Shown piece after piece: positions 1 to 64,000 of a stretch of 64,000 nucleotides of DNA. Where the stretch lies: positions 311,441 through 375,440 of the forward strand of contig JALWTT010000015.1 in the NCBI GenBank assembly GCA_027077795.1. The letters run 5' to 3'. The translations under genes were made by a program, and so were the position numbers. The notes under the pieces are model-generated. The model had not been told where the DNA came from and did no database searches. It worked only from the letters and a program-made list of their open reading frames with translations. This stretch comes from Thermotogaceae bacterium (lineage in GTDB: Bacteria > Thermotogota > Thermotogae > Thermotogales > Thermotogaceae). Position 1 is the stretch's first letter. Each line of letters opens with the position of its first letter.

Positions 1-1205
1 GATTTGTCAGAGATCTACTTTTGGACATCCAAAATGAAGACGTAGACATAGTTGTTGAAGGTAACGGTCCCGAATTTGCCAGATATGTGGCAAGGTTTCT
101 CAACGTGAAAGTTGTGGTGCACGATCAGTTCATGACGGCTTCGCTTTTTTTTAAAGATGGCTTCAGGGTGGATGTTGCAACCGCCAGGACGGAGTATTAC
201 GAATCCCCGGCAAAACTTCCACAGGTGGATATAAGTTCCATAAAGAATGATCTCTACCGTAGAGATTTCACAATAAACTCCATGGCCATAAAGCTAAATC
301 CAGGTGAGTTTGGCATTCTATATGACTTTTTCGGTGGCCGAAAAGATCTTGAGGAAGGTATCATAAGAGCACTTCACACTCTTTCATTCATAGATGACCC
401 AACGAGGATTCTCAGGGCTGTGAGATTCGAGCAGAGGTTTGATTTCCACGTGGAGGAAGTTACGGAAAACCTCATCAAAGAGGCAGTTAGCGGTGGATAC
501 CTAGAGCAAGTTACTGGAATGAGGCTAAGGCAGGAATTCGAGAAGATACTCAAAGAGAAAAATCCTCTGAAATCCATAAGACGGATGGCTCAATTTGATG
601 TGATAAAGCATCTTTTTCCCAGGACGTTTTACAGTCAAGTCATGGATGAGAAACTCCAGAGGTTGTTTTCCTTCCTCCCGTTAGCAAAGAAGATTTTCCA
701 AAATTTGAACTCTTTCTACGCTCTCATGTATGTGTTTTTGGAATTTTACGATGAAGGGAGCTTGGAGTTTGTGAAATTCAGGTATTCCATACCAGACAGG
801 GTCACGGATGAGCTCAAAATTTTGGAGAGAAAAGTTGGGGATGTGGTGGAAGGTATAGAGAACGGTGAAAGGTTCTCCTGGATTTATGAGAGGATTCAGA
901 ACGTATCCCCGGAAGGCATATGTTATATAGCTTCTTATCTTTCAGATCATGGAAGAAAGCGCCTTGTGAAATACCTGAAGAGGCTAATTGATTCTAAGCC
1001 AAATGTGGTGAACGGTGAATACCTCATGGAACTCGGAATTGAGCCAGGCCCAGAAATGGGGAAACTGATCTCAGAAGTGATTAAGGGGAAACTCGATGGA
1101 ATCGTCAAAGATGAGAGAGAATTTGTAAAAAAGCTTTTAGAAGGAGGGGTGAAAGATGGAGGATTTGGTGTTCAAGAGGAAGATAGGGTGGAAGGTCAAA
1201 AGTAG
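1..1205 (+). CDS. tRNA nucleotidyltransferase / poly(A) polymerase family protein, 5' end missing
   Basis: This is the C-terminal part of a class II nucleotidyltransferase that adds CCA, or only the terminal A, to tRNA 3' ends. The frame is open from base 3 (FVRDLLL...), so the gene starts upstream of the window and the TTG at 21 is not its start. Visible family motifs are NEDVDIVVEG (the metal-binding DxD of the catalytic head), RRDFTINSMA and DDPTRILRAVRF (template and neck motifs), followed by the helical tail. Some Thermotoga homologues carry DHH and CBS domains upstream, which cannot be seen here. A-adding and CCA-adding activity cannot be separated from this part. The 3' end overlaps the next gene by 50 nt. 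Confidence 0.9.
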   Translation, partial: FVRDLLLDIQNEDVDIVVEGNGPEFARYVARFLNVKVVVHDQFMTASLFFKDGFRVDVATARTEYYESPAKLPQVDISSIKNDLYRRDFTINSMAIKLNPGEFGILYDFFGGRKDLEEGIIRALHTLSFIDDPTRILRAVRFEQRFDFHVEEVTENLIKEAVSGGYLEQVTGMRLRQEFEKILKEKNPLKSIRRMAQFDVIKHLFPRTFYSQVMDEKLQRLFSFLPLAKKIFQNLNSFYALMYVFLEFYDEGSLEFVKFRYSIPDRVTDELKILERKVGDVVEGIENGERFSWIYERIQNVSPEGICYIASYLSDHGRKRLVKYLKRLIDSKPNVVNGEYLMELGIEPGPEMGKLISEVIKGKLDGIVKDEREFVKKLLEGGVKDGGFGVQEEDRVEGQK

Positions 1206-2517
1206 GGATGCCGTGGAGAAATTCTCAAGAGGATACTTGGATTTCATAGGAAAGTGCAAAACTGAGAGACAAACTGTGAAGTTCTCCGAAGAGATCCTTC
1301 GAAGAAATGGGTTTTTGGATGTTATGGATTACGATGGCTCTCTTCCAGCCAAGGTGTACATGAAATATCAAGGAAAGGCCCTAATCGCGATGAGACTCTC
1401 CGATAAACTTACAAGTGGTATGAACTTGGTAGCAGCACACATAGATTCGCCTAGGATAGATTTAAAACCGCATCCTATTGTTGAAGATGAGGGAATGGCT
1501 CTTGCCAAAACGCACTACTACGGTGGAATTAAAAAATATCAATGGTTCAACATACCCCTATCCATAGTTGGGGTGATAGTCAAAGAAGATGGAAGTTCCA
1601 TCGAGGTGAACATAGGAGAAAACGAAGGAGATCCTGTGTTCGTGATATCTGACCTTCTGCCCCACCTGGATAGAAAAGATGCCAAGGTTTCTGAGAAGTT
1701 CGAAGCTGAAAAAATGAATCTGGTCCTCGGCTCAATTCCGGTGGATGAAAGGGAAAAGGAAGCAGTCAAATTGAACGTTCTGAAAATCCTGAACGAGATG
1801 TACGGAGTGAAGGAAGAGGACCTCGTCAGCGCGGATCTTACGCTCGTTCCATCTTTTCAGCCTAGGGAGGCGGGCTTGGATAGGAGTTTCGTTGCGGCGT
1901 ATGGCCAAGATGATAGGGTATGTGCCTACACGGCTCTCATGGCACTTGTGGACGCTAAGGGTGGAAAGAATATGGGGGTTATACACTTTGACAGAGAAGA
2001 GATAGGGAGTGAGGGGAACACGGGCGCTAAAAGTAGGTTTTATATGATGTTCTTCCGAGAGATTTTGAAGAGACAGGGATTCGATGATGTTGAGTATTAC
2101 CTGGATCGGGCGCTTCAGAAAACTTGTGTGATATCGGCTGATGTAAACGCCGCGGTCAACCCGTCGTACAAAGATGTCCACGACCTAGCCAACGCTGCAA
2201 AAGCTGGCTATGGAATCGTCCTTACAAAGTACACAGGAGCTAGGGGGAAAGCTGGAGCTAGTGAGGCTAGAGCTGAGCTTGTAGCTAGAGTCAGAGCAGT
2301 TTTGAACAAAAAAGGCGTACTTTGGCAAGTTGGAACTCTCGGGAAGGTCGATGTGGGTGGTGGAGGAACCGTTGCGAAATTCCTTGCGGAGAAAGGAGCG
2401 GAGGTTATAGACCTTGGACCGGGTCTCATTGGCATGCATTCTCCGTATGAACTGGTATCGAAGGTGGACCTTTTCGAGTCCTACGAAGCGTACAAGGCAC
2501 TTCTTGAAGAAATGTGA
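1156..2517 (+). CDS. M18 family aminopeptidase (aspartyl aminopeptidase-like)
   Basis: A 453-residue zinc-dependent cytosolic aminopeptidase that removes N-terminal residues, typically acidic ones, from peptides. The M18 pattern is complete: AAHIDSPRIDLKP (first metal His), AYGQDDRVCAY (bridging Asp), FDREEIGSEGNTGA (catalytic Glu pair), SADVNAAVNPSYKDVHD and, near the C-terminus, GMHSPYELVSKVDLFESYEA (last metal His). The ATG start has a GGAGG site (AGGAGGGGTGAAAG) inside the end of the preceding nucleotidyltransferase gene, so the two are probably co-transcribed and translationally coupled. Length is normal for bacterial M18 enzymes. The exact substrate preference is not readable. Confidence 0.93.
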   Translation: MEDLVFKRKIGWKVKSRDAVEKFSRGYLDFIGKCKTERQTVKFSEEILRRNGFLDVMDYDGSLPAKVYMKYQGKALIAMRLSDKLTSGMNLVAAHIDSPRIDLKPHPIVEDEGMALAKTHYYGGIKKYQWFNIPLSIVGVIVKEDGSSIEVNIGENEGDPVFVISDLLPHLDRKDAKVSEKFEAEKMNLVLGSIPVDEREKEAVKLNVLKILNEMYGVKEEDLVSADLTLVPSFQPREAGLDRSFVAAYGQDDRVCAYTALMALVDAKGGKNMGVIHFDREEIGSEGNTGAKSRFYMMFFREILKRQGFDDVEYYLDRALQKTCVISADVNAAVNPSYKDVHDLANAAKAGYGIVLTKYTGARGKAGASEARAELVARVRAVLNKKGVLWQVGTLGKVDVGGGGTVAKFLAEKGAEVIDLGPGLIGMHSPYELVSKVDLFESYEAYKALLEEM

Positions 2518-2534
2518 GCCCCGCACCGGGGCTC
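2516..2534. terminator. Hairpin between convergent genes
   Basis: GAGCCCC and GGGGCTC form a 7-bp GC-rich stem around a 5-nt loop, starting inside the stop codon region of the aminopeptidase gene. It is followed by ATTTCTC, a weak U tract. It lies between genes converging from both sides and could serve either strand. The 123 bases from here to the treT stop hold nothing else that I recognise. Confidence 0.55.
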
Positions 2535-2657
2535 ATTTCTCAAAATGTTTTCCCACTTGATGATGAACCCGTATGAAACTTTTTTCAAAGATTAGAGGAG
2601 TTCCTGAGAAAGTATTAGCATGAGAAGAGCCAGCAGGCTGGGACAAAACAGGAAAGA

Positions 2658-3869
2658 TCAGATTTTCTCGAAAATTTTCAGATATCTCAAAAGATGAGAA
2701 GTCGTTAGAAATTGCCTTCTAACTTTTTCTTTTGCCTTTCTTCCAAACTTCCTTCTCTTTTCGCCATCTGCGAGAAGTTCAAGGATAGCCTGAGCTAGAT
2801 CTTCTTTGCTCCAGCGGAGGTACCCATTTTCCCCATCATCCACCTGAATTTTCACCCCTCCTGCTGGTCTCGCAACGATTGGGTTCCCCTTCCACATCAT
2901 TTCAGATATCACAAGACCAAATCCTTCTCTTGTTGCAGTGTGAAGGCCTAGTGTGGAAAACCTTTGGATGGCGTTCACCTCAAGTGATCCAACTCCTATC
3001 AGATTTGTCAGAAACTTTATATCCTCGTCTGTTCCAGCATATCTCAAAACCTTTTCATAGAAAACCCAGCCCTCTGGATCATCACTTGCCATGGATGACA
3101 CTATGAGGAGTTGGACATCTTCGGATTTCTTTACTATTCTGTAAACATCCACAGCTGAAAATAGGTCTTTCCAAGGATCAAATCTGGCGACCACTGTTAT
3201 GGCAGGTTTCCTTGAAATGCCGAGTTTTTTTAAAATCCCGTTTATCTCATCTTCGGTGATTTCTCGATTCTTATCACTCAGAGGGTCTACACTTGGTGGA
3301 AATGCCTCAGAACGATCTTTGAAGCTTTCCGGAAAATAATCTTTCAGATGAAACAGCATTTTTCGATAAGGGGAAAGGATTTCCCTCATCCTGTTCCAAA
3401 CCCTTTTGTTAGGCTTTGACAAGTCTATGTGACAACGCCATATCAGTTTTGGAAAGCTTTTGAGAAACATGGGAAGAGCTGCCGGTTGAGGATCATGTAT
3501 GATAAGGACATCTGCATCGAGATTTAACTTTTTTGCGTTCTCCTCATTGATCTTCATATAGGTATCCCACTCGTCATCACTTATTTCGACATCAGCCCCT
3601 TGAAGAGCATTGTGCATCTTTTTAGTTATGTTGAAAAAATTCGGCGGAGCTTCGAGAACTTCCCATCTTGCATCTATTCCAACCGATTGCATGAGAGGTA
3701 TCAAAGTGTATAGAAGCTCTGCTACCCCTCCTCCGAAAGCCGTGGCGTTCACATGAACAACTCTCAATCCTTTCAATTTTCCCGCTACCTTTGATATTTC
3801 CTCCAATATCTCTGTACCGAAATCCTTGTAATCCTTCAGCTTTCTATTTGGAAAGCCCGTTACGGTCAT
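2658..3869 (-). CDS. treT: Trehalose synthase TreT (trehalose glycosyltransferring synthase, GT4)
   Basis: A 403-residue GT-B glycosyltransferase that transfers glucose from an NDP-glucose to glucose to give trehalose; the reaction is reversible. The N-terminus VVHVNATAFGGGVAELLYTL is typical of TreT, where a Gly-rich loop binds the acceptor and nucleotide sugar. The second domain contains ARFDPWKD and the C-terminal GT4 signature REGFGLVISEMMWKGNPIVA (E...E) with ARPAGG. It starts at an ATG behind GAGGTGATTAT and follows two sugar permease genes by only 9 nt. Sharing an operon with a trehalose/maltose-type importer is the arrangement known from Thermococcales. A trehalose phosphorylase/synthase of the same family is a less likely alternative. 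Confidence 0.87.
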   Translation of the reverse strand: MTVTGFPNRKLKDYKDFGTEILEEISKVAGKLKGLRVVHVNATAFGGGVAELLYTLIPLMQSVGIDARWEVLEAPPNFFNITKKMHNALQGADVEISDDEWDTYMKINEENAKKLNLDADVLIIHDPQPAALPMFLKSFPKLIWRCHIDLSKPNKRVWNRMREILSPYRKMLFHLKDYFPESFKDRSEAFPPSVDPLSDKNREITEDEINGILKKLGISRKPAITVVARFDPWKDLFSAVDVYRIVKKSEDVQLLIVSSMASDDPEGWVFYEKVLRYAGTDEDIKFLTNLIGVGSLEVNAIQRFSTLGLHTATREGFGLVISEMMWKGNPIVARPAGGVKIQVDDGENGYLRWSKEDLAQAILELLADGEKRRKFGRKAKEKVRRQFLTTSHLLRYLKIFEKI

Positions 3870-3878
3870 ATAATCACC

Positions 3879-4712
3879 TCACCCTTTGACAGATCCCGCA
3901 CTCAGTCCTTCTATGATCCTATTCTGGAATGCCAGAACCAATATGACAAGTGGCAATGTCACTATCACCGTGGCGGCCATTATCTGACCCCACGGTATTT
4001 CGTACTGAGTAGCCCCCTTAAACAGGGCAATAGCAACTGGGACGGTATACTTCTCAGGTCTTTGCATAAAAGTCAACGCAAAAAGGAACTCGTTCCAGGA
4101 GTTTATAAACACCAGAAGTCCAGTGGCAACTAGACCTGGGGAAGACATGGGAACTACTATAGACCAGAGAAGTCTGAACCTGGAGCACCCATCCATGAGG
4201 GCCGCTTCTTCTACCTCCACCGGGAGTTCTCTGAAAAAGTTTTGAAGAACCCAAACAGTGAGGGGTAAATTCAAGGATACGTATGGAAGTATCAAACCCG
4301 AATAGGTGTTTATGAGATGCATTGACCTCAGGATTAAAAACAGAGAACCCAGAATGGAAACCTGTGGAAACATGCTGACGGCCAAAATCAAGGACATCAC
4401 GATTATCTTGCCTTTGAATCGAAGCCTTGCCACAGCGTATCCAGCGCTTATCCCTATTATCAGTGCAAAGAGCGTTGTTGCTCCCGCCACTATGGCACTG
4501 TTCATTATGTTTATATGGAAAGGCCTCTCCGAGAAAACCTTTAAGTAGTTTATGAACGTCACCCTGTGTGGAATAAGAGATGGGTTGGTTTCAAATAGAT
4601 CTCGATCGGGTTTTATTGAGGATATAAAAGCCCAGTAGAATGGAAAAACACACCAGAGTACTATGGCAACAACCGATGTGTAAAGGATGATCTTTGTGAT
4701 CGTCTTGTTCAT
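3879..4712 (-). CDS. Sugar ABC transporter permease, MalG type (trehalose/maltose system)
   Basis: A 277-residue inner-membrane subunit of a CUT1 carbohydrate importer with about six membrane spans. The EAA loop that contacts the ATPase is visible as EEAALMDGCSRFRLLWSIVVP, and the C-terminus IEGLSAGSVKG is the MalG-type tail. I start it at the ATG at 4712, behind GAGGTGATACGA, rather than at the in-frame GTG nine bases upstream, which lies within that ribosome-binding site. It sits between the MalF-type gene and treT, with about 10-nt spacing on each side. Substrate is inferred from the neighbouring TreT and binding protein. Confidence 0.9.
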   Translation of the reverse strand: MNKTITKIILYTSVVAIVLWCVFPFYWAFISSIKPDRDLFETNPSLIPHRVTFINYLKVFSERPFHINIMNSAIVAGATTLFALIIGISAGYAVARLRFKGKIIVMSLILAVSMFPQVSILGSLFLILRSMHLINTYSGLILPYVSLNLPLTVWVLQNFFRELPVEVEEAALMDGCSRFRLLWSIVVPMSSPGLVATGLLVFINSWNEFLFALTFMQRPEKYTVPVAIALFKGATQYEIPWGQIMAATVIVTLPLVILVLAFQNRIIEGLSAGSVKG

Positions 4713-4722
4713 TCGTATCACC

Positions 4723-5601
4723 TCAATCGAATTTGAGCTTCAAAGATCGCATGTATATCACAGCGAACACGGAAATTATGATGAATATCGCAACGGAGAT
4801 AGCGGATCCATATCCGAACCAACTTCCGGTAAATGCCCTGTCCATCAAGACGTGTCTGTTGTAAACCGCCAAAGTTTCTGTTTCAACCGCGCCCCTAGTC
4901 ATGACATATACCACATCGAAAACACGAAGTGCATCGAGCGTTCGAAAGATCAGAGCAACACCTATAGTTGGGAGTATCAAAGGGACGGTGACTTTGAAGA
5001 AACGTTGAATTGCATTTGCACCGTCTATGCGAGCTGCTTCGTAAAGCTCCTCTGGTATCACCTGAAGGGCAGCCAGGATCAATATCGCCATAAACGGGGT
5101 GGTCTTCCACACATCCACGAATATAATCGCCCACATCGCAAGGCCTGGCGTTCCAAGAACAGGAGTCCCCGGTTTGATTATTCCCAACCTCTCCCAGAAT
5201 TTGGAGACTACTCCAAATTGATCGTGAAACATCCATCTCCACATCTGGGAAGAGATAGCAGTCGGTATCGCCCACGGAACTAGCATGGAAGCTCTCACAA
5301 GTCCCCTCAACGGGAATTTTTGATGAACAACCAGCGCCATTAGGGTGCCGAGAATCGTTTCAAATGAGACAGACACAACTGTGAAAAACACAGTATGCTT
5401 CAGATCTGCTAAAAATCTAGGGTCCCTCATCAGTCTCTCATAGTTCATCAGGCCGACGAATCTTTTAACACTCCCTGGCCTCAGGCTCAAGCTGTAAAAG
5501 CTGTCATAAAATGTTTCGAAAAGGGGAAAGAAGGCAATCACAGATATAACGAGAATAGCTGGAAGGATCATCCAAAAAGCTGTGAGGGAACTTTTTTTCA
5601 A
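4723..5601 (-). CDS. Sugar ABC transporter permease, MalF type (trehalose/maltose system)
   Basis: A 292-residue membrane subunit of the same importer. It has a short N-terminal tail, a first span around residues 9-29 (FWMILPAILVISVIAFFPLF), and the EAA loop EELYEAARIDGANAIQRFFK that couples to the ATP-binding subunit. The start is TTG behind GAGGAGGGATAAAGG. The gene is separated from the upstream binding-protein gene by a hairpin. Its stop lies inside the ribosome-binding site of the MalG-type gene, so translation of the two is probably coupled. No ATPase gene is present in this operon. Confidence 0.9.
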   Translation of the reverse strand: MKKSSLTAFWMILPAILVISVIAFFPLFETFYDSFYSLSLRPGSVKRFVGLMNYERLMRDPRFLADLKHTVFFTVVSVSFETILGTLMALVVHQKFPLRGLVRASMLVPWAIPTAISSQMWRWMFHDQFGVVSKFWERLGIIKPGTPVLGTPGLAMWAIIFVDVWKTTPFMAILILAALQVIPEELYEAARIDGANAIQRFFKVTVPLILPTIGVALIFRTLDALRVFDVVYVMTRGAVETETLAVYNRHVLMDRAFTGSWFGYGSAISVAIFIIISVFAVIYMRSLKLKFD

Positions 5602-5622
5602 CCTTTATCCCTCCTCATAATT

Positions 5623-5643
5623 AAGGCGGGGAACCCCCGCCTT
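5623..5643 (-). other. Intercistronic hairpin after the trehalose-type binding protein gene
   Basis: A 9-bp stem, AAGGCGGGG with CCCCGCCTT, and a 3-nt loop begins within a few bases of the binding-protein stop codon. In the direction of transcription it is followed by AATTATGAG rather than a run of T, so it is not a standard intrinsic terminator. I infer an mRNA stabiliser or processing element that raises binding-protein expression over the permeases. The T run lies on the opposite strand. Confidence 0.6.
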
Positions 5644-5645
5644 TT

Positions 5646-6884
5646 TCACTGACCCAGGGTGAATCTGAGCTCGCTCGCCATTTTCTTGACAGCTTCTTGT
5701 GAACTCATCTGATTTGTCAGAACGGCATGTGCATACCTTTGAATTATATCTGAAACATCCGTGTAGTTGGCAACCCTCGGTCTTGGAAGAGCGTTTATGA
5801 AGACATCAAACAGTTTCACCATGAAAGGAGCAGCTTCTGCAAGTGAAGAATCCTGGTACACGAACTTCCTCGTTGGATTCTGACCAGCGTTGACGGCTTT
5901 GTAGAGCTGTTGATGATAACTCGTCAAGAACCTTATGAGTTTTATCGCGGCATCTTTTTCAGCCTTTGGGGAATATTTGTTTATACCGAGTACCCAGCCC
6001 CCAAGAGTTGCTGCGCGCCTTCCACCTGGACCAGCTGGAAGAGGCTCGACTCCAACTTTTCCCTTGACCGGAGAATCATCGCTGTTTAGAAGAGACCAGG
6101 CGTACGGCCAGTTTCTCATGAAAACAGCCTTGCCATTTTGGAAGATTCTTCTGGCGTCCTCTTCCATATATGTGGTTACCCCTTCCGGGCTTATCTTGTA
6201 TTTGTATATAAGATCTTTCATGAATTGAAGGGCTTTCACAGCTGCATCGTTTTTGTCTATGATGACTTTTCCATGATCGTCGAGGACATCTCCTCCAAAC
6301 GACCACAGGTATTCCGTGAAATCGCACACGAGTCCTTCGTATTTCGCACCCTGCCACACGAATCCCTCTATGCCTTCCGCTTTGGATATCTTCTGTGCCA
6401 TCTCGACCAGTTCATCCCACGTTCTCGGTGGGTGATCATACCCATATTTCTTGAGTAGGTCCTTTCTATAGTAGAGAAGCCCGGCATCTGTGAACCACGG
6501 AATTGCCACGATCTTTCCGTTAACTGTCACCGATTTGACCGTTCCTGGGAGGAACCTATCGAGTGCGAAATAATCCTTGTACTTTGTGAGGTCCTCGAGG
6601 AACGGTGCGAACTCTGCCGGCCATATGACATCCAACATCAGGACATCTGGATCGGTCTGCTGAGCCGCGAAATACGTGACATACAGATCATGTCGCTGAG
6701 TGGAGCTATCCGGCATCGGTATGATCTCAACCTTGATATTTGGATATATCTGCTCAAACATGGCAATCTGCTTTTTCAAGACTTCTAGCTCTTTTCCCAC
6801 ACCACCTGATGTCATGGTTATCTTTATGGAAAAGGCCATGACGGTTACAAGGGCTAGTGCGAGAATCACATAGAGCTTTTTCAT
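5646..6884 (-). CDS. Extracellular sugar-binding protein, trehalose/maltose type
   Basis: A 412-residue solute-binding protein (family 1) with an N-terminal signal peptide (MKKLYVILALALVTVMAFS). It captures sugar outside the membrane and delivers it to the two permeases downstream. Recognisable stretches include PDVLMLDVIWPAEFAPFL, AIPWFTDAGLLYYRKDLL, TWDELVEMA and ATLGGWVLGINKYS. They resemble the Thermococcus litoralis trehalose/maltose-binding protein as I remember it. No lipobox cysteine is visible near the signal peptide, so it may be released after cleavage or anchored by the signal segment. It is the first gene of the operon, behind an extended -10 promoter and a GGGAGGTGATTTTTC ribosome-binding site. 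Confidence 0.88.
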   Translation of the reverse strand: MKKLYVILALALVTVMAFSIKITMTSGGVGKELEVLKKQIAMFEQIYPNIKVEIIPMPDSSTQRHDLYVTYFAAQQTDPDVLMLDVIWPAEFAPFLEDLTKYKDYFALDRFLPGTVKSVTVNGKIVAIPWFTDAGLLYYRKDLLKKYGYDHPPRTWDELVEMAQKISKAEGIEGFVWQGAKYEGLVCDFTEYLWSFGGDVLDDHGKVIIDKNDAAVKALQFMKDLIYKYKISPEGVTTYMEEDARRIFQNGKAVFMRNWPYAWSLLNSDDSPVKGKVGVEPLPAGPGGRRAATLGGWVLGINKYSPKAEKDAAIKLIRFLTSYHQQLYKAVNAGQNPTRKFVYQDSSLAEAAPFMVKLFDVFINALPRPRVANYTDVSDIIQRYAHAVLTNQMSSQEAVKKMASELRFTLGQ

Positions 6885-6919
6885 GAAAAATCACCTCCCT
6901 CAATTGGTTTGGCAATACA

Positions 6920-6928
6920 ATTATATCA
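6920..6928 (-). promoter_or_regulatory. Extended -10 promoter for the trehalose transport operon
   Basis: Read on the minus strand the sequence is TGATATAAT, an exact TATAAT preceded by the TG of an extended -10, about 36 nt upstream of the binding-protein start. I see no good -35 hexamer, which is common for extended -10 promoters. No clear operator palindrome accompanies it. Confidence 0.6.
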
Positions 6929-6941
6929 ATTCGTTACAGAG

Positions 6942-7859
6942 TTATCGAAATTCTTTTTGGAGGTAGTCAAAGTTTTTTCCTTGCCAGCTTCCTCTTTTCT
7001 CGAGTTCTCTTTCTATCCTCTGGAGGATCTCGACTTTTGACAGGCCCCAATTTCCAAAAAGAACGCCCTTTCTTGGGGGATCGGAAACCAACCTGTGAAT
7101 GACTATGGAAGGGTCCAAGAATTCCAGGAAGGTTATGACACGGTTTATATAATCCTCGAGGCTTCCTATCGAGATCTCGCCGTTTTTGTACATCTCTCCA
7201 AGTTCGGTGTTATCGACCACATACAAGGAGTGCACTTTCACACCGTCTATTTTGAGTGCTGAGATCACCTTGGCCGTTTCCACAACATCGTCGATATCAT
7301 CCCAGGGAAGATTTGCTATGACATGCGTGGTTATCTCAAATCCCCTTTTCTTTGCCCTGATCACCCCATCTATGAACTCTGCAAGGGTGTGATCCCTTCT
7401 CAGAATTTTCAGGGTCTTGTAGTTCACCGTTTGAAGCCCGATGTCCAGAAATACGTCCACCCTTTCTCTGAATTCTTCCAGGAGATCCAGCACTTCTTCT
7501 TGGAGAAGGTCTGGCCTTGTTGATATATCAAGAGCAACGATTTCGTCATCTACCAAGGCTTCTTCGTACTTTTTTCTAAGAATGTCAACTTGCGCAAAAG
7601 TATTGGAAAACGCTTGAAAGTACGCTATAAATTTAACACGTTTGTATTTCCTTTTAAACCTCTCTTTCCAGGTAAAGACCTGCTCTCTTATGGGAAGATT
7701 CATGAGTGTTGAAAAGCCACCTCCCGTGGGATCGCAGTATATACACGGCCTTCCTTTAATCCTGTTTGGACACGTGAACCCTGCAAATATTGGGATCTTT
7801 TGAACCCTTGTCCCATATCTTTCTTTTAGATATTCACTCAGTTTTCTGTACCTTACCAC
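6942..7859 (-). CDS. Radical SAM protein, YhcC/TIGR01212 type
   Basis: A 305-residue radical S-adenosylmethionine enzyme of the Elp3-like branch. The iron-sulfur cluster motif lies in AGFTCPNRIKGRPCIYCDP, where the first Cys is followed by the spaced C..C pair typical of this family. YFQAFSNTF, ALDISTRPD and VFLDIGLQTVN are conserved family blocks. The substrate of the family is not established. The GTG start has GGAGGGATCTAA upstream and overlaps the end of the small membrane-protein gene by 26 nt. The gene points toward the trehalose operon with about 57 nt between, and no terminator is visible. Confidence 0.87.
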   Translation of the reverse strand: MVRYRKLSEYLKERYGTRVQKIPIFAGFTCPNRIKGRPCIYCDPTGGGFSTLMNLPIREQVFTWKERFKRKYKRVKFIAYFQAFSNTFAQVDILRKKYEEALVDDEIVALDISTRPDLLQEEVLDLLEEFRERVDVFLDIGLQTVNYKTLKILRRDHTLAEFIDGVIRAKKRGFEITTHVIANLPWDDIDDVVETAKVISALKIDGVKVHSLYVVDNTELGEMYKNGEISIGSLEDYINRVITFLEFLDPSIVIHRLVSDPPRKGVLFGNWGLSKVEILQRIERELEKRGSWQGKNFDYLQKEFR

Positions 7860-8268
7860 TTAGATCCCTCCATGCGATCAGAACTATCACGCTACCCATG
7901 AGATATCCCCATCCACCGTATCTGATGGAGAAGATCTCACTCACCCCCCAGTATATGAAAAGCCAGAACGGAGCAGAAAGAATCCTCTTCCCCCCGTATG
8001 AGATGTCCAAAAGAGGGGTTGATAAGACCGCCAGTGAGAGAGGAAGAAAGCCAGGCGTCACCATTCCCTTCGCCCAAGCCATGACGGCTACAGCGATTAT
8101 CAGCACCAGTGTCAATCTGTTGAAATTCGTCGCTTTTTGGGATCTGTCTTTTAAGAAATACAAACTGCCGGAGACCGCGGCTATCCCGGAAACTATCAGT
8201 ATCCATCCACTGATTTTTGTGAAATATCCCAGAACCGGTACGAGTATCGACAGAGCCAGGTTTAGCAA
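7834..8268 (-). CDS. Small multi-span membrane protein of unknown function
   Basis: A 144-residue hydrophobic protein that I do not recognise. About four to five membrane segments can be seen: residues 3-13, 19-37, 52-64, 76-86 and 99-132 in part. A basic stretch, LKDRSQKATNFNR, lies between the second and third. The TTG start is supported by GGGAGGTGATCTC. It overlaps the radical SAM gene by 26 nt and should be co-transcribed with it. A function tied to the radical SAM enzyme would be a guess. Confidence 0.7.
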   Translation of the reverse strand: MLNLALSILVPVLGYFTKISGWILIVSGIAAVSGSLYFLKDRSQKATNFNRLTLVLIIAVAVMAWAKGMVTPGFLPLSLAVLSTPLLDISYGGKRILSAPFWLFIYWGVSEIFSIRYGGWGYLMGSVIVLIAWRDLSGKVQKTE

Positions 8269-8337
8269 GAGATCACCTCCCGTTTTTAAGAGTTTATCAC
8301 CTCACCTCTTCTTGATCACCACTTAACATACCCTCTT

Positions 8338-8366
8338 TTCAATTTTCCAACAAGCTGTGCTAAAAT
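8338..8366 (+). promoter_or_regulatory. Candidate promoter very close to the HD-GYP start
   Basis: TAAAAT at 8361-8366 is a plausible -10 with a weak TTCAAT at 8338-8343, 17 bp upstream. The predicted transcription start would fall at or next to the ATG at 8374. No Shine-Dalgarno sequence is visible there, which suggests a leaderless message. This is an assignment by eye. Confidence 0.4.
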
Positions 8367-8373
8367 TTAATTT

Positions 8374-10215
8374 ATGAGTGAGGAGCGAAGCAGTCTCAAA
8401 GATTTTATATCTAAGAAAATGATCACAATAGTCGTAATTCTAGGCCTATCAATGTTAGCTTTTGTGGTGACGACGAGCTCCTTCTTATCGTACAATATGA
8501 CCGGAAGGAGCTCTGCTATTATTGAAGATCTTGTGAAAGTGAGCATCACAGCTTACCTCAAGTCCATCGGTGGTTATGAAAGAACGATAGAGGACAGAAT
8601 TAAGCCCACTCTTCTGGAGATGCCAAAGCTCTACAATGAGAACCGCTCAAAAATAGCCAGTGCTGTTTCAAGCCTTAAGATCACCCTGGGTGGTGAGAAA
8701 GCACTCGGATGCGATGTCTCAGTTGTCGATCTGAACGGCAGGGTTTTGTTCACCACATCTTCTGATGGAGTGCACCTTGATGCCCTCACTCTCAGTATCT
8801 TGAGAAGACTGAGGCCAGGGGAAATCGTGTTCGAAAGGATGGAAGAGATCACCGAATATCATGGAAAAGAAGCTTTCATTAAGAGAGGATATGTGAGGAT
8901 TTCCAAAGATGAGATAGGCATTCTCAGTGTCTTTGTCAACTGGAGTGGGATGAGAACACTGGTGAAGTCCATTTTGAACATACCGAAGAGATACGACTTC
9001 ATCGATAAAATAGGCGTCTATGAGTACGACCTCGAGCCATTTGGAAAAGATTTCCCGGAGCTTTCTGGGGAGGAGAGAAAGCTGGCAATGGAGGTGCTAA
9101 AGAGTGGGAAGATGGCTTTTGACAGAAAATTGACCAGGATAACCTACGCGGATGTCATAAACATCCCGGCGAGGGAAGGAACATTCTCAAAGCCGATCAT
9201 TATAATTGAGAAGACGAATTTCAAGTTGGTCAAGAATTACCTTTGGTTTGTATCCGCAATGCTTCTTGGTTTCACGGCTTTGGGAGTTGCTTTATCTGGA
9301 GTATTCGTCAGGAGGATCGTCTCGAAGATTGATGGGGATATCAACAGTCTCATAATGATGGTGAGGAAGTTCAGGGATGAAAAAATATTCCTTCCGTCCG
9401 ACAGGTTGGAATCCTCGGAAATCAAAGAGTTCAGGGAGCTCTTCTTCCATTTCTACGAGATGACACAGGATATAACTGCCTATGTGGAAATGCTTGAATC
9501 CTCTGAGCAGGAGCTGGAGAAAGCTTACCAAGATGTTGAGAAATCTTACAATGATTTGGAAAAAGCACATTTGATGTTTGCTCAGGAACTGTCGATGATA
9601 GCCGAAGGCTACGATGAGGAGACGGGAAATCACATATACAGGGTGGGGAAGCTGGCCGCTTTTATAGCGGAGAAGTTGGGACTTGGTGAGGCATTCTCAA
9701 ACGAGATAGAGTATTACGCTAGATTGCACGACATAGGGAAACTCTTGATCCCTCATGAAATACTCAGGAAGCCTGGAAAGCTGACGGAGGAGGAGTTTGA
9801 AATCATGAAAAAGCACACCCTGTACGGTGAAATTCTCCTCCGGGATTTGGAGAGGTTCGAGATGGCCAGGAATATAGTGTTGTATCACCACGAGAAGTAC
9901 AACGGAGGGGGGTATCCTTTCGGACTCAAAGGAGAAGAAATACCGATAGAGGCTAGAATAGTAGCAATAGTTGATGTGTACGATGCATTGAGGTCAAGAA
10001 GGCCATACAAAAGAGAGATGAGTCATGAAGAAGCGGTTAAAGTGATCACTCACGGCGACAGTAAAACACATCCAGAGGATTTTGACCCAGAGATACTCAG
10101 AGTTTTCACACAATTCAGTGAAAAGATCAAAGAGCTCTGGGAAGAAACGAATCGTCTTGAAAGTGATCTCAGCGAAAGGCTGAGAGAGATCTCAAGGATA
10201 CTAAGAAAGAGTTGA
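8374..10215 (+). CDS. Membrane-anchored HD-GYP domain protein (putative c-di-GMP phosphodiesterase)
   Basis: A 613-residue sensor. It has a membrane span at about residues 16-36, an extracytoplasmic sensing region to about 287, a second span at about 288-308, a linker and short coiled coil (SEQELEKAYQDVEKSYNDLE), then an HD-GYP domain from about 400 to 575. The HD part shows GNHIYRVGKLAAF and RLHDIGKLLIP, and the GYP part shows YHHEKYNGGGYPFGLKGEEIP. All expected metal-binding His/Asp residues and the GYP triplet are present, so hydrolysis of cyclic di-GMP is likely. The start is uncertain because no ribosome-binding site precedes it. It converges on the chemotaxis receptor gene and their ends overlap by 15 bp. 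Confidence 0.88.
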   Translation: MSEERSSLKDFISKKMITIVVILGLSMLAFVVTTSSFLSYNMTGRSSAIIEDLVKVSITAYLKSIGGYERTIEDRIKPTLLEMPKLYNENRSKIASAVSSLKITLGGEKALGCDVSVVDLNGRVLFTTSSDGVHLDALTLSILRRLRPGEIVFERMEEITEYHGKEAFIKRGYVRISKDEIGILSVFVNWSGMRTLVKSILNIPKRYDFIDKIGVYEYDLEPFGKDFPELSGEERKLAMEVLKSGKMAFDRKLTRITYADVINIPAREGTFSKPIIIIEKTNFKLVKNYLWFVSAMLLGFTALGVALSGVFVRRIVSKIDGDINSLIMMVRKFRDEKIFLPSDRLESSEIKEFRELFFHFYEMTQDITAYVEMLESSEQELEKAYQDVEKSYNDLEKAHLMFAQELSMIAEGYDEETGNHIYRVGKLAAFIAEKLGLGEAFSNEIEYYARLHDIGKLLIPHEILRKPGKLTEEEFEIMKKHTLYGEILLRDLERFEMARNIVLYHHEKYNGGGYPFGLKGEEIPIEARIVAIVDVYDALRSRRPYKREMSHEEAVKVITHGDSKTHPEDFDPEILRVFTQFSEKIKELWEETNRLESDLSERLREISRILRKS

Positions 10216-11652
10216 AGATTTCAACTCATCCACTTTGAAGAATTCCGTCTCCCTCTGAAGATCCTGAGCGAGGTTTGCAAGCTCTTGAGACGCCAGGTGA
10301 ACATCTTGAAGAGATTGGTTTATCCCATCTATTATTCCCGTTAACTCCTCGGAAAGCTCTGACGTCAAGTTCATCACATCGGTCACTTTGTTCAGATTCG
10401 CCGACATCTCCTCTGCAGTTGCACTTTGCTCTTCGGTTGCCGCGGATACATCCATCACGGAATTCCTCAAACCCACTATGGTCTCTTCGAGTTTCTCAAA
10501 CCCCTTCATGGCGTTTTTGATGACTTCTGAACTCTTCTCAACTATCTGAACGGTGTCATCGACGTATTTTCCAGTTTTGTCAACTTCACCGCTGATTGTC
10601 GAAAGTATTCCCACAATTTTATCCGAGGCACTCCGTGTCTCGCTGGCAAGTTTTCTTATCTCATCCGCAACAACTGCAAAACCCTTTCCAGCTTCCCCAG
10701 CCCTTGCAGCCTCTATGGAGGCGTTAAGTGCCAAAAGATTTGTCTGTTCGGCTATACTCTGGATAGCTTCGACTATATTCTGAATGTTTTCAGACAGTTT
10801 GCTGAGATTCTTAATGGTTTCCCTAACTTTCAAAACTTGCTCCTTTGATCTGTTGACTTCTTCCACAACATTTGACAGCTCTTCTTTGCTCTTTCTGGTG
10901 TTCTCCATCATCTCATCGCTCTTCTCAGCCATTATTTGAGAAGAGTTTGCATTTGCCTGAGTTGCGTTGGCGAATTCAAGTAATGAGGAGTTCAGAGATT
11001 CCACGTTGAACTTACTCTCTTGGGTTTGCTCATTGAGATTTCCAAATCTACTCTTGATCTCTCCCATGGTCTCGTTCAGATTGTTCAAAGTTGCAGATAG
11101 TTCTTGAGATGCGGCACTTGTTCTCTGGGAGGCCTCTTGAACCTTCGTTATTACACTCTGAAGGATGCTTCTAAGCTTGTCGAGATTTCTGGATATCTCA
11201 CCTATTTCCCCAGATGCCTCGATGGCTTCCTCCTGTATGAACAGTTCACCCTTTGATATACTGTCTATCGATCTGAGTACGGAAGCAAGGGGTTTGGTCA
11301 AGGTCCTGTCCAGGAATATTACTATTATTATAGTTGCGGCGATACCGATAGCCAGAAAAGTCCAGGATACAATGTCAAGATGCTTTTTTGAGCTGCTGAG
11401 CTGAGTGGTTTCAGTATTCAAGAGAGACTCAGCAGCGGTTGCGAGTTTCTCCAGGGAGCTCCGCTCGGGGGACTCTTTTTTCAAAGAATTAGCTATTTTT
11501 CCAAGATTGGAGGAGATCTCAGACATCCGCCCGGTTATGCTCTTTTCCACCTTTGCAATCATGTGAGCCTCGTATTCAACCACCCCGGTAAAAGCCACAA
11601 TTACAGCTAACAGCACAATCACCGAAAGAATTATTCGATGAGATACTTTCAT
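10201..11652 (-). CDS. Methyl-accepting chemotaxis protein
   Basis: A 483-residue chemoreceptor. The first span is at about 7-27, there is a short outer region of about 65 residues, the second span is at about 94-115, then a HAMP segment, and a long coiled-coil signalling domain. The highly conserved tip is visible as [20 protein letters not shown] followed by [17 protein letters not shown], which binds CheA and CheW. The outer part is too short for a Cache domain and looks like an all-helical stub, so the ligand is unknown. It starts at an ATG behind GGAGGGGAAATC and has its own promoter, divergent from the GGDEF gene. Confidence 0.92.
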
Positions 11653-11693
11653 GATTTCCCCTCCCTCTCTGCAGTTAAATCCTTTCTTTGTTG

Positions 11694-11721
11694 ATTATAC
11701 TCCAACACATCAAAGTGGCAA
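11694..11721 (-). promoter_or_regulatory. Promoter of the chemotaxis receptor gene
   Basis: On the minus strand TTGCCA (5 of 6 matches to the -35 consensus) and a perfect TATAAT are separated by 16 bp. They lie about 41 nt upstream of the start codon. Confidence 0.6.
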
Positions 11722-11753
11722 ATGGTTAAGTGAGCTTGTGCACTCCACGCTCG

Positions 11754-11780
11754 TTGAATCGGTGCTTGTGGTGATATAAT
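11754..11780 (+). promoter_or_regulatory. Promoter of the GGDEF gene
   Basis: TGATATAAT gives an extended -10 with a perfect TATAAT at 11775-11780. TTGAAT at 11754-11759 is a possible -35 at a short 15-bp spacing. The start codon follows 36 nt downstream. Confidence 0.55.
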
Positions 11781-11815
11781 CAAAAGGGAAATTCAGATGA
11801 TAAGAGGTTGGATAG

Positions 11816-12550
11816 ATGATATTGAGTTTGTTCCTGATCATGATTGTTGATGTTGTTGGTGCCTGGATATTCTTCCACGTTTATGAAAAAACAAGGCACT
11901 TAATTTTGGGTAAAGTAGTTTACTGCATATTTCTCGTGGGACTCCTCGTATCTTTCATCACCATAGACTTTGGAATCGCCCATGGATGTAAGTTTGTTTG
12001 GCTCTACTTCTCCGGGATAGTGTTGTCACTCCTGGGAGTTGGAGTAGTTGTAAGGCACCTCAAAATGAGTGCCATCAGGGATTATCTCACAGGTCTCCTG
12101 ACAAGGACATACTTTTTCAACGAATATCTCCCACGCGAGATGAAGAGAGCCAGAAGGTCTGGGGAACCGATAGCAGTTATATTGATGGATGTGGATAACT
12201 TCAAATTGATAAATGATTTATACGGTCATAGGAAGGGTGATGAGGTTCTCAAAAGGCTGAGCAGGGCCATTCAAAGATCCGTTAGGGGATCTGATGCGGT
12301 TGTCAGATTTGGAGGAGATGAGATACTCGTCGTCTTGCCGGACACAAGCAAGGATGGAGCAAGGGTGGTTTTAAAACGGATACTGAACAACCTGGAAGAT
12401 ATGTCCAAAAGATCACTGCCGATATCCATATCAGCTGGAGTGGCTGTTTGGGATGGAATGAAGGACTTTGATCATGTGATAGAGAAAGCGGACAAGAGGA
12501 TGTACAAGGTGAAAAGCAGCAGGGAAAAACCTAGTCGTCATCCGCTATGA
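11816..12550 (+). CDS. Membrane-anchored GGDEF diguanylate cyclase
   Basis: A 244-residue protein with three N-terminal membrane segments (about 1-20, 32-50 and 58-76) and a GGDEF domain from about 85. The active-site loop reads RFGGDEILVVLPD, a GGDEI variant that keeps the catalytic Gly-Gly-Asp-Glu. Five residues before it lies RGSD, a match to the RxxD inhibitory site that binds product c-di-GMP. DYLTGLLTRTYF is the usual entry motif, and MDVDNFKLINDLYGHRKGDEVL supplies the metal and GTP contacts. It probably makes cyclic di-GMP at the membrane, balancing the HD-GYP protein encoded 1.6 kb away. Its 3' end overlaps the convergent rnr gene by 20 bp. Confidence 0.9.
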   Translation: MILSLFLIMIVDVVGAWIFFHVYEKTRHLILGKVVYCIFLVGLLVSFITIDFGIAHGCKFVWLYFSGIVLSLLGVGVVVRHLKMSAIRDYLTGLLTRTYFFNEYLPREMKRARRSGEPIAVILMDVDNFKLINDLYGHRKGDEVLKRLSRAIQRSVRGSDAVVRFGGDEILVVLPDTSKDGARVVLKRILNNLEDMSKRSLPISISAGVAVWDGMKDFDHVIEKADKRMYKVKSSREKPSRHPL

Positions 12551-14657
12551 CAAAATCCACCTCCATTCTTACTTTATTCGCTCTGACAACCTTTGCTCTT
12601 ATCTGGTCTCCAATCTTGTAAATCTTTCCGGTATTCGAGCCTACTAAGGCGTTTATCTTGTCGTCGTAATAATAGTAATCGTCCATCGTCGATATGTGCA
12701 CCAAACCGGAAATGAGCTTCTCTGGGATTTCCACAAAGAGTCCAAATTTTGTGACATTCGTTACAACGACATCAAAGACCTCTCCAATGTGCCTCGATAT
12801 GTACTCAACCTTCTTCATATCCAGGAGATCCCACTCCGCTTCGTCTGCCACTCTCTCCCTTTTGCTACAGTGCTTCGAGATGATGGAAAGCTTCTCCGAA
12901 AGCTTTTCTGTTTCTTTCTGCGAGAAGTATCCCTTCCGTTTCAAGTATTTCCTGAGCAACCTGTGCACCACGAGATCGGGATATCTCCTTATGGGGGATG
13001 TGAAATGTGTATAAGCATAGGAAGCCAAGCCAAAATGTCCTATATTCACAGCGGAATACATCGCCCTCTTCATGGATCGAACCAGAAGTCTTTCAACGCT
13101 ACTTCTCAGAGGATGATCTCCGACCTCCTCAAGAAGCTTCTGGAGCATCCCGGGGTGTAAGTTCATCCCGAACTTCGCTTCTATTCCAAGGGCTGCGAGG
13201 TAGTTCTTGAGTTGGAGAACAACGCTTGGATCTGGTTCCTCGTGGACTCTGTAGACAAATGGAAGATCAGCGTTGTAAAAGATTTCTGCTACAGTTTCGT
13301 TCGCCTTTATCATGAATTCTTCGATGAGAACCTCGGCTTCTCCTCTTTTCCTAGGCATTATATCCACAACACTTCCGTCCTTACCTATCACCACTTTAAC
13401 TTCATCGCTTTCTATATCGATGATCGCCCCCCTTTTTCTCCTCGCCTCCCTAAGAACATGCATGAGTTCTCTAGCGGACATCAGCATCCTGGAGATATCT
13501 TCACCGATTTCCTCTCTAGCAGACTTGTCACCTTCAAACAGCCTGTTGACCAGCCCGTATGTTAGGCGCTTTTTGCTCCTTATGACACCGCTTCCAACCC
13601 AATATTTGAGGATTTTTCCGTCGGAATCTATCTCCATTTCAACACTCATGACCAGTCTATCTTCGCCTTCAACAAGTGAACACACACCGTTTGAAAGTCT
13701 GAACGGAAGCATGGGAATGACAGTGTCTATCAAATACACAGAGGTACCTCTTTTGTAAGCTTCTTCATCAAGGGCTGATCCTTCCTTGACGTAATGCGAG
13801 ACATCTGCTATGTGAACTCCTAGGACGTAATTTTCCCCTTTCTTTTCCACTGTTATGGCGTCGTCGAAGTCTTTGGCATCCTCTCCATCTATTGTGACTA
13901 TGATTTTATCTCTGAAATCCCTTCTGCTTTTGTATTCCCGGGTTGGGATCTCCAAGGGGATCTCGTTTGCCTCCTTCAGGACTTCCGGTGGAAATTCACC
14001 TGGCCATGGGAGATCATGTTTGACTATGATGCTAGGGAGATCAACTGAAGGGTCTTCAACATCTCCAAGTACTTTTTCAATCACAACTTCCGGGTTCCTT
14101 CCACGTGATGGGTACTTCACTATCTTTGCAATAACCTTTTGCCCTGGCTTTGCACCGTTGATGTTTTCCGGCGCAACGTAAAAATCTTGCAAAATCTTTG
14201 GGTCATCTGGTATGACAAATCCGAACATCCTCCTCTTTTCAAAAACACCGACGATCCTTTGGAGCTTTCTTTCGATGACTTTTACAACCTTTCCCTTGGG
14301 CAGATCTCTCCATTTCCCAACTATCTCAACGACAACTCTATCCCGGTGAAGAGCGTTCTTTGCGTTTTCAACTGGAACCGCTATTTCTTCATATTCATCT
14401 GTTATGACGAATGCCATAGTCCCACTTCTGGTAAATTCTATGGTACCAACACGGAGATTCTGATCCAGCCTTCTGTATCTACCTTTTCCATCTCTGAAGA
14501 TCTTTCCTTCTTTCTCAAGAATTTTTACCGTTTCTCTTATTTTCTTCCGATTCTCTTTGGTTCTCACGTTAAAAACCTTATATATTTCCTTGAGCACCAT
14601 GGGAGAGTAGTCTCTCGAGTAGAAGAAACTCTCGATAGTTTTCTTTCCAATTTTCAT
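12531..14657 (-). CDS. rnr: Ribonuclease R
   Basis: A 708-residue processive 3'-to-5' exoribonuclease that degrades structured RNA. The order is an N-terminal winged-helix region, cold-shock-like OB folds (about 65-200), the RNB catalytic domain beginning near 245 with DGEDAKDFDDAITV (the metal-binding Asp cluster, about 257-268), and a C-terminal S1 domain (GEVFDVVVTNVTKFGLFVEI). FTSPIRRYPDLVVHRLL is another RNB signature. It lacks the long Lys-rich tail of the E. coli enzyme. The ATG follows a GGGGGAAT site and is preceded by a terminator for the upstream cluster, so it may have separate transcription. Confidence 0.95.
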   Translation of the reverse strand: MKIGKKTIESFFYSRDYSPMVLKEIYKVFNVRTKENRKKIRETVKILEKEGKIFRDGKGRYRRLDQNLRVGTIEFTRSGTMAFVITDEYEEIAVPVENAKNALHRDRVVVEIVGKWRDLPKGKVVKVIERKLQRIVGVFEKRRMFGFVIPDDPKILQDFYVAPENINGAKPGQKVIAKIVKYPSRGRNPEVVIEKVLGDVEDPSVDLPSIIVKHDLPWPGEFPPEVLKEANEIPLEIPTREYKSRRDFRDKIIVTIDGEDAKDFDDAITVEKKGENYVLGVHIADVSHYVKEGSALDEEAYKRGTSVYLIDTVIPMLPFRLSNGVCSLVEGEDRLVMSVEMEIDSDGKILKYWVGSGVIRSKKRLTYGLVNRLFEGDKSAREEIGEDISRMLMSARELMHVLREARRKRGAIIDIESDEVKVVIGKDGSVVDIMPRKRGEAEVLIEEFMIKANETVAEIFYNADLPFVYRVHEEPDPSVVLQLKNYLAALGIEAKFGMNLHPGMLQKLLEEVGDHPLRSSVERLLVRSMKRAMYSAVNIGHFGLASYAYTHFTSPIRRYPDLVVHRLLRKYLKRKGYFSQKETEKLSEKLSIISKHCSKRERVADEAEWDLLDMKKVEYISRHIGEVFDVVVTNVTKFGLFVEIPEKLISGLVHISTMDDYYYYDDKINALVGSNTGKIYKIGDQIRAKVVRANKVRMEVDFVIADDD

Positions 14658-14671
14658 GTGATTCCCCCTTC

Positions 14672-14698
14672 AAAAATCCCGGGCGAGAGGCCCGGGAT
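14672..14698 (-). terminator. Intrinsic terminator of the rpsF-to-UVR cluster
   Basis: On the minus strand ATCCCGGGC and GCCCGGGAT form a 9-bp stem with a 5-nt loop, followed by TTTTT. It lies 8 nt past the stop of the UVR-motif gene and just upstream of rnr, so it ends the ribosomal-protein transcript. Confidence 0.85.
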
Positions 14699-14706
14699 CA
14701 GTTTTT

Positions 14707-15135
14707 TCAACTTTTTAGGATCTCTTCGAGCCTTTGTATCCTTCTTTTTATCACACTGGCCATGTGATAGTCTTCTTTTGCTATGGCCCTCTTCAGCCTG
14801 TCCTTGAGAACAACCAGTTCTCTCTTGTAAATCTCTTTCATAGATCGCCCTTCGGATTCGTTATCCCTCTCGAAAAGCATGGTCTGGACAGCCACCGGCA
14901 TAGCTATAAAAACGTTCAAATGGTTTCCATACAACTTTGGAGAGTACGACAGGATCGTGTCTTGAACCAGTTCAGAATGCTTTGCCATGAGAATTAGCCC
15001 AGGCTTGTAGATCCTCGCTCCAGTTCTTAAAACATCTCTCAGGCATTTTTTGCAATAAGAGATAGCCTTTTCCACGCCATCACAGTCGAATCTCTGTACA
15101 AAATCAGCCTCGCCTCCACACCGCTGGCATCTCAC
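14707..15135 (-). CDS. Zinc-ribbon and UVR-motif protein (McsA-like)
   Basis: A 142-residue protein. It has an N-terminal CRCGG-type pair (CQRC near residue 3) and a second pair CKKC near 28, a probable zinc ribbon, plus a C-terminal UVR motif (LKRAIAKEDYHMASVIKRRI) like those of UvrB, UvrC and McsA. The domain pattern resembles McsA, an activator of the McsB arginine kinase, but no mcsB or ctsR gene is adjacent and the middle region is different. The GTG start overlaps the end of pth by 4 nt. It is the last gene of the translation cluster. Function is unassigned. Confidence 0.7.
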   Translation of the reverse strand: MRCQRCGGEADFVQRFDCDGVEKAISYCKKCLRDVLRTGARIYKPGLILMAKHSELVQDTILSYSPKLYGNHLNVFIAMPVAVQTMLFERDNESEGRSMKEIYKRELVVLKDRLKRAIAKEDYHMASVIKRRIQRLEEILKS

Positions 15136-15695
15136 TCTACCACCTCTCTGGAGTTGAAAAGGCTCATGGCCTTTTCAATGCCATCTTCTATTATAACCAA
15201 AAGTGCCTCGTATGCCATATCAAAAACCCTGTAAAGTTTCTCAAGCTCCCTGTCTGAAAATTCCGATAGAACGTAACTGGCTAAGTCTTCGTTGTTTGGC
15301 TTCGGACCTATCCCTATCCTCATCCTTGGAAAGTCCGCGGTTTCAAGAACGGATATCACGGATTTTATCCCGTTGTGCCCTCCATCAGATCCCCCTTTTC
15401 TTATCCTGATCTTCCCCAAGGAAATGGATACGTCATCGTAAACTACCAGAATATCTGAAGTGTGTACTGAGAAGTCTCGAAGTACGTAAGGAAAAGCACT
15501 GCCAGAGAGATTCATATATGTCGATGGTTTTACCAAGATAACCTTCCCGCAACTCGAGAACATATAAAAACGCTCCCCTTGAAAAGGGGAGCAGTTCATC
15601 TTCTCCTCAACATAGTCCACAAACAAGTACCCAGTGTTATGCCTCGTAAAAACATACTGATTTCCCGGATTTCCAAGGCCGATTACTACTCTCAC
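15132..15695 (-). CDS. pth: Peptidyl-tRNA hydrolase
   Basis: A 187-residue enzyme that recycles tRNA by cleaving the ester bond of peptidyl-tRNA released by stalled ribosomes. GLGNPGNQYVFTRHNTGYLF carries the catalytic His (in RHNTG) and conserved Asn. KPSTYMNLSG, VYDDVSISLGKIRIRKGGSDGGHNGIKS and FPRMRIGIG are the other family blocks. The GTG start overlaps the stop of the L25 gene, and its own stop overlaps the UVR-motif gene, indicating tight coupling in this translation-related operon. Confidence 0.95.
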   Translation of the reverse strand: MRVVIGLGNPGNQYVFTRHNTGYLFVDYVEEKMNCSPFQGERFYMFSSCGKVILVKPSTYMNLSGSAFPYVLRDFSVHTSDILVVYDDVSISLGKIRIRKGGSDGGHNGIKSVISVLETADFPRMRIGIGPKPNNEDLASYVLSEFSDRELEKLYRVFDMAYEALLVIIEDGIEKAMSLFNSREVVE

Positions 15696-16345
15696 TCTTC
15701 CTCCTCTTTCTTACCCTTCTTGATCACTTCCGGTTCTTCTTCCTTTTCTTCCGCAGCGGCTTCCTCTTCCTTTTCTTCCTCCTCAGTTGATAAGCCTCTT
15801 GGGGCAACAACAACGAGAAGGACCTCTTCTTCATCGAGGAGAGGTTTCACGTCCTCTGGGAGTTCAAGGTCTTTAACATGCAAGCTTTCGCCGAGTCCCA
15901 CATTACTGATGTCCACTTCTATTTCTTCTATTAGCTTGTCGGGGTCTATTTCAACTGGAAGTTCTTCAACGAGTATCTCGAGGGTACCACCGCGCTCGAC
16001 ACCAATGGGTTTGCCTTCATATCTCAGCGGAATGTTGAGCCTCATCTTATGCCCTTTTGTTGGAACGTAGAAGTCTATGTGAACAACCTTGTCAGTTATC
16101 TTATCCCTTTGAACCATCTTCAGGAATACCTTGTAGCTTTTACCATCGATGACAAGATCTATTGGAGTTGTCTCCGTTATGTGATGGAATATCTTTTCAA
16201 TTGTGTTGAACCTTATTTTGATTGGGAAGGGTTTCTGATCTGGCCCATACGCCACCCCGGGAACCCATCCATTCTTTCTGAGCCTCTTCATAGGTCTTTT
16301 ACCAAATTCTTCTCTCTTTTCAGCTTCTATCTTCAGGATCTCCAC
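15692..16345 (-). CDS. rplY: 50S ribosomal protein L25, long CTC form
   Basis: A 217-residue L25/TL5/CTC protein that binds 5S rRNA. The N-terminal 5S-binding domain begins with EAEKREEFGKRPMKRLRKNG, and the C-terminal TL5-type beta domain follows from about 95 (LRYEGKPIGVERGGTLEI). The last 30 or so residues are a Glu/Lys-rich acidic tail (EEEEKEEEAAAEEKEEE), longer than in many homologues. It lies between rpsR and pth in the same transcript. Confidence 0.93.
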   Translation of the reverse strand: MEILKIEAEKREEFGKRPMKRLRKNGWVPGVAYGPDQKPFPIKIRFNTIEKIFHHITETTPIDLVIDGKSYKVFLKMVQRDKITDKVVHIDFYVPTKGHKMRLNIPLRYEGKPIGVERGGTLEILVEELPVEIDPDKLIEEIEVDISNVGLGESLHVKDLELPEDVKPLLDEEEVLLVVVAPRGLSTEEEEKEEEAAAEEKEEEPEVIKKGKKEEEE

Positions 16346-16376
16346 GCCTATCCCTCCTCAATGGAGTTTTCGGCGC

Positions 16377-16628
16377 TCACTGCTTTCTCAGGTATGGCAG
16401 AAGCGCCATTTGTCTTGCTCTTTTCACAGCAATCTTTATCATTCTCTGATGCTTCGCACAGTTTCCAGTTATTCTCCTGGGTAATATCTTCCCACTTTCA
16501 CTCATGAATTCCCTCAGGGGCTTTGTATCTTTATAATCAACGTAATCGATTTTCATTTCACACAACCTACATTTCTTTACCCTCTTCTTCCTTCTCCTTA
16601 TTGGCACGTTGGGCACCTCCCCTTTCAA
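16377..16628 (-). CDS. rpsR: 30S ribosomal protein S18
   Basis: An 83-residue small-subunit protein that pairs with S6 on the platform. [12 protein letters not shown] and the later NCAKHQRM give a CxxC...CxxH set, the zinc-binding (C+) type of S18, whereas many mesophiles have the Cys-free type. [29 protein letters not shown] is the family core. Its start overlaps the ssb stop by 4 nt, in the usual rpsF-ssb-rpsR order. Confidence 0.96.
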
Positions 16629-17041
16629 TAAGGTGGTTCGTCATTCTCAATATCCTCGTCGAGGATTATCTCCTCTTCTTCCTCAGCACTGAGGTTGTCT
16701 TGAGGCTTTCTGTCGAGAAGGTTCACTCTGAATGCCGAAACTTCATAACTTGTTCTAGACTCTCCAACTTCGTTTTTCCATCTGCTCATCCTCATCTCGC
16801 CTTCGACGAGAACAAGCCTGCCCTTAGTCAGGTACGTCGAGACAAAATTGACCAGCTGATCTCTGAACGCAACCACTCTGAAAAAGTCAGTCTCCTCCAC
16901 TCTTTCCCCATTTGGAGAGGTTCTAGGAGGTCTGTTAACAGCGATACGAAATGTGGCTATGGCCTTTCCAGATGGTGCATACCTCACTTCAGGATCAGCT
17001 GTGAGCCTCCCCACGAGTATAATCCTGTTAAAGCTCTGCAT
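16625..17041 (-). CDS. ssb: Single-stranded DNA-binding protein
   Basis: A 138-residue OB-fold protein that coats single-stranded DNA in replication and repair. It starts [20 protein letters not shown], and the family motif [13 protein letters not shown] follows. The acidic C-terminal tail ends in [12 protein letters not shown]-like residues, not the exact DIPF tip of E. coli. I chose the ATG at 17041, which overlaps the rpsF stop as ATGA, over a longer in-frame extension of 31 residues that has no family similarity and lies within rpsF. Confidence 0.94.
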
Positions 17042-17418
17042 CACTCCACCTTCTCTTCTATGATTTCCTCCTGTTGCTTGAGCTTGGCCTTCTTTTCTTT
17101 CTTCTCCAGGTCGAATCTCCGGAAGGTCTGCCACCTGATTATTTCAGGCGTAATCCTGTAGAAGTACTCAAGCTCCTGAATCTTCTGTCCATCGCACCTG
17201 AAGTAGACGATCACGTAATATCCCTCGGTGAAGTCTCCGATCTTGTAGGCAAATTTTTTCATTCCCCAAACTTCGAGACCCTTTTCACCGAGAGATTCCT
17301 CGAGCTCTCCCTCGACTCTCTCCTTTATCGTGTTGACTACTTTGTTGACTAGCTCCCCTTTTCTCTCGTCGGGAACATCAGGGGCGATGATGAACATCGA
17401 CTCGTATATCCTACTCAT
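17041..17418 (-). CDS. rpsF: 30S ribosomal protein S6
   Basis: A 125-residue small-subunit protein that binds the S18 partner and the 16S rRNA platform. RIYESMFIIAPDVPDERKGEL at the N-terminus and VWGMKKFAYKIGDFTEGYYVIVYF are the family landmarks. The C-terminus carries a charged Lys/Glu extension, as in other Thermotoga S6 proteins. It is the first gene of the transcript, with a strong upstream promoter, a leader hairpin and a GGGAGGTGAAGAT ribosome-binding site. Confidence 0.95.
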   Translation of the reverse strand: MSRIYESMFIIAPDVPDERKGELVNKVVNTIKERVEGELEESLGEKGLEVWGMKKFAYKIGDFTEGYYVIVYFRCDGQKIQELEYFYRITPEIIRWQTFRRFDLEKKEKKAKLKQQEEIIEEKVE

Positions 17419-17446
17419 ATCTTCACCTCCCTCGGACCAAATCTGG

Positions 17447-17471
17447 GTCTTCCTGACCTTGCCAGGAAGAC
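17447..17471 (-). promoter_or_regulatory. rpsF: Hairpin in the rpsF leader, candidate S6:S18 autoregulatory RNA
   Basis: GTCTTCCTG pairs with CAGGAAGAC in the 5' leader between the promoter and the S6 start. CCG triplets occur on both sides of the stem (CCGGCCC before it, TCCGAG after it, near the ribosome-binding site). Leaders bound by the S6:S18 dimer contain a CCG element in a hairpin bulge, but I cannot confirm the exact fold here. A simple stability hairpin is the alternative. Confidence 0.45.
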
Positions 17472-17483
17472 GGGCCGGATGTA

Positions 17484-17512
17484 TTTATAACAGAAGACAA
17501 AGAAAAGTTCAA
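17484..17512 (-). promoter_or_regulatory. Promoter of the rpsF-ssb-rpsR-rplY-pth operon
   Basis: On the minus strand TTGAAC (5 of 6 matches) and TATAAA (5 of 6) are separated by exactly 17 bp, directly after the end of the alcohol dehydrogenase gene. This gives the translation cluster its own transcription start. Confidence 0.75.
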
Positions 17513-17519
17513 CAGGTGA

Positions 17520-18686
17520 TTACCATGCCATCTCGTATATCTTGATGAAATCCTCTACGGAGGGTTTTCCTGGAGTTACGTTTGCAAGTTCTTTAAACAT
17601 TTCATAAACCACTTCGGACATATTTTCAATATCGCTTTTGGGTATTCCAAGCTCCCTTACTGGTACATTGCATTTGAAAAGTTCCTGAAATTCCCAAAGC
17701 TTTTTGATCGCCAACTGCGCCGCTCTCTTATCATCGTATTCAATAACTCCGAACACTTCCCTCCCTATTATGGCTATCCTCTTGTACGCATGCTCGTGTA
17801 TGTATTCGAGAAATGCCGGTCCTAGAGCACACAATCCAAGTCCATGAATGATCTTCTCGTTGAATCCACTGAGCCCGTGCTCGAGCGCGTGATTAGCCAC
17901 AACCCCTGTTAGAGTCTCGGTTATTCCAGCCTCCGTGCTTGCCCAAGCTAGTTCAGTTCGTGCCTCTATATCGTTTCCATTTTCGTAAGCAATTCTGAGG
18001 TTTGACACAACCCGTTTCATGGAATCCAGTGCCAAAACATCTGAGTAAGGATAAGCGTTCACGTTTATGAAAGCTTCCAAGGAATGGTAAAAGGCGTCCA
18101 TGGAAGTGTAAGCAGTCTGATTCGGTGGGAGCGTGACCATCACTTCTGGGTCTACTATGGATACCCTAGGAAATGACAGTTCTCCGAAACCTTGGCCCAG
18201 CTTCTCCTTGGTTTTTCTGTTGGTCACGACCATGAATGGATCCGCTTCCGTTCCCGTCCCATGTGTCGTGGGAATGGCGACTATCGGAAGAGCACATTTC
18301 GGTTTCTTCGCTCCACCAACTCTGGTGTAGTCCCAGTAACTACCGCCACTACACGCAGTAATTGATATCGCTTTCGCGCTATCTATAGGACTTCCACCAC
18401 CAACTCCCAAAACTAGATCTATTCTCTCCTTCTTTGCAAGTTCAGCTCCTTCATTGACTGTTTCTAAGATAGGGTTAGGGATGACCTTGTCAAAGACTAT
18501 GGATTCTATCCCCACCTTCTTCAGGAGTTCTACGACTCTATCGAGAAGACCGGATTTCTTAGTACTGCTCCTTCCGGTGACTACTAAAGCTTTCTTGCCT
18601 AAACCATCAACATGCTCTGGAAGTTCTTCAATTTTTCCTTTCCCGAAAACTATCTTTGTTGGCATGAAAGCCTCAAAAGAATACAC
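17520..18686 (-). CDS. Iron-containing alcohol dehydrogenase
   Basis: A 388-residue group III NAD(P)-dependent dehydrogenase. GVGGGSPIDSAKAIS binds the dinucleotide pyrophosphate, PTTHGTGTEADPFMVVT follows, and the metal-binding residues lie in MDAFYHSLEAF, VANHALEHGLSGF and IIHGLGLCALGPAFLE (Asp and three His). It probably reduces aldehydes to alcohols, or oxidises alcohols, during sugar fermentation; the substrate cannot be read. It is the last gene of the galactoside unit and abuts galK, with the rpsF promoter starting just past its stop. No terminator is visible. Confidence 0.9.
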   Translation of the reverse strand: MYSFEAFMPTKIVFGKGKIEELPEHVDGLGKKALVVTGRSSTKKSGLLDRVVELLKKVGIESIVFDKVIPNPILETVNEGAELAKKERIDLVLGVGGGSPIDSAKAISITACSGGSYWDYTRVGGAKKPKCALPIVAIPTTHGTGTEADPFMVVTNRKTKEKLGQGFGELSFPRVSIVDPEVMVTLPPNQTAYTSMDAFYHSLEAFINVNAYPYSDVLALDSMKRVVSNLRIAYENGNDIEARTELAWASTEAGITETLTGVVANHALEHGLSGFNEKIIHGLGLCALGPAFLEYIHEHAYKRIAIIGREVFGVIEYDDKRAAQLAIKKLWEFQELFKCNVPVRELGIPKSDIENMSEVVYEMFKELANVTPGKPSVEDFIKIYEMAW

Positions 18687-19742
18687 TTAATCTCCCTCCT
18701 TTCTGACCCCACTGGAGCTCTCGACAAACAACAATTTGAGTTGAGCTCTGAATCGATTTGAGTACTTCTGTTTCATCTCCTCGAAAACTCTCTTTACTCT
18801 TTCCTTCTCATCCAATATCAGCACGCTACCTCCAAATCCCCCTCCTATTATTCTAGCACCTGTGATTCCGTTGTTTCTTAAGAATTCAACTATGAAGTCT
18901 GTCTCCTCGCATGAGACTTCATAAAGCTTAGAGAGGCTCTCGTGAGATTTGTATAGGAGCTCTCCTAAGAGACTCATCTCACCACTTTTAAGGTAATCCG
19001 CGGCTTTAACTGTCCTTTCAATTTCATCGATCACATGGGAGGCTCTTTTCTTGAGAACAGGGTCTTGTATTCTATCGATATCCGTTCTTTTCACGTCTCT
19101 GTAGGAACTCTTCCCCAGGATTTTCAAAGCTTCCTGAGTTTCAGCCCGCCTTTTGTTGTATTCCCCTGAAGCTAGGGAATGCTTCACTCCAGAGTCTACA
19201 ACGGCGAATATGTAGTTTCCCATGTTCAACGGGATGAGCTCGTGCGTAATTTTCATGGTGTCGATCAACAGAGCTTGGCCTTTTTCCCCAAAAACCGCAG
19301 TATATTGATCCATAATCCCGCACTGAACTCCTACGAAATTTCTCTCGGCTCTCACGGCGATCTCCACAACAGCTGACTTGTCCAGGTTCAAGCTGAGCAA
19401 TTCTGATACTGCGAAAGCTGTTGCAGTTTCAAGAGCGGCGGAACTTGATAATCCCATCCCAGATGGTAAGTCACCCCAGATCTTGATTTTCAGAGGGGGT
19501 ACCTTGAATCCCCTCTGCTCTATCTCGTTCAGAACACCTAAAATGTAATCTGCCCAAGTGCTAGTTTTCTCTATGCTCTTGATTTTCACAGTGCCATAAG
19601 CTTCTGAATTTACTTCGAAGAAACTCGATCTGACCACTTCAACCCATATCCGCTTATTTATCGCAAAAGGGAGAACAAAGCCATCGTTGTAATCTACATG
19701 CTCTCCTATTATGTTAATCCTCCCCGGTGATGATACGATCAA
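18687..19742 (-). CDS. galK: Galactokinase
   Basis: A 351-residue GHMP kinase that phosphorylates alpha-D-galactose at C1, the entry to the Leloir pathway. SPGRINIIGEHVDYNDGFVLP is the galactokinase signature, GDLPSGMGLSSSAALETA is the ATP-binding GHMP loop, CGIMDQYTAVFG carries the catalytic Asp, and GARIIGGGFGGSVL is the C-terminal motif. TTG start behind GGGAGGTGAAAAT. It overlaps galT by 4 nt and is followed directly by the alcohol dehydrogenase gene. Confidence 0.96.
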   Translation of the reverse strand: MIVSSPGRINIIGEHVDYNDGFVLPFAINKRIWVEVVRSSFFEVNSEAYGTVKIKSIEKTSTWADYILGVLNEIEQRGFKVPPLKIKIWGDLPSGMGLSSSAALETATAFAVSELLSLNLDKSAVVEIAVRAERNFVGVQCGIMDQYTAVFGEKGQALLIDTMKITHELIPLNMGNYIFAVVDSGVKHSLASGEYNKRRAETQEALKILGKSSYRDVKRTDIDRIQDPVLKKRASHVIDEIERTVKAADYLKSGEMSLLGELLYKSHESLSKLYEVSCEETDFIVEFLRNNGITGARIIGGGFGGSVLILDEKERVKRVFEEMKQKYSNRFRAQLKLLFVESSSGVRKEGD

Positions 19743-20695
19743 ATTTTCACCTCCCGGAGTCTTTTAGCGGCTTCTTCCGGGAGAACAGGGTTTATAAATG
19801 TCCACGTTCCAGTTTCCACGCTCGCCATCCACTTCAGTCTATCTTTATCCCTTTTTGGCGGGTTGAATTCCAGATGAAAGTGAAAAAAATGGCTGATTTC
19901 GTCCCTAGTAAATGGAGCCTGGAAGAGCATCATCATATAAGGAAACTCTTGTTCGAAAAGCTTGTCGTATCTCATCGTAATGTTTTTGATTGAGTCGGCG
20001 AGATCTTTTTCTTCAATCTCTGAAAGCTCTAAGAGTGTGCTGACGTGCCTTTTTGGGTATATGTGAATCTCATATGGAAATCTAGCGTAGAATGGTACTA
20101 AAGCCAAAAAGGATTCATTCTCATAGACCGTTCTCTCCCATGATTCGTTTTCAATTACATCGCAGATGGGGCATTTTCCCGTTCTCTCAAACCATTTTCT
20201 CATGGCATCTATCTTTGCCTCTATCCTTTTGGGCACAAACGGGAATGCGTATATTTGACCATGGGGATGAGGGAGAGACGCTCCAACCTCTTTTCCACGG
20301 TTTTCGAATATGAAGATGTATTTCACAAAATCCAAGTTTGATAGTTCGCGAGTCCTGTCCTTCCAAACTTTCACCAGCTTTGCCACTTGATCAAGTGGCA
20401 TTTTCGGTAAGGAAGAGTCATGGTCTGATGTGTAAACGACTACCTCGCACACGCCAAGAGCTCTCTCCTTTCTAAATGGTCCTTTTTCCTTGAAATCGAG
20501 TTCTGGCGCGTCTCGCCTGAGGGATGGATACCTGTTTTCAAAAGAGACGATGTCATAGGTTTTCACATCCTTGAATTCGACTCCTCCAGGGCATATCGGG
20601 CACTCGACCTCCGTTGGCTGAACGGGTCTTCTTTGAGTCGCGGTAGACACGATTATCCATTCATCAGTTAGGGGATTGAACCTGAGCTCCTGCAT
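19739..20695 (-). CDS. galT: Galactose-1-phosphate uridylyltransferase
   Basis: A 318-residue enzyme that exchanges galactose-1-phosphate with UDP-glucose. The active-site HxHxQ is visible in SLPHPHGQIYAFP, CPICPGG and CPICD hold zinc-ligand cysteines, and YPKRHVSTLLEL is another conserved block. There are two close in-frame ATGs. I prefer the one at 20695, which sits 7 nt from GGAGG; the one at 20701 is almost on top of the ribosome-binding site. It lies between the alpha-galactosidase and galK. No galE is in the window. Confidence 0.94.
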   Translation of the reverse strand: MQELRFNPLTDEWIIVSTATQRRPVQPTEVECPICPGGVEFKDVKTYDIVSFENRYPSLRRDAPELDFKEKGPFRKERALGVCEVVVYTSDHDSSLPKMPLDQVAKLVKVWKDRTRELSNLDFVKYIFIFENRGKEVGASLPHPHGQIYAFPFVPKRIEAKIDAMRKWFERTGKCPICDVIENESWERTVYENESFLALVPFYARFPYEIHIYPKRHVSTLLELSEIEEKDLADSIKNITMRYDKLFEQEFPYMMMLFQAPFTRDEISHFFHFHLEFNPPKRDKDRLKWMASVETGTWTFINPVLPEEAAKRLREVKI

Positions 20696-20697
20696 GT

Positions 20698-27187
<6,490 letters not shown>

Positions 27188-27190
27188 TTT

Positions 27191-28231
27191 CTATTCACCT
27201 CCTATGGTGCTTTCCCTCACAGCAAGGTCAACGTCGATAAATTCCGCTCTCAGATCCATCTCAGGATTCTCTATCCTCTCAACCAGCATCTCAACGCTTC
27301 TGTAACCCAGGAGATACTTGTCAAAAGTTACCGAAGTCAAAGGCGGAGAAATGATTTTGGAGAATTCCAGATCGTCGTATCCCACTACAGCAACTTCCTC
27401 GGGAACTTTCACCCCTTCATCTTTCAAAGCCTCTAACGCACCGTAAGCTACCTCATCGTTGTAACAGAAGATCGCATCGAACTTAATCTCCTTCAATTTT
27501 TTTCTCACAATTTTATATGCTTCACACATTGAATCTTCTCTACGGGAAGGCTTGCTCTCTACAAAAAGCAGCTTCTTATCCGGTTTTAATCCATACTCTT
27601 TCAAAGCTTTTACATAGCCTTGGTACCTCTCCCTCAAATTTTTCTCCCTACTGAAGTCAAATGTGTGGAGCATGGCGATCCTCTTTCTCCCTATTTCCAA
27701 CAGATGCTTTGTGGCTATGTATCCACCTTTAAAATTGTTCGGAGATATGACATCTGTCTGAATCTCCTTGAACATGAGTCCAAATGCGATGGAATTCGTT
27801 CGTAGCCTGTATTTTCTCAGCACGTTTTTGTCAACCAGAGTCACATCTGCGGCTATAATCAAGCCATCGACCCTCTTTTTCATCATCGTTTCAAGTGCCT
27901 TTTCTAACTTTTCCCTTGTGTTTTCAGAGGTGGGAAACGTGAGGAGATCATAACCTTTATCCTCTGCTGCATGGGTCATACCTCTTATAACAGGCTCATA
28001 GAACGGATTGGATATACCATAAACTATGAAACCTATGGTGAATGTCTTGGAGCTCCTCAGTGAGGAAGCCGCATCGTTCTTTATATACCCAAGCTTGTTT
28101 ATAGCGTCTATAACCTTATCTCGTGTGGACCGACTTATATCAGGGTGACCTTTCAAAGCTTTGTAAACCGTTGTCGTCGATACTCCCAAATAATTCGCCA
28201 CATCTTTGAGAGTCACATATTTCTTGCGCAT
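27191..28231 (-). CDS. LacI family transcriptional regulator of the galactoside operon
   Basis: A 346-residue repressor. The N-terminal helix-turn-helix reads TLKDVANYLGVSTTTVYKAL, followed by the hinge NDAASSLRSSKT and a periplasmic-binding-protein-like sensor domain (TIGFIVYGISNPFYEPVIRG; AVVGYDDLEFSKIISPPLTSV). It is encoded in the middle of the operon, directly after the second GH36 gene (stop and start abut) and before the GH63-like gene, so it would control its own synthesis. The palindrome at 33091 in front of the first operon gene is the obvious candidate operator. The effector is probably galactose or a galactoside; that is inference. Confidence 0.9.
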   Translation of the reverse strand: MRKKYVTLKDVANYLGVSTTTVYKALKGHPDISRSTRDKVIDAINKLGYIKNDAASSLRSSKTFTIGFIVYGISNPFYEPVIRGMTHAAEDKGYDLLTFPTSENTREKLEKALETMMKKRVDGLIIAADVTLVDKNVLRKYRLRTNSIAFGLMFKEIQTDVISPNNFKGGYIATKHLLEIGRKRIAMLHTFDFSREKNLRERYQGYVKALKEYGLKPDKKLLFVESKPSRREDSMCEAYKIVRKKLKEIKFDAIFCYNDEVAYGALEALKDEGVKVPEEVAVVGYDDLEFSKIISPPLTSVTFDKYLLGYRSVEMLVERIENPEMDLRAEFIDVDLAVRESTIGGE

Positions 28232-29992
28232 TCAGTTCATCTCCCTGACAATATGTATCACCTCTTCAGGACTTGCAGTGACCCTTAAAACACCTTCAAA
28301 GGTTCTTTCATACATTTTAACTCCTCTCCAGCTTTTGATCTCCACGAGGATTCTCTTTCCACGCAAGTAATCGGAAAGAATGAGTACATCATCTTCGTTG
28401 GATGAGTTCAATATGTATAGCTCGTTGAATTCCCCGAACTCATCGAGATCTATCAAGTTCTCACCATAAAGAGAGCACAGGCCACTGCTCTTTTCAACCG
28501 AGCATGCTTTAGTTATTTCCCCATTTAAGAGTCCTACCCTTAGATCTCCAAACAGCGCTAGTTCTCTTAGACTCTCGTGAAAACCTATCCAGAATTTGAT
28601 GAGCTTTTCCTCCTCTTTTGTGATTTTGAGAAGGTCCAGAGATAACATTGGAACACTGTAGATCGTACTTATGAAGTGTTTTGAAATGTTTTGAAAGCTT
28701 TCTCCTTTTCTCCAGACTATTGGATCCGAATACACAGGAGTCACGCCAGAGAAGGATCTTATTGTGAGAATTCTACGGCGGTTTTGATCGAAATCAAATG
28801 GAGTATCGGCCGCTCTGAAAGCGGTCACATATTCTGCAATTTGGGGGGAAACATATCCTTGCCTTGCCTCGATTATAAGATCCTTTCCCGCCTTCTTTCC
28901 CAATTCGGTTATCTCTGAAAGGATTTTCAACAGTCCAAGTGATGGATAGTCTGTGAAGTGGTCATGATCTCCTCTACAAGACTTAACGGGAAGATCATCC
29001 AGAAAATCTATCTTGAAACCGTCTAGGTCGTACTTCTCGAGCAGGTTTTCGAGAATTCCGATGATTCTTTTTCTCGTCAGTGAAGATTGAGGACATAAAT
29101 TTGCGTATCCAAGTCTCTCTCTTTTTGATACAACTACATCCTTAAAGTTTTTAAAAGCCTGTGACTTCAAACCTACCATGAATGGAGCTATCCAGAGAAC
29201 GTATTTCATTCCCAAGGATTTGACAAACCGAACATGTTCTTTGAAATCGGGGAACTTCTTGTCACATACTTCCCAGTCTCCTGTATACCAGTATCCCCTG
29301 CTGTTATCTGATGTGAACCAACCATCATCAAGTATGAAAACTTTGAAACCTATTTCATGAGCTTTCTCAGCGGTTTGATTGAGGTATTCTTGGTTGAGAT
29401 CCTGATAAAAGGCATACCAAGTGCAATAAACGGGTTCATACATGAAATCGCTGAATCTTTTATCCTTTCCGGCGAAGCTTGAATAGATTTTGGTTATTTC
29501 AAACCAGCTCATATTTTCTTCGGATATGAATATACTATCATTGAATTCTTTTCCCTCGAAGCTGTTGATACTTTCTAAGGTAATTTCCATCTCCTCTGCT
29601 TTTTCTATGAATTTCCCCTTGAGCTTATAGCCAAGCCATGATTCTTTTAAACCGATTGCGAGTTTGTTCGTACCGTTTCTGTTTATAAATGATGCAAAGG
29701 GGAAACCCCTGTGCAAAGATACTTTTTCTTCAAAGTGCCATGGAATAAAAAACGAATAGATGTTGCCCAGAAAACCTGGAATCGATATTCCATGAATGTC
29801 CAGGATGGGAACAGTGGCTTTCAGCTGAATCTTCTTGATTTCAAAGTCTCTTTTGGATGAAATCTTCAGGTTTGTTTGGATAAACCCATACTTTTTCTCG
29901 TCGTTCATCCTGATGTTCACTTCTCCGTTGTATTCTACAAAGAGTTTTACCTTCCCAAAGCTTGCCTTCAGATCTTTCTCAAACTTTTTCAC
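28232..29992 (-). CDS. Second alpha-galactosidase-like GH36 protein
   Basis: A 586-residue GH36 hydrolase, distinct from GalA. The catalytic nucleophile is Asp329 in DGFKIDFLDD and the acid/base is probably Asp397 in RAADTPFDFD. VFILDDGWFTSD and YVLWIAPFMVG are substrate-pocket strands. The N-terminal 190 residues form the beta-sandwich domain of the family, and no signal peptide is seen. Two different GH36 enzymes in one operon suggest substrates of different chain length or linkage. GTG start behind GAGGAGATAACC, 14 nt after the permease gene. Confidence 0.87.
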   Translation of the reverse strand: MKKFEKDLKASFGKVKLFVEYNGEVNIRMNDEKKYGFIQTNLKISSKRDFEIKKIQLKATVPILDIHGISIPGFLGNIYSFFIPWHFEEKVSLHRGFPFASFINRNGTNKLAIGLKESWLGYKLKGKFIEKAEEMEITLESINSFEGKEFNDSIFISEENMSWFEITKIYSSFAGKDKRFSDFMYEPVYCTWYAFYQDLNQEYLNQTAEKAHEIGFKVFILDDGWFTSDNSRGYWYTGDWEVCDKKFPDFKEHVRFVKSLGMKYVLWIAPFMVGLKSQAFKNFKDVVVSKRERLGYANLCPQSSLTRKRIIGILENLLEKYDLDGFKIDFLDDLPVKSCRGDHDHFTDYPSLGLLKILSEITELGKKAGKDLIIEARQGYVSPQIAEYVTAFRAADTPFDFDQNRRRILTIRSFSGVTPVYSDPIVWRKGESFQNISKHFISTIYSVPMLSLDLLKITKEEEKLIKFWIGFHESLRELALFGDLRVGLLNGEITKACSVEKSSGLCSLYGENLIDLDEFGEFNELYILNSSNEDDVLILSDYLRGKRILVEIKSWRGVKMYERTFEGVLRVTASPEEVIHIVREMN

Positions 29993-30005
29993 GGTTATCT
30001 CCTCC

Positions 30006-30836
30006 TCAGGATTTCATGCCAGATATGGTTATGCCACCTATTATCTTCTTTTGGCCTATTAGGAAGACAACTATCATTGGGGTGACAACCATTATAGTAG
30101 CGGCCATCAAATAGTGCCAGGAGGTGTAGTACATTCCTCTGAAAGAGTTCAAACCGAGTACAAGCGTGTATTTCTCCTCAGACTGAAGGTATATCAATGG
30201 GCCGAAGAAGTCACTCCACGCTGCCATGAAGTGCAGAATTATCACGGTAATTACCGCTGGCCTTGCGAGTGGAAAGTAGATTTTGTAAAAGGTTTGAAAG
30301 ATACTCGCTCCGTCTATGCGAGCTGCTTCGTAGAGCTCCACCGGGATACTCTTGAAAAATTGTCTGAGAAGGAATATGAAATATGCCGAACCAAAGAAGG
30401 CAGGAACCCATAGCGGTTTGAGGGTATCTATCCAACCGAGCTTCGCAAACAGTATATATTGAGGTATCAACGTTGTGTAGTAAGGTATCATCATAGTGGA
30501 TATGACGAGTATGAAAAGCTTATCCCTTCCCCTGAATCTAAGAACGGCAAAGGCAAAGGCCGCCATGGAAGAGGATATCACGACTCCCACAGTGCTGAGT
30601 ACCGCTATTATGAGAGTGTTGTTTAAAAAGGTGAGCCATGGGTATAGCTCCCAAACGCGCTTGAAATTCTCGAAATGGAAAGATTTGGGTATTATGTCAG
30701 GAGGATATGTGAAAATCTCATCTTCACTTCCCTTGAGGGCAGTTGTTACCATCCAGAGAAACGGCATGAGGAAAACCACAGACAGTGATATGAGGGCTAT
30801 ATAAAGAACTAACAATTTTATGCTACTCCGTTTCAA
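30006..30836 (-). CDS. Sugar ABC transporter permease, MalG type (galactoside system)
   Basis: A 276-residue CUT1 permease with six membrane spans. The EAA loop VELYEAARIDGASIFQTFYK contacts the ATPase. The C-terminus IGGITISGMKS matches the usual MalG-type end, although it is less canonical than IEGLTAGSVKG in the two sister systems. TTG start preceded by a G-rich GGGGGT site, 5 nt after the MalF-type gene. It probably imports galactosides, judging from the five sugar-cleaving and galactose-metabolism genes downstream. Confidence 0.9.
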   Translation of the reverse strand: MKRSSIKLLVLYIALISLSVVFLMPFLWMVTTALKGSEDEIFTYPPDIIPKSFHFENFKRVWELYPWLTFLNNTLIIAVLSTVGVVISSSMAAFAFAVLRFRGRDKLFILVISTMMIPYYTTLIPQYILFAKLGWIDTLKPLWVPAFFGSAYFIFLLRQFFKSIPVELYEAARIDGASIFQTFYKIYFPLARPAVITVIILHFMAAWSDFFGPLIYLQSEEKYTLVLGLNSFRGMYYTSWHYLMAATIMVVTPMIVVFLIGQKKIIGGITISGMKS

Positions 30837-30841
30837 GAGAA

Positions 30842-31750
30842 CTACCCCCTTTCATAGAAGACCCAGCTCCTGGATGTTCTAAATATCACCATCGTCAAGG
30901 TGAATATGATCAACGTCAAAATCCAGGACATAGCTGAGGCATAACCCATGTTAAACCAAGACCATCCCTGCTGGTATAAATACAAGCAGTAAAACAGAGA
31001 AGCGTTAGCTGGCGCTCCAAATCCTTGCCCTCCTCCTCCCATGACATACGCCTGCGTAAAAGCTTGAAGAGCTCCTATAGTATTCGTCACAAGAAGGAAA
31101 AAGGTTGTTGGACTGAGCAAGGGCAAGGTGACATATCTGAACCTTTGCCACCAATTAGCCCCATCGACTTTTGCTGCGTCCCAGTACACTTGAGGTACAT
31201 CTTCGAGTCCAGCAAGGTATATGATCATGTTCGGTCCGACTGTCCACACCCCCATAAACGCGATTGCGGGGACGACCCATTCCGTACTGTAAAGCCAATC
31301 TGGTCCTTTTATTCCTATTTTGGACAAGAGGTAATTCAGGATTCCATATTGTGGATTGTATATCCATATCCAAAGTGTAGCTGTTGCAACCATTGGGAGA
31401 ACAGATGGTGTGTAGAATATCGTCCTGAAAACAGATGTTCCCTTGACCTTTGGGTAGAGAAGTAAAGCAAGGGCTAAACCCGTTATGAGAGACAGCGGGA
31501 CTGCTATCACTGTATACTCCAGAGTGACTTTTAGAGATTGATAGAAGAGTGGGTCTGAAAATAACCTTGCGTAATTCTTGAGGCCTATCCACTTCATCTT
31601 GTTGAATATGTTCCACTCGTGAAAGCTCAGAAAAAATGAGAAGGCAATTGGTCCAGCCGTAAAGACTGCAAATCCAATTATCCACGGCAATATAAAAAGA
31701 TAACCTGCTATTTCCTCCTTCCTTCTAAGACTTGTTGTTCTTGTTCTCAT
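30842..31750 (-). CDS. Sugar ABC transporter permease, MalF type (galactoside system)
   Basis: A 302-residue CUT1 permease. It has a first span at about 16-36 (YLFILPWIIGFAVFTAGPIA), and the coupling loop PQVYWDAAKVDGANWWQRFR is present. The start is unusual. The ATG at 31750 gives a normal N-terminus (MRTRTTSLRRKEEIAGYLF), but the only good ribosome-binding site, GGAGGTGA, lies about 34 nt upstream with a perfect 13-bp hairpin between. An in-frame GTG at 31789 would add 13 residues but overlaps that site. The hairpin may bring the site close to the ATG. Confidence 0.85.
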   Translation of the reverse strand: MRTRTTSLRRKEEIAGYLFILPWIIGFAVFTAGPIAFSFFLSFHEWNIFNKMKWIGLKNYARLFSDPLFYQSLKVTLEYTVIAVPLSLITGLALALLLYPKVKGTSVFRTIFYTPSVLPMVATATLWIWIYNPQYGILNYLLSKIGIKGPDWLYSTEWVVPAIAFMGVWTVGPNMIIYLAGLEDVPQVYWDAAKVDGANWWQRFRYVTLPLLSPTTFFLLVTNTIGALQAFTQAYVMGGGGQGFGAPANASLFYCLYLYQQGWSWFNMGYASAMSWILTLIIFTLTMVIFRTSRSWVFYERG

Positions 31751-31754
31751 ATAG

Positions 31755-31784
31755 AAACCGGCTGTCCGGTTGGACAGCCGGTTT
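31755..31784 (-). promoter_or_regulatory. Perfect 13-bp hairpin between ribosome-binding site and start codon
   Basis: AAACCGGCTGTCC pairs perfectly with GGACAGCCGGTTT around a 4-nt loop. It begins 17 nt past the binding-protein stop and ends 4 nt before the permease ATG, with GGAGGTGA just in front of it. In the transcribed direction it is followed by CTATATG, not a T run, so it does not look like a terminator. It may protect the binding-protein mRNA and also shape translation of the permease. Confidence 0.65.
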
Positions 31785-31801
31785 TTCACCTCCTTATCAC
31801 A

Positions 31802-33064
31802 TCATTTTCCTTCACGTTTCAGAGCCTGCTCAGATTGATCAACGGCCCAATTCAGGGCTTGCTCAACTGTCATCTTTTTAAGCATTATCATGTCGAAGGC
31901 ATCACCTATATATTTTGAGAAGTTCTTCCACCAGTCCTCTCTCTTGAGGAATGAGGGATCTTTAACTGAATACGGGAGGGACCTCAAGAAGACTCCGAGG
32001 ATCGGATCACTGTAGAGGTTGAGTTCCTTAGCCACTTTATCGCTGATTGGGAGTGCCCAACCTGCTTTTGCCATGACCCTTCCACCTTCCTTAGCTAGGA
32101 ATTTTTCTATGTCAAGTGCTATATCCTTGTGCTTTGATTTCTTAGGAACGACCCACGCCGCATTGTGGAGCATCGTCATGGTTTCCTTTCCCTTCGGGTG
32201 GGGAAGGAATGTGCAGCCAAACCTTTTCGCCAGTTCTTTGGTTGTTATTCCAGGATTTCTAGCTTTCATGTAGCCTATGAACCATGATCCACTGTCTATC
32301 ATAGCGAGTTTACCAGACTCAAACATGGCATATGTTCCTCCAGCAGCTTCTCTAACTGATGGTGAGGGAGATACTCCGTAAACGAGGTATAGATCCGTCA
32401 AGAATTTGATAGCTTCAATAGTCTGTTTGCTGTTCAAATAACCTTTCATTGTTTTCGCATCTGGTGAAAGGTAATCTCCTCCGTTCATCTTTACCCAGGC
32501 TTCCCAAGCATAGGGATCTGGAACAACTGCGAAACCGTAGACCCCATCTTTCGGATGTGTGAGTTTCTTGGCGGTTTCTAAAAAGTCTTCCCATGTCCAA
32601 TCTTCCTTTGGATACGGAACGCCGTACTTGTCAAAAATTTTCTTGTTGTACCATATAACCCTAGTTGTCCAATCCTTAGCAACTCCCCATATATGTCCCT
32701 TGTAAGTCACCCATTTGACCAATGTTGGGTAAACCCCGCTGAAGTCCACAACATTCTCGAGCGGTTCTAGGACCCCAAGAGAGGCTAGCCTTGGATAATC
32801 CCACCACATGAAAATATCGGGCGGTGTTCCTCCAGCTATACTTGTAACGAGTTTATCACTGTAGCCCTGGGTTATGCTTTGAACGTTTATCACAACATTT
32901 GGATGAAGCTTTTCATATTCCTTGAAAACTTCTTTGATCCACTTGACACCTTCTGCTATGTCCCAAGTAGTCGCTCTTATGTAAACCTTTTTAGCATAAG
33001 CCAAGCTGGATATCATGAGAGCAATGATGATCAAAACCAGCAAGAACCTGCCAAAAGGTTTCAC
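31802..33064 (-). CDS. Extracellular sugar-binding protein (galactoside system)
   Basis: A 420-residue family 1 solute-binding protein with an N-terminal signal sequence (FLLVLIIIALMISSLAYAK, cleavage likely near residue 24). Typical stretches are PPDIFMWWDYPRLASLGVLEPL, TTRVIWYNKKIFDKYGVPYP and WTWEDFLETAKKL. It is the first gene of the long galactoside unit, with a strong promoter and a palindromic operator directly upstream. GTG start behind GGGGGGATCTTT. Substrate is inferred from the operon to be lactose or alpha/beta-galactosyl oligosaccharides. The sequence alone does not fix it. Confidence 0.9.
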   Translation of the reverse strand: MKPFGRFLLVLIIIALMISSLAYAKKVYIRATTWDIAEGVKWIKEVFKEYEKLHPNVVINVQSITQGYSDKLVTSIAGGTPPDIFMWWDYPRLASLGVLEPLENVVDFSGVYPTLVKWVTYKGHIWGVAKDWTTRVIWYNKKIFDKYGVPYPKEDWTWEDFLETAKKLTHPKDGVYGFAVVPDPYAWEAWVKMNGGDYLSPDAKTMKGYLNSKQTIEAIKFLTDLYLVYGVSPSPSVREAAGGTYAMFESGKLAMIDSGSWFIGYMKARNPGITTKELAKRFGCTFLPHPKGKETMTMLHNAAWVVPKKSKHKDIALDIEKFLAKEGGRVMAKAGWALPISDKVAKELNLYSDPILGVFLRSLPYSVKDPSFLKREDWWKNFSKYIGDAFDMIMLKKMTVEQALNWAVDQSEQALKREGK

Positions 33065-33090
33065 AAAGATCCCCCCTTTCGATGTGGTTT

Positions 33091-33108
33091 AACGTTTACT
33101 TAAACGTT
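33091..33108 (-). promoter_or_regulatory. Perfect 18-bp palindrome, candidate LacI-family operator of the galactoside operon
   Basis: AACGTTTACTTAAACGTT is an inverted repeat with a two-base centre, positioned right after the -10 of the operon promoter at about +1 to +18. LacI-family operators are 16-20 bp palindromes in such positions. Most have a central CG, whereas this one has CT between two 8-bp arms. The LacI regulator encoded at 27191 is the best candidate ligand. Confidence 0.8.
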
Positions 33109-33115
33109 CAAGTTG

Positions 33116-33145
33116 ATAATACCAAAATTTAATCATCCGTGTCAA
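33116..33145 (-). promoter_or_regulatory. Promoter of the galactoside operon
   Basis: On the minus strand a perfect TTGACA -35 and TATTAT -10 (5 of 6) are separated by 18 bp. The start of transcription is expected about 7 nt downstream of the -10, at the edge of the palindrome. This is the best-matching promoter in the window. Confidence 0.85.
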
Positions 33146-33196
33146 ATTTGGGAAATCTCTAGGTATTTGCTGGCTACTATACTCCAGGGCGTGACG

Positions 33197-34015
33197 TCAC
33201 CCTTTCACGCTACCAGCGGTTAACCCTTCTATGAAGTACCTCTGAAACATCAAAAAGACTACTAAAGGTACCACCGCTGCTATAATAGAACCAGCTGCCA
33301 TTGTGTTCCACTGCGTTACCCATTCTCCCTGCAATGTTGCAAGCCCCAGAGTTATGGGTTTGTATTTGTCACTCTGGATGAGTATCAATGACCATAGATA
33401 ATCGTTCCATATCCATGTGAACTCGAGGATTCCCAATGCTGCTAGAGCAGGAACGGTGAGGGGAAGAACAATCTTGCTGTAAATGGTAAAATGTTTTGCC
33501 CCATCTATCATGGCTGCATCGAAGATACTCGCTGGTATGGTTTTCATGAAGTTTCGTAAAAAGAAGGTGCAGAATCCTATCTGAAATGCAATGTGAAAAA
33601 GAATCACTCCCCAGTAGGTGTTGTAGATTCCCAGCTGAATTGAAAGACGATATACAGGGATCAGAAGCATTTGAAATGGGACTAACATTCCACCAACGAA
33701 TATCATAAGGATAACCTTGGAGAATTTAAACCTATACCAAGATAATGCAAAAGCTCCTAAACTCGATAGGAAGAGAGTTCCTAGGACAGCGGGAATAGTT
33801 ATTATAAAAGTATTTAGAAAATATCGACTCATATTTGCATCTTTCCAGGCTTTAAGATAGTTCTCGGTATGCCAAACCTTTGGAGGAAGCCACCAGCTAC
33901 GACTTGTCATGAGATTGTCCATAGTTTTAAAAGACGTAAAAAGTGTCACCATGAAGGGAAAAAGCCAAACTGTAACAAGAATGATGGCGAATGCATGGAA
34001 AAGAATCTTTTTCAT
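33197..34015 (-). CDS. Sugar ABC transporter permease, MalG type (third system)
   Basis: A 272-residue CUT1 permease with six spans. The EAA loop is IPASIFDAAMIDGAKHFTIY and the C-terminus IEGLTAGSVKG is canonical. It overlaps the stop of the MalF-type gene by one base (TAATG type), so the two are coupled. It is the last gene of the third transport operon. The galactoside promoter lies only 52 bases past its stop, with no terminator in between, so read-through into that operon is possible. Confidence 0.9.
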   Translation of the reverse strand: MKKILFHAFAIILVTVWLFPFMVTLFTSFKTMDNLMTSRSWWLPPKVWHTENYLKAWKDANMSRYFLNTFIITIPAVLGTLFLSSLGAFALSWYRFKFSKVILMIFVGGMLVPFQMLLIPVYRLSIQLGIYNTYWGVILFHIAFQIGFCTFFLRNFMKTIPASIFDAAMIDGAKHFTIYSKIVLPLTVPALAALGILEFTWIWNDYLWSLILIQSDKYKPITLGLATLQGEWVTQWNTMAAGSIIAAVVPLVVFLMFQRYFIEGLTAGSVKG

Positions 34016-34878
34016 TACGCTTCCTCCCTCCTCAGGACATTCCTCATGTATATAACTATGAATCCGAGGGTTATCAGAAACTGAATCACTGCTATAGCAG
34101 CACCGTACCCCATTTGGTAATTGTTGAACGCCTGAATATACATATAATTTGCCATAACACTTGAAGAGTAAAATGGTCCACCACGTGTCATCACATAGAC
34201 TATGTCAAACGCTCTTAAAGAATCTATTATGTTCACGGTAATAGCTACCACCGTTGCGGGACGAAGCATGGGAAGAATTACGTGAAAGAAACGCTGCCAT
34301 GAATTGGCTCCGTCTACATAGGCTGCTTCCACTAGTTCTGAGGGGACCTGATTCAGACCAGCTAGGAAGATCACCATTGCGTAGGGAATCTGCCGCCATA
34401 GTGCAGCCATTATGAGGGAGTAAGTTACTATATCTGGATCGCTCAACCACCCTATTTCATGGATCCCAAACAGATTCAAAAAGCTGTTCAAAGCACCTTG
34501 TGGTTCAAGTATCCAGGACCACATTTGGCCAATGACGACAAAAGACAAGGTCATGGGTAAATACATGAGCACTTTGTATACTTTTGAACCTGTGAATTTT
34601 TGATTTAGGAACATAGCAATTCCCAGTCCGCCTGGAACGGAGATCATCGTGAATCCAACCAACCATTTGACGTTATTCCAAAGTGAAGTCACAAAGTATG
34701 GGTCCTCAAACAGTCTTTTAAAATTGCTCAACCCAACGAAGTTTATGGATGGAGAAACCCCATCCCAGTTTGTGAAGCTCAGGTAAAGAGTTTGAAATAT
34801 CGGCAATAGAACCCAAATACTGTACATCACAAGTGGAGGAGCCAAGAAGGCATATGGAACCCACCATTTGCCTCTCAA
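34015..34878 (-). CDS. Sugar ABC transporter permease, MalF type (third system)
   Basis: A 287-residue CUT1 permease. The first span is at about 9-29 (YAFLAPPLVMYSIWVLLPIF), and the coupling loop is PSELVEAAYVDGANSWQRFF. TTG start behind AGGAGAGAGAAG, downstream of the hairpin that follows the binding-protein gene. Its substrate is not known. The operon contains no hydrolase, and the only enzyme-like neighbour is the altered GH5 protein at 37438. Confidence 0.9.
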   Translation of the reverse strand: MRGKWWVPYAFLAPPLVMYSIWVLLPIFQTLYLSFTNWDGVSPSINFVGLSNFKRLFEDPYFVTSLWNNVKWLVGFTMISVPGGLGIAMFLNQKFTGSKVYKVLMYLPMTLSFVVIGQMWSWILEPQGALNSFLNLFGIHEIGWLSDPDIVTYSLIMAALWRQIPYAMVIFLAGLNQVPSELVEAAYVDGANSWQRFFHVILPMLRPATVVAITVNIIDSLRAFDIVYVMTRGGPFYSSSVMANYMYIQAFNNYQMGYGAAIAVIQFLITLGFIVIYMRNVLRREEA

Positions 34879-34899
34879 CTTCTCTCTCCTTTCTATATA

Positions 34900-34920
34900 A
34901 GGCTGGGGGACCCCCAGCCT
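34900..34920 (-). other. Intercistronic hairpin after the third binding-protein gene
   Basis: AGGCTGGGG pairs with CCCCAGCCT around a 3-nt loop, starting about 10 nt past the binding-protein stop. Read with the genes, it is followed by TATATAG rather than a T tract. Its position matches the hairpins of the other two CUT1 operons in this window, which supports a shared role in setting the ratio of binding protein to permease. Confidence 0.6.
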
Positions 34921-34930
34921 ATTCCATTAT

Positions 34931-36163
34931 TTATTTGTGAATTTTGTAAATCCTTTCTCGCTGCATTTCCAAGTTCTTTAATATAGAGTTTACTCTATCC
35001 GGATAAACCATGAATTCGACGAAGGCGTTCATTCCAGCTGTTGCCATTTGAGGGTTGGTATCCCTGTCATAGAACTGCATGACTCCATCTGATTTGAGGA
35101 TCATATCCAGTCCCTTTCGCGCGGAAAGGTCAGGAGCGGGTACTGACTTGTTAGCAGCTAATCTTCCTAGGTGTGATGCGAAGAACTCCTGTGCTTCCTT
35201 GGAAGCGATGAATTTTAGGAAAACCTTTGCAGCATCCTTGTGTGAGGCTCTTGCTGGAATCATGAATCCATCAATTGGCGTATCTTCATAAAGTCCTACG
35301 TTTCCATTTATAATTGGAAACCTGAAAAAGCCAAGATCATTTACAACATCTTTAGGAGCAACGTCTCTGATGAACTGTCCCATAAGATACATAGCAGCTT
35401 TGCCAGTGAACAGGAAATTTGCAGCCTCCTGCCAAGAGTAAGAAGTATGGTTGCTTATGAAATATCCAGCATCTATCAGTTGTTTCCAGTATTCGAAAAC
35501 CTTTTTAACTCCCTCGTCGGTGTAAGGTATCTTCCCTGCTGTTAACTTCATATGATAGTCCAAACCGTTGATTCTCATATCTAGATAGTCAAACCATCCA
35601 GCTGCTGTCCAAAGGTATTTTGTACCTATGGTTATTGGTATATAGCCAGCTTTCTTCAACTTTTCACAGGTTTCTTTGAATTGCCACCATGTAATGGGTA
35701 CCTTAAGTCCTAGTTTCTCAAAAATGGATTTTCTGTAGTAAACACCCCACCAGTACCAGGACAATGGAACAAAGTAAATGTGCCCGTTGTATTCAGAAGC
35801 ACTCTTGAATGCGGCGGGAAAGTAGAGTTCAAAGTTATCTTTGAACACATCATCTAAAGGCTCTAACAATCCCTTGCTTGCAAAGTATCTCATCCTTTCA
35901 CCTGCAAACCAGGTGACAACGTCAGGTGCGTTTGATGAATTCAACCACGTTCTCAGAAGTGTTTTGAAATCTTCATGTGCAAATGTGTTGACCGTTACGT
36001 CGTAATCAGGATGCAAAGCTTTGAATTGATTCACTAATTCTGCGAAGACCTTCCTTGGAGCAGGGTCAGACATGTACGAATTTATAATTAGTTTTTGGTT
36101 TGCTACACCAATTATGGAAAGAAAAACCATCCCTAAAACCACCATAAGGGAAAACTTTCTCAT
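34931..36163 (-). CDS. Extracellular sugar-binding protein (third system)
   Basis: A 410-residue family 1 solute-binding protein with a signal peptide (MRKFSLMVVLGMVFLSIIGVANQ). Recognisable parts are APDVVTWFAGERMRYFASKGLLEPLDD, WWGVYYRKSIFEKLGLKVPITW and GKAAMYLMGQFIRD. It starts at an ATG behind AAAGGAGGGATTGAAAA, 26 nt after the LacI gene. The sugar is unknown. The lack of a neighbouring catabolic enzyme means that only binding or expression data could assign it. Confidence 0.88.
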   Translation of the reverse strand: MRKFSLMVVLGMVFLSIIGVANQKLIINSYMSDPAPRKVFAELVNQFKALHPDYDVTVNTFAHEDFKTLLRTWLNSSNAPDVVTWFAGERMRYFASKGLLEPLDDVFKDNFELYFPAAFKSASEYNGHIYFVPLSWYWWGVYYRKSIFEKLGLKVPITWWQFKETCEKLKKAGYIPITIGTKYLWTAAGWFDYLDMRINGLDYHMKLTAGKIPYTDEGVKKVFEYWKQLIDAGYFISNHTSYSWQEAANFLFTGKAAMYLMGQFIRDVAPKDVVNDLGFFRFPIINGNVGLYEDTPIDGFMIPARASHKDAAKVFLKFIASKEAQEFFASHLGRLAANKSVPAPDLSARKGLDMILKSDGVMQFYDRDTNPQMATAGMNAFVEFMVYPDRVNSILKNLEMQRERIYKIHK

Positions 36164-36189
36164 TTTTCAATCCCTCCTTTCGAAAGGTT

Positions 36190-37179
36190 TCATGTGCTTT
36201 CTCTTTTTACAACTTTCACCGGTAAAACCTCTTTTCTTTTGTGGTTGAAATCTAAAACCATTTTGAAAGCTAGTTTTCCCATCTCTTTCTTTTCCACTCT
36301 AACAGTTGTCAAGCTGGGAGTAATTAGTGATGAGTAAAAAACATCATCATAACCAACAACTTTGATATCTTCAGGAACTCTCAGATTCGCTTCTTTCAAA
36401 GCTTTCAATACTCCAAATGCTATTAAGTCGTTGTACGCGAATACTCCATCAAACCTGGCTTTGCCTTTCAAGAGATCCATAACTGATCTATAACCATCTT
36501 TCATCTCAATGCCGGTACTCCTGATCAATTCCTCCTTCATTTCAATACCAGCATCTCTAAGTGCTCTTTTATATCCTTCATACCTCTCAGCAGATGCGGT
36601 GTTATAAGGCTGCGCTCCTATAAATGCTATCCGTTTACACCCCCTTTCAACAAGATGCTTCGTTGCTATGTATCCTCCTTTTATCTCATCACTGTAGACC
36701 ATTGGTATATCTAAGTTTTCCAACTCTTTTATGTGTCTTCCCACTATCACAAAGGGAATCCCAATTTTTTTCAACTCGAGGAGATCGTCATATTTCCTCT
36801 GATTCGGAGCTATTAGAATCCCATCAACACGCCTTTCAAGTAACATCTGGATACCCTCTACTTCATCCCTGTAATTTTTATTCGTGTTGACCAATATTAC
36901 ATGATATCCATGTAGCTTTGCTTCGGCCTCCACACCTTTCAAAACCTCTGACCAAAAGGGATTAGAATTGTCCTCAACAATCACACCGACAATACGTGTC
37001 TTCTTTCCTTTTAAATACAGTGCAAGGCGATTGGGTACATACCCCAACCTCCTTGCAACGTCAAGGACTTTTTGGCGAGTTTTTTCACTCACATCAGGCT
37101 TCCCATTCAGCGCTCTTGAAACAGTGTTAACAGAGACTCCTACAATCTCGGCTATCTGTTTCATCGTTGCGTACTTCAT
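36190..37179 (-). CDS. LacI family transcriptional regulator of the third sugar operon
   Basis: A 329-residue regulator. The helix-turn-helix is TMKQIAEIVGVSVNTVSRAL, the hinge region is NRLALYLKGKKT, and the sensor domain contains GVIVEDNSNPFWSEVLKGVE and VVGYDDVFYSSLITPSLTTV. It is the first gene of its operon, so the perfect palindrome 13 nt upstream of its start should make it autoregulated together with the transporter. The ATG follows AGGAGGGTCAA. The inducer is presumably the sugar carried by the transporter; that is inference. Confidence 0.92.
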   Translation of the reverse strand: MKYATMKQIAEIVGVSVNTVSRALNGKPDVSEKTRQKVLDVARRLGYVPNRLALYLKGKKTRIVGVIVEDNSNPFWSEVLKGVEAEAKLHGYHVILVNTNKNYRDEVEGIQMLLERRVDGILIAPNQRKYDDLLELKKIGIPFVIVGRHIKELENLDIPMVYSDEIKGGYIATKHLVERGCKRIAFIGAQPYNTASAERYEGYKRALRDAGIEMKEELIRSTGIEMKDGYRSVMDLLKGKARFDGVFAYNDLIAFGVLKALKEANLRVPEDIKVVGYDDVFYSSLITPSLTTVRVEKKEMGKLAFKMVLDFNHKRKEVLPVKVVKREST

Positions 37180-37191
37180 TTGACCCTCCTA

Positions 37192-37209
37192 AACGATACC
37201 GGTATCGTT
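37192..37209 (-). promoter_or_regulatory. Perfect 18-bp palindrome, candidate LacI operator
   Basis: AACGATACCGGTATCGTT is fully self-complementary with the central CG expected of LacI-family operators. It lies between the candidate promoter and the ribosome-binding site of the regulator gene. A second half-like element, AACGATAA, occurs near 37261. Confidence 0.87.
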
Positions 37210-37219
37210 ACCGAAAAAA

Positions 37220-37249
37220 ATTCTCCCACCACTGTGATACCACTTGCAA
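37220..37249 (-). promoter_or_regulatory. Candidate promoter of the third sugar operon
   Basis: On the minus strand TTGCAA (4 of 6) and GAGAAT (4 of 6) are spaced by 18 bp, placing the transcription start just before the palindrome. The match is moderate. The rest of the 258 bases up to the GH5 gene hold no other feature that I can support. Confidence 0.45.
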
Positions 37250-37437
37250 ATTTGTTTTAGAACGATAATTATCCAATTTGCTCTTGAAATAAGAAATATT
37301 TCATCTATCCTCGAAGTATTTCAGAATATCTCTGGATTTCATGCTAATTAATCTCTTCACATCTTACGTTTCATTTTTCACATCTCAAAAGATGGACTGA
37401 TCCGTAATCAGGGTGTGCAATTCCCAGTGAATGATTT

Positions 37438-38544
37438 TCATGGATCCAGTATGACTCTGATAATTTGCGAAACGCTCTTATACCACCTAAGGCGTTTTAT
37501 ATCAAAGAACTTCGTATCCGCGTTTATAGCGAAAGGTATTCTATGGGATTTCAAAGCATGTGACATGAAGCTCGCGAAGTTTACTATCTCGTCTATCGTG
37601 TAATCTCCACCGGCAGGAGCTCCGTCTGGGAATTTCCTATTCTTATGAGATTTGTTGTAGTTGCTTGGCATCCAGGCTCCAACCCAAGTTAGCATTCCTC
37701 TTTCCTTCGCCCACGAGAGAGCGCAATTTATTTTATCCGTTATGAGTTTCTTTTCCTCCTTTTTTCCAGTTGTCCAAAGCTTCTTTGGATTTTTCTTGCT
37801 CGGCCCGGAAGCATAAAAGTGCCACTGTATCATTGTGTAAGGATCTTTCGGGAACTTCAGAAACTTCAAGGAGCATGGATTTGATGTATCATTCGGCGTG
37901 ACAAATATTATCCTGTAAGGATCTATCTTTCTTATAGCTGGTATCACCTTGTAGTAGAAAAGGTTCAAAAGATCGTTATGGTACCTTATGTTTTTGTTGG
38001 TTTCTATTATGAGATCGTAGGAGAGATAATAAGGATAATCTTTGAAAATTGTTGCAACTTTTTCCCACCAATTCACAGCTTCTTGTAGAGTCTTCTCACT
38101 TGGATTCTCCATGAAATCAGACGCTGCGTACGCGATGACCGGTACGAGCCCGGCTTTTAGAGAATTACTTACGGCTATCTTGAGAGCTTTCATTGCTTCG
38201 GGATCTTCGAGTACATCGTTGTTCACTCTTATTCTGACGTGCGAGAACCCTCTTTTTTTGAAAATTTCAGGAACGTTAATTCCTCTCTCACTTGCATTCA
38301 AAAAAGCTCTTCGTACCTTTTTGAACATAACCCAGTCCACGTTTATCCCCACACCCATCATCTTCTGATAATCAACTGGCCTTACTGGATCTGGGAAGAG
38401 CATTGAAGAGGCCAGGAGCGTAAGCATTATGAACTTTTTCATTTGAATGTGTATTCTGAGTCTCGAGAGCACATTTACTATCGCGTCGTTGAGTGAGTCT
38501 TCAAATATCGTTCTAAATGTCATAGATCTCGGTGATCTCTTCAC
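37438..38544 (-). CDS. GH5-like protein with altered active site
   Basis: A 368-residue protein with the fold pattern of Thermotoga GH5 endoglucanases/mannanases: GFSHVRIRV, KDYPYYLSYDLIIETNK, IRKIDPYRIIFVTP, IQWHFYASG. Compared with the family, the acid/base Glu is kept (IIET in place of LNEP). The usual His-His pair is Ala-Ala (IAYAASDF), and the nucleophile position reads WVGAWMP where GEFG is expected. A GTG at 38544 has an excellent GGGAGGA site. A signal-like segment MKKFIMLTLLASSMLFP begins only at residue 35, so the first 34 residues are odd and a start at 38442 is possible, though it lacks a ribosome-binding site. It may be a non-catalytic sugar-binding protein. Confidence 0.72.
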   Translation of the reverse strand: MKRSPRSMTFRTIFEDSLNDAIVNVLSRLRIHIQMKKFIMLTLLASSMLFPDPVRPVDYQKMMGVGINVDWVMFKKVRRAFLNASERGINVPEIFKKRGFSHVRIRVNNDVLEDPEAMKALKIAVSNSLKAGLVPVIAYAASDFMENPSEKTLQEAVNWWEKVATIFKDYPYYLSYDLIIETNKNIRYHNDLLNLFYYKVIPAIRKIDPYRIIFVTPNDTSNPCSLKFLKFPKDPYTMIQWHFYASGPSKKNPKKLWTTGKKEEKKLITDKINCALSWAKERGMLTWVGAWMPSNYNKSHKNRKFPDGAPAGGDYTIDEIVNFASFMSHALKSHRIPFAINADTKFFDIKRLRWYKSVSQIIRVILDP

Positions 38545-38599
38545 AACTGTTCCTCCCTTTTCTCTTCATTCGGAATGCCTGTACCATTTCAACTACCCC

Positions 38600-38622
38600 T
38601 TATGATTTTACATCATAATGTA
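38600..38622. promoter_or_regulatory. Overlapping inverted repeats between the GH5-like and GntR genes
   Basis: TTATGAT-5 nt-ATCATAA (38600-38618) overlaps TACAT-4 nt-ATGTA (38609-38622) in the divergent intergenic region. This is a natural place for a GntR operator acting on both genes. The match to known GntR/HutC half-sites is not clear. Confidence 0.4.
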
Positions 38623-38757
38623 ATTGCTGTAGAAAAGCTTCCTTCTCTGTGAATTTGCCCCAGGCTGTTTTTTCATGATAGTATTGTATCGTCATATCAA
38701 AATTACAAATAGGATATATCAGAAGAGAAAGGAATTAAAAATTCTGAGGAAGGTGAG

Positions 38758-39480
38758 ATGATGAGAGACGGTTCGCCAGTTCCTCTTTATTACAAGATTT
38801 ACAAGGATCTCAGAAATAAGATAGTGGGAGGTTATTTCGAAGGGGGAAGACTTCCAACAGAAAAGGAGCTGTGCGAGGAGTATGATGTCAGCAGAATGAC
38901 AGTGAGAAAAGCCATGGAGCAACTCAACATGGAAGGTTTGATTGAAAGGAAGAAAGGGAAAGGGACCTTTGTGAAGAAGATAGGAAGTGAGGAACAGCTT
39001 TCCAGGCTCACAGGTTTTACCGAGGAAGTTGGGAAGAAGAAGGTTAAATCAAGAGTTCTTGCAAACAGGCTCGTGAGAATACCTGTTGAGGCGAAGGAAG
39101 CGTTCGGCTTGCCTGAGAACACTTTGGTGGTTCTTCTAAAGAGGGTGAGATATATCGAAGAAGTACCTGTAGCAATAGAGGAAGCTTACTTGAACCCAGA
39201 TATAGATGTACGCATTTTGAACGTACTGGAACTTGACATGTCTGAACGGTCTTTGTATGAATTTCTGAGGAAGGAACTGGGTATGTCTCTGGATCACGCT
39301 GAAGAGATAATAGAAGTGATGAGCCTTTCAACAAGCCAAGCTAGGCTTTTGGATCAGCCCGCTGGTAGCTGTGCACTTCTCAGAAGGAGATACACCTACA
39401 CACCGGATGGAAGATGTGTCGAGTACGTTTTATCCATTTACAGAGGAGACCAGTTCAAGTTCAAGGTTCTAAGAAGGTAG
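38758..39480 (+). CDS. GntR family (HutC/UTRA) transcriptional regulator
   Basis: A 240-residue regulator. The winged helix at residues 5-75 shows YYKIYKDLRNKIVGGYFEGG, LPTEKELCEEYDVSRMTVRKAMEQL and the wing GLIERKKGKGTFV. A UTRA ligand-binding domain follows from about 90, including VPVAIEEAYLN and the final RYTYTPDGRCVEYVLSIYRGDQFKF. UTRA domains bind small metabolites such as sugar phosphates or amino acids. It is transcribed away from the GH5-like gene, which it may regulate. ATG start with GAGGAAGGTGAG upstream, and its end meets the convergent flavoprotein gene. Confidence 0.92.
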   Translation: MMRDGSPVPLYYKIYKDLRNKIVGGYFEGGRLPTEKELCEEYDVSRMTVRKAMEQLNMEGLIERKKGKGTFVKKIGSEEQLSRLTGFTEEVGKKKVKSRVLANRLVRIPVEAKEAFGLPENTLVVLLKRVRYIEEVPVAIEEAYLNPDIDVRILNVLELDMSERSLYEFLRKELGMSLDHAEEIIEVMSLSTSQARLLDQPAGSCALLRRRYTYTPDGRCVEYVLSIYRGDQFKFKVLRR

Positions 39481-39511
39481 CGGTCTATGAAAGTTCCGAT
39501 ACCTTTTTTAT

Positions 39512-40846
39512 TCAGTGCATTTTCATCAAAGCGTTTTCAGCTGCTACAACCACTGGGTATGTAGTTGGAGCAGATGTCAAGAGTGGATGCGTTCCTATTT
39601 GAAGAGTGGCAAGTTCAGCCGCCGTCATTTCGTTCTGTATAGCCATACCTATCGTGTTGATGATTTCACCCACGCTTTTTCCACCTGCTACCTGCCCACC
39701 AAGCAAATGGCCGCTTTCAGCGGAGAACACCAACTTCAGGACCACTTTCGACGCATCCGGAATGGATCCAGGATGTCTGTCTGAGCCAGTAGCTTCGCCT
39801 ACAACCACGTCAAATCCTTCATCCTTTATCATCTTTTCATTGCAACCTGCGGCACCCAATGAAAGACCTTCGATAGATGTGGAGAATATCCCAAGGTTTC
39901 CCTTGTTCGTTCTGAGTACTCTCAGTTTGTAAAGGTTTGCTCCAGCTACTCTAGCTTCAAATGTCGCCGTGGATGCCAACATGAGTCTCCCAGGCCTTCT
40001 CGTGAAGAAGCATATATGCTCGACACAATCCCCAACTGCATAGACATCCGGCACCGATGTTCTCATGTACTCGTCTGCCCATATAGCCCCTGTTTCACCA
40101 AGCTTTACCCCTATTTCCTTTGCTAAGTTCACCCTGGGCTTGTAGCCTGTTGAGAGTATGACTAAATCCGCCGGTACCTCCCCACTTTCTAGAATAACTT
40201 TTTCCACCCTTTTTGAACCTTCTATCATCTTTACTTTGGATGAAGTGAGAACTTCCACTCCGTGTTCTCTAAGCTTTTCTTCAGCGAGTTTTCCGAATTC
40301 GCTGTCGAACGCCATCGGAATCAAATGTTCCATCATCTCGACCAACGTCACCCTTTTCCCCATTTTCCTTATCTCATCGGCGACCTCTACACCTATGAAT
40401 CCTCCTCCTATTATCACAACGTCTCTGGCATGTTGTAACCTTTCATACAGCTCATCCAAGTCTTTTTTGTATTTACTTATGGTGAAAACCCCATCAAGTT
40501 CCACCCCATCTATCCCGGGTATGACAGGTTCAGATCCAGTTGCTAGGACCAACTTTTCGTATTCGATGTTACCTTTGCTGGTTCTCGCAATCCGTTTTTT
40601 GTGGTCAACGGACAGTACTTCAGCGGTTATGACATCGATTCCAAGTGCTTCTGCTCCCTTTGTAGGAAGTATATCTTTGTCTGTTCCGCCAAGTGTGCCG
40701 AATATGTACGGGATGCCACATGGAATCAAACCTATTTCCTCTTTCTTGACAAGGGCTATTTTTTTGTCTGGATAATTCTTTTTAGCTGTCGAGGCAGTTA
40801 TCAATCCAGCTGGTCCTCCACCTATTACCAATACATCGTATTTCAT
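39512..40846 (-). CDS. CoA-disulfide reductase / NADH oxidase family flavoprotein
   Basis: A 444-residue FAD- and NAD(P)H-dependent oxidoreductase. VLVIGGGPAGLITA binds FAD, VVIIGGGFIGVEVADEIRKMG binds the pyridine nucleotide, and VYAVGDCVE is the second FAD motif. Cys43 in GLIPCGIPY is the single redox-active cysteine of the CoADR/NADH oxidase group, and a C-terminal dimerisation domain is present. It may reduce CoA disulfide, polysulfide or oxygen, protecting this anaerobe; the choice cannot be made from sequence. I use the ATG at 40846 behind GAGGAGGTGCATTTC rather than a longer frame 26 residues upstream. Confidence 0.88.
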   Translation of the reverse strand: MKYDVLVIGGGPAGLITASTAKKNYPDKKIALVKKEEIGLIPCGIPYIFGTLGGTDKDILPTKGAEALGIDVITAEVLSVDHKKRIARTSKGNIEYEKLVLATGSEPVIPGIDGVELDGVFTISKYKKDLDELYERLQHARDVVIIGGGFIGVEVADEIRKMGKRVTLVEMMEHLIPMAFDSEFGKLAEEKLREHGVEVLTSSKVKMIEGSKRVEKVILESGEVPADLVILSTGYKPRVNLAKEIGVKLGETGAIWADEYMRTSVPDVYAVGDCVEHICFFTRRPGRLMLASTATFEARVAGANLYKLRVLRTNKGNLGIFSTSIEGLSLGAAGCNEKMIKDEGFDVVVGEATGSDRHPGSIPDASKVVLKLVFSAESGHLLGGQVAGGKSVGEIINTIGMAIQNEMTAAELATLQIGTHPLLTSAPTTYPVVVAAENALMKMH

Positions 40847-40895
40847 GAAATGCACCTCCTCGTTATGAAAGTGAATATTTTCCCCTTGCATGAGA

Positions 40896-40924
40896 ATAAT
40901 ATCACAATATTGCAAATTGTGCAA
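40896..40924 (-). promoter_or_regulatory. Promoter with embedded inverted repeat upstream of the flavoprotein gene
   Basis: On the minus strand TTGCAC and TATTAT are separated by 17 bp. An inverted repeat, CACAAT-7 nt-ATTGTG (40903-40921), covers the -35 and spacer, so a repressor bound there would block RNA polymerase. The half-sites have the opposite orientation to a Rex site, so the regulator is unidentified. Confidence 0.6.
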
Positions 40925-40954
40925 GCTTTTCCCTGAACTTCAAGTCTCCTATAC

Positions 40955-40963
40955 TGATATAAT
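40955..40963 (+). promoter_or_regulatory. Extended -10 promoter for the alpha-mannosidase gene
   Basis: TGATATAAT contains a perfect TATAAT preceded by TG, 23 nt upstream of the start codon. A weak TGAACT lies 18 bp upstream as a possible -35. Confidence 0.55.
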
Positions 40964-40985
40964 CAATCTCAAGTGAGGTGATAGT

Positions 40986-43979
40986 GTGTACAGGGATAGA
41001 TTCATGGAGATCTCAAGATTGAGGAGAGTTGTCGAAGAAATCAGACCGTATGAGCTTAGATGGAAGATGTTTCTTTCAGATTGGCTGTACGATGGCAGGT
41101 TAATAAGCCCACCCTTTAAATGGGAGGGAGATTTCGCTGTTTTCGAAAAGGAAGTGATGATAGATGAACCCTACAGGTTGGCGGCATGGTTTGGCGGTGA
41201 GAGTCTCCTTAAGGTCGACGATAAACCTTATTTCCGGATAAACGAGCATGTAAAAGAAGTTGACCTTTCTAAATTTGCTGATAGGCGAAGGCATAAGATA
41301 ACGGTTGAGGTTGTAAGTAGAAGCCTTTTTGGAGTGAGAAGTGACGGGAATTTCTCCTACTCATACTTGATCTTGAGGAACGAACTCGTTCATAAGGTTC
41401 TCAGATATCTGGATACTGTCCTAGAGCTCATGAACTATACAGACGATGAAAGCCTCTTTGAATCCCTCGTGAACATCCTGGACAGGTTTCTTTCATCTGT
41501 TTGGCCACCGAGAGACACCGCGACATATCTTGAAGCGATGTTTGAAACGGATGAATTTAGAAAGGAAGCAAGGAAAATATGGGAAGGGTATGATTTCACC
41601 GGTTTCAGAGGAGGGAATCTAAATGAAAGATCTCTAGAAGAGGCATTTGATGCCATGAGAGGTGAGGTAAGAAGGCTAGCGGAAGTTTTCCCAAAAAAGG
41701 GAACGATCCACCTAGTAGGACAATCACATATAGATTACGCCTGGTTGTGGCCCGAAGACGAGACCAAGAGAAAACTGATCAGAACCTTTTCGAGTATGAT
41801 ATCGCTCGCTGAAAAGTACGAGAATTTCGTTTATGCGCAATCGTCTTCCAGAATGTACGAAGATGTTAAGGTTACAAACAAATGGCTGTATGAAAGAATT
41901 TTGAGGGAGGTGAAGAGGGGATCTTGGGAGCCAGTTGGAGGAATGTACCTGGAAGCAGATATGGTACTTCCTGGTGTCGAATCCATGATAAGGCAATTTC
42001 AATTTGGTCAGAAATTCTTTGAGAGAGAATTTGGGTTTAAAGCGGACTTCACGTGGCTTCCGGATGTATTTGGAATGAGTTGGACTTTGCCCCAGATACT
42101 CAAAGGAGTTGGAATAGATACGGTTATAACAACCAAATTGAATTGGAATGAGTCTAACAGGTTTCCTCACGATTTATGCCTTTGGAAGGGAGTAGATGGA
42201 AGCGAAGTTATATATTACAGTTTCAACAATCCTAAAGGTGGCTACAACGGCGAAATTGATGCAAATGCACTATCTGAAACGTGGGAAGGGTACAGATCCA
42301 AATCCTTTCTCGGGGAGATGATGGCTACATTTGGTTATGGTGATGGAGGAGGAGGACCAACTGAGGAAATGGTGGAGAAGATAGAGGTTCTAAATGAGCT
42401 TCCCGCAGTTCCTAATTTGAAGTTGGGTAGCATGAAGGAGTTTGTGGACAAGCTCAGAACCTTGAGAGATCTTCCGGTGTGGGAAGAGCCTCTTTACTTG
42501 GAGCTTCACAGAGGAACATACACTTCACAAGAGAGGGTGAAGAGATTCCACAAGCTTGGAGAGAGAAACCTCAGAAACTTAGAGATTCTAGCTACGCTTT
42601 CAGCTTCTAAAGTGGATACTGAAGAGATGTGGAAAGTTTTGTTGAAAAATGAGTTTCACGACATACTTCCTGGGAGTTCTATAAGAAGTGTTTACGAAAA
42701 GGTTGAAAAGGAGCTTTGGGAGATAGTTGAGAAGTCTGAAAGGAAGATATCTGAAATCCTCGAAGAAGCTTCAGATGAGGATGAAAAATGGCTGAGCTTT
42801 TTCAATCCTTCCTCATTTTCAGCACCTTTGAGATTTGTTTTGAGTGAACCCTTGATTCTGAGACTAGATGGGAAGGAATTTTATCCTCAAAGAACGTATG
42901 ACGGAAAATATGCTTACTCGGTAGATGCAGCTGTGAAGCCGTTATCATCTGCAAAATTGGAGGTAGTTGGGAGATCCGATGCCCTCTCAGGGAAGATCTC
43001 AAAGAATCTGGATTACGAGGACTCAGTTTTGAGATTCCGCGTAAACGAGGACGGAACTTTCAACATAGAATACAAAAGTCTTGAGAGGAATGTTTTTTCC
43101 CAACCGGCACATTTAGCTATTTACAAAGATATACCTGGAAGATGGGACGCTTGGGATGTGGACGTCAACTATGGAGTATCGAAAAGAGTCTTGAGAGCCA
43201 GGGAGATAGAAGTGCTTGAGAACAATGCTCTAAGAAAAGTTTACAAACTGATATATGAATTTGAAGGATCTGTGATCGAGCAAAAGTTGATCCTCTGGAG
43301 GAATGTAGGTGTTACGGAAATCGACAATGAGGTGGACTGGCACACTAGAAGAACACTTCTCAGGGCGATCTTTCCAACGACTGTTCTTTCAAGGGTGGCT
43401 CGGTTCGACATAGATGGAGGAATTCTGGAGCGGTTTACTCACAAGAACACGAATTACGAAAGGGCTCGGTTCGAGGTTCCCGCGCATAGGTGGATGGATC
43501 TCTCTCAATACGATTTTGGGGTGGCGATCATAAACGATTCCAAATATGGGCACAGCGTGAATGGCTCCGAGTTGGGTCTAAGCCTTCTCAGAGGGCCCGT
43601 GTTCCCTGATCCATTTGCAGATGAGGGTTTTCACAGATTCAAATATTGGATCTTCCCCCACACTGGGAATGATATCCTTCAGGTTGTGAGAATGGCAGAC
43701 TACCTGAATAATCCGCTTCTTACTGTGATGGGAAATCTGAAGTTACCAAGTTTTCGAATGAGTCCAGAGGTATTTAAAATCCTAACAATGAGAAGAGAAA
43801 GGAACTCGGTTATATTGAGAGTCGTTGAAAGTGTTGGAAGCTCGGGAAAATTTGAAGTTGAGCTTGGCGGAAAGCATCCGATCAGAAAACTCAACCTCTT
43901 GAACGAACCTGCAGAGAGCATAGATTCTTCCATAGAGTACCATCCCTTTGAGATAATAACTTTGGAACTCAGTGAATGA
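40986..43979 (+). CDS. Alpha-mannosidase, GH38
   Basis: A 997-residue retaining alpha-mannosidase, zinc dependent in this family. An N-terminal accessory region (1-235) is followed by the catalytic barrel, which starts with VGQSHIDYAWLWPEDE (metal His and Asp). The likely nucleophile Asp, near 324, is in MYLEADMVLPGVES, and WLPDVFGMSWTLPQIL and RGTYTSQERVK follow, then helical and beta-sandwich domains. No signal peptide is seen, so it trims mannosides in the cytoplasm. GTG start behind GAGGTGATA. It is followed by ahcY 18 nt downstream, which has no evident metabolic link. Confidence 0.93.
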   Translation: MYRDRFMEISRLRRVVEEIRPYELRWKMFLSDWLYDGRLISPPFKWEGDFAVFEKEVMIDEPYRLAAWFGGESLLKVDDKPYFRINEHVKEVDLSKFADRRRHKITVEVVSRSLFGVRSDGNFSYSYLILRNELVHKVLRYLDTVLELMNYTDDESLFESLVNILDRFLSSVWPPRDTATYLEAMFETDEFRKEARKIWEGYDFTGFRGGNLNERSLEEAFDAMRGEVRRLAEVFPKKGTIHLVGQSHIDYAWLWPEDETKRKLIRTFSSMISLAEKYENFVYAQSSSRMYEDVKVTNKWLYERILREVKRGSWEPVGGMYLEADMVLPGVESMIRQFQFGQKFFEREFGFKADFTWLPDVFGMSWTLPQILKGVGIDTVITTKLNWNESNRFPHDLCLWKGVDGSEVIYYSFNNPKGGYNGEIDANALSETWEGYRSKSFLGEMMATFGYGDGGGGPTEEMVEKIEVLNELPAVPNLKLGSMKEFVDKLRTLRDLPVWEEPLYLELHRGTYTSQERVKRFHKLGERNLRNLEILATLSASKVDTEEMWKVLLKNEFHDILPGSSIRSVYEKVEKELWEIVEKSERKISEILEEASDEDEKWLSFFNPSSFSAPLRFVLSEPLILRLDGKEFYPQRTYDGKYAYSVDAAVKPLSSAKLEVVGRSDALSGKISKNLDYEDSVLRFRVNEDGTFNIEYKSLERNVFSQPAHLAIYKDIPGRWDAWDVDVNYGVSKRVLRAREIEVLENNALRKVYKLIYEFEGSVIEQKLILWRNVGVTEIDNEVDWHTRRTLLRAIFPTTVLSRVARFDIDGGILERFTHKNTNYERARFEVPAHRWMDLSQYDFGVAIINDSKYGHSVNGSELGLSLLRGPVFPDPFADEGFHRFKYWIFPHTGNDILQVVRMADYLNNPLLTVMGNLKLPSFRMSPEVFKILTMRRERNSVILRVVESVGSSGKFEVELGGKHPIRKLNLLNEPAESIDSSIEYHPFEIITLELSE

Positions 43980-43997
43980 CATGTCGGAGGTGAGCCA

Positions 43998-45215
43998 ATG
44001 GTAGAGAGCGGCAGGAGGAAAATAGACTGGGCTTGGAAATTTATGAGAGTTTTGAAGGAGATAAGGAGTAGGTATGAGAACGAGAAACCCCTTAAAGGAT
44101 TCAGAGTGGGAGTCTCTGTGCATTTGGAGGCTAAAACAGCAAATTTGGCTATAACACTTCACGCCCTGGGAGCAGATGTCTATGTAACGGGAAGTAATCC
44201 TTTGACAACTCAGGATGATGTTGCAGAAGCTCTCAAAGATTTTGGAGTGAATGTTTTTGCTAAGAGAACACACGATGAGAGAGAATACTGGAGGAATATA
44301 CACAAGGTTCTGGATTCCCATCCTGATCTCATAGTTGACGACGGGGCGGATTTGGGAGTGACTGCTCACACCGAGAGAACGGATGCCCTGGAGAACCTGA
44401 AAGGCATCTCGGAGGAGACAACTACAGGGGTTAAAAGGTTCAAAGCCTTGGAAAAGGATGGACTGCTCAAAGTACCTGTTATAGCGGTTAACAACGCAAT
44501 GATGAAGCATCTTTTTGACAACAGATATGGAACGGGGCAATCCACTCTGGATGCCGTGATGAGGAATACGAATCTTTTGATAGCTGGCAAGAAGTTTGTC
44601 GTCGCTGGGTATGGTTGGTGTGGAAGAGGGGTTGCCCTGAGAGCAGCCGGTCTTGGGGCTAAAGTCATAGTCACCGAAGTGAATCCAATAAGGGCCGTCG
44701 AAGCTATTATGGATGGATTCGAGGTTATGAAGATGGAGGAAGCAGCCAAAGTGGGAGATTTCTTCGTCACAGTGACTGGAAACAAAGGTGTTATAACCAT
44801 GGATCACATATACATGATGAAAGATGGAGCGATTTTGTCAAATGCTGGCCATTTCAACGTTGAAGTGGATATGAGAGCTCTCGAAAGAGAAGCACTGGAA
44901 AAATTTGAAGCTAGGCAGAACATAACGGGATATAAACTTAAAAATGGCAAGACTGTGTTCGTGATAGGAGAAGGCAGGCTTGTCAACCTTGCTGCTGGTG
45001 ATGGACATCCCGTTGAGATCATGGATATGTCATTCGCCGTTCAAACGCTGGCTCAGCTCTATCTCTCGAAAAGCTACTCCAAGCTTGAGACAAGGGTTTA
45101 CAACTTTCCAAAGGAAATGGATGAAGAAGTTGCTTCCCTTATGCTCGAGAGCATGGGTGTGAGCATCGACCTGATGACGGAAGATCAGAAGGAATATATG
45201 AGCAGCTGGAAATGA
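43998..45215 (+). CDS. ahcY: Adenosylhomocysteinase
   Basis: A 405-residue enzyme that hydrolyses S-adenosylhomocysteine to adenosine and homocysteine, regenerating the methyl cycle. VHLEAKTANLAITLHALGADVYV, DDGADLG, EETTTGVKRF, VPVIAVNNAMMKHLFDNRYGTG and the NAD-binding GYGWCGRGVALRAAGLGAKVIVTE are diagnostic. It lacks the 40-residue insert of many bacterial forms, as in archaeal and Thermotoga enzymes. ATG start behind GGAGGTGAGCCA. It overlaps the next gene by 4 nt. Confidence 0.95.
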   Translation: MVESGRRKIDWAWKFMRVLKEIRSRYENEKPLKGFRVGVSVHLEAKTANLAITLHALGADVYVTGSNPLTTQDDVAEALKDFGVNVFAKRTHDEREYWRNIHKVLDSHPDLIVDDGADLGVTAHTERTDALENLKGISEETTTGVKRFKALEKDGLLKVPVIAVNNAMMKHLFDNRYGTGQSTLDAVMRNTNLLIAGKKFVVAGYGWCGRGVALRAAGLGAKVIVTEVNPIRAVEAIMDGFEVMKMEEAAKVGDFFVTVTGNKGVITMDHIYMMKDGAILSNAGHFNVEVDMRALEREALEKFEARQNITGYKLKNGKTVFVIGEGRLVNLAAGDGHPVEIMDMSFAVQTLAQLYLSKSYSKLETRVYNFPKEMDEEVASLMLESMGVSIDLMTEDQKEYMSSWK

Positions 45216-45706
45216 AGAGAATAGCCCTTTGGACGGTAGTCGTCATAATAGCTTTGGTTTTTTACTACTCATTTGGGTCAAACGCTCAAAAATCAATAGC
45301 GATTTTCGGTAGCAAGAGTTTCAGAGAGAGAGTGGAAAAGGGACTTGGCTTCTCACATGTTCGTTTCGTCGTGAAAAATTCGGGAAAGGTGGATGCTATA
45401 TTTAGTGAAGCCAGTAGGACGTGTGAAGTCCATGGAGTGATGTATCATCTTGACTGGAAGGAGAGCGTTAAGGACTGGATAAAGGAGAGATTCGGTTACG
45501 GAGTAACTATGCTCCCTGTTTTCAATGATGAAATCGACAAGGACTGGGTAAGGGTCTATTCAGAGTGTGGAAAGATCATAAAAGGTAGAATAAGCATGGC
45601 TTTTGAAAACGGCTGGCTGATAGTAAAGGTGGCAGTCTACAAAGATGGGGAGCTTGTGGCTTACTATGACCCGATATCAGAGGAGCTGATAGAACCAGCT
45701 CGATGA
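45212..45706 (+). CDS. Membrane-anchored protein of unknown function
   Basis: A 164-residue protein that I do not recognise. A single N-terminal hydrophobic segment (ALWTVVVIIALVFYYSF, about 5-21) acts as signal or anchor. The rest is soluble and probably extracytoplasmic, with two cysteines (in SRTCEVHG and YSECGKI) that could form a disulfide. Its start overlaps the end of ahcY (ATGA), so it is translated with it. A promoter for gyrA begins at its 3' end. Confidence 0.7.
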   Translation: MKRIALWTVVVIIALVFYYSFGSNAQKSIAIFGSKSFRERVEKGLGFSHVRFVVKNSGKVDAIFSEASRTCEVHGVMYHLDWKESVKDWIKERFGYGVTMLPVFNDEIDKDWVRVYSECGKIIKGRISMAFENGWLIVKVAVYKDGELVAYYDPISEELIEPAR

Positions 45707-45730
45707 CAACTGTGGCGAAAGAGTTATAAT
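45703..45730 (+). promoter_or_regulatory. gyrA: Promoter of the gyrA operon
   Basis: ATGACA (5 of 6) and a perfect TATAAT (45725-45730) are spaced by 16 bp, 35 nt upstream of the gyrA start. The sequence CTTCTCGAGAGGAGG that follows contains the ribosome-binding site. Confidence 0.75.
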
Positions 45731-45765
45731 TAACTAAAGAGAACTTCTCGAGAGGAGGAATCGTT

Positions 45766-48180
45766 TTGCCGGAACATGTGATTAAGAAAGCTCTGGAAGA
45801 TGAGCTGACAGAGTCGTATTTAAATTATTCCATGAGCGTGATAATAGGTAGAGCTATCCCGGATGTCAGGGATGGCTTGAAGCCAGTTCAGAGGAGAATA
45901 CTCTATGGAATGATGGAACTCGGACTCACCCATAGATCTTCATTTAAAAAAAGCGCCAGGATCGTCGGAGAGGTTCTTGGAAAATACCATCCACACGGCG
46001 ATGCAGCAGTTTATGACACACTTGTGAGAATGGCTCAACCTTTTTCAATGAGGTATCCACTCGTTGAAGGTCAAGGAAACTTTGGCTCCATTGACAGAGA
46101 TCCTCCAGCCGCAATGAGATATACGGAGGCTAGATTGACAAAACTGGCTGAGGAGATGTTACAAGATTTGGATAAAGAAACTGTCTCGATGATGCCAAAT
46201 TTCGATGAGACTCTCCTCGAACCAGAGGTACTCCCTGCTAAGGTTCCAAATCTCCTGATAAACGGAGCTTCTGGAATAGCTGTTGGCATGGCCACTTCCA
46301 TACCCCCGCACAATCTTTCGGAGGTTGTCGACGCGATGATTTCCTACATTGATAATCCCGAGATAACCATTTCCGAGCTCATGAGTCATATCAAAGGTCC
46401 TGATTTCCCCACTGGTGGAGTTCTGGTAAATCCTGAGTCTCTTAGAGGGATCTACGAAACGGGAAGAGGAAGCCTAAAGATAAGAGGAAAAGTTCATCTT
46501 GAGGAAGGAAAGAAGCGGGACAGGATAGTGATAACGGAGATACCCTACATGATTAGTAAAGCTGCACTTATAGAGGAGATAGCAAGATATGCCCAAAACG
46601 ATGACAAAATTCGTATAAGGAACATCAGGGATGAATCTGACAAGCATGGTATGAGAGTGGTCGTTGAGGTACCAAAGGATTTGGATTGGAGGATAATCCT
46701 TAAGAACCTATACGTTCACACGTCCTTGCAAACCACGTTTACCGTTCAGATGCTCGTGATAGACGATATGAAAAAGCCAAGGTTAATGAATTTGAAGGAG
46801 TTAATAGCAGCGTTCGTGAAACACAGGTTTGAGGTTATAAGAAAAAAAGCTCAGTATGAATATTCGCAATATTCAAGAAGAGCGCACGTTTTAGAAGGTT
46901 TGATGAAGTCTAGTAGAGCGATAGAAACGGTCGTGGATATCGTTAGAAGTAGCAAGAGCGTTGAAGATGCGAAGCGTGAACTTATAGATACCTTAGATGT
47001 TACCGAGGAGCAAGCAAAAGCAATTTTGGATATGAGGCTCTCCAGATTAACCGTTTTAGAGCTAGAAAAATTGCTGGATGAGTACACCGATCTGAACAGG
47101 AGGATGGAAAAAAACAGGAAGATAATAGAAAACGACTCGGAGGTCTACAGGGTTATGAAGGAGGAACTTCTAGCACTGAAGGAGGAATACGGAGACAGCA
47201 GGAGAACACAGATAGGGACCAATGAAAATGTGGATTATTCCATCGAAGATCTCATAGTTGATGAAGACATAGTCATAACTTTGACGAAGAAAGGTTACAT
47301 AAAAAGTACTCCTTTGAAGGATTACAGACTTCAAAGAAGAGGGGGAAAAGGTTTAAGAGGGGCAAAAGTTTCCGATGAAGATGCGGTGATTCTGTTAACA
47401 GCTGGCAGGCTTAAGGGAAGGACACTCTTCATAACATCTTTTGGGAAAGCGTTTGCTGTTAAGAATTACGAGATCGACACAACTTCTCGAGGTACTCGTG
47501 GAAGAAAAGTTGAAAGCTATCTGAAACTGGAACCTGGAGAAAGAATATTGGAGATGATACAACTAGACGATGAAGCAGGAGATATAGTTGTTTCCACAAT
47601 CAGGGGGAAGGTAAAAAGAATGAAGATTGAGGATATAAGAAGTGCAGCTAGGAGTAGAGGGGTGAAGATAATAAAACTGAGTGAAAACGATTCTGTAGCT
47701 GCCGCGGCGCTGGCAAGAGATGAAAAAGCTATGATATTTCTTGCCACAAGGAATGGAATGGCTATAAGGTTTCCCGTGTCAAACACGAGAACCATGGGAA
47801 GAATAGCAGGTGGAGTAACTGGGATAAGACTCTCGAATGACGATTATGTGGTTGATATGTCGGTTCTTAACGATGACAGCGGGTACATCCTGACCGTGAC
47901 AAACGGCGGATTTGGAAAGAGAACCCCGGTGTCGGAATACAGAATGCAGAAAAGGGCCGGAGTTGGGCTAAAGAACTTCCCGATGGGGAAAGGTGTAGGG
48001 TATGTTGTGGGGGTGAAACTCGTCAGCGATGATGACGAGGTGATACTTATAACTAAAAAGGGAACCGTAATAAGGTTTCTCGCAGGCGATGTATCGGTCC
48101 AGAGTAGGTATGCTCGGGGCGTTAGACTCATAGTGCTATCTGATGACGACGAGATCGCTCAAATCTCGGTGGTGAGGTGA
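45766..48180 (+). CDS. gyrA: DNA gyrase subunit A
   Basis: An 804-residue type IIA topoisomerase subunit that cuts and rejoins [36 protein letters not shown] and the active-site Tyr, about residue 118, in [11 protein letters not shown] identify the breakage-reunion domain. The C-terminal wrapping domain of six beta-pinwheel repeats begins with the GyrA box QRRGGKG near residue 524, which distinguishes gyrase from topoisomerase IV. TTG start behind GAGGAGGAATCGTT. It is the first gene of a long operon that continues at least to the ribose transporter. Confidence 0.96.
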
Positions 48181-48551
48181 TGTATAAAGCGATTCCTCAT
48201 ACAGCAGATGAAGCTTACGAGATATCCTTTAGAAATGAAGTAGAGCTTTTTGAGGATATGATTGATATAATCAAAGGCGAAGCAGAATATGAATTGAGAA
48301 AAGAGGTCAGAGAGGAGGAATACAAACTGAGCGAAGATTTGTTGAGTGATGTTTTCGACGTAACCAACGATATGATATACATGGTTGATAAGGGTTGGAT
48401 TCCAATAGCAGTGAACGTTGAAGAGAAAGAAGCCTTTGTAATTTATCAAAAGGCTGATGTGAAGAGGTTCGATTTCAAGGCGCTGACATACCACATGGAA
48501 CTTTCAGATGTGGGGAACTTGAGAATCTTAAAGGTGGTGTTTGATGTTTGA
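48180..48551 (+). CDS. Archease
   Basis: A 123-residue archease. In organisms with the RtcB RNA ligase, archease speeds guanylylation of the ligase for tRNA splicing or RNA repair. The family motifs HTADEAYEI at the N-terminus, FKALTYHMEL near 99-108 and the terminal conserved Asp in VVFDV are present. The ATG at 48180 overlaps the gyrA stop (TGATG) behind GAGGTG; a GTG one codon earlier is also possible. No rtcB gene is in this window. Its place between gyrA and lexA matches what I remember of Thermotoga maritima. Confidence 0.88.
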   Translation: MYKAIPHTADEAYEISFRNEVELFEDMIDIIKGEAEYELRKEVREEEYKLSEDLLSDVFDVTNDMIYMVDKGWIPIAVNVEEKEAFVIYQKADVKRFDFKALTYHMELSDVGNLRILKVVFDV

Positions 48552-49150
48552 AGGATCTCACTGAGAAACAAAAGAGGATATTGAGTTTCATAGAGGAGTA
48601 TCTTGAGAGACACGGATACCCTCCAAGTATGAGGGATATAGCGAGGAGGTTCAGGATAACTCCTAGAGGTGCTCAGATGCATTTGATTGCTCTCGAGAAG
48701 AAAGGGTATATATCCAGATCTAGCAGAAGAGCGAGAGCTCTGAGTATCACGAGAAGAACAGAGGCTGTCCTTGTTCCGGTTGCTGGAACCATCGCAGCTG
48801 GAGAAGCCATAGACATGGTTGAGGAGATGGATGAAGAAATAGAGGTACCTAAGAGTATGATATCTATGGGATATGAGCATTTTGCATTGAGAGTGAAGGG
48901 AAACAGCATGATAGGAGATCACATAATAGACGGAGATTATGTGGTTATAAGGAAGCAAGCTTACGCTGACCCCGGAGATATAATCGCGGTATCCATAGAC
49001 GGTGAACAGGCCACATTGAAGAGGTTGTCTTACGAGAGTGAAAGGGTGGTTCTTAAGCCTTCGAACCCCGAAGTGGATCCCATTGTTGTGGATCCGGAGA
49101 GGCTGAGTATTTTAGGAAAGCTCGTGGGAGTTATAAGAATTGTAAAGTAA
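48548..49150 (+). CDS. lexA: LexA repressor
   Basis: A 200-residue SOS regulator. The winged helix shows TEKQKRILSFIEEYLERHGY followed by PPSMRDIARRFRI. The autocleavage bond is the Ala-Gly in GTIAAGEAI, the catalytic Ser is in KGNSMIGDHI, and the Lys is in ATLKRLSYE, so self-cleavage should be intact. TTG start behind a GGTGGT-type site, overlapping the archease stop by 4 nt. Being inside the gyrA transcript ties its expression to that promoter. I did not find an obvious operator upstream of the operon. Confidence 0.94.
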   Translation: MKDLTEKQKRILSFIEEYLERHGYPPSMRDIARRFRITPRGAQMHLIALEKKGYISRSSRRARALSITRRTEAVLVPVAGTIAAGEAIDMVEEMDEEIEVPKSMISMGYEHFALRVKGNSMIGDHIIDGDYVVIRKQAYADPGDIIAVSIDGEQATLKRLSYESERVVLKPSNPEVDPIVVDPERLSILGKLVGVIRIVK

Positions 49151-49170
49151 AAGTTCTAGGAGGGGTTAAT

Positions 49171-49506
49171 ATGTACAAGTCATACGAGAAGGAAAATGTT
49201 GTCGTCATAATCCCGGGAGGAGAGCTGGATGTCACCAATTCTATGAGTTTTAAAAATGAGATTGTTAGCAAGTTCATAGATGATGGGAAAGTCAACATAG
49301 TTCTTGATATGTCTGGTGTTGCTTACATGGATAGTTCCGCACTCGGAGCGATCATAAGCCTTTACAAGCGTTGCAGGATGAACGGAGGAAGCTTTGCAAT
49401 AGCAGGGCTTGTTGATTCGGTGAAAAGGCTCTTCTCCATAACAGCGCTTGATAAAGTGGTTCCCATATACAGCACAGTGGATGATGCTGTAAAGAGAATG
49501 AGGTGA
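49171..49506 (+). CDS. STAS-domain anti-sigma factor antagonist
   Basis: A 111-residue SpoIIAA/RsbV-like STAS protein. The phosphorylation loop AYMDSSALGAIISLYKRC carries the DSS motif in which the Ser is modified by an anti-sigma kinase. Unphosphorylated STAS proteins bind the anti-sigma factor and release the sigma factor, or act similarly in other partner-switching systems. ATG start behind AGGAGGGGTTAAT. A second STAS gene follows with a 4-nt overlap. No kinase of the SpoIIAB type is adjacent. Confidence 0.88.
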   Translation: MYKSYEKENVVVIIPGGELDVTNSMSFKNEIVSKFIDDGKVNIVLDMSGVAYMDSSALGAIISLYKRCRMNGGSFAIAGLVDSVKRLFSITALDKVVPIYSTVDDAVKRMR

Positions 49507-49844
49507 TCGAAGTGACAAGCTGCAGTAAGGTAGAAGATGCGGTTGTGGTTAGGATGCCACCTCTGCTGAACATGTTGAATTTTCCTGATTTAAAAAGGTG
49601 GTTGGAGGAAAATTGCGTGAAGAGCGAGAGAAAGATTATCATGGATTTTTCGGGTGTGGAAAGCCTGGATAGCAGGGCTTTGGGGGAACTGATTTCTATG
49701 CAAAGAAGTTTGAGCGAATTTGGAGGGAAACTGATAATATCCTCTCCCAGCGATAAGATAAGAAGAATTCTCGATGTAACTTCGTTGGACAAGATATTGA
49801 TCGTAACGAGCTCGCTGAAGGAAGCACTGGGGGTGAAGCTATGA
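49503..49844 (+). CDS. Second STAS-domain protein, phosphosite altered
   Basis: A 113-residue STAS-fold protein. MDFSGVESLDSRALGELISMQ aligns with the SpoIIAA loop but has DSR where its neighbour has DSS, so the residue normally phosphorylated may be replaced by Arg. The rest keeps the alternating beta/alpha pattern (KLIISSPSDKIRRILDVTSLDKI). GTG start overlaps the stop of the first STAS gene, and its own stop overlaps rpiB. It may pair with the first protein or act as a constitutive, kinase-insensitive antagonist. Confidence 0.8.
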   Translation: MIEVTSCSKVEDAVVVRMPPLLNMLNFPDLKRWLEENCVKSERKIIMDFSGVESLDSRALGELISMQRSLSEFGGKLIISSPSDKIRRILDVTSLDKILIVTSSLKEALGVKL

Positions 49845-50275
49845 AAGTTGCAATTGGAAGTGATCACGCTGGATACGAGCTCAAAGAATCCGTTAAAGGA
49901 TACCTGTCATCTAAGGGTGTGGAAGTTCTAGACATTGGGACCTATTCCGAAGAGAAAGTAGATTACCCTGATTACGCTAAGAAAGTCTGCGAGAAGCTCA
50001 GGAGCGGAGAAGCCAACCTCGGAATATTGATATGTGGGACAGGACTCGGCATGTCCATAGCGGCAAACAAGTGCAGAGGCATAAGAGCTGCGCTGTGCCT
50101 GTATCCAGATATGGCTAGGCTCGCCAGAGAACACAACAACGCTAATGTTCTGGTAATGGCTGGGAGACTTATGGGAAAGGAACTCGCTAATTGGACTGTT
50201 GATGCCTTTTTGAATTCGTATTTTCAAGGTGGAAGACACGAGAGAAGGGTAAAGAAGTTGGAGGAAATAGAATGA
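49841..50275 (+). CDS. rpiB: Ribose-5-phosphate isomerase B
   Basis: A 144-residue enzyme that interconverts ribose-5-phosphate and ribulose-5-phosphate. IGSDHAGYELKE, DYPDYAKKVCEKL, GILICGTGLGMSIAANKCRGIRAALC (catalytic Cys in ICGTG) and EHNNANVLVMAGR are the RpiB/LacAB signatures. ATG start, overlapping the STAS gene before it and the prmA gene after it by 4 nt each. It may also serve sugar entering through the ribose-type transporter downstream. Confidence 0.95.
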   Translation: MKVAIGSDHAGYELKESVKGYLSSKGVEVLDIGTYSEEKVDYPDYAKKVCEKLRSGEANLGILICGTGLGMSIAANKCRGIRAALCLYPDMARLAREHNNANVLVMAGRLMGKELANWTVDAFLNSYFQGGRHERRVKKLEEIE

Positions 50276-51090
50276 AACTCGAGGAGTCAATTTATGGGAT
50301 CAGTGAGGAGGCGCTCCAGGATATCGAGGAGCGTCTTTTTGATTTAGAGCTTTTCTTGTACGCTATTGAGAAAAATGAGTCCGGGTTGTTCTTGAAAAGT
50401 TATGATCCCAAAATAGATGCACTTTTGAAGAGGATGGGATATGAACCGCTTGAGAAAAAACAGGTGGATCCTTTGGAGTGGACAAAGAGGCAGCTCAGGG
50501 AACCTTTCGAAATTGCAAAGAAGGTTATTGTAGATCCGGTGGGAATTTACAAGGGTTCTGGGGAGATAATCCTGAGAATTCCGCCAGGAATGGCTTTTGG
50601 AACTGGTATCCATCCTACCACCAGGCTTGCGGCATCGTTCATAGTGGATTATTTCAAGCCAAGAATGAGTTTTCTCGATGTGGGAGCTGGAAGCGGTATC
50701 CTTTCCATATTGGCTGCAAAACTCGGTGCTTCAAAAATTGTGGGGGTGGATATTGACAGGCTGTCTGTGGAAGTCGCCAGGGAGAACGCTAGATTGAATG
50801 GTGTGAGCATAGACTTCAGAATGGGTGATCTTGTCAATGAGATAGATGAAAAGTTTGATTTTGTCGTAGCAAATATAGTTCCAAAAGTGTTGATAAAACT
50901 ATCTAAAGGAGTTTTGAAAGTTGTTCACCGAGAAACCTTCCTGTTACTGTCTGGGATAAACGTTGAGGAGTTTCAGCGAGTCTTGAGAGCCTATCGAAGT
51001 AGAGGTTTTGAAAGCTTGGAAGTGAGGAGAGAAGAAGGTTGGAAAGCGACGATCTTGAAATTGTCAAAAAGCAATTGGGAAGAAATATAG
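50272..51090 (+). CDS. prmA: Ribosomal protein L11 methyltransferase
   Basis: A 272-residue SAM-dependent methyltransferase. An N-terminal substrate domain (1-95) is followed by the Rossmann core with MAFGTGIHPTTRLAASFI, LDVGAGSGILSILAAKLGA (SAM-binding GxGxG) and FDFVVANIVPKVLIKL (NxxP-type motif). PrmA trimethylates residues of L11. Length is close to other thermophilic PrmA proteins. The 3' end overlaps the DUF501 gene by 52 nt. Confidence 0.92.
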   Translation: MKLEESIYGISEEALQDIEERLFDLELFLYAIEKNESGLFLKSYDPKIDALLKRMGYEPLEKKQVDPLEWTKRQLREPFEIAKKVIVDPVGIYKGSGEIILRIPPGMAFGTGIHPTTRLAASFIVDYFKPRMSFLDVGAGSGILSILAAKLGASKIVGVDIDRLSVEVARENARLNGVSIDFRMGDLVNEIDEKFDFVVANIVPKVLIKLSKGVLKVVHRETFLLLSGINVEEFQRVLRAYRSRGFESLEVRREEGWKATILKLSKSNWEEI

Positions 51091-51542
51091 AGAACTTTCA
51101 CAGAGTTGTTAGAAGATGCTCCTTTGGATTTCCAGTGGTTATAGAAAGCTTGCCGGAGAAAGACGGAGTGCCCTTTCCCACCCTTTACTGGCTTACCTGT
51201 CCTCATCTGAGAAGGGAAGTCTCCAGGCTTGAATCCAGCGGATGGATATCGAGGTTTGAAAAGTTAGTAGAAGAAGATGAGAGATTTCGAGAAAGGTTGT
51301 TGAAAGCTCATGAAATCGTTAAAAAAAGAAGAGATGCACTTGCTGAGAGCTCTTGGGTGAGAAAAGTCTTGTCAAGTGTCGGAAGTGGGGGATTACGGAA
51401 TCCGTTGAAGGTTAAGTGTCTCCATCTTCACCTTGCGGATTTTCTAGCAGGTGTGGGAAACCCGATAGGCGAAAGGGTATGGAGCATGATCGAGAAAAAA
51501 GAGTGTGATAATATTCCAGCAGAGTGTGCACCACGGAGGTGA
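51039..51542 (+). CDS. DUF501 family protein
   Basis: A 167-residue protein of the DUF501 family, whose function is not known. Conserved-looking blocks are FGFPVVIESLPEKDGVPFPT, LYWLTCPHLRREVSRLES and CLHLHLADFLAGVGNPIG, with Cys and His residues that might bind a metal. The TTG start lies inside the end of prmA, with GGAGAG upstream, so the two genes share 52 nt in different frames. It is part of the gyrA-to-rbs run. Confidence 0.82.
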   Translation: MESDDLEIVKKQLGRNIENFHRVVRRCSFGFPVVIESLPEKDGVPFPTLYWLTCPHLRREVSRLESSGWISRFEKLVEEDERFRERLLKAHEIVKKRRDALAESSWVRKVLSSVGSGGLRNPLKVKCLHLHLADFLAGVGNPIGERVWSMIEKKECDNIPAECAPRR

Positions 51543-53026
51543 GAGTCACGTTTCTCTTGATGGAGGGTATAACAAAAACTTTTCCAGGAGTGTTGGCACT
51601 CGATTCAGTCACTTTTGAGATGGAAAAGGGAGAGGTTTGCGCACTTGTCGGTGAAAACGGTGCCGGGAAGAGCACATTAATAAAAATTCTGAGTGGTGTA
51701 CATCGCCCAGATAGAGGAAAGATTTTCTTGGAAGGGAAAGAAAGGGACTTCAGATCACCGATAGATGCTATTAGAGCAGGAGTGGCTGTTATATACCAGG
51801 AGTTATCCCTAGCGGAAAATTTGCCGGTTTATGCGAATGTTTTTTTGGGAAAAGAACCGTGGAAGTTTGGAATAAACCATTCGTATCTTGAAGAGAGGAC
51901 GAAACTCATTCTAGAGGAGTTAGGGTTCGATATTGATCCAAAAATTGAAGTTGGAAAGCTCAATGTTTCTGAGAAACAGTTGGTAGCGATCGCGAAGGCA
52001 CTTGCTTATGACGCCAAGATAATCGTTATGGACGAACCGACGGCTACATTGACAGAATACGAAGTAGAACGCCTTTTTGAAATAATTAAAAGACTGAAGA
52101 AAAGGGGAGTATCGGTTGTTTTCATATCACATAGACTTGATGAGATATTCGAAGTAGCGGACAAAGTGGTGATTTTGAGAGATGGGAAAAAAGTGGGTGA
52201 AGGAAAATTGGAGGACTTTTCAAGGGACGATATTATAAATCTGATGGTGGGAAGGAAAATAGAAGATATGTATCCAAAGTACAACTCACCAGAGGATGAC
52301 GTGGCCTTTAGAGTGAAAAACTTTGAAGTCCCTGGGTATGTTTCAAAGCTTTCATTTGAAGTTAGAAAGGGGGAGATATTTGGTGTAGCAGGGCTTGTGG
52401 GTTGTGGAAAGAGCGAGCTGGCGCTAGGATTATTTGGCGCTATGAAGAGCCGCTTTGATGAGATGATGATTTTTGGTAGGAAGATAGGAAAGTTAAAGTC
52501 TCCGATAGATGCTCTCAGAAATGGTTTGGTTCTCATACCGGAAGAGAGGAAGAAGCATGGACTTGTCCTTGGAATGAGCGTGGTCGAGAATATAGCTCTT
52601 CCTAACGTTGACAAAGTCTCAAATCCCATGTACTTATCCTGGAGGAAAACAACGAACCTGGCTGAAAGTGCCGTGAGAAAGTTTAACATAAAAACGCCTT
52701 CTGTGAGGCAGCTGGTGAAAAATCTATCTGGAGGGAACCAGCAAAAGGTGGTAATAGGCAAATACATCTTTAGGGAGCCCGACGTTATAATTTTGGCTGA
52801 ACCTACCCGCGGGATTGATGTTGGTGCGAAAGTCGAGGTTTATAGGATGATGAATGACTTGGCAAATTTGGGAAAAGCCATTCTGTTTATATCCTCGGAG
52901 CTGCCAGAGATAGTAAGCCTTTCTGATAGAGTGATGGTACTTCACAGGGGAAAGATGACAGCGTTGCTCCATGGAGATCAAATCACCCAGGAAAACATTC
53001 TAAAGGCTGCTACGGGAGTGATGTAA
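51539..53026 (+). CDS. rbsA: Ribose-type ABC transporter ATP-binding protein (RbsA family)
   Basis: A protein of about 495 residues with two fused ATPase domains of the CUT2 class. Domain 1 has Walker A GENGAGKSTLIK and Walker B IIVMDEPTATLT. Domain 2 has Walker A VGCGKSELAL, signature LSGGNQQKV and EPTRGIDVGAK, but its Walker B reads IILAEP with Ala where Asp is expected. The start is uncertain. A GTG at 51539 overlaps the DUF501 stop and gives a normal-length N-terminus before ITKTFPGV. TTG 51557 and ATG 51560 are alternatives. It energises the permease and binding protein encoded next. Confidence 0.88.
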   Translation: MRVTFLLMEGITKTFPGVLALDSVTFEMEKGEVCALVGENGAGKSTLIKILSGVHRPDRGKIFLEGKERDFRSPIDAIRAGVAVIYQELSLAENLPVYANVFLGKEPWKFGINHSYLEERTKLILEELGFDIDPKIEVGKLNVSEKQLVAIAKALAYDAKIIVMDEPTATLTEYEVERLFEIIKRLKKRGVSVVFISHRLDEIFEVADKVVILRDGKKVGEGKLEDFSRDDIINLMVGRKIEDMYPKYNSPEDDVAFRVKNFEVPGYVSKLSFEVRKGEIFGVAGLVGCGKSELALGLFGAMKSRFDEMMIFGRKIGKLKSPIDALRNGLVLIPEERKKHGLVLGMSVVENIALPNVDKVSNPMYLSWRKTTNLAESAVRKFNIKTPSVRQLVKNLSGGNQQKVVIGKYIFREPDVIILAEPTRGIDVGAKVEVYRMMNDLANLGKAILFISSELPEIVSLSDRVMVLHRGKMTALLHGDQITQENILKAATGVM

Positions 53027-53027
53027 T

Positions 53028-53948
53028 TTGAAGAGGATAATGGAATTCTTCAGAAGAAACCCAGCACTTGGAGGGTTGATAGGGTTATACATATTCCTTG
53101 GATTTCTCTCAGACAGGTTCCTGATATTGTCAAATCAAGTTAATATACTTCGGCAGGTGTCGACCCAGGCAATAATAGCTTTTGGAATGACAATCGTCAT
53201 CATTTCGGGAGGAATTGATCTCTCAGTTGGTTCGGTGTTCGCATTCAGTGCGGTTGTTGGTGCTTCTATTTTAAAGCAAGGTGAAGTTTTACTGGGAATA
53301 CTTGTGGCAATGGGGATAGGAGCATTGTTTGGAAGTGCAAATGGCCTTCTTGTGGCAAAGGGGAAAATGCAACCTTTTATTGCAACCCTTGCTACAATGG
53401 CTATAGCTCGGAGCTTCACACTTGTTTATACAAATGGCATGCCGATAACAGGATTTCCCAGAGCCTTCGGATACATTGGAAGAGGAGAAATTTTGGGGAT
53501 CCCTGTTCCAGTGATTATAATGCTAGTGGTGTTAATAACGATGTGGTATCTCCTGAGGATGACAAAGATAGGGCTTTATTCTTATTCCATAGGTGGAAAC
53601 GAAGAGGCAACTAGGCTTAGTGGAATAAGAGTGGATATTTACAAGATAATTTTTTACACGATCAGTGGGATTTTATCGGCGGTAAGTGCTATTATTCTCA
53701 TGGCGCGTCTTAACAGTGCACAACCAATCTTCGGGCTAGGATACGAGTTAGATGCCATAGCAGCCGTGGTTCTCGGAGGAGCAAGCCTTTCTGGGGGAAC
53801 AGGTGGAATAATTGGTACGTTCTTTGGAGCATTGCTAATGGGAGTTATCAACAACGGGTTGAATTTGCTCGACGTTTCCCCGTTCTACCAGCAAGCGGTT
53901 AAAGGAATAGTGATACTCCTTGCAGTTCTTCTTGAAAAGAAAGAGTAA
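53028..53948 (+). CDS. rbsC: Ribose-type ABC transporter permease (RbsC family)
   Basis: A 306-residue CUT2 permease with eight to ten membrane spans. QAIIAFGMTIVIISGGIDLS followed by VGSVFAFSAVVGA is the family signature, and GLYSYSIGGNEEATRLSGI is the cytoplasmic coupling loop. VLGGASLSGGTGGIIGTFFG near the C-terminus is also diagnostic. It starts at TTG one base after the RbsA stop and precedes the binding-protein gene by 14 nt. The sugar is ribose or a related pentose by family; other monosaccharides are possible. Confidence 0.92.
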   Translation: MKRIMEFFRRNPALGGLIGLYIFLGFLSDRFLILSNQVNILRQVSTQAIIAFGMTIVIISGGIDLSVGSVFAFSAVVGASILKQGEVLLGILVAMGIGALFGSANGLLVAKGKMQPFIATLATMAIARSFTLVYTNGMPITGFPRAFGYIGRGEILGIPVPVIIMLVVLITMWYLLRMTKIGLYSYSIGGNEEATRLSGIRVDIYKIIFYTISGILSAVSAIILMARLNSAQPIFGLGYELDAIAAVVLGGASLSGGTGGIIGTFFGALLMGVINNGLNLLDVSPFYQQAVKGIVILLAVLLEKKE

Positions 53949-53962
53949 AGGAGGTGAGTGGT

Positions 53963-54841
53963 GTGAAAAGGTTTACTTTGCTTCTGGTACTAGTGCTGTT
54001 GATAGCTACTTTAGCCGTCGCAGGAAAATTTACAATCGGTTTGTCCCTGTCCACCCTTAACAACCCGTTCTTTGTTACACTGAGAAATGGAGCTATGGAA
54101 GCCGCAAAGGAATTTGGGGTAGATCTGATAGTTCTAGATGCTCAGGATAATCCCGCAAAGCAACTCAACGATATAGAAGACCTCATCGAGAAAAAGGTCG
54201 ATCTGATAATCGTTAACCCAACGGATAGTGATGCAGTAGTCAGCGCTGTGGAGAGTGCTAATAAAGCCAATATACCCGTCATAACAGTTGACAGGACGGC
54301 GAACGGAGGGAAGGTTCTTCTTCACATAGCATCAGACAACGTTGCGGGAGGTAGAATGGCTGCACAGATCGTGGCAAAAGCTCTCCATGGAAAAGGGAAG
54401 GTGGTAGAGCTTATTGGAATTCCAGGCACTTCTGCAGCTAGGGATAGAGGAAAGGGATTCGAAGAAGGGCTTAAGGAATACCCTGGACTCGTGATCGTGG
54501 CCAAGCAAGTTGCGAATTTCAACAGAGCGGAAGGACTCACGGTGATGGAGAACATTATTCAAGCCCATCCCGATATTGATGCTGTATTTGCGCAGAACGA
54601 TGAGATGGCACTCGGAGCAGTAGAAGCTCTCAGAGAGGCTGGGCTCCTCAAGAAAGTCATCGTCGTTGGGTTCGATGCAATACCTGATGCGGTAAAGGCG
54701 GTCAAGAAAGGTGATATGTACGCTACCATAGCTCAACAACCTTTCAAAATGGGGTATCTAGCTGTTCAAAAGGCCGTTGAGTATCTCTCCTCTGGCAGAA
54801 TCTACATCCCTGTGGCTCTCAAGTTGATAACCAAGGAGTGA
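53963..54841 (+). CDS. rbsB: Ribose-type sugar-binding protein (RbsB family)
   Basis: A 292-residue periplasmic-binding-protein type 1 protein with a signal peptide (MKRFTLLLVLVLLIATLAVAG). FTIGLSLSTLNNPFFVTLRNGA, LIVLDAQDNPAKQLNDIEDL and TVDRTANGGKVLLHIASDN match the ribose-binding protein family, including residues lining the pentose pocket. I choose the GTG at 53963, 7-8 nt after GGAGG, over a GTG nine bases upstream that overlaps it. It is the last gene of the operon and is followed by an intrinsic terminator. No rbsK or rbsD is in the window. Confidence 0.92.
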   Translation: MKRFTLLLVLVLLIATLAVAGKFTIGLSLSTLNNPFFVTLRNGAMEAAKEFGVDLIVLDAQDNPAKQLNDIEDLIEKKVDLIIVNPTDSDAVVSAVESANKANIPVITVDRTANGGKVLLHIASDNVAGGRMAAQIVAKALHGKGKVVELIGIPGTSAARDRGKGFEEGLKEYPGLVIVAKQVANFNRAEGLTVMENIIQAHPDIDAVFAQNDEMALGAVEALREAGLLKKVIVVGFDAIPDAVKAVKKGDMYATIAQQPFKMGYLAVQKAVEYLSSGRIYIPVALKLITKE

Positions 54842-54843
54842 AG

Positions 54844-54873
54844 AAAGGCCGGGGATTTCTCCCGGCCTTTCTT
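54844..54873 (+). terminator. Intrinsic terminator of the gyrA-to-rbsB run
   Basis: AAAGGCCGGG and CCCGGCCTTT form a 10-bp stem with a 7-nt loop, followed by CTT. It sits 2 nt past the rbsB stop. The T tract is short because the next promoter begins immediately (TTGACT). Confidence 0.8.
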
Positions 54874-54900
54874 GACTTTCAGGGGACTCTGCGCTAAAAT
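54872..54900 (+). promoter_or_regulatory. Promoter of the peroxiredoxin/superoxide reductase operon
   Basis: TTGACT (5 of 6) and TAAAAT (5 of 6) at an exact 17-bp spacing. Transcription should begin near 54907, inside the palindrome that follows. Confidence 0.82.
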
Positions 54901-54901
54901 A

Positions 54902-54919
54902 AATTAGGAATTCCTAATT
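54902..54919 (+). promoter_or_regulatory. Perfect 18-bp palindrome, candidate redox operator
   Basis: AATTAGGAATTCCTAATT is fully self-complementary and covers the expected transcription start of the oxidative-stress operon. The position suits a repressor that is inactivated by peroxide or oxygen. It does not match the PerR box that I know (TTATAAT-N-ATTATAA), so the regulator is unidentified. Confidence 0.75.
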
Positions 54920-54941
54920 AAAATTCCAAGGAGGTGGAATA

Positions 54942-55613
54942 ATGCCAGGTAGCATCCCATTAATTGGGGAAAGATTTCCCGAGATAGAGGTCAACACAAC
55001 TCAAGGAAAACTAAGACTTCCAGATCATTTTGACGGGAAGTGGTTCGTTCTGTTCAGCCATCCAGCCGATTTTACGCCAGTTTGCACGACAGAGTTTGTG
55101 GCATTTCAGTTGAGGTACGATGAGTTCAGAAAGCTTAACACAGAACTTATAGGCCTCTCAATTGATCAGGTGTTCTCACACATGAAGTGGATAGAGTGGA
55201 TAAAAGAGAACATAAAAGTGGAAGGGAAACCCGTTGAAATCGAGTTTCCCGTCATAGCAGATGACCTTGGCAACGTCTCAGCCAAACTCGGATTGATCCA
55301 TGAAAGCAAGGGAACCAACACAGTTAGAGCGGTTTTCATCGTGGATCCTAAAGGTGTAATAAGAGCGATTCTTTACTATCCGCAGGAGCTTGGAAGAAAT
55401 GTGGATGAGATACTCAGGATGATCAAGGGATTCCAAGTCTCCGATGAGAACGGAGTCGCTATGCCACATAACTGGCCGAACAATGAGATAGTGAATGATC
55501 ATGTTATAGTTCCTCCAGCAGCGAGTGTTGAGGAGAAGGAGCAGAGGAAGAAGCAGGAAGAGAGAGGAGAAATGGAATGCTTCGATTGGTGGTTGTGTCA
55601 CAAAAAGATCTGA
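54942..55613 (+). CDS. Peroxiredoxin, Prx6/archaeal AhpC type
   Basis: A 223-residue thiol peroxidase that reduces hydrogen peroxide and organic peroxides. The peroxidatic Cys is in [34 protein letters not shown] and [20 protein letters not shown] are family blocks. The C-terminus [12 protein letters not shown] carries a CX5C-type pair like the archaeal thioredoxin peroxidases, which use these Cys for resolution. ATG start behind AAGGAGGTGGAATA. It heads the operon with superoxide reductase, which produces the peroxide that this enzyme removes. Confidence 0.93.
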
Positions 55614-55626
55614 CGGGGGTGATCAA

Positions 55627-55995
55627 ATGAAAAGATATGAGATCTATAAGCTTCCCGGCGGCACGCTGTTTGAGGTTCTCAACGACGGAGAAAAAGAGAT
55701 AGAAGGAGCAGAGCTTTTGGTGGCGAGAAATGCGGATGTAACCACGGAAAAGCATGTCCCGTATGTTGAAAGGACTGATGGTAAATACATAGTTAAAGTT
55801 GGAAAGGGAACAAAACATCCGATGACTAGAGAGCATTACATAGTCTTCGTGGAGCTCATAGTTGATGGAGTAATCCACAGGAAATACCTCAATCCTGGTG
55901 ATGAACCGATGGTTGAATTTGAGATTCCGGAAGGAAAAAATGTATGGGCGAGAGAGTACTGCAATCTTCATGGATTATGGGAAAATCGGGTTTGA
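55627..55995 (+). CDS. Superoxide reductase (desulfoferrodoxin/neelaredoxin family)
   Basis: A 122-residue non-heme iron protein that reduces superoxide to peroxide in anaerobes. The centre II ligands are visible: Glu and His in TTEKHVPYVE, His in KHPMTREHYIVF (two), and Cys plus His in EYCNLHGLW. The N-terminal 35 residues (MKRYEIYKLPGG...) follow the desulfoferrodoxin N-domain pattern but contain no cysteine, so the rubredoxin-like iron site is absent. The ATG at 55627 is behind GGGGGTGATCAA; a longer frame upstream lies within the peroxiredoxin gene. Confidence 0.93.
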   Translation: MKRYEIYKLPGGTLFEVLNDGEKEIEGAELLVARNADVTTEKHVPYVERTDGKYIVKVGKGTKHPMTREHYIVFVELIVDGVIHRKYLNPGDEPMVEFEIPEGKNVWAREYCNLHGLWENRV

Positions 55996-56018
55996 ATCGT
56001 TTAAAGGTATCCAAGGAG

Positions 56019-56046
56019 TCCGGCCTTTTCAGGGGCCGGATTTTTT
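56019..56046 (+). terminator. Intrinsic terminator of the oxidative-stress operon
   Basis: TCCGGCC and GGCCGGA form a 7-bp GC-rich stem with an 8-nt loop, followed by TTTTTTC, 23 nt past the superoxide reductase stop. Confidence 0.9.
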
Positions 56047-56080
56047 CGTTTTATACGACCCCACCAGTGGAAAATAGGCA

Positions 56081-56086
56081 TATAAT
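56081..56086 (+). promoter_or_regulatory. -10 element upstream of the deacetylase-like gene
   Basis: A perfect TATAAT lies 32 nt upstream of the start codon. I see no convincing -35 or extended -10 TG, so the assignment is tentative. Confidence 0.4.
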
Positions 56087-56112
56087 ATTCTCAAGGCAAA
56101 GGAGGTGAGTTG

Positions 56113-57012
56113 GTGAAAGCTGCTCTTGTTTGGAATGATGAACTCTTGTCGTACGATTTCGGAGAGGGTCACCCTTTGAGAAGTGAGCGATGCAAATGGG
56201 GTGTTGAGGAAATCTCGAAAATTGAAGGGCTAGATGTGATCCCACCAAGATATGCGTCCGAGGATGAAATCGCTCTTGTTCATACAAATGAATACATAGA
56301 AATGGTGAGGAAAGGATTGGCAGGGGATCTCGATACCCCTGTTTCGCCCAGCCTTTTCAATCCGGCTCGTCTCTCAGTTGGTGCGACATTGAAGGGAATA
56401 GATCTCCTGAGAGAAGGATATAGTTTGGCTATTAACGTTTGTGGAGGATGGCACCATGCTTTTGAGAATAAGGCGCGGGGTTTTTGCATCTTTAACGACG
56501 TGGCTATAGGCGCTAAGTATGCTCAGAAGAAGGGGTTCCCTAAGATCTTCATAATAGATTGGGATGTCCATCATGGGGATGGAACTCAAAGAATATTCAA
56601 AAAGGATAATTCTGTATTCACCATGTCTATTCATCAGCATCCATCCACCCAGTATCCGTATTTCTCTGGTTATGAGAGGGAGAATGATCCCACCAATTTA
56701 AACGTGCCGATTCTACCTTCAGAGGATGAACAGGAGATAATGAAAAAAGTTTTGCCACTTATTCCGCGGTTTGTGGAACCCTTTAAACCAAACTTGATGA
56801 TAGTTCAAATGGGTGTTGATGGTTATAAGGGAGACCCAATGTCCGGTATTGACCTCTCTGAGAGGTTTTACGACGCTGTTTCTAAAACTGTATCTAGGTG
56901 TGCAAAAAACAACGATTTTCCTGTGATTCTACTCGGCGGAGGAGGGTTTAATTTTCCCAAGACCGCTCAGCTATGGGCTCTAATCGTGGAGAACTTTATG
57001 ATGGAGATGTGA
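56113..57012 (+). CDS. Histone-deacetylase-family protein (acetoin utilisation / acetylpolyamine deacetylase-like)
   Basis: A 299-residue zinc amidohydrolase of the HDAC/AcuC/AphA superfamily. CGGWHHAFENKARGFCIFND has the catalytic His pair, IIDWDVHHGDGTQ provides Asp and His zinc ligands, and QMGVDGYKGDP the second Asp ligand, so the active site is complete. Bacterial members deacetylate acetyl-CoA synthetase, acetylpolyamines or other small amides; the substrate here is unknown. Thermotoga makes long and branched polyamines, which makes acetylpolyamines an attractive guess. GTG start 7 nt from GGAGG (AAAGGAGGTGAGTTG). Confidence 0.9.
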   Translation: MKAALVWNDELLSYDFGEGHPLRSERCKWGVEEISKIEGLDVIPPRYASEDEIALVHTNEYIEMVRKGLAGDLDTPVSPSLFNPARLSVGATLKGIDLLREGYSLAINVCGGWHHAFENKARGFCIFNDVAIGAKYAQKKGFPKIFIIDWDVHHGDGTQRIFKKDNSVFTMSIHQHPSTQYPYFSGYERENDPTNLNVPILPSEDEQEIMKKVLPLIPRFVEPFKPNLMIVQMGVDGYKGDPMSGIDLSERFYDAVSKTVSRCAKNNDFPVILLGGGGFNFPKTAQLWALIVENFMMEM

Positions 57013-57039
57013 TAGAATTTGCTTGGAGGTGAAAGAGGA

Positions 57040-57378
57040 GTGGATGTTATAAGAAGGATATTTGAAATCGTTGAGAATATGGAAGGAATAGATCCGGTCA
57101 TTTTAGACATGAGAGACACTCCTATGCCAACGGATTATTTTCTCATAGTGACGGCGAATTCCGATGTTCATATGAGAAGCCTTAGAGAGAGAGTGGTACA
57201 CTTCATAAAGAAGGAGACAGATCTTCAGCTGATATACTATGATAAGGGTGAAGGATGCGATTGGGTGATAATAGACGCTGGTGACGTTGTCGTGCACATA
57301 TTTACAGAGAGGGGTAGGGAGTTCTACGATTTAGAGGGATTGTGGATAGATGCAAAACGCCTTACTTTCGCTATCTGA
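57040..57378 (+). CDS. rsfS: Ribosomal silencing factor RsfS (Iojap family)
   Basis: A 112-residue protein that binds L14 on the large subunit and blocks subunit joining when nutrients fall. LDMRDTPMPTDYFLIVTANSD near the N-terminus, GEGCDWVIIDAGDVVVHIFT and REFYDLEGLW are diagnostic. GTG start at 57040, 10 nt after GGAGG. An upstream in-frame TTG at 57019 would place the ribosome-binding site inside the gene. It overlaps the following unknown gene by 29 nt. Confidence 0.92.
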   Translation: MDVIRRIFEIVENMEGIDPVILDMRDTPMPTDYFLIVTANSDVHMRSLRERVVHFIKKETDLQLIYYDKGEGCDWVIIDAGDVVVHIFTERGREFYDLEGLWIDAKRLTFAI

Positions 57379-57868
57379 AAGTGGGGCGGTTGTTTTGCAA
57401 ACTGCGCTTTACACCCTTCCGAAAGTTGAAGTAAGGCAAAAACTTAGTGGAATATTTGGATACCATAGAAATCAGATAGAAAGGCTCTACAAAAAGGTTG
57501 TTGAATCTGGAAGAATAAGCGAGAAATTTCTATCTCTCTATACAAAAGCTGTTGAGCATCTCAAATCTGGGGATATATCGAGTTTTAGGATAATACTTGA
57601 AAAGTTGGAAGTGCATTCCTCCAAGGATGAAGAAAGTTTGAGGTTTGAATACAACCCACCGTGTGTAGATTGTGCCTTGATTTCCATAAGCGAGGGAGCT
57701 TACGCTGCCCGGATACTTAAAGAAGGTCCAGACGTTGGAGGGAGAAAGCACTTCAAGAAGGTATTTCTCATATATAACCGGAGAGGAGAAGTAAGAGTAT
57801 CAGGGGGAATGGTTTCGATCGAAAAACTCGTGGAAACTGTTCAAAGTACTTTTGCAGCAGTTGCCTGA
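57350..57868 (+). CDS. Protein of unknown function
   Basis: A 172-residue protein with no family that I recognise. The first 85 residues are predicted helical and charged (VRQKLSGIFGYHRNQIERLYKKVVESG). A central NPPCVDCALISISEGAYAA contains a CxxC pair, and the C-terminus looks beta-rich (KKVFLIYNRRGEVRVSGGM). The ATG lies inside the end of rsfS, overlapping by 29 nt, and the next gene begins 13 nt after its stop. The codon pattern and tight packing argue that it is real. Confidence 0.7.
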   Translation: MQNALLSLSESGAVVLQTALYTLPKVEVRQKLSGIFGYHRNQIERLYKKVVESGRISEKFLSLYTKAVEHLKSGDISSFRIILEKLEVHSSKDEESLRFEYNPPCVDCALISISEGAYAARILKEGPDVGGRKHFKKVFLIYNRRGEVRVSGGMVSIEKLVETVQSTFAAVA

Positions 57869-57881
57869 AGGAGGTGAATCG

Positions 57882-58769
57882 ATGCTGGAGAATTTAGAAG
57901 AACTGGTAAAACTCGCTAGAGGAAGGAAGGCAACGGTTTCACTTGCGGGAGGTGAAGATGTAGAAGCACTGAAGGCTTTGAAAGAAGCCAGAAATGAGGG
58001 AATAATCGATAACGCTGTGATATTTGGTAAATCTAGATCAATGTTTAAAAATCTTGGAAATCTTGGTCTGGATTTCGAAGCCATCTTAACAAATTCAGAT
58101 GACGAAACGGCTGAGGGAGCGGTGAAATCCGTCTCTTCAGGAAAAGCACAGGTTCTCATGAAGGGACTTATAAAGACCTCTATTCTCTTGAAAGCTGTTC
58201 TCAACAAAGAATGGGGTCTTAGAACAGGACAGTTGCTGTCCCATGTGATATTGGCACATTCTCCCTATGTGAACAGGGTCTTTTTCATAACAGATGGAGG
58301 AATGGTAATAAAGCCAACTCTCGATCAGAAAGTTGAGATAATAAAAAACGCCGTTAGCCTTGCACACAAGCTTGGATATGAGAAGCCAAGAGTTGCTCTA
58401 ATCACAGCTGTGGAAGTGGTCAATCCAGATATGCCTGAGACGATAGACGCAGCTATCTTGGCTAAGATGGCTGATCGAGGGCAGATAAAAGGAGCTGTCG
58501 TAGATGGACCGTTTGGGGTTGATAACGCGATGAACGAACACGCAGCTGAAGTCAAGGGAGTAGCAGGAGAAGTTGCCGGAAAGGCGGATATACTGGTTGT
58601 TCCAGATATTCATTCAGGGAATTTTTTGGGAAAGTCGTTTGTATATGTAGGCGGTGGGACAATAGCAGGGGTAGTCGTTGGAGCCAAGGCTCCAATAGTG
58701 ATAGTTTCGAGAGCTGATACTATGAAATCAAAGCTGCTGTCTCTGGCATTGGCTATGGCCACTTACTGA
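57882..58769 (+). CDS. Phosphate acyltransferase (phosphate butyryltransferase-like)
   Basis: A 295-residue member of the phosphate acetyl/butyryltransferase family that exchanges CoA for phosphate on acyl-CoA. SGKAQVLMKGLIKTSILLKAVL, LSHVILAHSPYVNRVFFITDGG, KMADRGQIKGAVVDGPFGVDNA and ADILVVPDIHSGNFLGK are conserved blocks of the Ptb group. Length fits Ptb more than the larger Pta. No acyl kinase gene is adjacent, so whether it handles butyryl, acetyl or branched acyl groups is open. ATG start at 57882 behind GAAGGAGGTGAATCG. Confidence 0.85.
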   Translation: MLENLEELVKLARGRKATVSLAGGEDVEALKALKEARNEGIIDNAVIFGKSRSMFKNLGNLGLDFEAILTNSDDETAEGAVKSVSSGKAQVLMKGLIKTSILLKAVLNKEWGLRTGQLLSHVILAHSPYVNRVFFITDGGMVIKPTLDQKVEIIKNAVSLAHKLGYEKPRVALITAVEVVNPDMPETIDAAILAKMADRGQIKGAVVDGPFGVDNAMNEHAAEVKGVAGEVAGKADILVVPDIHSGNFLGKSFVYVGGGTIAGVVVGAKAPIVIVSRADTMKSKLLSLALAMATY

Positions 58770-58780
58770 GGGGTGATCTC

Positions 58781-59650
58781 GTGGTTGTCAGAGTGGATCC
58801 TAAGAAGGCAGTCTCCCTTGAAACAACTGTTGTTGCACATGGACTACCAAAGCCCATTGGTGTAAATACTGCAATTGAGATGGAGAGAATAGTTGAGGGG
58901 GAAGGCGCCCAGCCTGCAACTGTAGGTATTCTCAATGGAGAGATAATCGTCGGAATGAGAAAAGAAGAGATGGAAAGATTGGTGAATGAAGGTAGTGTGA
59001 AGATTGGAGCTAGAGAGATACCATATGCTTTGGCAAAGTCCCTAAACGCGGATACAACTGTGAGTGCAACTATGAGGATATCAAAGATAGTTGGAATAAG
59101 GGTTTTTGTAACCGGTGGAATAGGAGGAGTTCATCGGGGAAAGTACGATGTCTCGCAGGATCTTGTGGAGCTTTCTAAAAACAGAATGGTGGTGATCTCC
59201 GCAGGTGCGAAGTCCATCCTCGATCTCAGAACAACGGTGGAAGTTTTGGAGACTCTCGAAGTTGTGGTCGTCGGCTATCGAACGGATGAATTTCCAGCAT
59301 TTTACAGTTCGTTCAGCGGAATAAAGCTCAACATGAAGGTTGACACGGTAGAAGAAGTGGTGGAAATCTTTAAGTGGATGGAGAAAGTAGACATTGGCGG
59401 AGCTCTCTTAGTTGTAAATCCCATACCTAAGGAGTATGAAATACCATTCGAAGATGTCCAAAAGTGGACACTCAAGGCTGAAATGGAAGCTGAAAGGTTC
59501 GGCGTAAAAGGGAAAGAAGTAACCCCATTCTTGCTTTCAAAAATCTCTGAGTTCAGCGATGGGAAGACGCTCATGGCCAATGTAGAACTCTTGAAGAACA
59601 ACGCTTTTCTCGGCGCAAAGGTGGCGGTTGCCCTGGGTGGTGGATCGTGA
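58781..59650 (+). CDS. psuG: Pseudouridine-5'-phosphate glycosidase
   Basis: A 289-residue enzyme that reversibly splits pseudouridine 5'-phosphate into uracil and ribose-5-phosphate. SLETTVVAHGLPKPIGVNTA, ATVGILNGEIIVGM, ADTTVSATMRISKIVGIRVFVTGGIGGVHRG and SAGAKSILDLRTTVEVLETL (catalytic Lys region) are diagnostic of the PsuG/IndA family. No pseudouridine kinase (psuK) is next to it. GTG start behind GAGGGGTGATCTC, and its stop overlaps the next gene by 4 nt. Confidence 0.94.
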   Translation: MVVRVDPKKAVSLETTVVAHGLPKPIGVNTAIEMERIVEGEGAQPATVGILNGEIIVGMRKEEMERLVNEGSVKIGAREIPYALAKSLNADTTVSATMRISKIVGIRVFVTGGIGGVHRGKYDVSQDLVELSKNRMVVISAGAKSILDLRTTVEVLETLEVVVVGYRTDEFPAFYSSFSGIKLNMKVDTVEEVVEIFKWMEKVDIGGALLVVNPIPKEYEIPFEDVQKWTLKAEMEAERFGVKGKEVTPFLLSKISEFSDGKTLMANVELLKNNAFLGAKVAVALGGGS

Positions 59651-60699
59651 GAGCGTTTGTGAGCGTGGACGATGGAAAAAACTTAGACGTTTTTTTAAGT
59701 TGGATGAGGAAGAATGGGGTAGAAGTGAGTGAAAAACTCCATAATGAGAGGTATGACATGGTGGTTGTGAATCTCCCCGTAGATCTTCCAAGATCTGAAA
59801 AAAGACTCATGAAGAGCGAGAAGCAAAGAGAGGCTGGAATTCTTGCAAGGGCGGCTCTTCATTATGAAGACATGTTGCCGGTTTGTGACCCAGAGGATTA
59901 TGCACTCGTTATGGAACTTTTTGAAAAGGTTGGAGATGTTCCAAAGAGTGTGAGGAGAATTTTATCCATAAAGGCTCTCCTTCACTCCCTTGAGTATATG
60001 TCTAGGATTCACGCTAGACTTTCAGAGCTTTTTGGAATGGTTGATTACGTTCACACCGTGTGGAAGGTGAGAAGAAGGGTTCTTGAGAAGAGCTATACGG
60101 AGGATTACCTTTCAGATCTACCGGAAAGGGTTTTCGTGGGAAAAGAGAGGCCACTCATACCACTTTACGTGTTCGCTCTCAATAGTATTCCGAAGGGATC
60201 CATCATGGTTTTCAACAGAGCTATGCCGATTTTTGCATCTTTGTCCTTTGAGGAATTCATGGGCGGTGGCGTTCTGGTTTACAACGGTATACTCAACAGA
60301 GAGGTTAGCTACGATCTGGTAGTTGCAAGGGGTGGAAATGCAGATGTCATTGACAAGAACTCTGATAATGTTTTTATATCTTTGTGCAGTGAAGGAGTTG
60401 GCTACAAATTTGAGGTAGAGAGAGATGACCTGACAAAGCTGGAGAGGCTTGCTCTGACATTTGTTTTTCTATCCCCAGCCTATACGATAGCAGTCTTTAA
60501 AAATGGCAGGTTGATAGGGATCAGATTCGAAGCGATGAGATATCCAAATCTTCATAATGTTCCTGCTGGGGAAATCTTAGCGGTTAATTTTAATTTAGAA
60601 AATCTCGACTGCGAGAAATATGATCGTGTGCTTGCACCGTCAGCCTCTGAGAAGGTGAGGAGAGATTGCGAATCAAAACTTCTCTTGAGAAAGGTCTGA
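59647..60699 (+). CDS. Divergent PurH-like protein lacking the catalytic motifs
   Basis: A 350-residue protein that I recognise only as a remote relative of PurH (IMP cyclohydrolase / AICAR transformylase). The N-terminus has an MGS-like beginning and YDMVVVNLPVDLP, comparable to PurH VVVNLYPF. GILARAALHYEDMLPVCDPEDYALV and VPKSVRRILSIKALLHSLEYM follow the PurH LRAAAKN...DP.DY...RR.LA.KAF.HTA..D pattern. FMGGGVLVYNGILNREV resembles AFGGI.A.NREV. It lacks KTLHP, RYGENPHQ and KHANPCG, so neither PurH reaction is expected. GTG start overlapping psuG by 4 nt, and it overlaps comF by 34 nt. Function unknown. Confidence 0.62.
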   Translation: MRAFVSVDDGKNLDVFLSWMRKNGVEVSEKLHNERYDMVVVNLPVDLPRSEKRLMKSEKQREAGILARAALHYEDMLPVCDPEDYALVMELFEKVGDVPKSVRRILSIKALLHSLEYMSRIHARLSELFGMVDYVHTVWKVRRRVLEKSYTEDYLSDLPERVFVGKERPLIPLYVFALNSIPKGSIMVFNRAMPIFASLSFEEFMGGGVLVYNGILNREVSYDLVVARGGNADVIDKNSDNVFISLCSEGVGYKFEVERDDLTKLERLALTFVFLSPAYTIAVFKNGRLIGIRFEAMRYPNLHNVPAGEILAVNFNLENLDCEKYDRVLAPSASEKVRRDCESKLLLRKV

Positions 60700-61295
60700 A
60701 CCTCTTCTTTCCAAATAGGTGTGTTATATGCGGAGAGCACATAGGATTGTCGCAATTGGTGTGCGAAAGCTGCTACGAAAAGCTGTTGTCCAAAGGACCG
60801 GCTGTTACTGTTGAGAGACATAAAAGCTATGACCTCCATTATTATTCGTACTATGAAGGTGAACTCAAGGAGCTTATCCTCTCTTACAAAAAAGGGCGAT
60901 GGAGAGTTTATAAAATTTTGTCAGAACTTTTCTCAAGGCTTTTCGAGTACTTTCAACCATATCCGGTCATCACATATGTTCCATCCACGAGTGTGTCAAT
61001 CGAGTACAGAGGCTTTGACCACATGAAACTAATAGCAAGAGATCTATCGAAAAGGTACGGCATGATGCTTAGAAGCTCTCTGATCCCTGTGAAAAACGAA
61101 CGACAGATTGGGAAGAGCAAAAGGGATAGGGAAAAGCTCTTTGGAAAATACGAGGCCAGGTGTACGGCATTCGAAGTCACATTGATCGATGACGTTTACA
61201 CAACGGGTGCAACGATCAGCGATGCCGTGAGAGCGCTTAGAGAATCCGGAGTCAGGAATATATCAGTGTACGTTCTTGCCAAATCCAAGAGGTGA
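60666..61295 (+). CDS. comF: ComF family phosphoribosyltransferase-like protein
   Basis: A 209-residue protein. The N-terminal zinc finger has CVICG and CESC near residues 18-38, and the phosphoribosyltransferase-like domain ends with the PRPP-binding loop TLIDDVYTTGATISDAVRAL. ComF proteins are linked to DNA uptake across the inner membrane in competent bacteria. YVPSTSVSIEYRGFDHMKLIA is a further family block. TTG start within the end of the PurH-like gene. No other competence genes are in the window. Confidence 0.9.
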   Translation: MRIKTSLEKGLNLFFPNRCVICGEHIGLSQLVCESCYEKLLSKGPAVTVERHKSYDLHYYSYYEGELKELILSYKKGRWRVYKILSELFSRLFEYFQPYPVITYVPSTSVSIEYRGFDHMKLIARDLSKRYGMMLRSSLIPVKNERQIGKSKRDREKLFGKYEARCTAFEVTLIDDVYTTGATISDAVRALRESGVRNISVYVLAKSKR

Positions 61296-61299
61296 TATA

Positions 61300-62583
61300 G
61301 TGCTAGGGGAAAGGGTGAACTCCTCAGTCTTAAAGTTCATGGTAGATGTCATGAGTTATGTGCCAAGGGTGGGCGAACATTCGCTCGTAGTCTCGGTGCT
61401 TTCATATTTTATATCTGAGGAATTCTTCAAAGATGAGTCCAAGGCCTTGTTCGCTGGAATAGCGGGTGCTCTTCACGATATAGGGTATCTGGTTCCAAAG
61501 GTTTCACAGATGGACTCCGATCTAGAAGTACTATACGATATAAATGTAGAAAGGAAGGGCAACAAGCTTCATACAACTTTAGGTGGTTTTATACTCTCGA
61601 ATTTTTTGGGGTTGTACGAGTACTCAGATGTGGCCTTTTATCATCATCTTCCCGCTAGTGAGCTTGATGTGCTCAATCCAAGCCATGTATTTGCGAATAT
61701 AGTTTCAGCTGCGGATTTTCTGGCCATGCATTTTGGCTCACCGGGGACCGATGTGCCTAAGGACATCGTGAAAGAAGCTTTGGAGGATCATTCTGAGGAT
61801 TTCTTCCCGTCCATACTGAAAGCCACCATGGAGGTTATCGAAAAAGACTACGTATGGTGGTCTATCGAGGATCCCGTGGAATTCTATATGAGAAATCTTT
61901 CCTCTCATCTGAAAGAGTCGTCACAGGTCGATAGCGCTACACTCATGGAGCTGGGATACTTCATGGCATATGTCGTTGATTCCAAGAGTCCTTTTACAAG
62001 GAAGCATTCAGAGAGAGTAGCGGATTTGTCGAAGGAGATAGGAAGAGAGATGAAGCTGGACGATAACGATCAGCTGTGTCTGTACATAGCAGGGTTGTTT
62101 CACGATTCTGGAAAGATAGCGGTGGAAGACAGCATACTGGAAAAACCGGGAGCCTTAACAAGGAAGGAATATTCCTACATGAGAAAACATGTTTTCTACA
62201 CCATGAAATTTCTTGAGCACTTTTCAAATCAATATAGGGATTGGACGAAATGGGCCTCGCAGCATCACGAAAGGATAGATGGGAGTGGATATCCTCTGCG
62301 GTTAAAAGGAGAAGAACTTCCCATTCAGTCCAGGATACTCCAAGTGGCCGACGTCTTTGTTGCGCTAACAGAGAATCGCCCTTACAGATCATCGATGACT
62401 TTCAGCAAGGCGATTTCTTTTTTGAATGAAGAGGTGAGAAATGGAAAGCTCGATGGGGATGTTTTGAAATCTCTAGAAAGGCTCGTCAAAAATGGATATA
62501 CTTTCCCAAGTGAAACTCCAATAAGTGAGATAATTGAAACGGTGGATTTCCTGATGAAATCTTATGATGGAGGGATTTGGTGA
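61300..62583 (+). CDS. Double HD-domain protein with C-terminal HD-GYP
   Basis: A 427-residue cytoplasmic protein with two HD-superfamily phosphohydrolase domains. The first (about 15-150) shows PRVGEHSLVV, GALHDIGYLVP and FYHHLPAS. The second (about 225-400) is an HD-GYP domain: TRKHSERVADLS, LFHDSGKIAVED, QHHERIDGSGYPLRLKGEELP. Both sets of metal-binding His/Asp look intact. No membrane span or receiver domain is seen. It may hydrolyse c-di-GMP with its C-terminal half, while the first domain could be regulatory or act on another nucleotide. GTG start behind AAGAGGTGATATA. Confidence 0.87.
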   Translation: MLGERVNSSVLKFMVDVMSYVPRVGEHSLVVSVLSYFISEEFFKDESKALFAGIAGALHDIGYLVPKVSQMDSDLEVLYDINVERKGNKLHTTLGGFILSNFLGLYEYSDVAFYHHLPASELDVLNPSHVFANIVSAADFLAMHFGSPGTDVPKDIVKEALEDHSEDFFPSILKATMEVIEKDYVWWSIEDPVEFYMRNLSSHLKESSQVDSATLMELGYFMAYVVDSKSPFTRKHSERVADLSKEIGREMKLDDNDQLCLYIAGLFHDSGKIAVEDSILEKPGALTRKEYSYMRKHVFYTMKFLEHFSNQYRDWTKWASQHHERIDGSGYPLRLKGEELPIQSRILQVADVFVALTENRPYRSSMTFSKAISFLNEEVRNGKLDGDVLKSLERLVKNGYTFPSETPISEIIETVDFLMKSYDGGIW

Positions 62584-63242
62584 AGGTAATAATAGTTGGT
62601 GGAGAGAAGAACTCATATTATCTCGCCAGATCAATAATAGAGAAAGGCTACAAAGTAGTTGTGATAAACAAGGATGAGAAGTTCTGTAAAGAAATGGCGA
62701 GAAAACTCAAAGCCCTTGTAATAAATGGAGATGGAAGCAAGAGAAATGTTCTTGACCAAGCTGAACCAATGAGTGATGACATAATAGTGGTTTTAACCCC
62801 ACGGGATCATGACAATTTGATGATCGCTCAAATAGCAAAAAGGATTTTCGGTATCGAACGAGTGGTTTCTCTCGTGAATGACCCAGAGAACGTTGAGATG
62901 TTTAAGAACCTTGGCATAGGTACAGTTGTGAATTTGACATCCTTGATTAATCAAACCTTAGAAACTCTGATGTTTGCCGAGGAGATAGAGCAACATATAC
63001 CCATTGAAGAAGAGAAACTGGTTTTCCTACGGTTTGAGATTCCCTTCAACTCACCTGTTAAGGGAAAAGCTCTCAAGGATATAGATCTCCCAGCCGACAG
63101 TGTTATAGCCGCTATCATCAGAGATAGAGATGTGATTATTCCCAGGGGAGATACCGTTATAAACCCCGGAGATAGGGTGTTTGTCCTGTGTCTTCCCAGT
63201 GTTCAGACCAAGGTTTCGGAAATGCTCCTGGGGGTGGAGTGA
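62580..63242 (+). CDS. trkA: Potassium channel regulatory subunit, TrkA/KtrA type
   Basis: A 220-residue cytoplasmic RCK protein that gates the TrkH channel. The N-terminal Rossmann domain (VIIVGGEKNSYYLARSIIEKGY, VINGDGSK, IVVLTPRDHDNLMIAQIAK) binds NAD(H) or ATP/ADP. The C-terminal TrkA-C domain (PVKGKALKDIDLPADSVIAAI, PRGDTVINPGDRVFVL) binds regulatory ligands. The GTG start overlaps the previous stop, and the trkH gene begins immediately after its own stop. Confidence 0.93.
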   Translation: MKVIIVGGEKNSYYLARSIIEKGYKVVVINKDEKFCKEMARKLKALVINGDGSKRNVLDQAEPMSDDIIVVLTPRDHDNLMIAQIAKRIFGIERVVSLVNDPENVEMFKNLGIGTVVNLTSLINQTLETLMFAEEIEQHIPIEEEKLVFLRFEIPFNSPVKGKALKDIDLPADSVIAAIIRDRDVIIPRGDTVINPGDRVFVLCLPSVQTKVSEMLLGVE

Positions 63243-64000
63243 TTGGGAGATTATCTCAGTACCCTCAAGTTCAGATACAGAGTGATTTTCTGGAATCTTG
63301 GGGCTCTCTTTCAGTGGTTTTCACTCCTGGTGCTCTTCCCCATGATATTTGTTCTGTTCTATCCAGAGGAGCTACCCAATACCCTTCCATTTGTTGAGGC
63401 GGCGATTGTTTCTGTAATTCTAGGATACTCCTTCAAATGGATCTCAGGTATTGGAAAGGAAAAGGCTTCAACTGTGCTGATTCAGGAAGGAGTAGTTATT
63501 GTGCTCTTCTCTTGGATAGGGGTTATACTCGTGTCGGCGCTCCCGTTTATATTCGCTGGAATACTAAACTTCACCCAAGCTGTCTTTGAAGCTACCAGCG
63601 GTTGGACGACAACAGGTTTGACGGTTGTGAACGTTACGAAGGTTTCAAAACTCATGTTGGTTTGGCGGAGTGTGATGCAATACGTAGGGGGAGCAGGATT
63701 TGCGATAATAATGGTTGGTTCCATAATAGGTCCAGGCGGTTTCGGATTGTACTCAGCCGAGGGAAGGACAGATAACATACTCCCAAACATCAAGAATTCC
63801 GCGAAAATGATAATGGTTATGTATTTGACCTATGCTGTAGCTGGAACATTGGGGTACATAGCAGTTGGCATGCCTCCTTTCGATGCCTTTAATCACTCTC
63901 TCACCGCGCTCGCGACTGGCGGGTTTTCAACGAGAGCAGGTAGCATCGGTGAATACAATTCTGTACCTATTGAGTTTGTGACCATCATTTTGATGTTCAC
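63243..64000 (+). CDS. trkH: Potassium transporter TrkH/KtrB, 3' end outside the window
   Basis: At least 252 codons are visible before the window ends. It is an integral membrane K+ transporter with repeated membrane-pore-membrane units. Translation from the TTG at 63243, directly after the trkA stop, gives several membrane spans, the first pore loop EATSGWTTTGLTVV, and a second pore loop ATGGFSTRAG with the selectivity-filter glycines. An upstream start is excluded because the preceding codon in the same frame is the TGA of trkA. The pair should be one operon for potassium uptake. Confidence 0.9.
   Translation, partial: MGDYLSTLKFRYRVIFWNLGALFQWFSLLVLFPMIFVLFYPEELPNTLPFVEAAIVSVILGYSFKWISGIGKEKASTVLIQEGVVIVLFSWIGVILVSALPFIFAGILNFTQAVFEATSGWTTTGLTVVNVTKVSKLMLVWRSVMQYVGGAGFAIIMVGSIIGPGGFGLYSAEGRTDNILPNIKNSAKMIMVMYLTYAVAGTLGYIAVGMPPFDAFNHSLTALATGGFSTRAGSIGEYNSVPIEFVTIILMF

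Follow-up and report, generated by a model that had tools for sequence, protein, structure and literature searches.

A PurH-derived pseudoenzyme encoded beside comF in Thermotogaceae and retained where purine synthesis is gone

A PurH-like reading frame between psuG and comF

What does a gene resembling purH do between psuG and comF, when its product has none of the catalytic motifs of PurH? The question is raised by the window, by which we mean the whole stretch of 64,000 nucleotides of a Thermotogaceae bacterium analyzed here. The original prediction, made from these letters alone, had placed an open reading frame between the two genes. The frame is confirmed: It encodes 350 amino acids and overlaps the end of psuG by 4 nt and the start of comF by 34 nt. 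The features of the locus are the following:

58781..59650, + strand: psuG, upstream; Indigoidine_A family, pseudouridine-5'-phosphate glycosidase (Pfam PF04227, E 1.7e-100)
59647..60699, + strand: PurH-derived pseudoenzyme, 350 aa, GTG start (from reading of the open reading frame, homologs, and profile comparison)
59647..59745, + strand: residues 1-33, first strand and helix of the MGS-like (cyclohydrolase) domain (from alignment on T. maritima PurH, 1zcz)
59746..60036, + strand: residues 34-130, rest of the cyclohydrolase core and conserved helical block CDPEDY...GDVPxxxRRxLxxKALxH...LSELFG (the hhalign match to true PurH begins here)
60037..60696, + strand: residues 131-350, remnant of the AICAR formyltransferase domain with all catalytic motifs lost (from the chain of C-half profiles)
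60666..61295, + strand: comF, double zinc ribbon and phosphoribosyltransferase domain, 209 aa, TTG start

The PurH-like order of motifs that had been described is present, with VVVNL at residues 39-43, ARAALHYED at 68-75, DPEDY at 81-85, RRILSIKALLHSLEY at 103-117, and GGG...NREV at 206-221. The last of these had been counted as evidence for PurH; the stretch exists, but the nearest relatives do not conserve it, and it is therefore weak evidence by itself. Among 12 members of the family, G96, D97, R103, R104, K109, S119, and F129 are invariant. Homologs of the protein show 55%-59% identity within the genus of the window and 37%-38% in two further genera.

Farther upstream in the window, a 172-aa open reading frame (57350-57868) lies between rsfS and a phosphotransacylase gene; it is 48% conserved in one related genome and belongs to no Pfam family. 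A protein of the histone deacetylase family is encoded at 56110-57012, near rsfS.

Descent from PurH

Taken alone, the window protein scores 20.6 bits against Pfam PF01808 (E 3.3e-4), below the cut-off of 25, and 14.2 against TIGR00355, for which the cut-off is 528; with phmmer it matches PurH 4ehi at E 5e-4 and, weakly, ForH at E 1.8e-3. We built a family profile from 12 members of one GTDB family (f1, see below), the window protein included. All 12 match PF01808, the window member under the curated cut-off. Against the PDB, the profile retrieves PurH at E 2.5e-9, and the PurH-like ForH (E 7.9e-5) is the sole other match above noise. Profile-profile comparison, the check that had been proposed with the original prediction, also leads to PurH: hhalign places the family profile on 27 true PurH proteins with a probability of 99.1 and E 4e-19, the match lying mainly over residues 34-130.

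For the C-terminal half, direct comparison of the profile with the true AICAR formyltransferase domain (AICARFT) is weak (probability 4.4%-38%). The same profile matches, collinearly, the C-terminal halves of a second PurH lineage in other Thermotogota (probability 97.4, E 1.3e-11), and these halves in turn match true AICARFT (probability 100, E 8e-43); as controls, the reversed profile reached 0.3%, and none of 20 column-shuffled profiles exceeded 0.8%. With the N-terminal half matched directly and the C-terminal half through these intermediates, we infer that the whole protein is PurH-derived; as judged from sequence comparison, descent from PurH appears virtually beyond doubt. AlphaFold, run twice with five sequences each, gave low-confidence models (mean pLDDT 48 and 45). 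PurH is the top Foldseek match for both of these models, with E values of only 8e-3 to 2e-2, which is compatible with PurH descent and does not prove it. A scan of genome contigs with the single window sequence gave no match, and an alignment-based scan matched four Thermotogaceae MAGs only.

In comparison with PurH of T. maritima (TM1249, PDB 1zcz), the order of domains is collinear, the cyclohydrolase core and helical linker being directly homologous and the C-terminal half related via the intermediates. The window protein differs in having lost both active sites, in lying outside any purine locus, in being kept without the pathway, and in being shorter, as had been predicted (350 aa vs. 452-510 aa for true PurH). 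ForH (PDB 6nko), a PurH-like cyclohydrolase with a role in formycin biosynthesis, has the conserved helical block in common with the window protein; unlike it, ForH consists of the cyclohydrolase domain alone, and the match is confined to that block.

Loss of both active sites

None of KTLHP, RYGENPHQ, and KHxxPCG (KHANPCG in the original prediction) is present in the window protein, either in the sequence or in the corresponding alignment columns. The catalytic residues of the cyclohydrolase and the formyltransferase are taken to be those known for PurH/ATIC, the columns themselves being read from the alignment. About 47 residues carrying the cyclohydrolase substrate site are deleted; on 1zcz, the gap corresponds to T. 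maritima PurH residues 31-77, with the SGTA and KTLHP segments. At the IMP cyclohydrolase columns Lys (KTLHP), Tyr, Asp (IDIGG), and Lys (AAAKN), the window protein has a gap, Pro, Lys, and Leu. At the AICARFT columns, RYGENPHQ is replaced by Leu or a gap, and the Lys-His of KHxxPCG by Asn-Arg. The family shows no conservation at the catalytic positions of PurH. The window protein is a pseudoenzyme of PurH descent that has lost active-site residues and segments of both sites, and its residues suggest that it almost certainly has no PurH catalysis.

The same positions bear on whether the protein could be a new enzyme of uracil/ribose-5-phosphate chemistry alongside PsuG, as had been proposed, or a ForH-like ring-closing enzyme of C-nucleosides. 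Such an enzyme would fit the 4 nt shared with psuG in the window genus and the weak ForH matches (E 1.8e-3 for the single sequence, 7.9e-5 for the profile), but adjacency to psuG is limited to one genus, the ForH match covers the same helical block as the match to PurH, and the catalytic positions hold nothing conserved. We consider a new enzyme of either kind highly improbable.

A second PurH lineage in Thermotogota

We surveyed 61 related genomes, all from Thermotogota, and the restriction to this phylum reflects what was looked at. We refer to the Thermotogaceae-type family that includes the window and Thermotoga as f1, to its sister family as f2, and to the other families as f3-f11. Two kinds of PurH-like gene occur among these genomes. 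True PurH (452-510 aa) keeps its catalytic residues, and the Thermotoga copy is identical to TM1249/1zcz. The second lineage, found in most Thermotogota sampled, is recognized by the signature GDVPxxxRRxLxxKAx...LSELF, and the window protein groups here. A tree of 69 sequences, built on only 108 columns, splits the two at 99/90 support; inside the second lineage its branches are long and not all trustworthy.

Judging from their residues, members of the second lineage appear to range from cyclohydrolase-competent to catalytically empty. In genera g7, g8, and g14 of f3 and in genome G003, true PurH is reduced to a gene for AICARFT alone, and none of the four cyclohydrolase residues is missing from the second copy, which is presumably the working IMP cyclohydrolase, i.e., part of a split PurH. 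This arrangement is described mainly for archaea. We observed it in G003 (L044:5769-6434 and C30:2873-3547) and in f3 genomes such as G017, G021, and G015, the separate IMP cyclohydrolase having 199-445 aa with its residues intact and the separate AICARFT about 300-340 aa. In archaea, the stand-alone IMP cyclohydrolase domain is PurH2, e.g., AF1811 (PMC6797443). The second-lineage copies of ~200 aa in f3 and G003 are similar to it, with all four cyclohydrolase residues kept, whereas the window protein has a C-half remnant and none of these residues.

Other families depart further from the enzyme. In f2 and f8, the cyclohydrolase Tyr of the second copy is replaced by Arg, and PurH is found elsewhere in those genomes. 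The f3 genus g12 (G031, G033, G035, G039) has lost the purine pathway and kept a cyclohydrolase-like protein of ~205 aa, in which Ser takes the place of the catalytic Tyr in each of the four genomes. Copies of f4, f5, f6, f9, f10, and f11 (439-508 aa) have lost residues of one or both sites, and in those of f1, window and Thermotoga included (346-379 aa), both sites are gone. A single phylum offers a natural series from enzyme to pseudoenzyme: a likely working cyclohydrolase, a cyclohydrolase without its Tyr, and a stripped scaffold.

Retention without purine synthesis

Pathway genes were assessed by family searches. In the three genomes of the window genus (93%-96% complete), these searches found no purC, purM, or true PurH, and no hisF match above the background level of TIM barrels; the PurH-like frame is the only PF01808 gene in the genus. 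Across the survey, 13 of 61 genomes are without purM, purC, and true PurH/AICARFT (G000, G001, G002, G004, G007, G031, G033, G035, G039, G045, G053, G056, and G058), and they are distributed over at least six genera-level groups; the G056 assembly consists of a single contig, whereas G045 and G053 are drafts in which gaps are possible. A second-lineage copy is kept in 12 of these 13, the exception being G007, whose comF is cut at a contig end. The gene therefore does not leave with the pathway, and its function very probably lies outside purine synthesis. The copy is also present in 42 of the 48 remaining genomes, so its retention is not special to those that lost the pathway. In one Thermotoga genome (G011:C1:1291846-1292509), purC is in two pieces, which suggests a frameshift or sequencing error.

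Between Thermotoga homologs, dN/dS is 0.10-0.19, indicative of selection. In the window genus, where synonymous sites are saturated, pN is 0.16-0.28, far below pS and about equal to the pN of comF. The reading frame is intact in every f1 relative that has a copy. Purifying selection maintains the gene, also in genomes that have lost the purine pathway entirely. Its position as the sole PF01808-like frame in the genome might point to a cryptic or minimal purine enzyme; against this stands the loss of purM and purC as well, and the substitution rates and intact frames argue against a decaying pseudogene. Either reading has hardly any probability left, and the pseudogene was dropped on the evidence of purifying selection and intact frames.

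The original prediction had offered sensing of ZMP (AICAR), or of a similar nucleotide, as one possible function, which PurH descent would suit. The usual sources of ZMP/AICAR are the purine pathway and hisF; the window genus, with no purM, purC, true PurH, or hisF, has no known route to it. In addition, the SGTA/KTLHP region with the cyclohydrolase substrate site is deleted, and the formyltransferase motifs are gone. ZMP sensing is very unlikely on these grounds, and the candidate was dropped. What stood of the original prediction is its broader statement, a degenerate and repurposed protein derived from full-length PurH, which is supported by the hhalign match (99.1), the loss of the active sites, and retention without the pathway. 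Most likely, this pseudoenzyme has been recycled for a different, non-enzymatic job. That it persists in several lineages from which purine synthesis has disappeared speaks for a second function; literature searches on a link between PurH-like proteins and comF, or on a PurH pseudoenzyme, gave nothing relevant and no description of such a function.

Association with comF

The predicted link to psuG did not extend beyond the window genus, in whose three genomes alone psuG adjoins the PurH-like gene, and a psuG partnership was dropped for this reason. The lasting neighbor is comF, directly downstream from the copy in 13/13 f1 genomes that have one (window included), even at 24%-30% identity to the window protein, and likewise, as the shorter form, in 10/10 f2 genomes with a copy. 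Copies with and without a true PurH in the same genome, which had been sought next to psuG across Thermotogota, do occur, but beside comF. The 34-nt overlap with comF is identical in five genomes (G000-G004), and the reading frames overlap in most f1 genomes. The PurH-like gene and comF show similar protein identity and dN in pairwise comparisons. In T. maritima, too, the homolog sits beside comF (TM1584).

We suggest that the PurH-derived pseudoenzyme is a physical or functional partner of ComF, a reading based on sequence and gene order to which we assign a probability of roughly 0.45. The protein would work without catalysis, would be made in step with ComF by translational coupling, and would fold as a trimmed PurH scaffold, probably dimerizing via the conserved helical block (GDVPxxxRRxLxxKALxH...LSELF); this scaffold would hold or position ComF, a zinc-ribbon/phosphoribosyltransferase protein, in its task. 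A protein-protein role is favored over sensing because the helical block is conserved and the ligand-binding parts are lost.

Gene order can be inherited without interaction, and this counts against a partnership. In its chief rival reading, the protein is structural or regulatory and free-standing; its position beside comF would be inherited gene order, and its role, common to the second lineage, would be ancestral, non-catalytic, and independent of ComF, such as nucleotide binding or the regulation of purine uptake or salvage. In f3-f11, none of the copies adjoins comF; their neighbors there include MCP in f3, CheW in f5, FliM in f10, and SahH in f4. A ComF partnership therefore cannot be the ancestral or universal role of the lineage. 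The unlinked role would also fit the xanthine/uracil permease beside the copy in f2 (gene order permease-copy-comF-MCP), the UPRTase and another phosphoribosyltransferase beside it in one f8 genome, and the copies of f2 and f3 g12, in which Lys/Asp/Lys of the cyclohydrolase site are retained but Tyr is replaced, the pattern expected if binding takes place without turnover. Yet the nucleotide-binding segment itself is deleted in f1, and there the adjacency to comF outlasts divergence to 24%-30% identity, beyond the usual inertia of gene order. We regard the unlinked role as possible, if somewhat unlikely.

If the pseudoenzyme is a partner of ComF, the known tasks of ComF become relevant. In other bacteria, ComF takes over single-stranded DNA arriving through the membrane channel and passes it on into the cell, and ComFC has partners in ComFA and ComFB of B. 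subtilis. Like the window protein, these are encoded beside comF and, should our reading be right, work with it; they differ in belonging to families unrelated to it as far as known. Among the competence proteins described in the literature searched, none belongs to the family of the window protein. Natural transformation has been demonstrated in two Thermotoga strains and, with the T. maritima homolog beside TM1584, makes the function testable; Thermotoga sp. RQ7 and RQ2 are naturally competent. In Helicobacter pylori, ComFC connects the transport of DNA with the handling of ssDNA; its ligands are PRPP, nucleoside monophosphates, and ssDNA (PMC9005727). A genome paper lists TM1584 as the curated comF of T. 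maritima, describes the competence genes as not grouped into operons, and mentions no partner (PMC5637354). The window genome has comEC, so that DNA uptake is possible, although the gene is nearly universal (60/61 genomes) and its presence does not discriminate. That the pseudoenzyme may act in DNA uptake specifically is, from sequence, unlikely though worth entertaining. Slightly more doubtful again is the full scenario, in which a purine enzyme, duplicated within Thermotogota and deprived of both active sites several times independently, would have become a dedicated ComF subunit, an unrecognized component of DNA uptake or ssDNA handling in Thermotogaceae including T. maritima.

ComF itself takes an unusual form in part of f3. 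The best match to ComF in genera g8 and g12 is mostly part of a frame of ~1120-1320 aa (G017, G019, G029, G031, G033, G035, and G039), with no better stand-alone comF match in those genomes. In one such frame that we read, L112:1-2904 (G031), a phosphoribosyltransferase domain is joined to a RecQ-like DEAD helicase.
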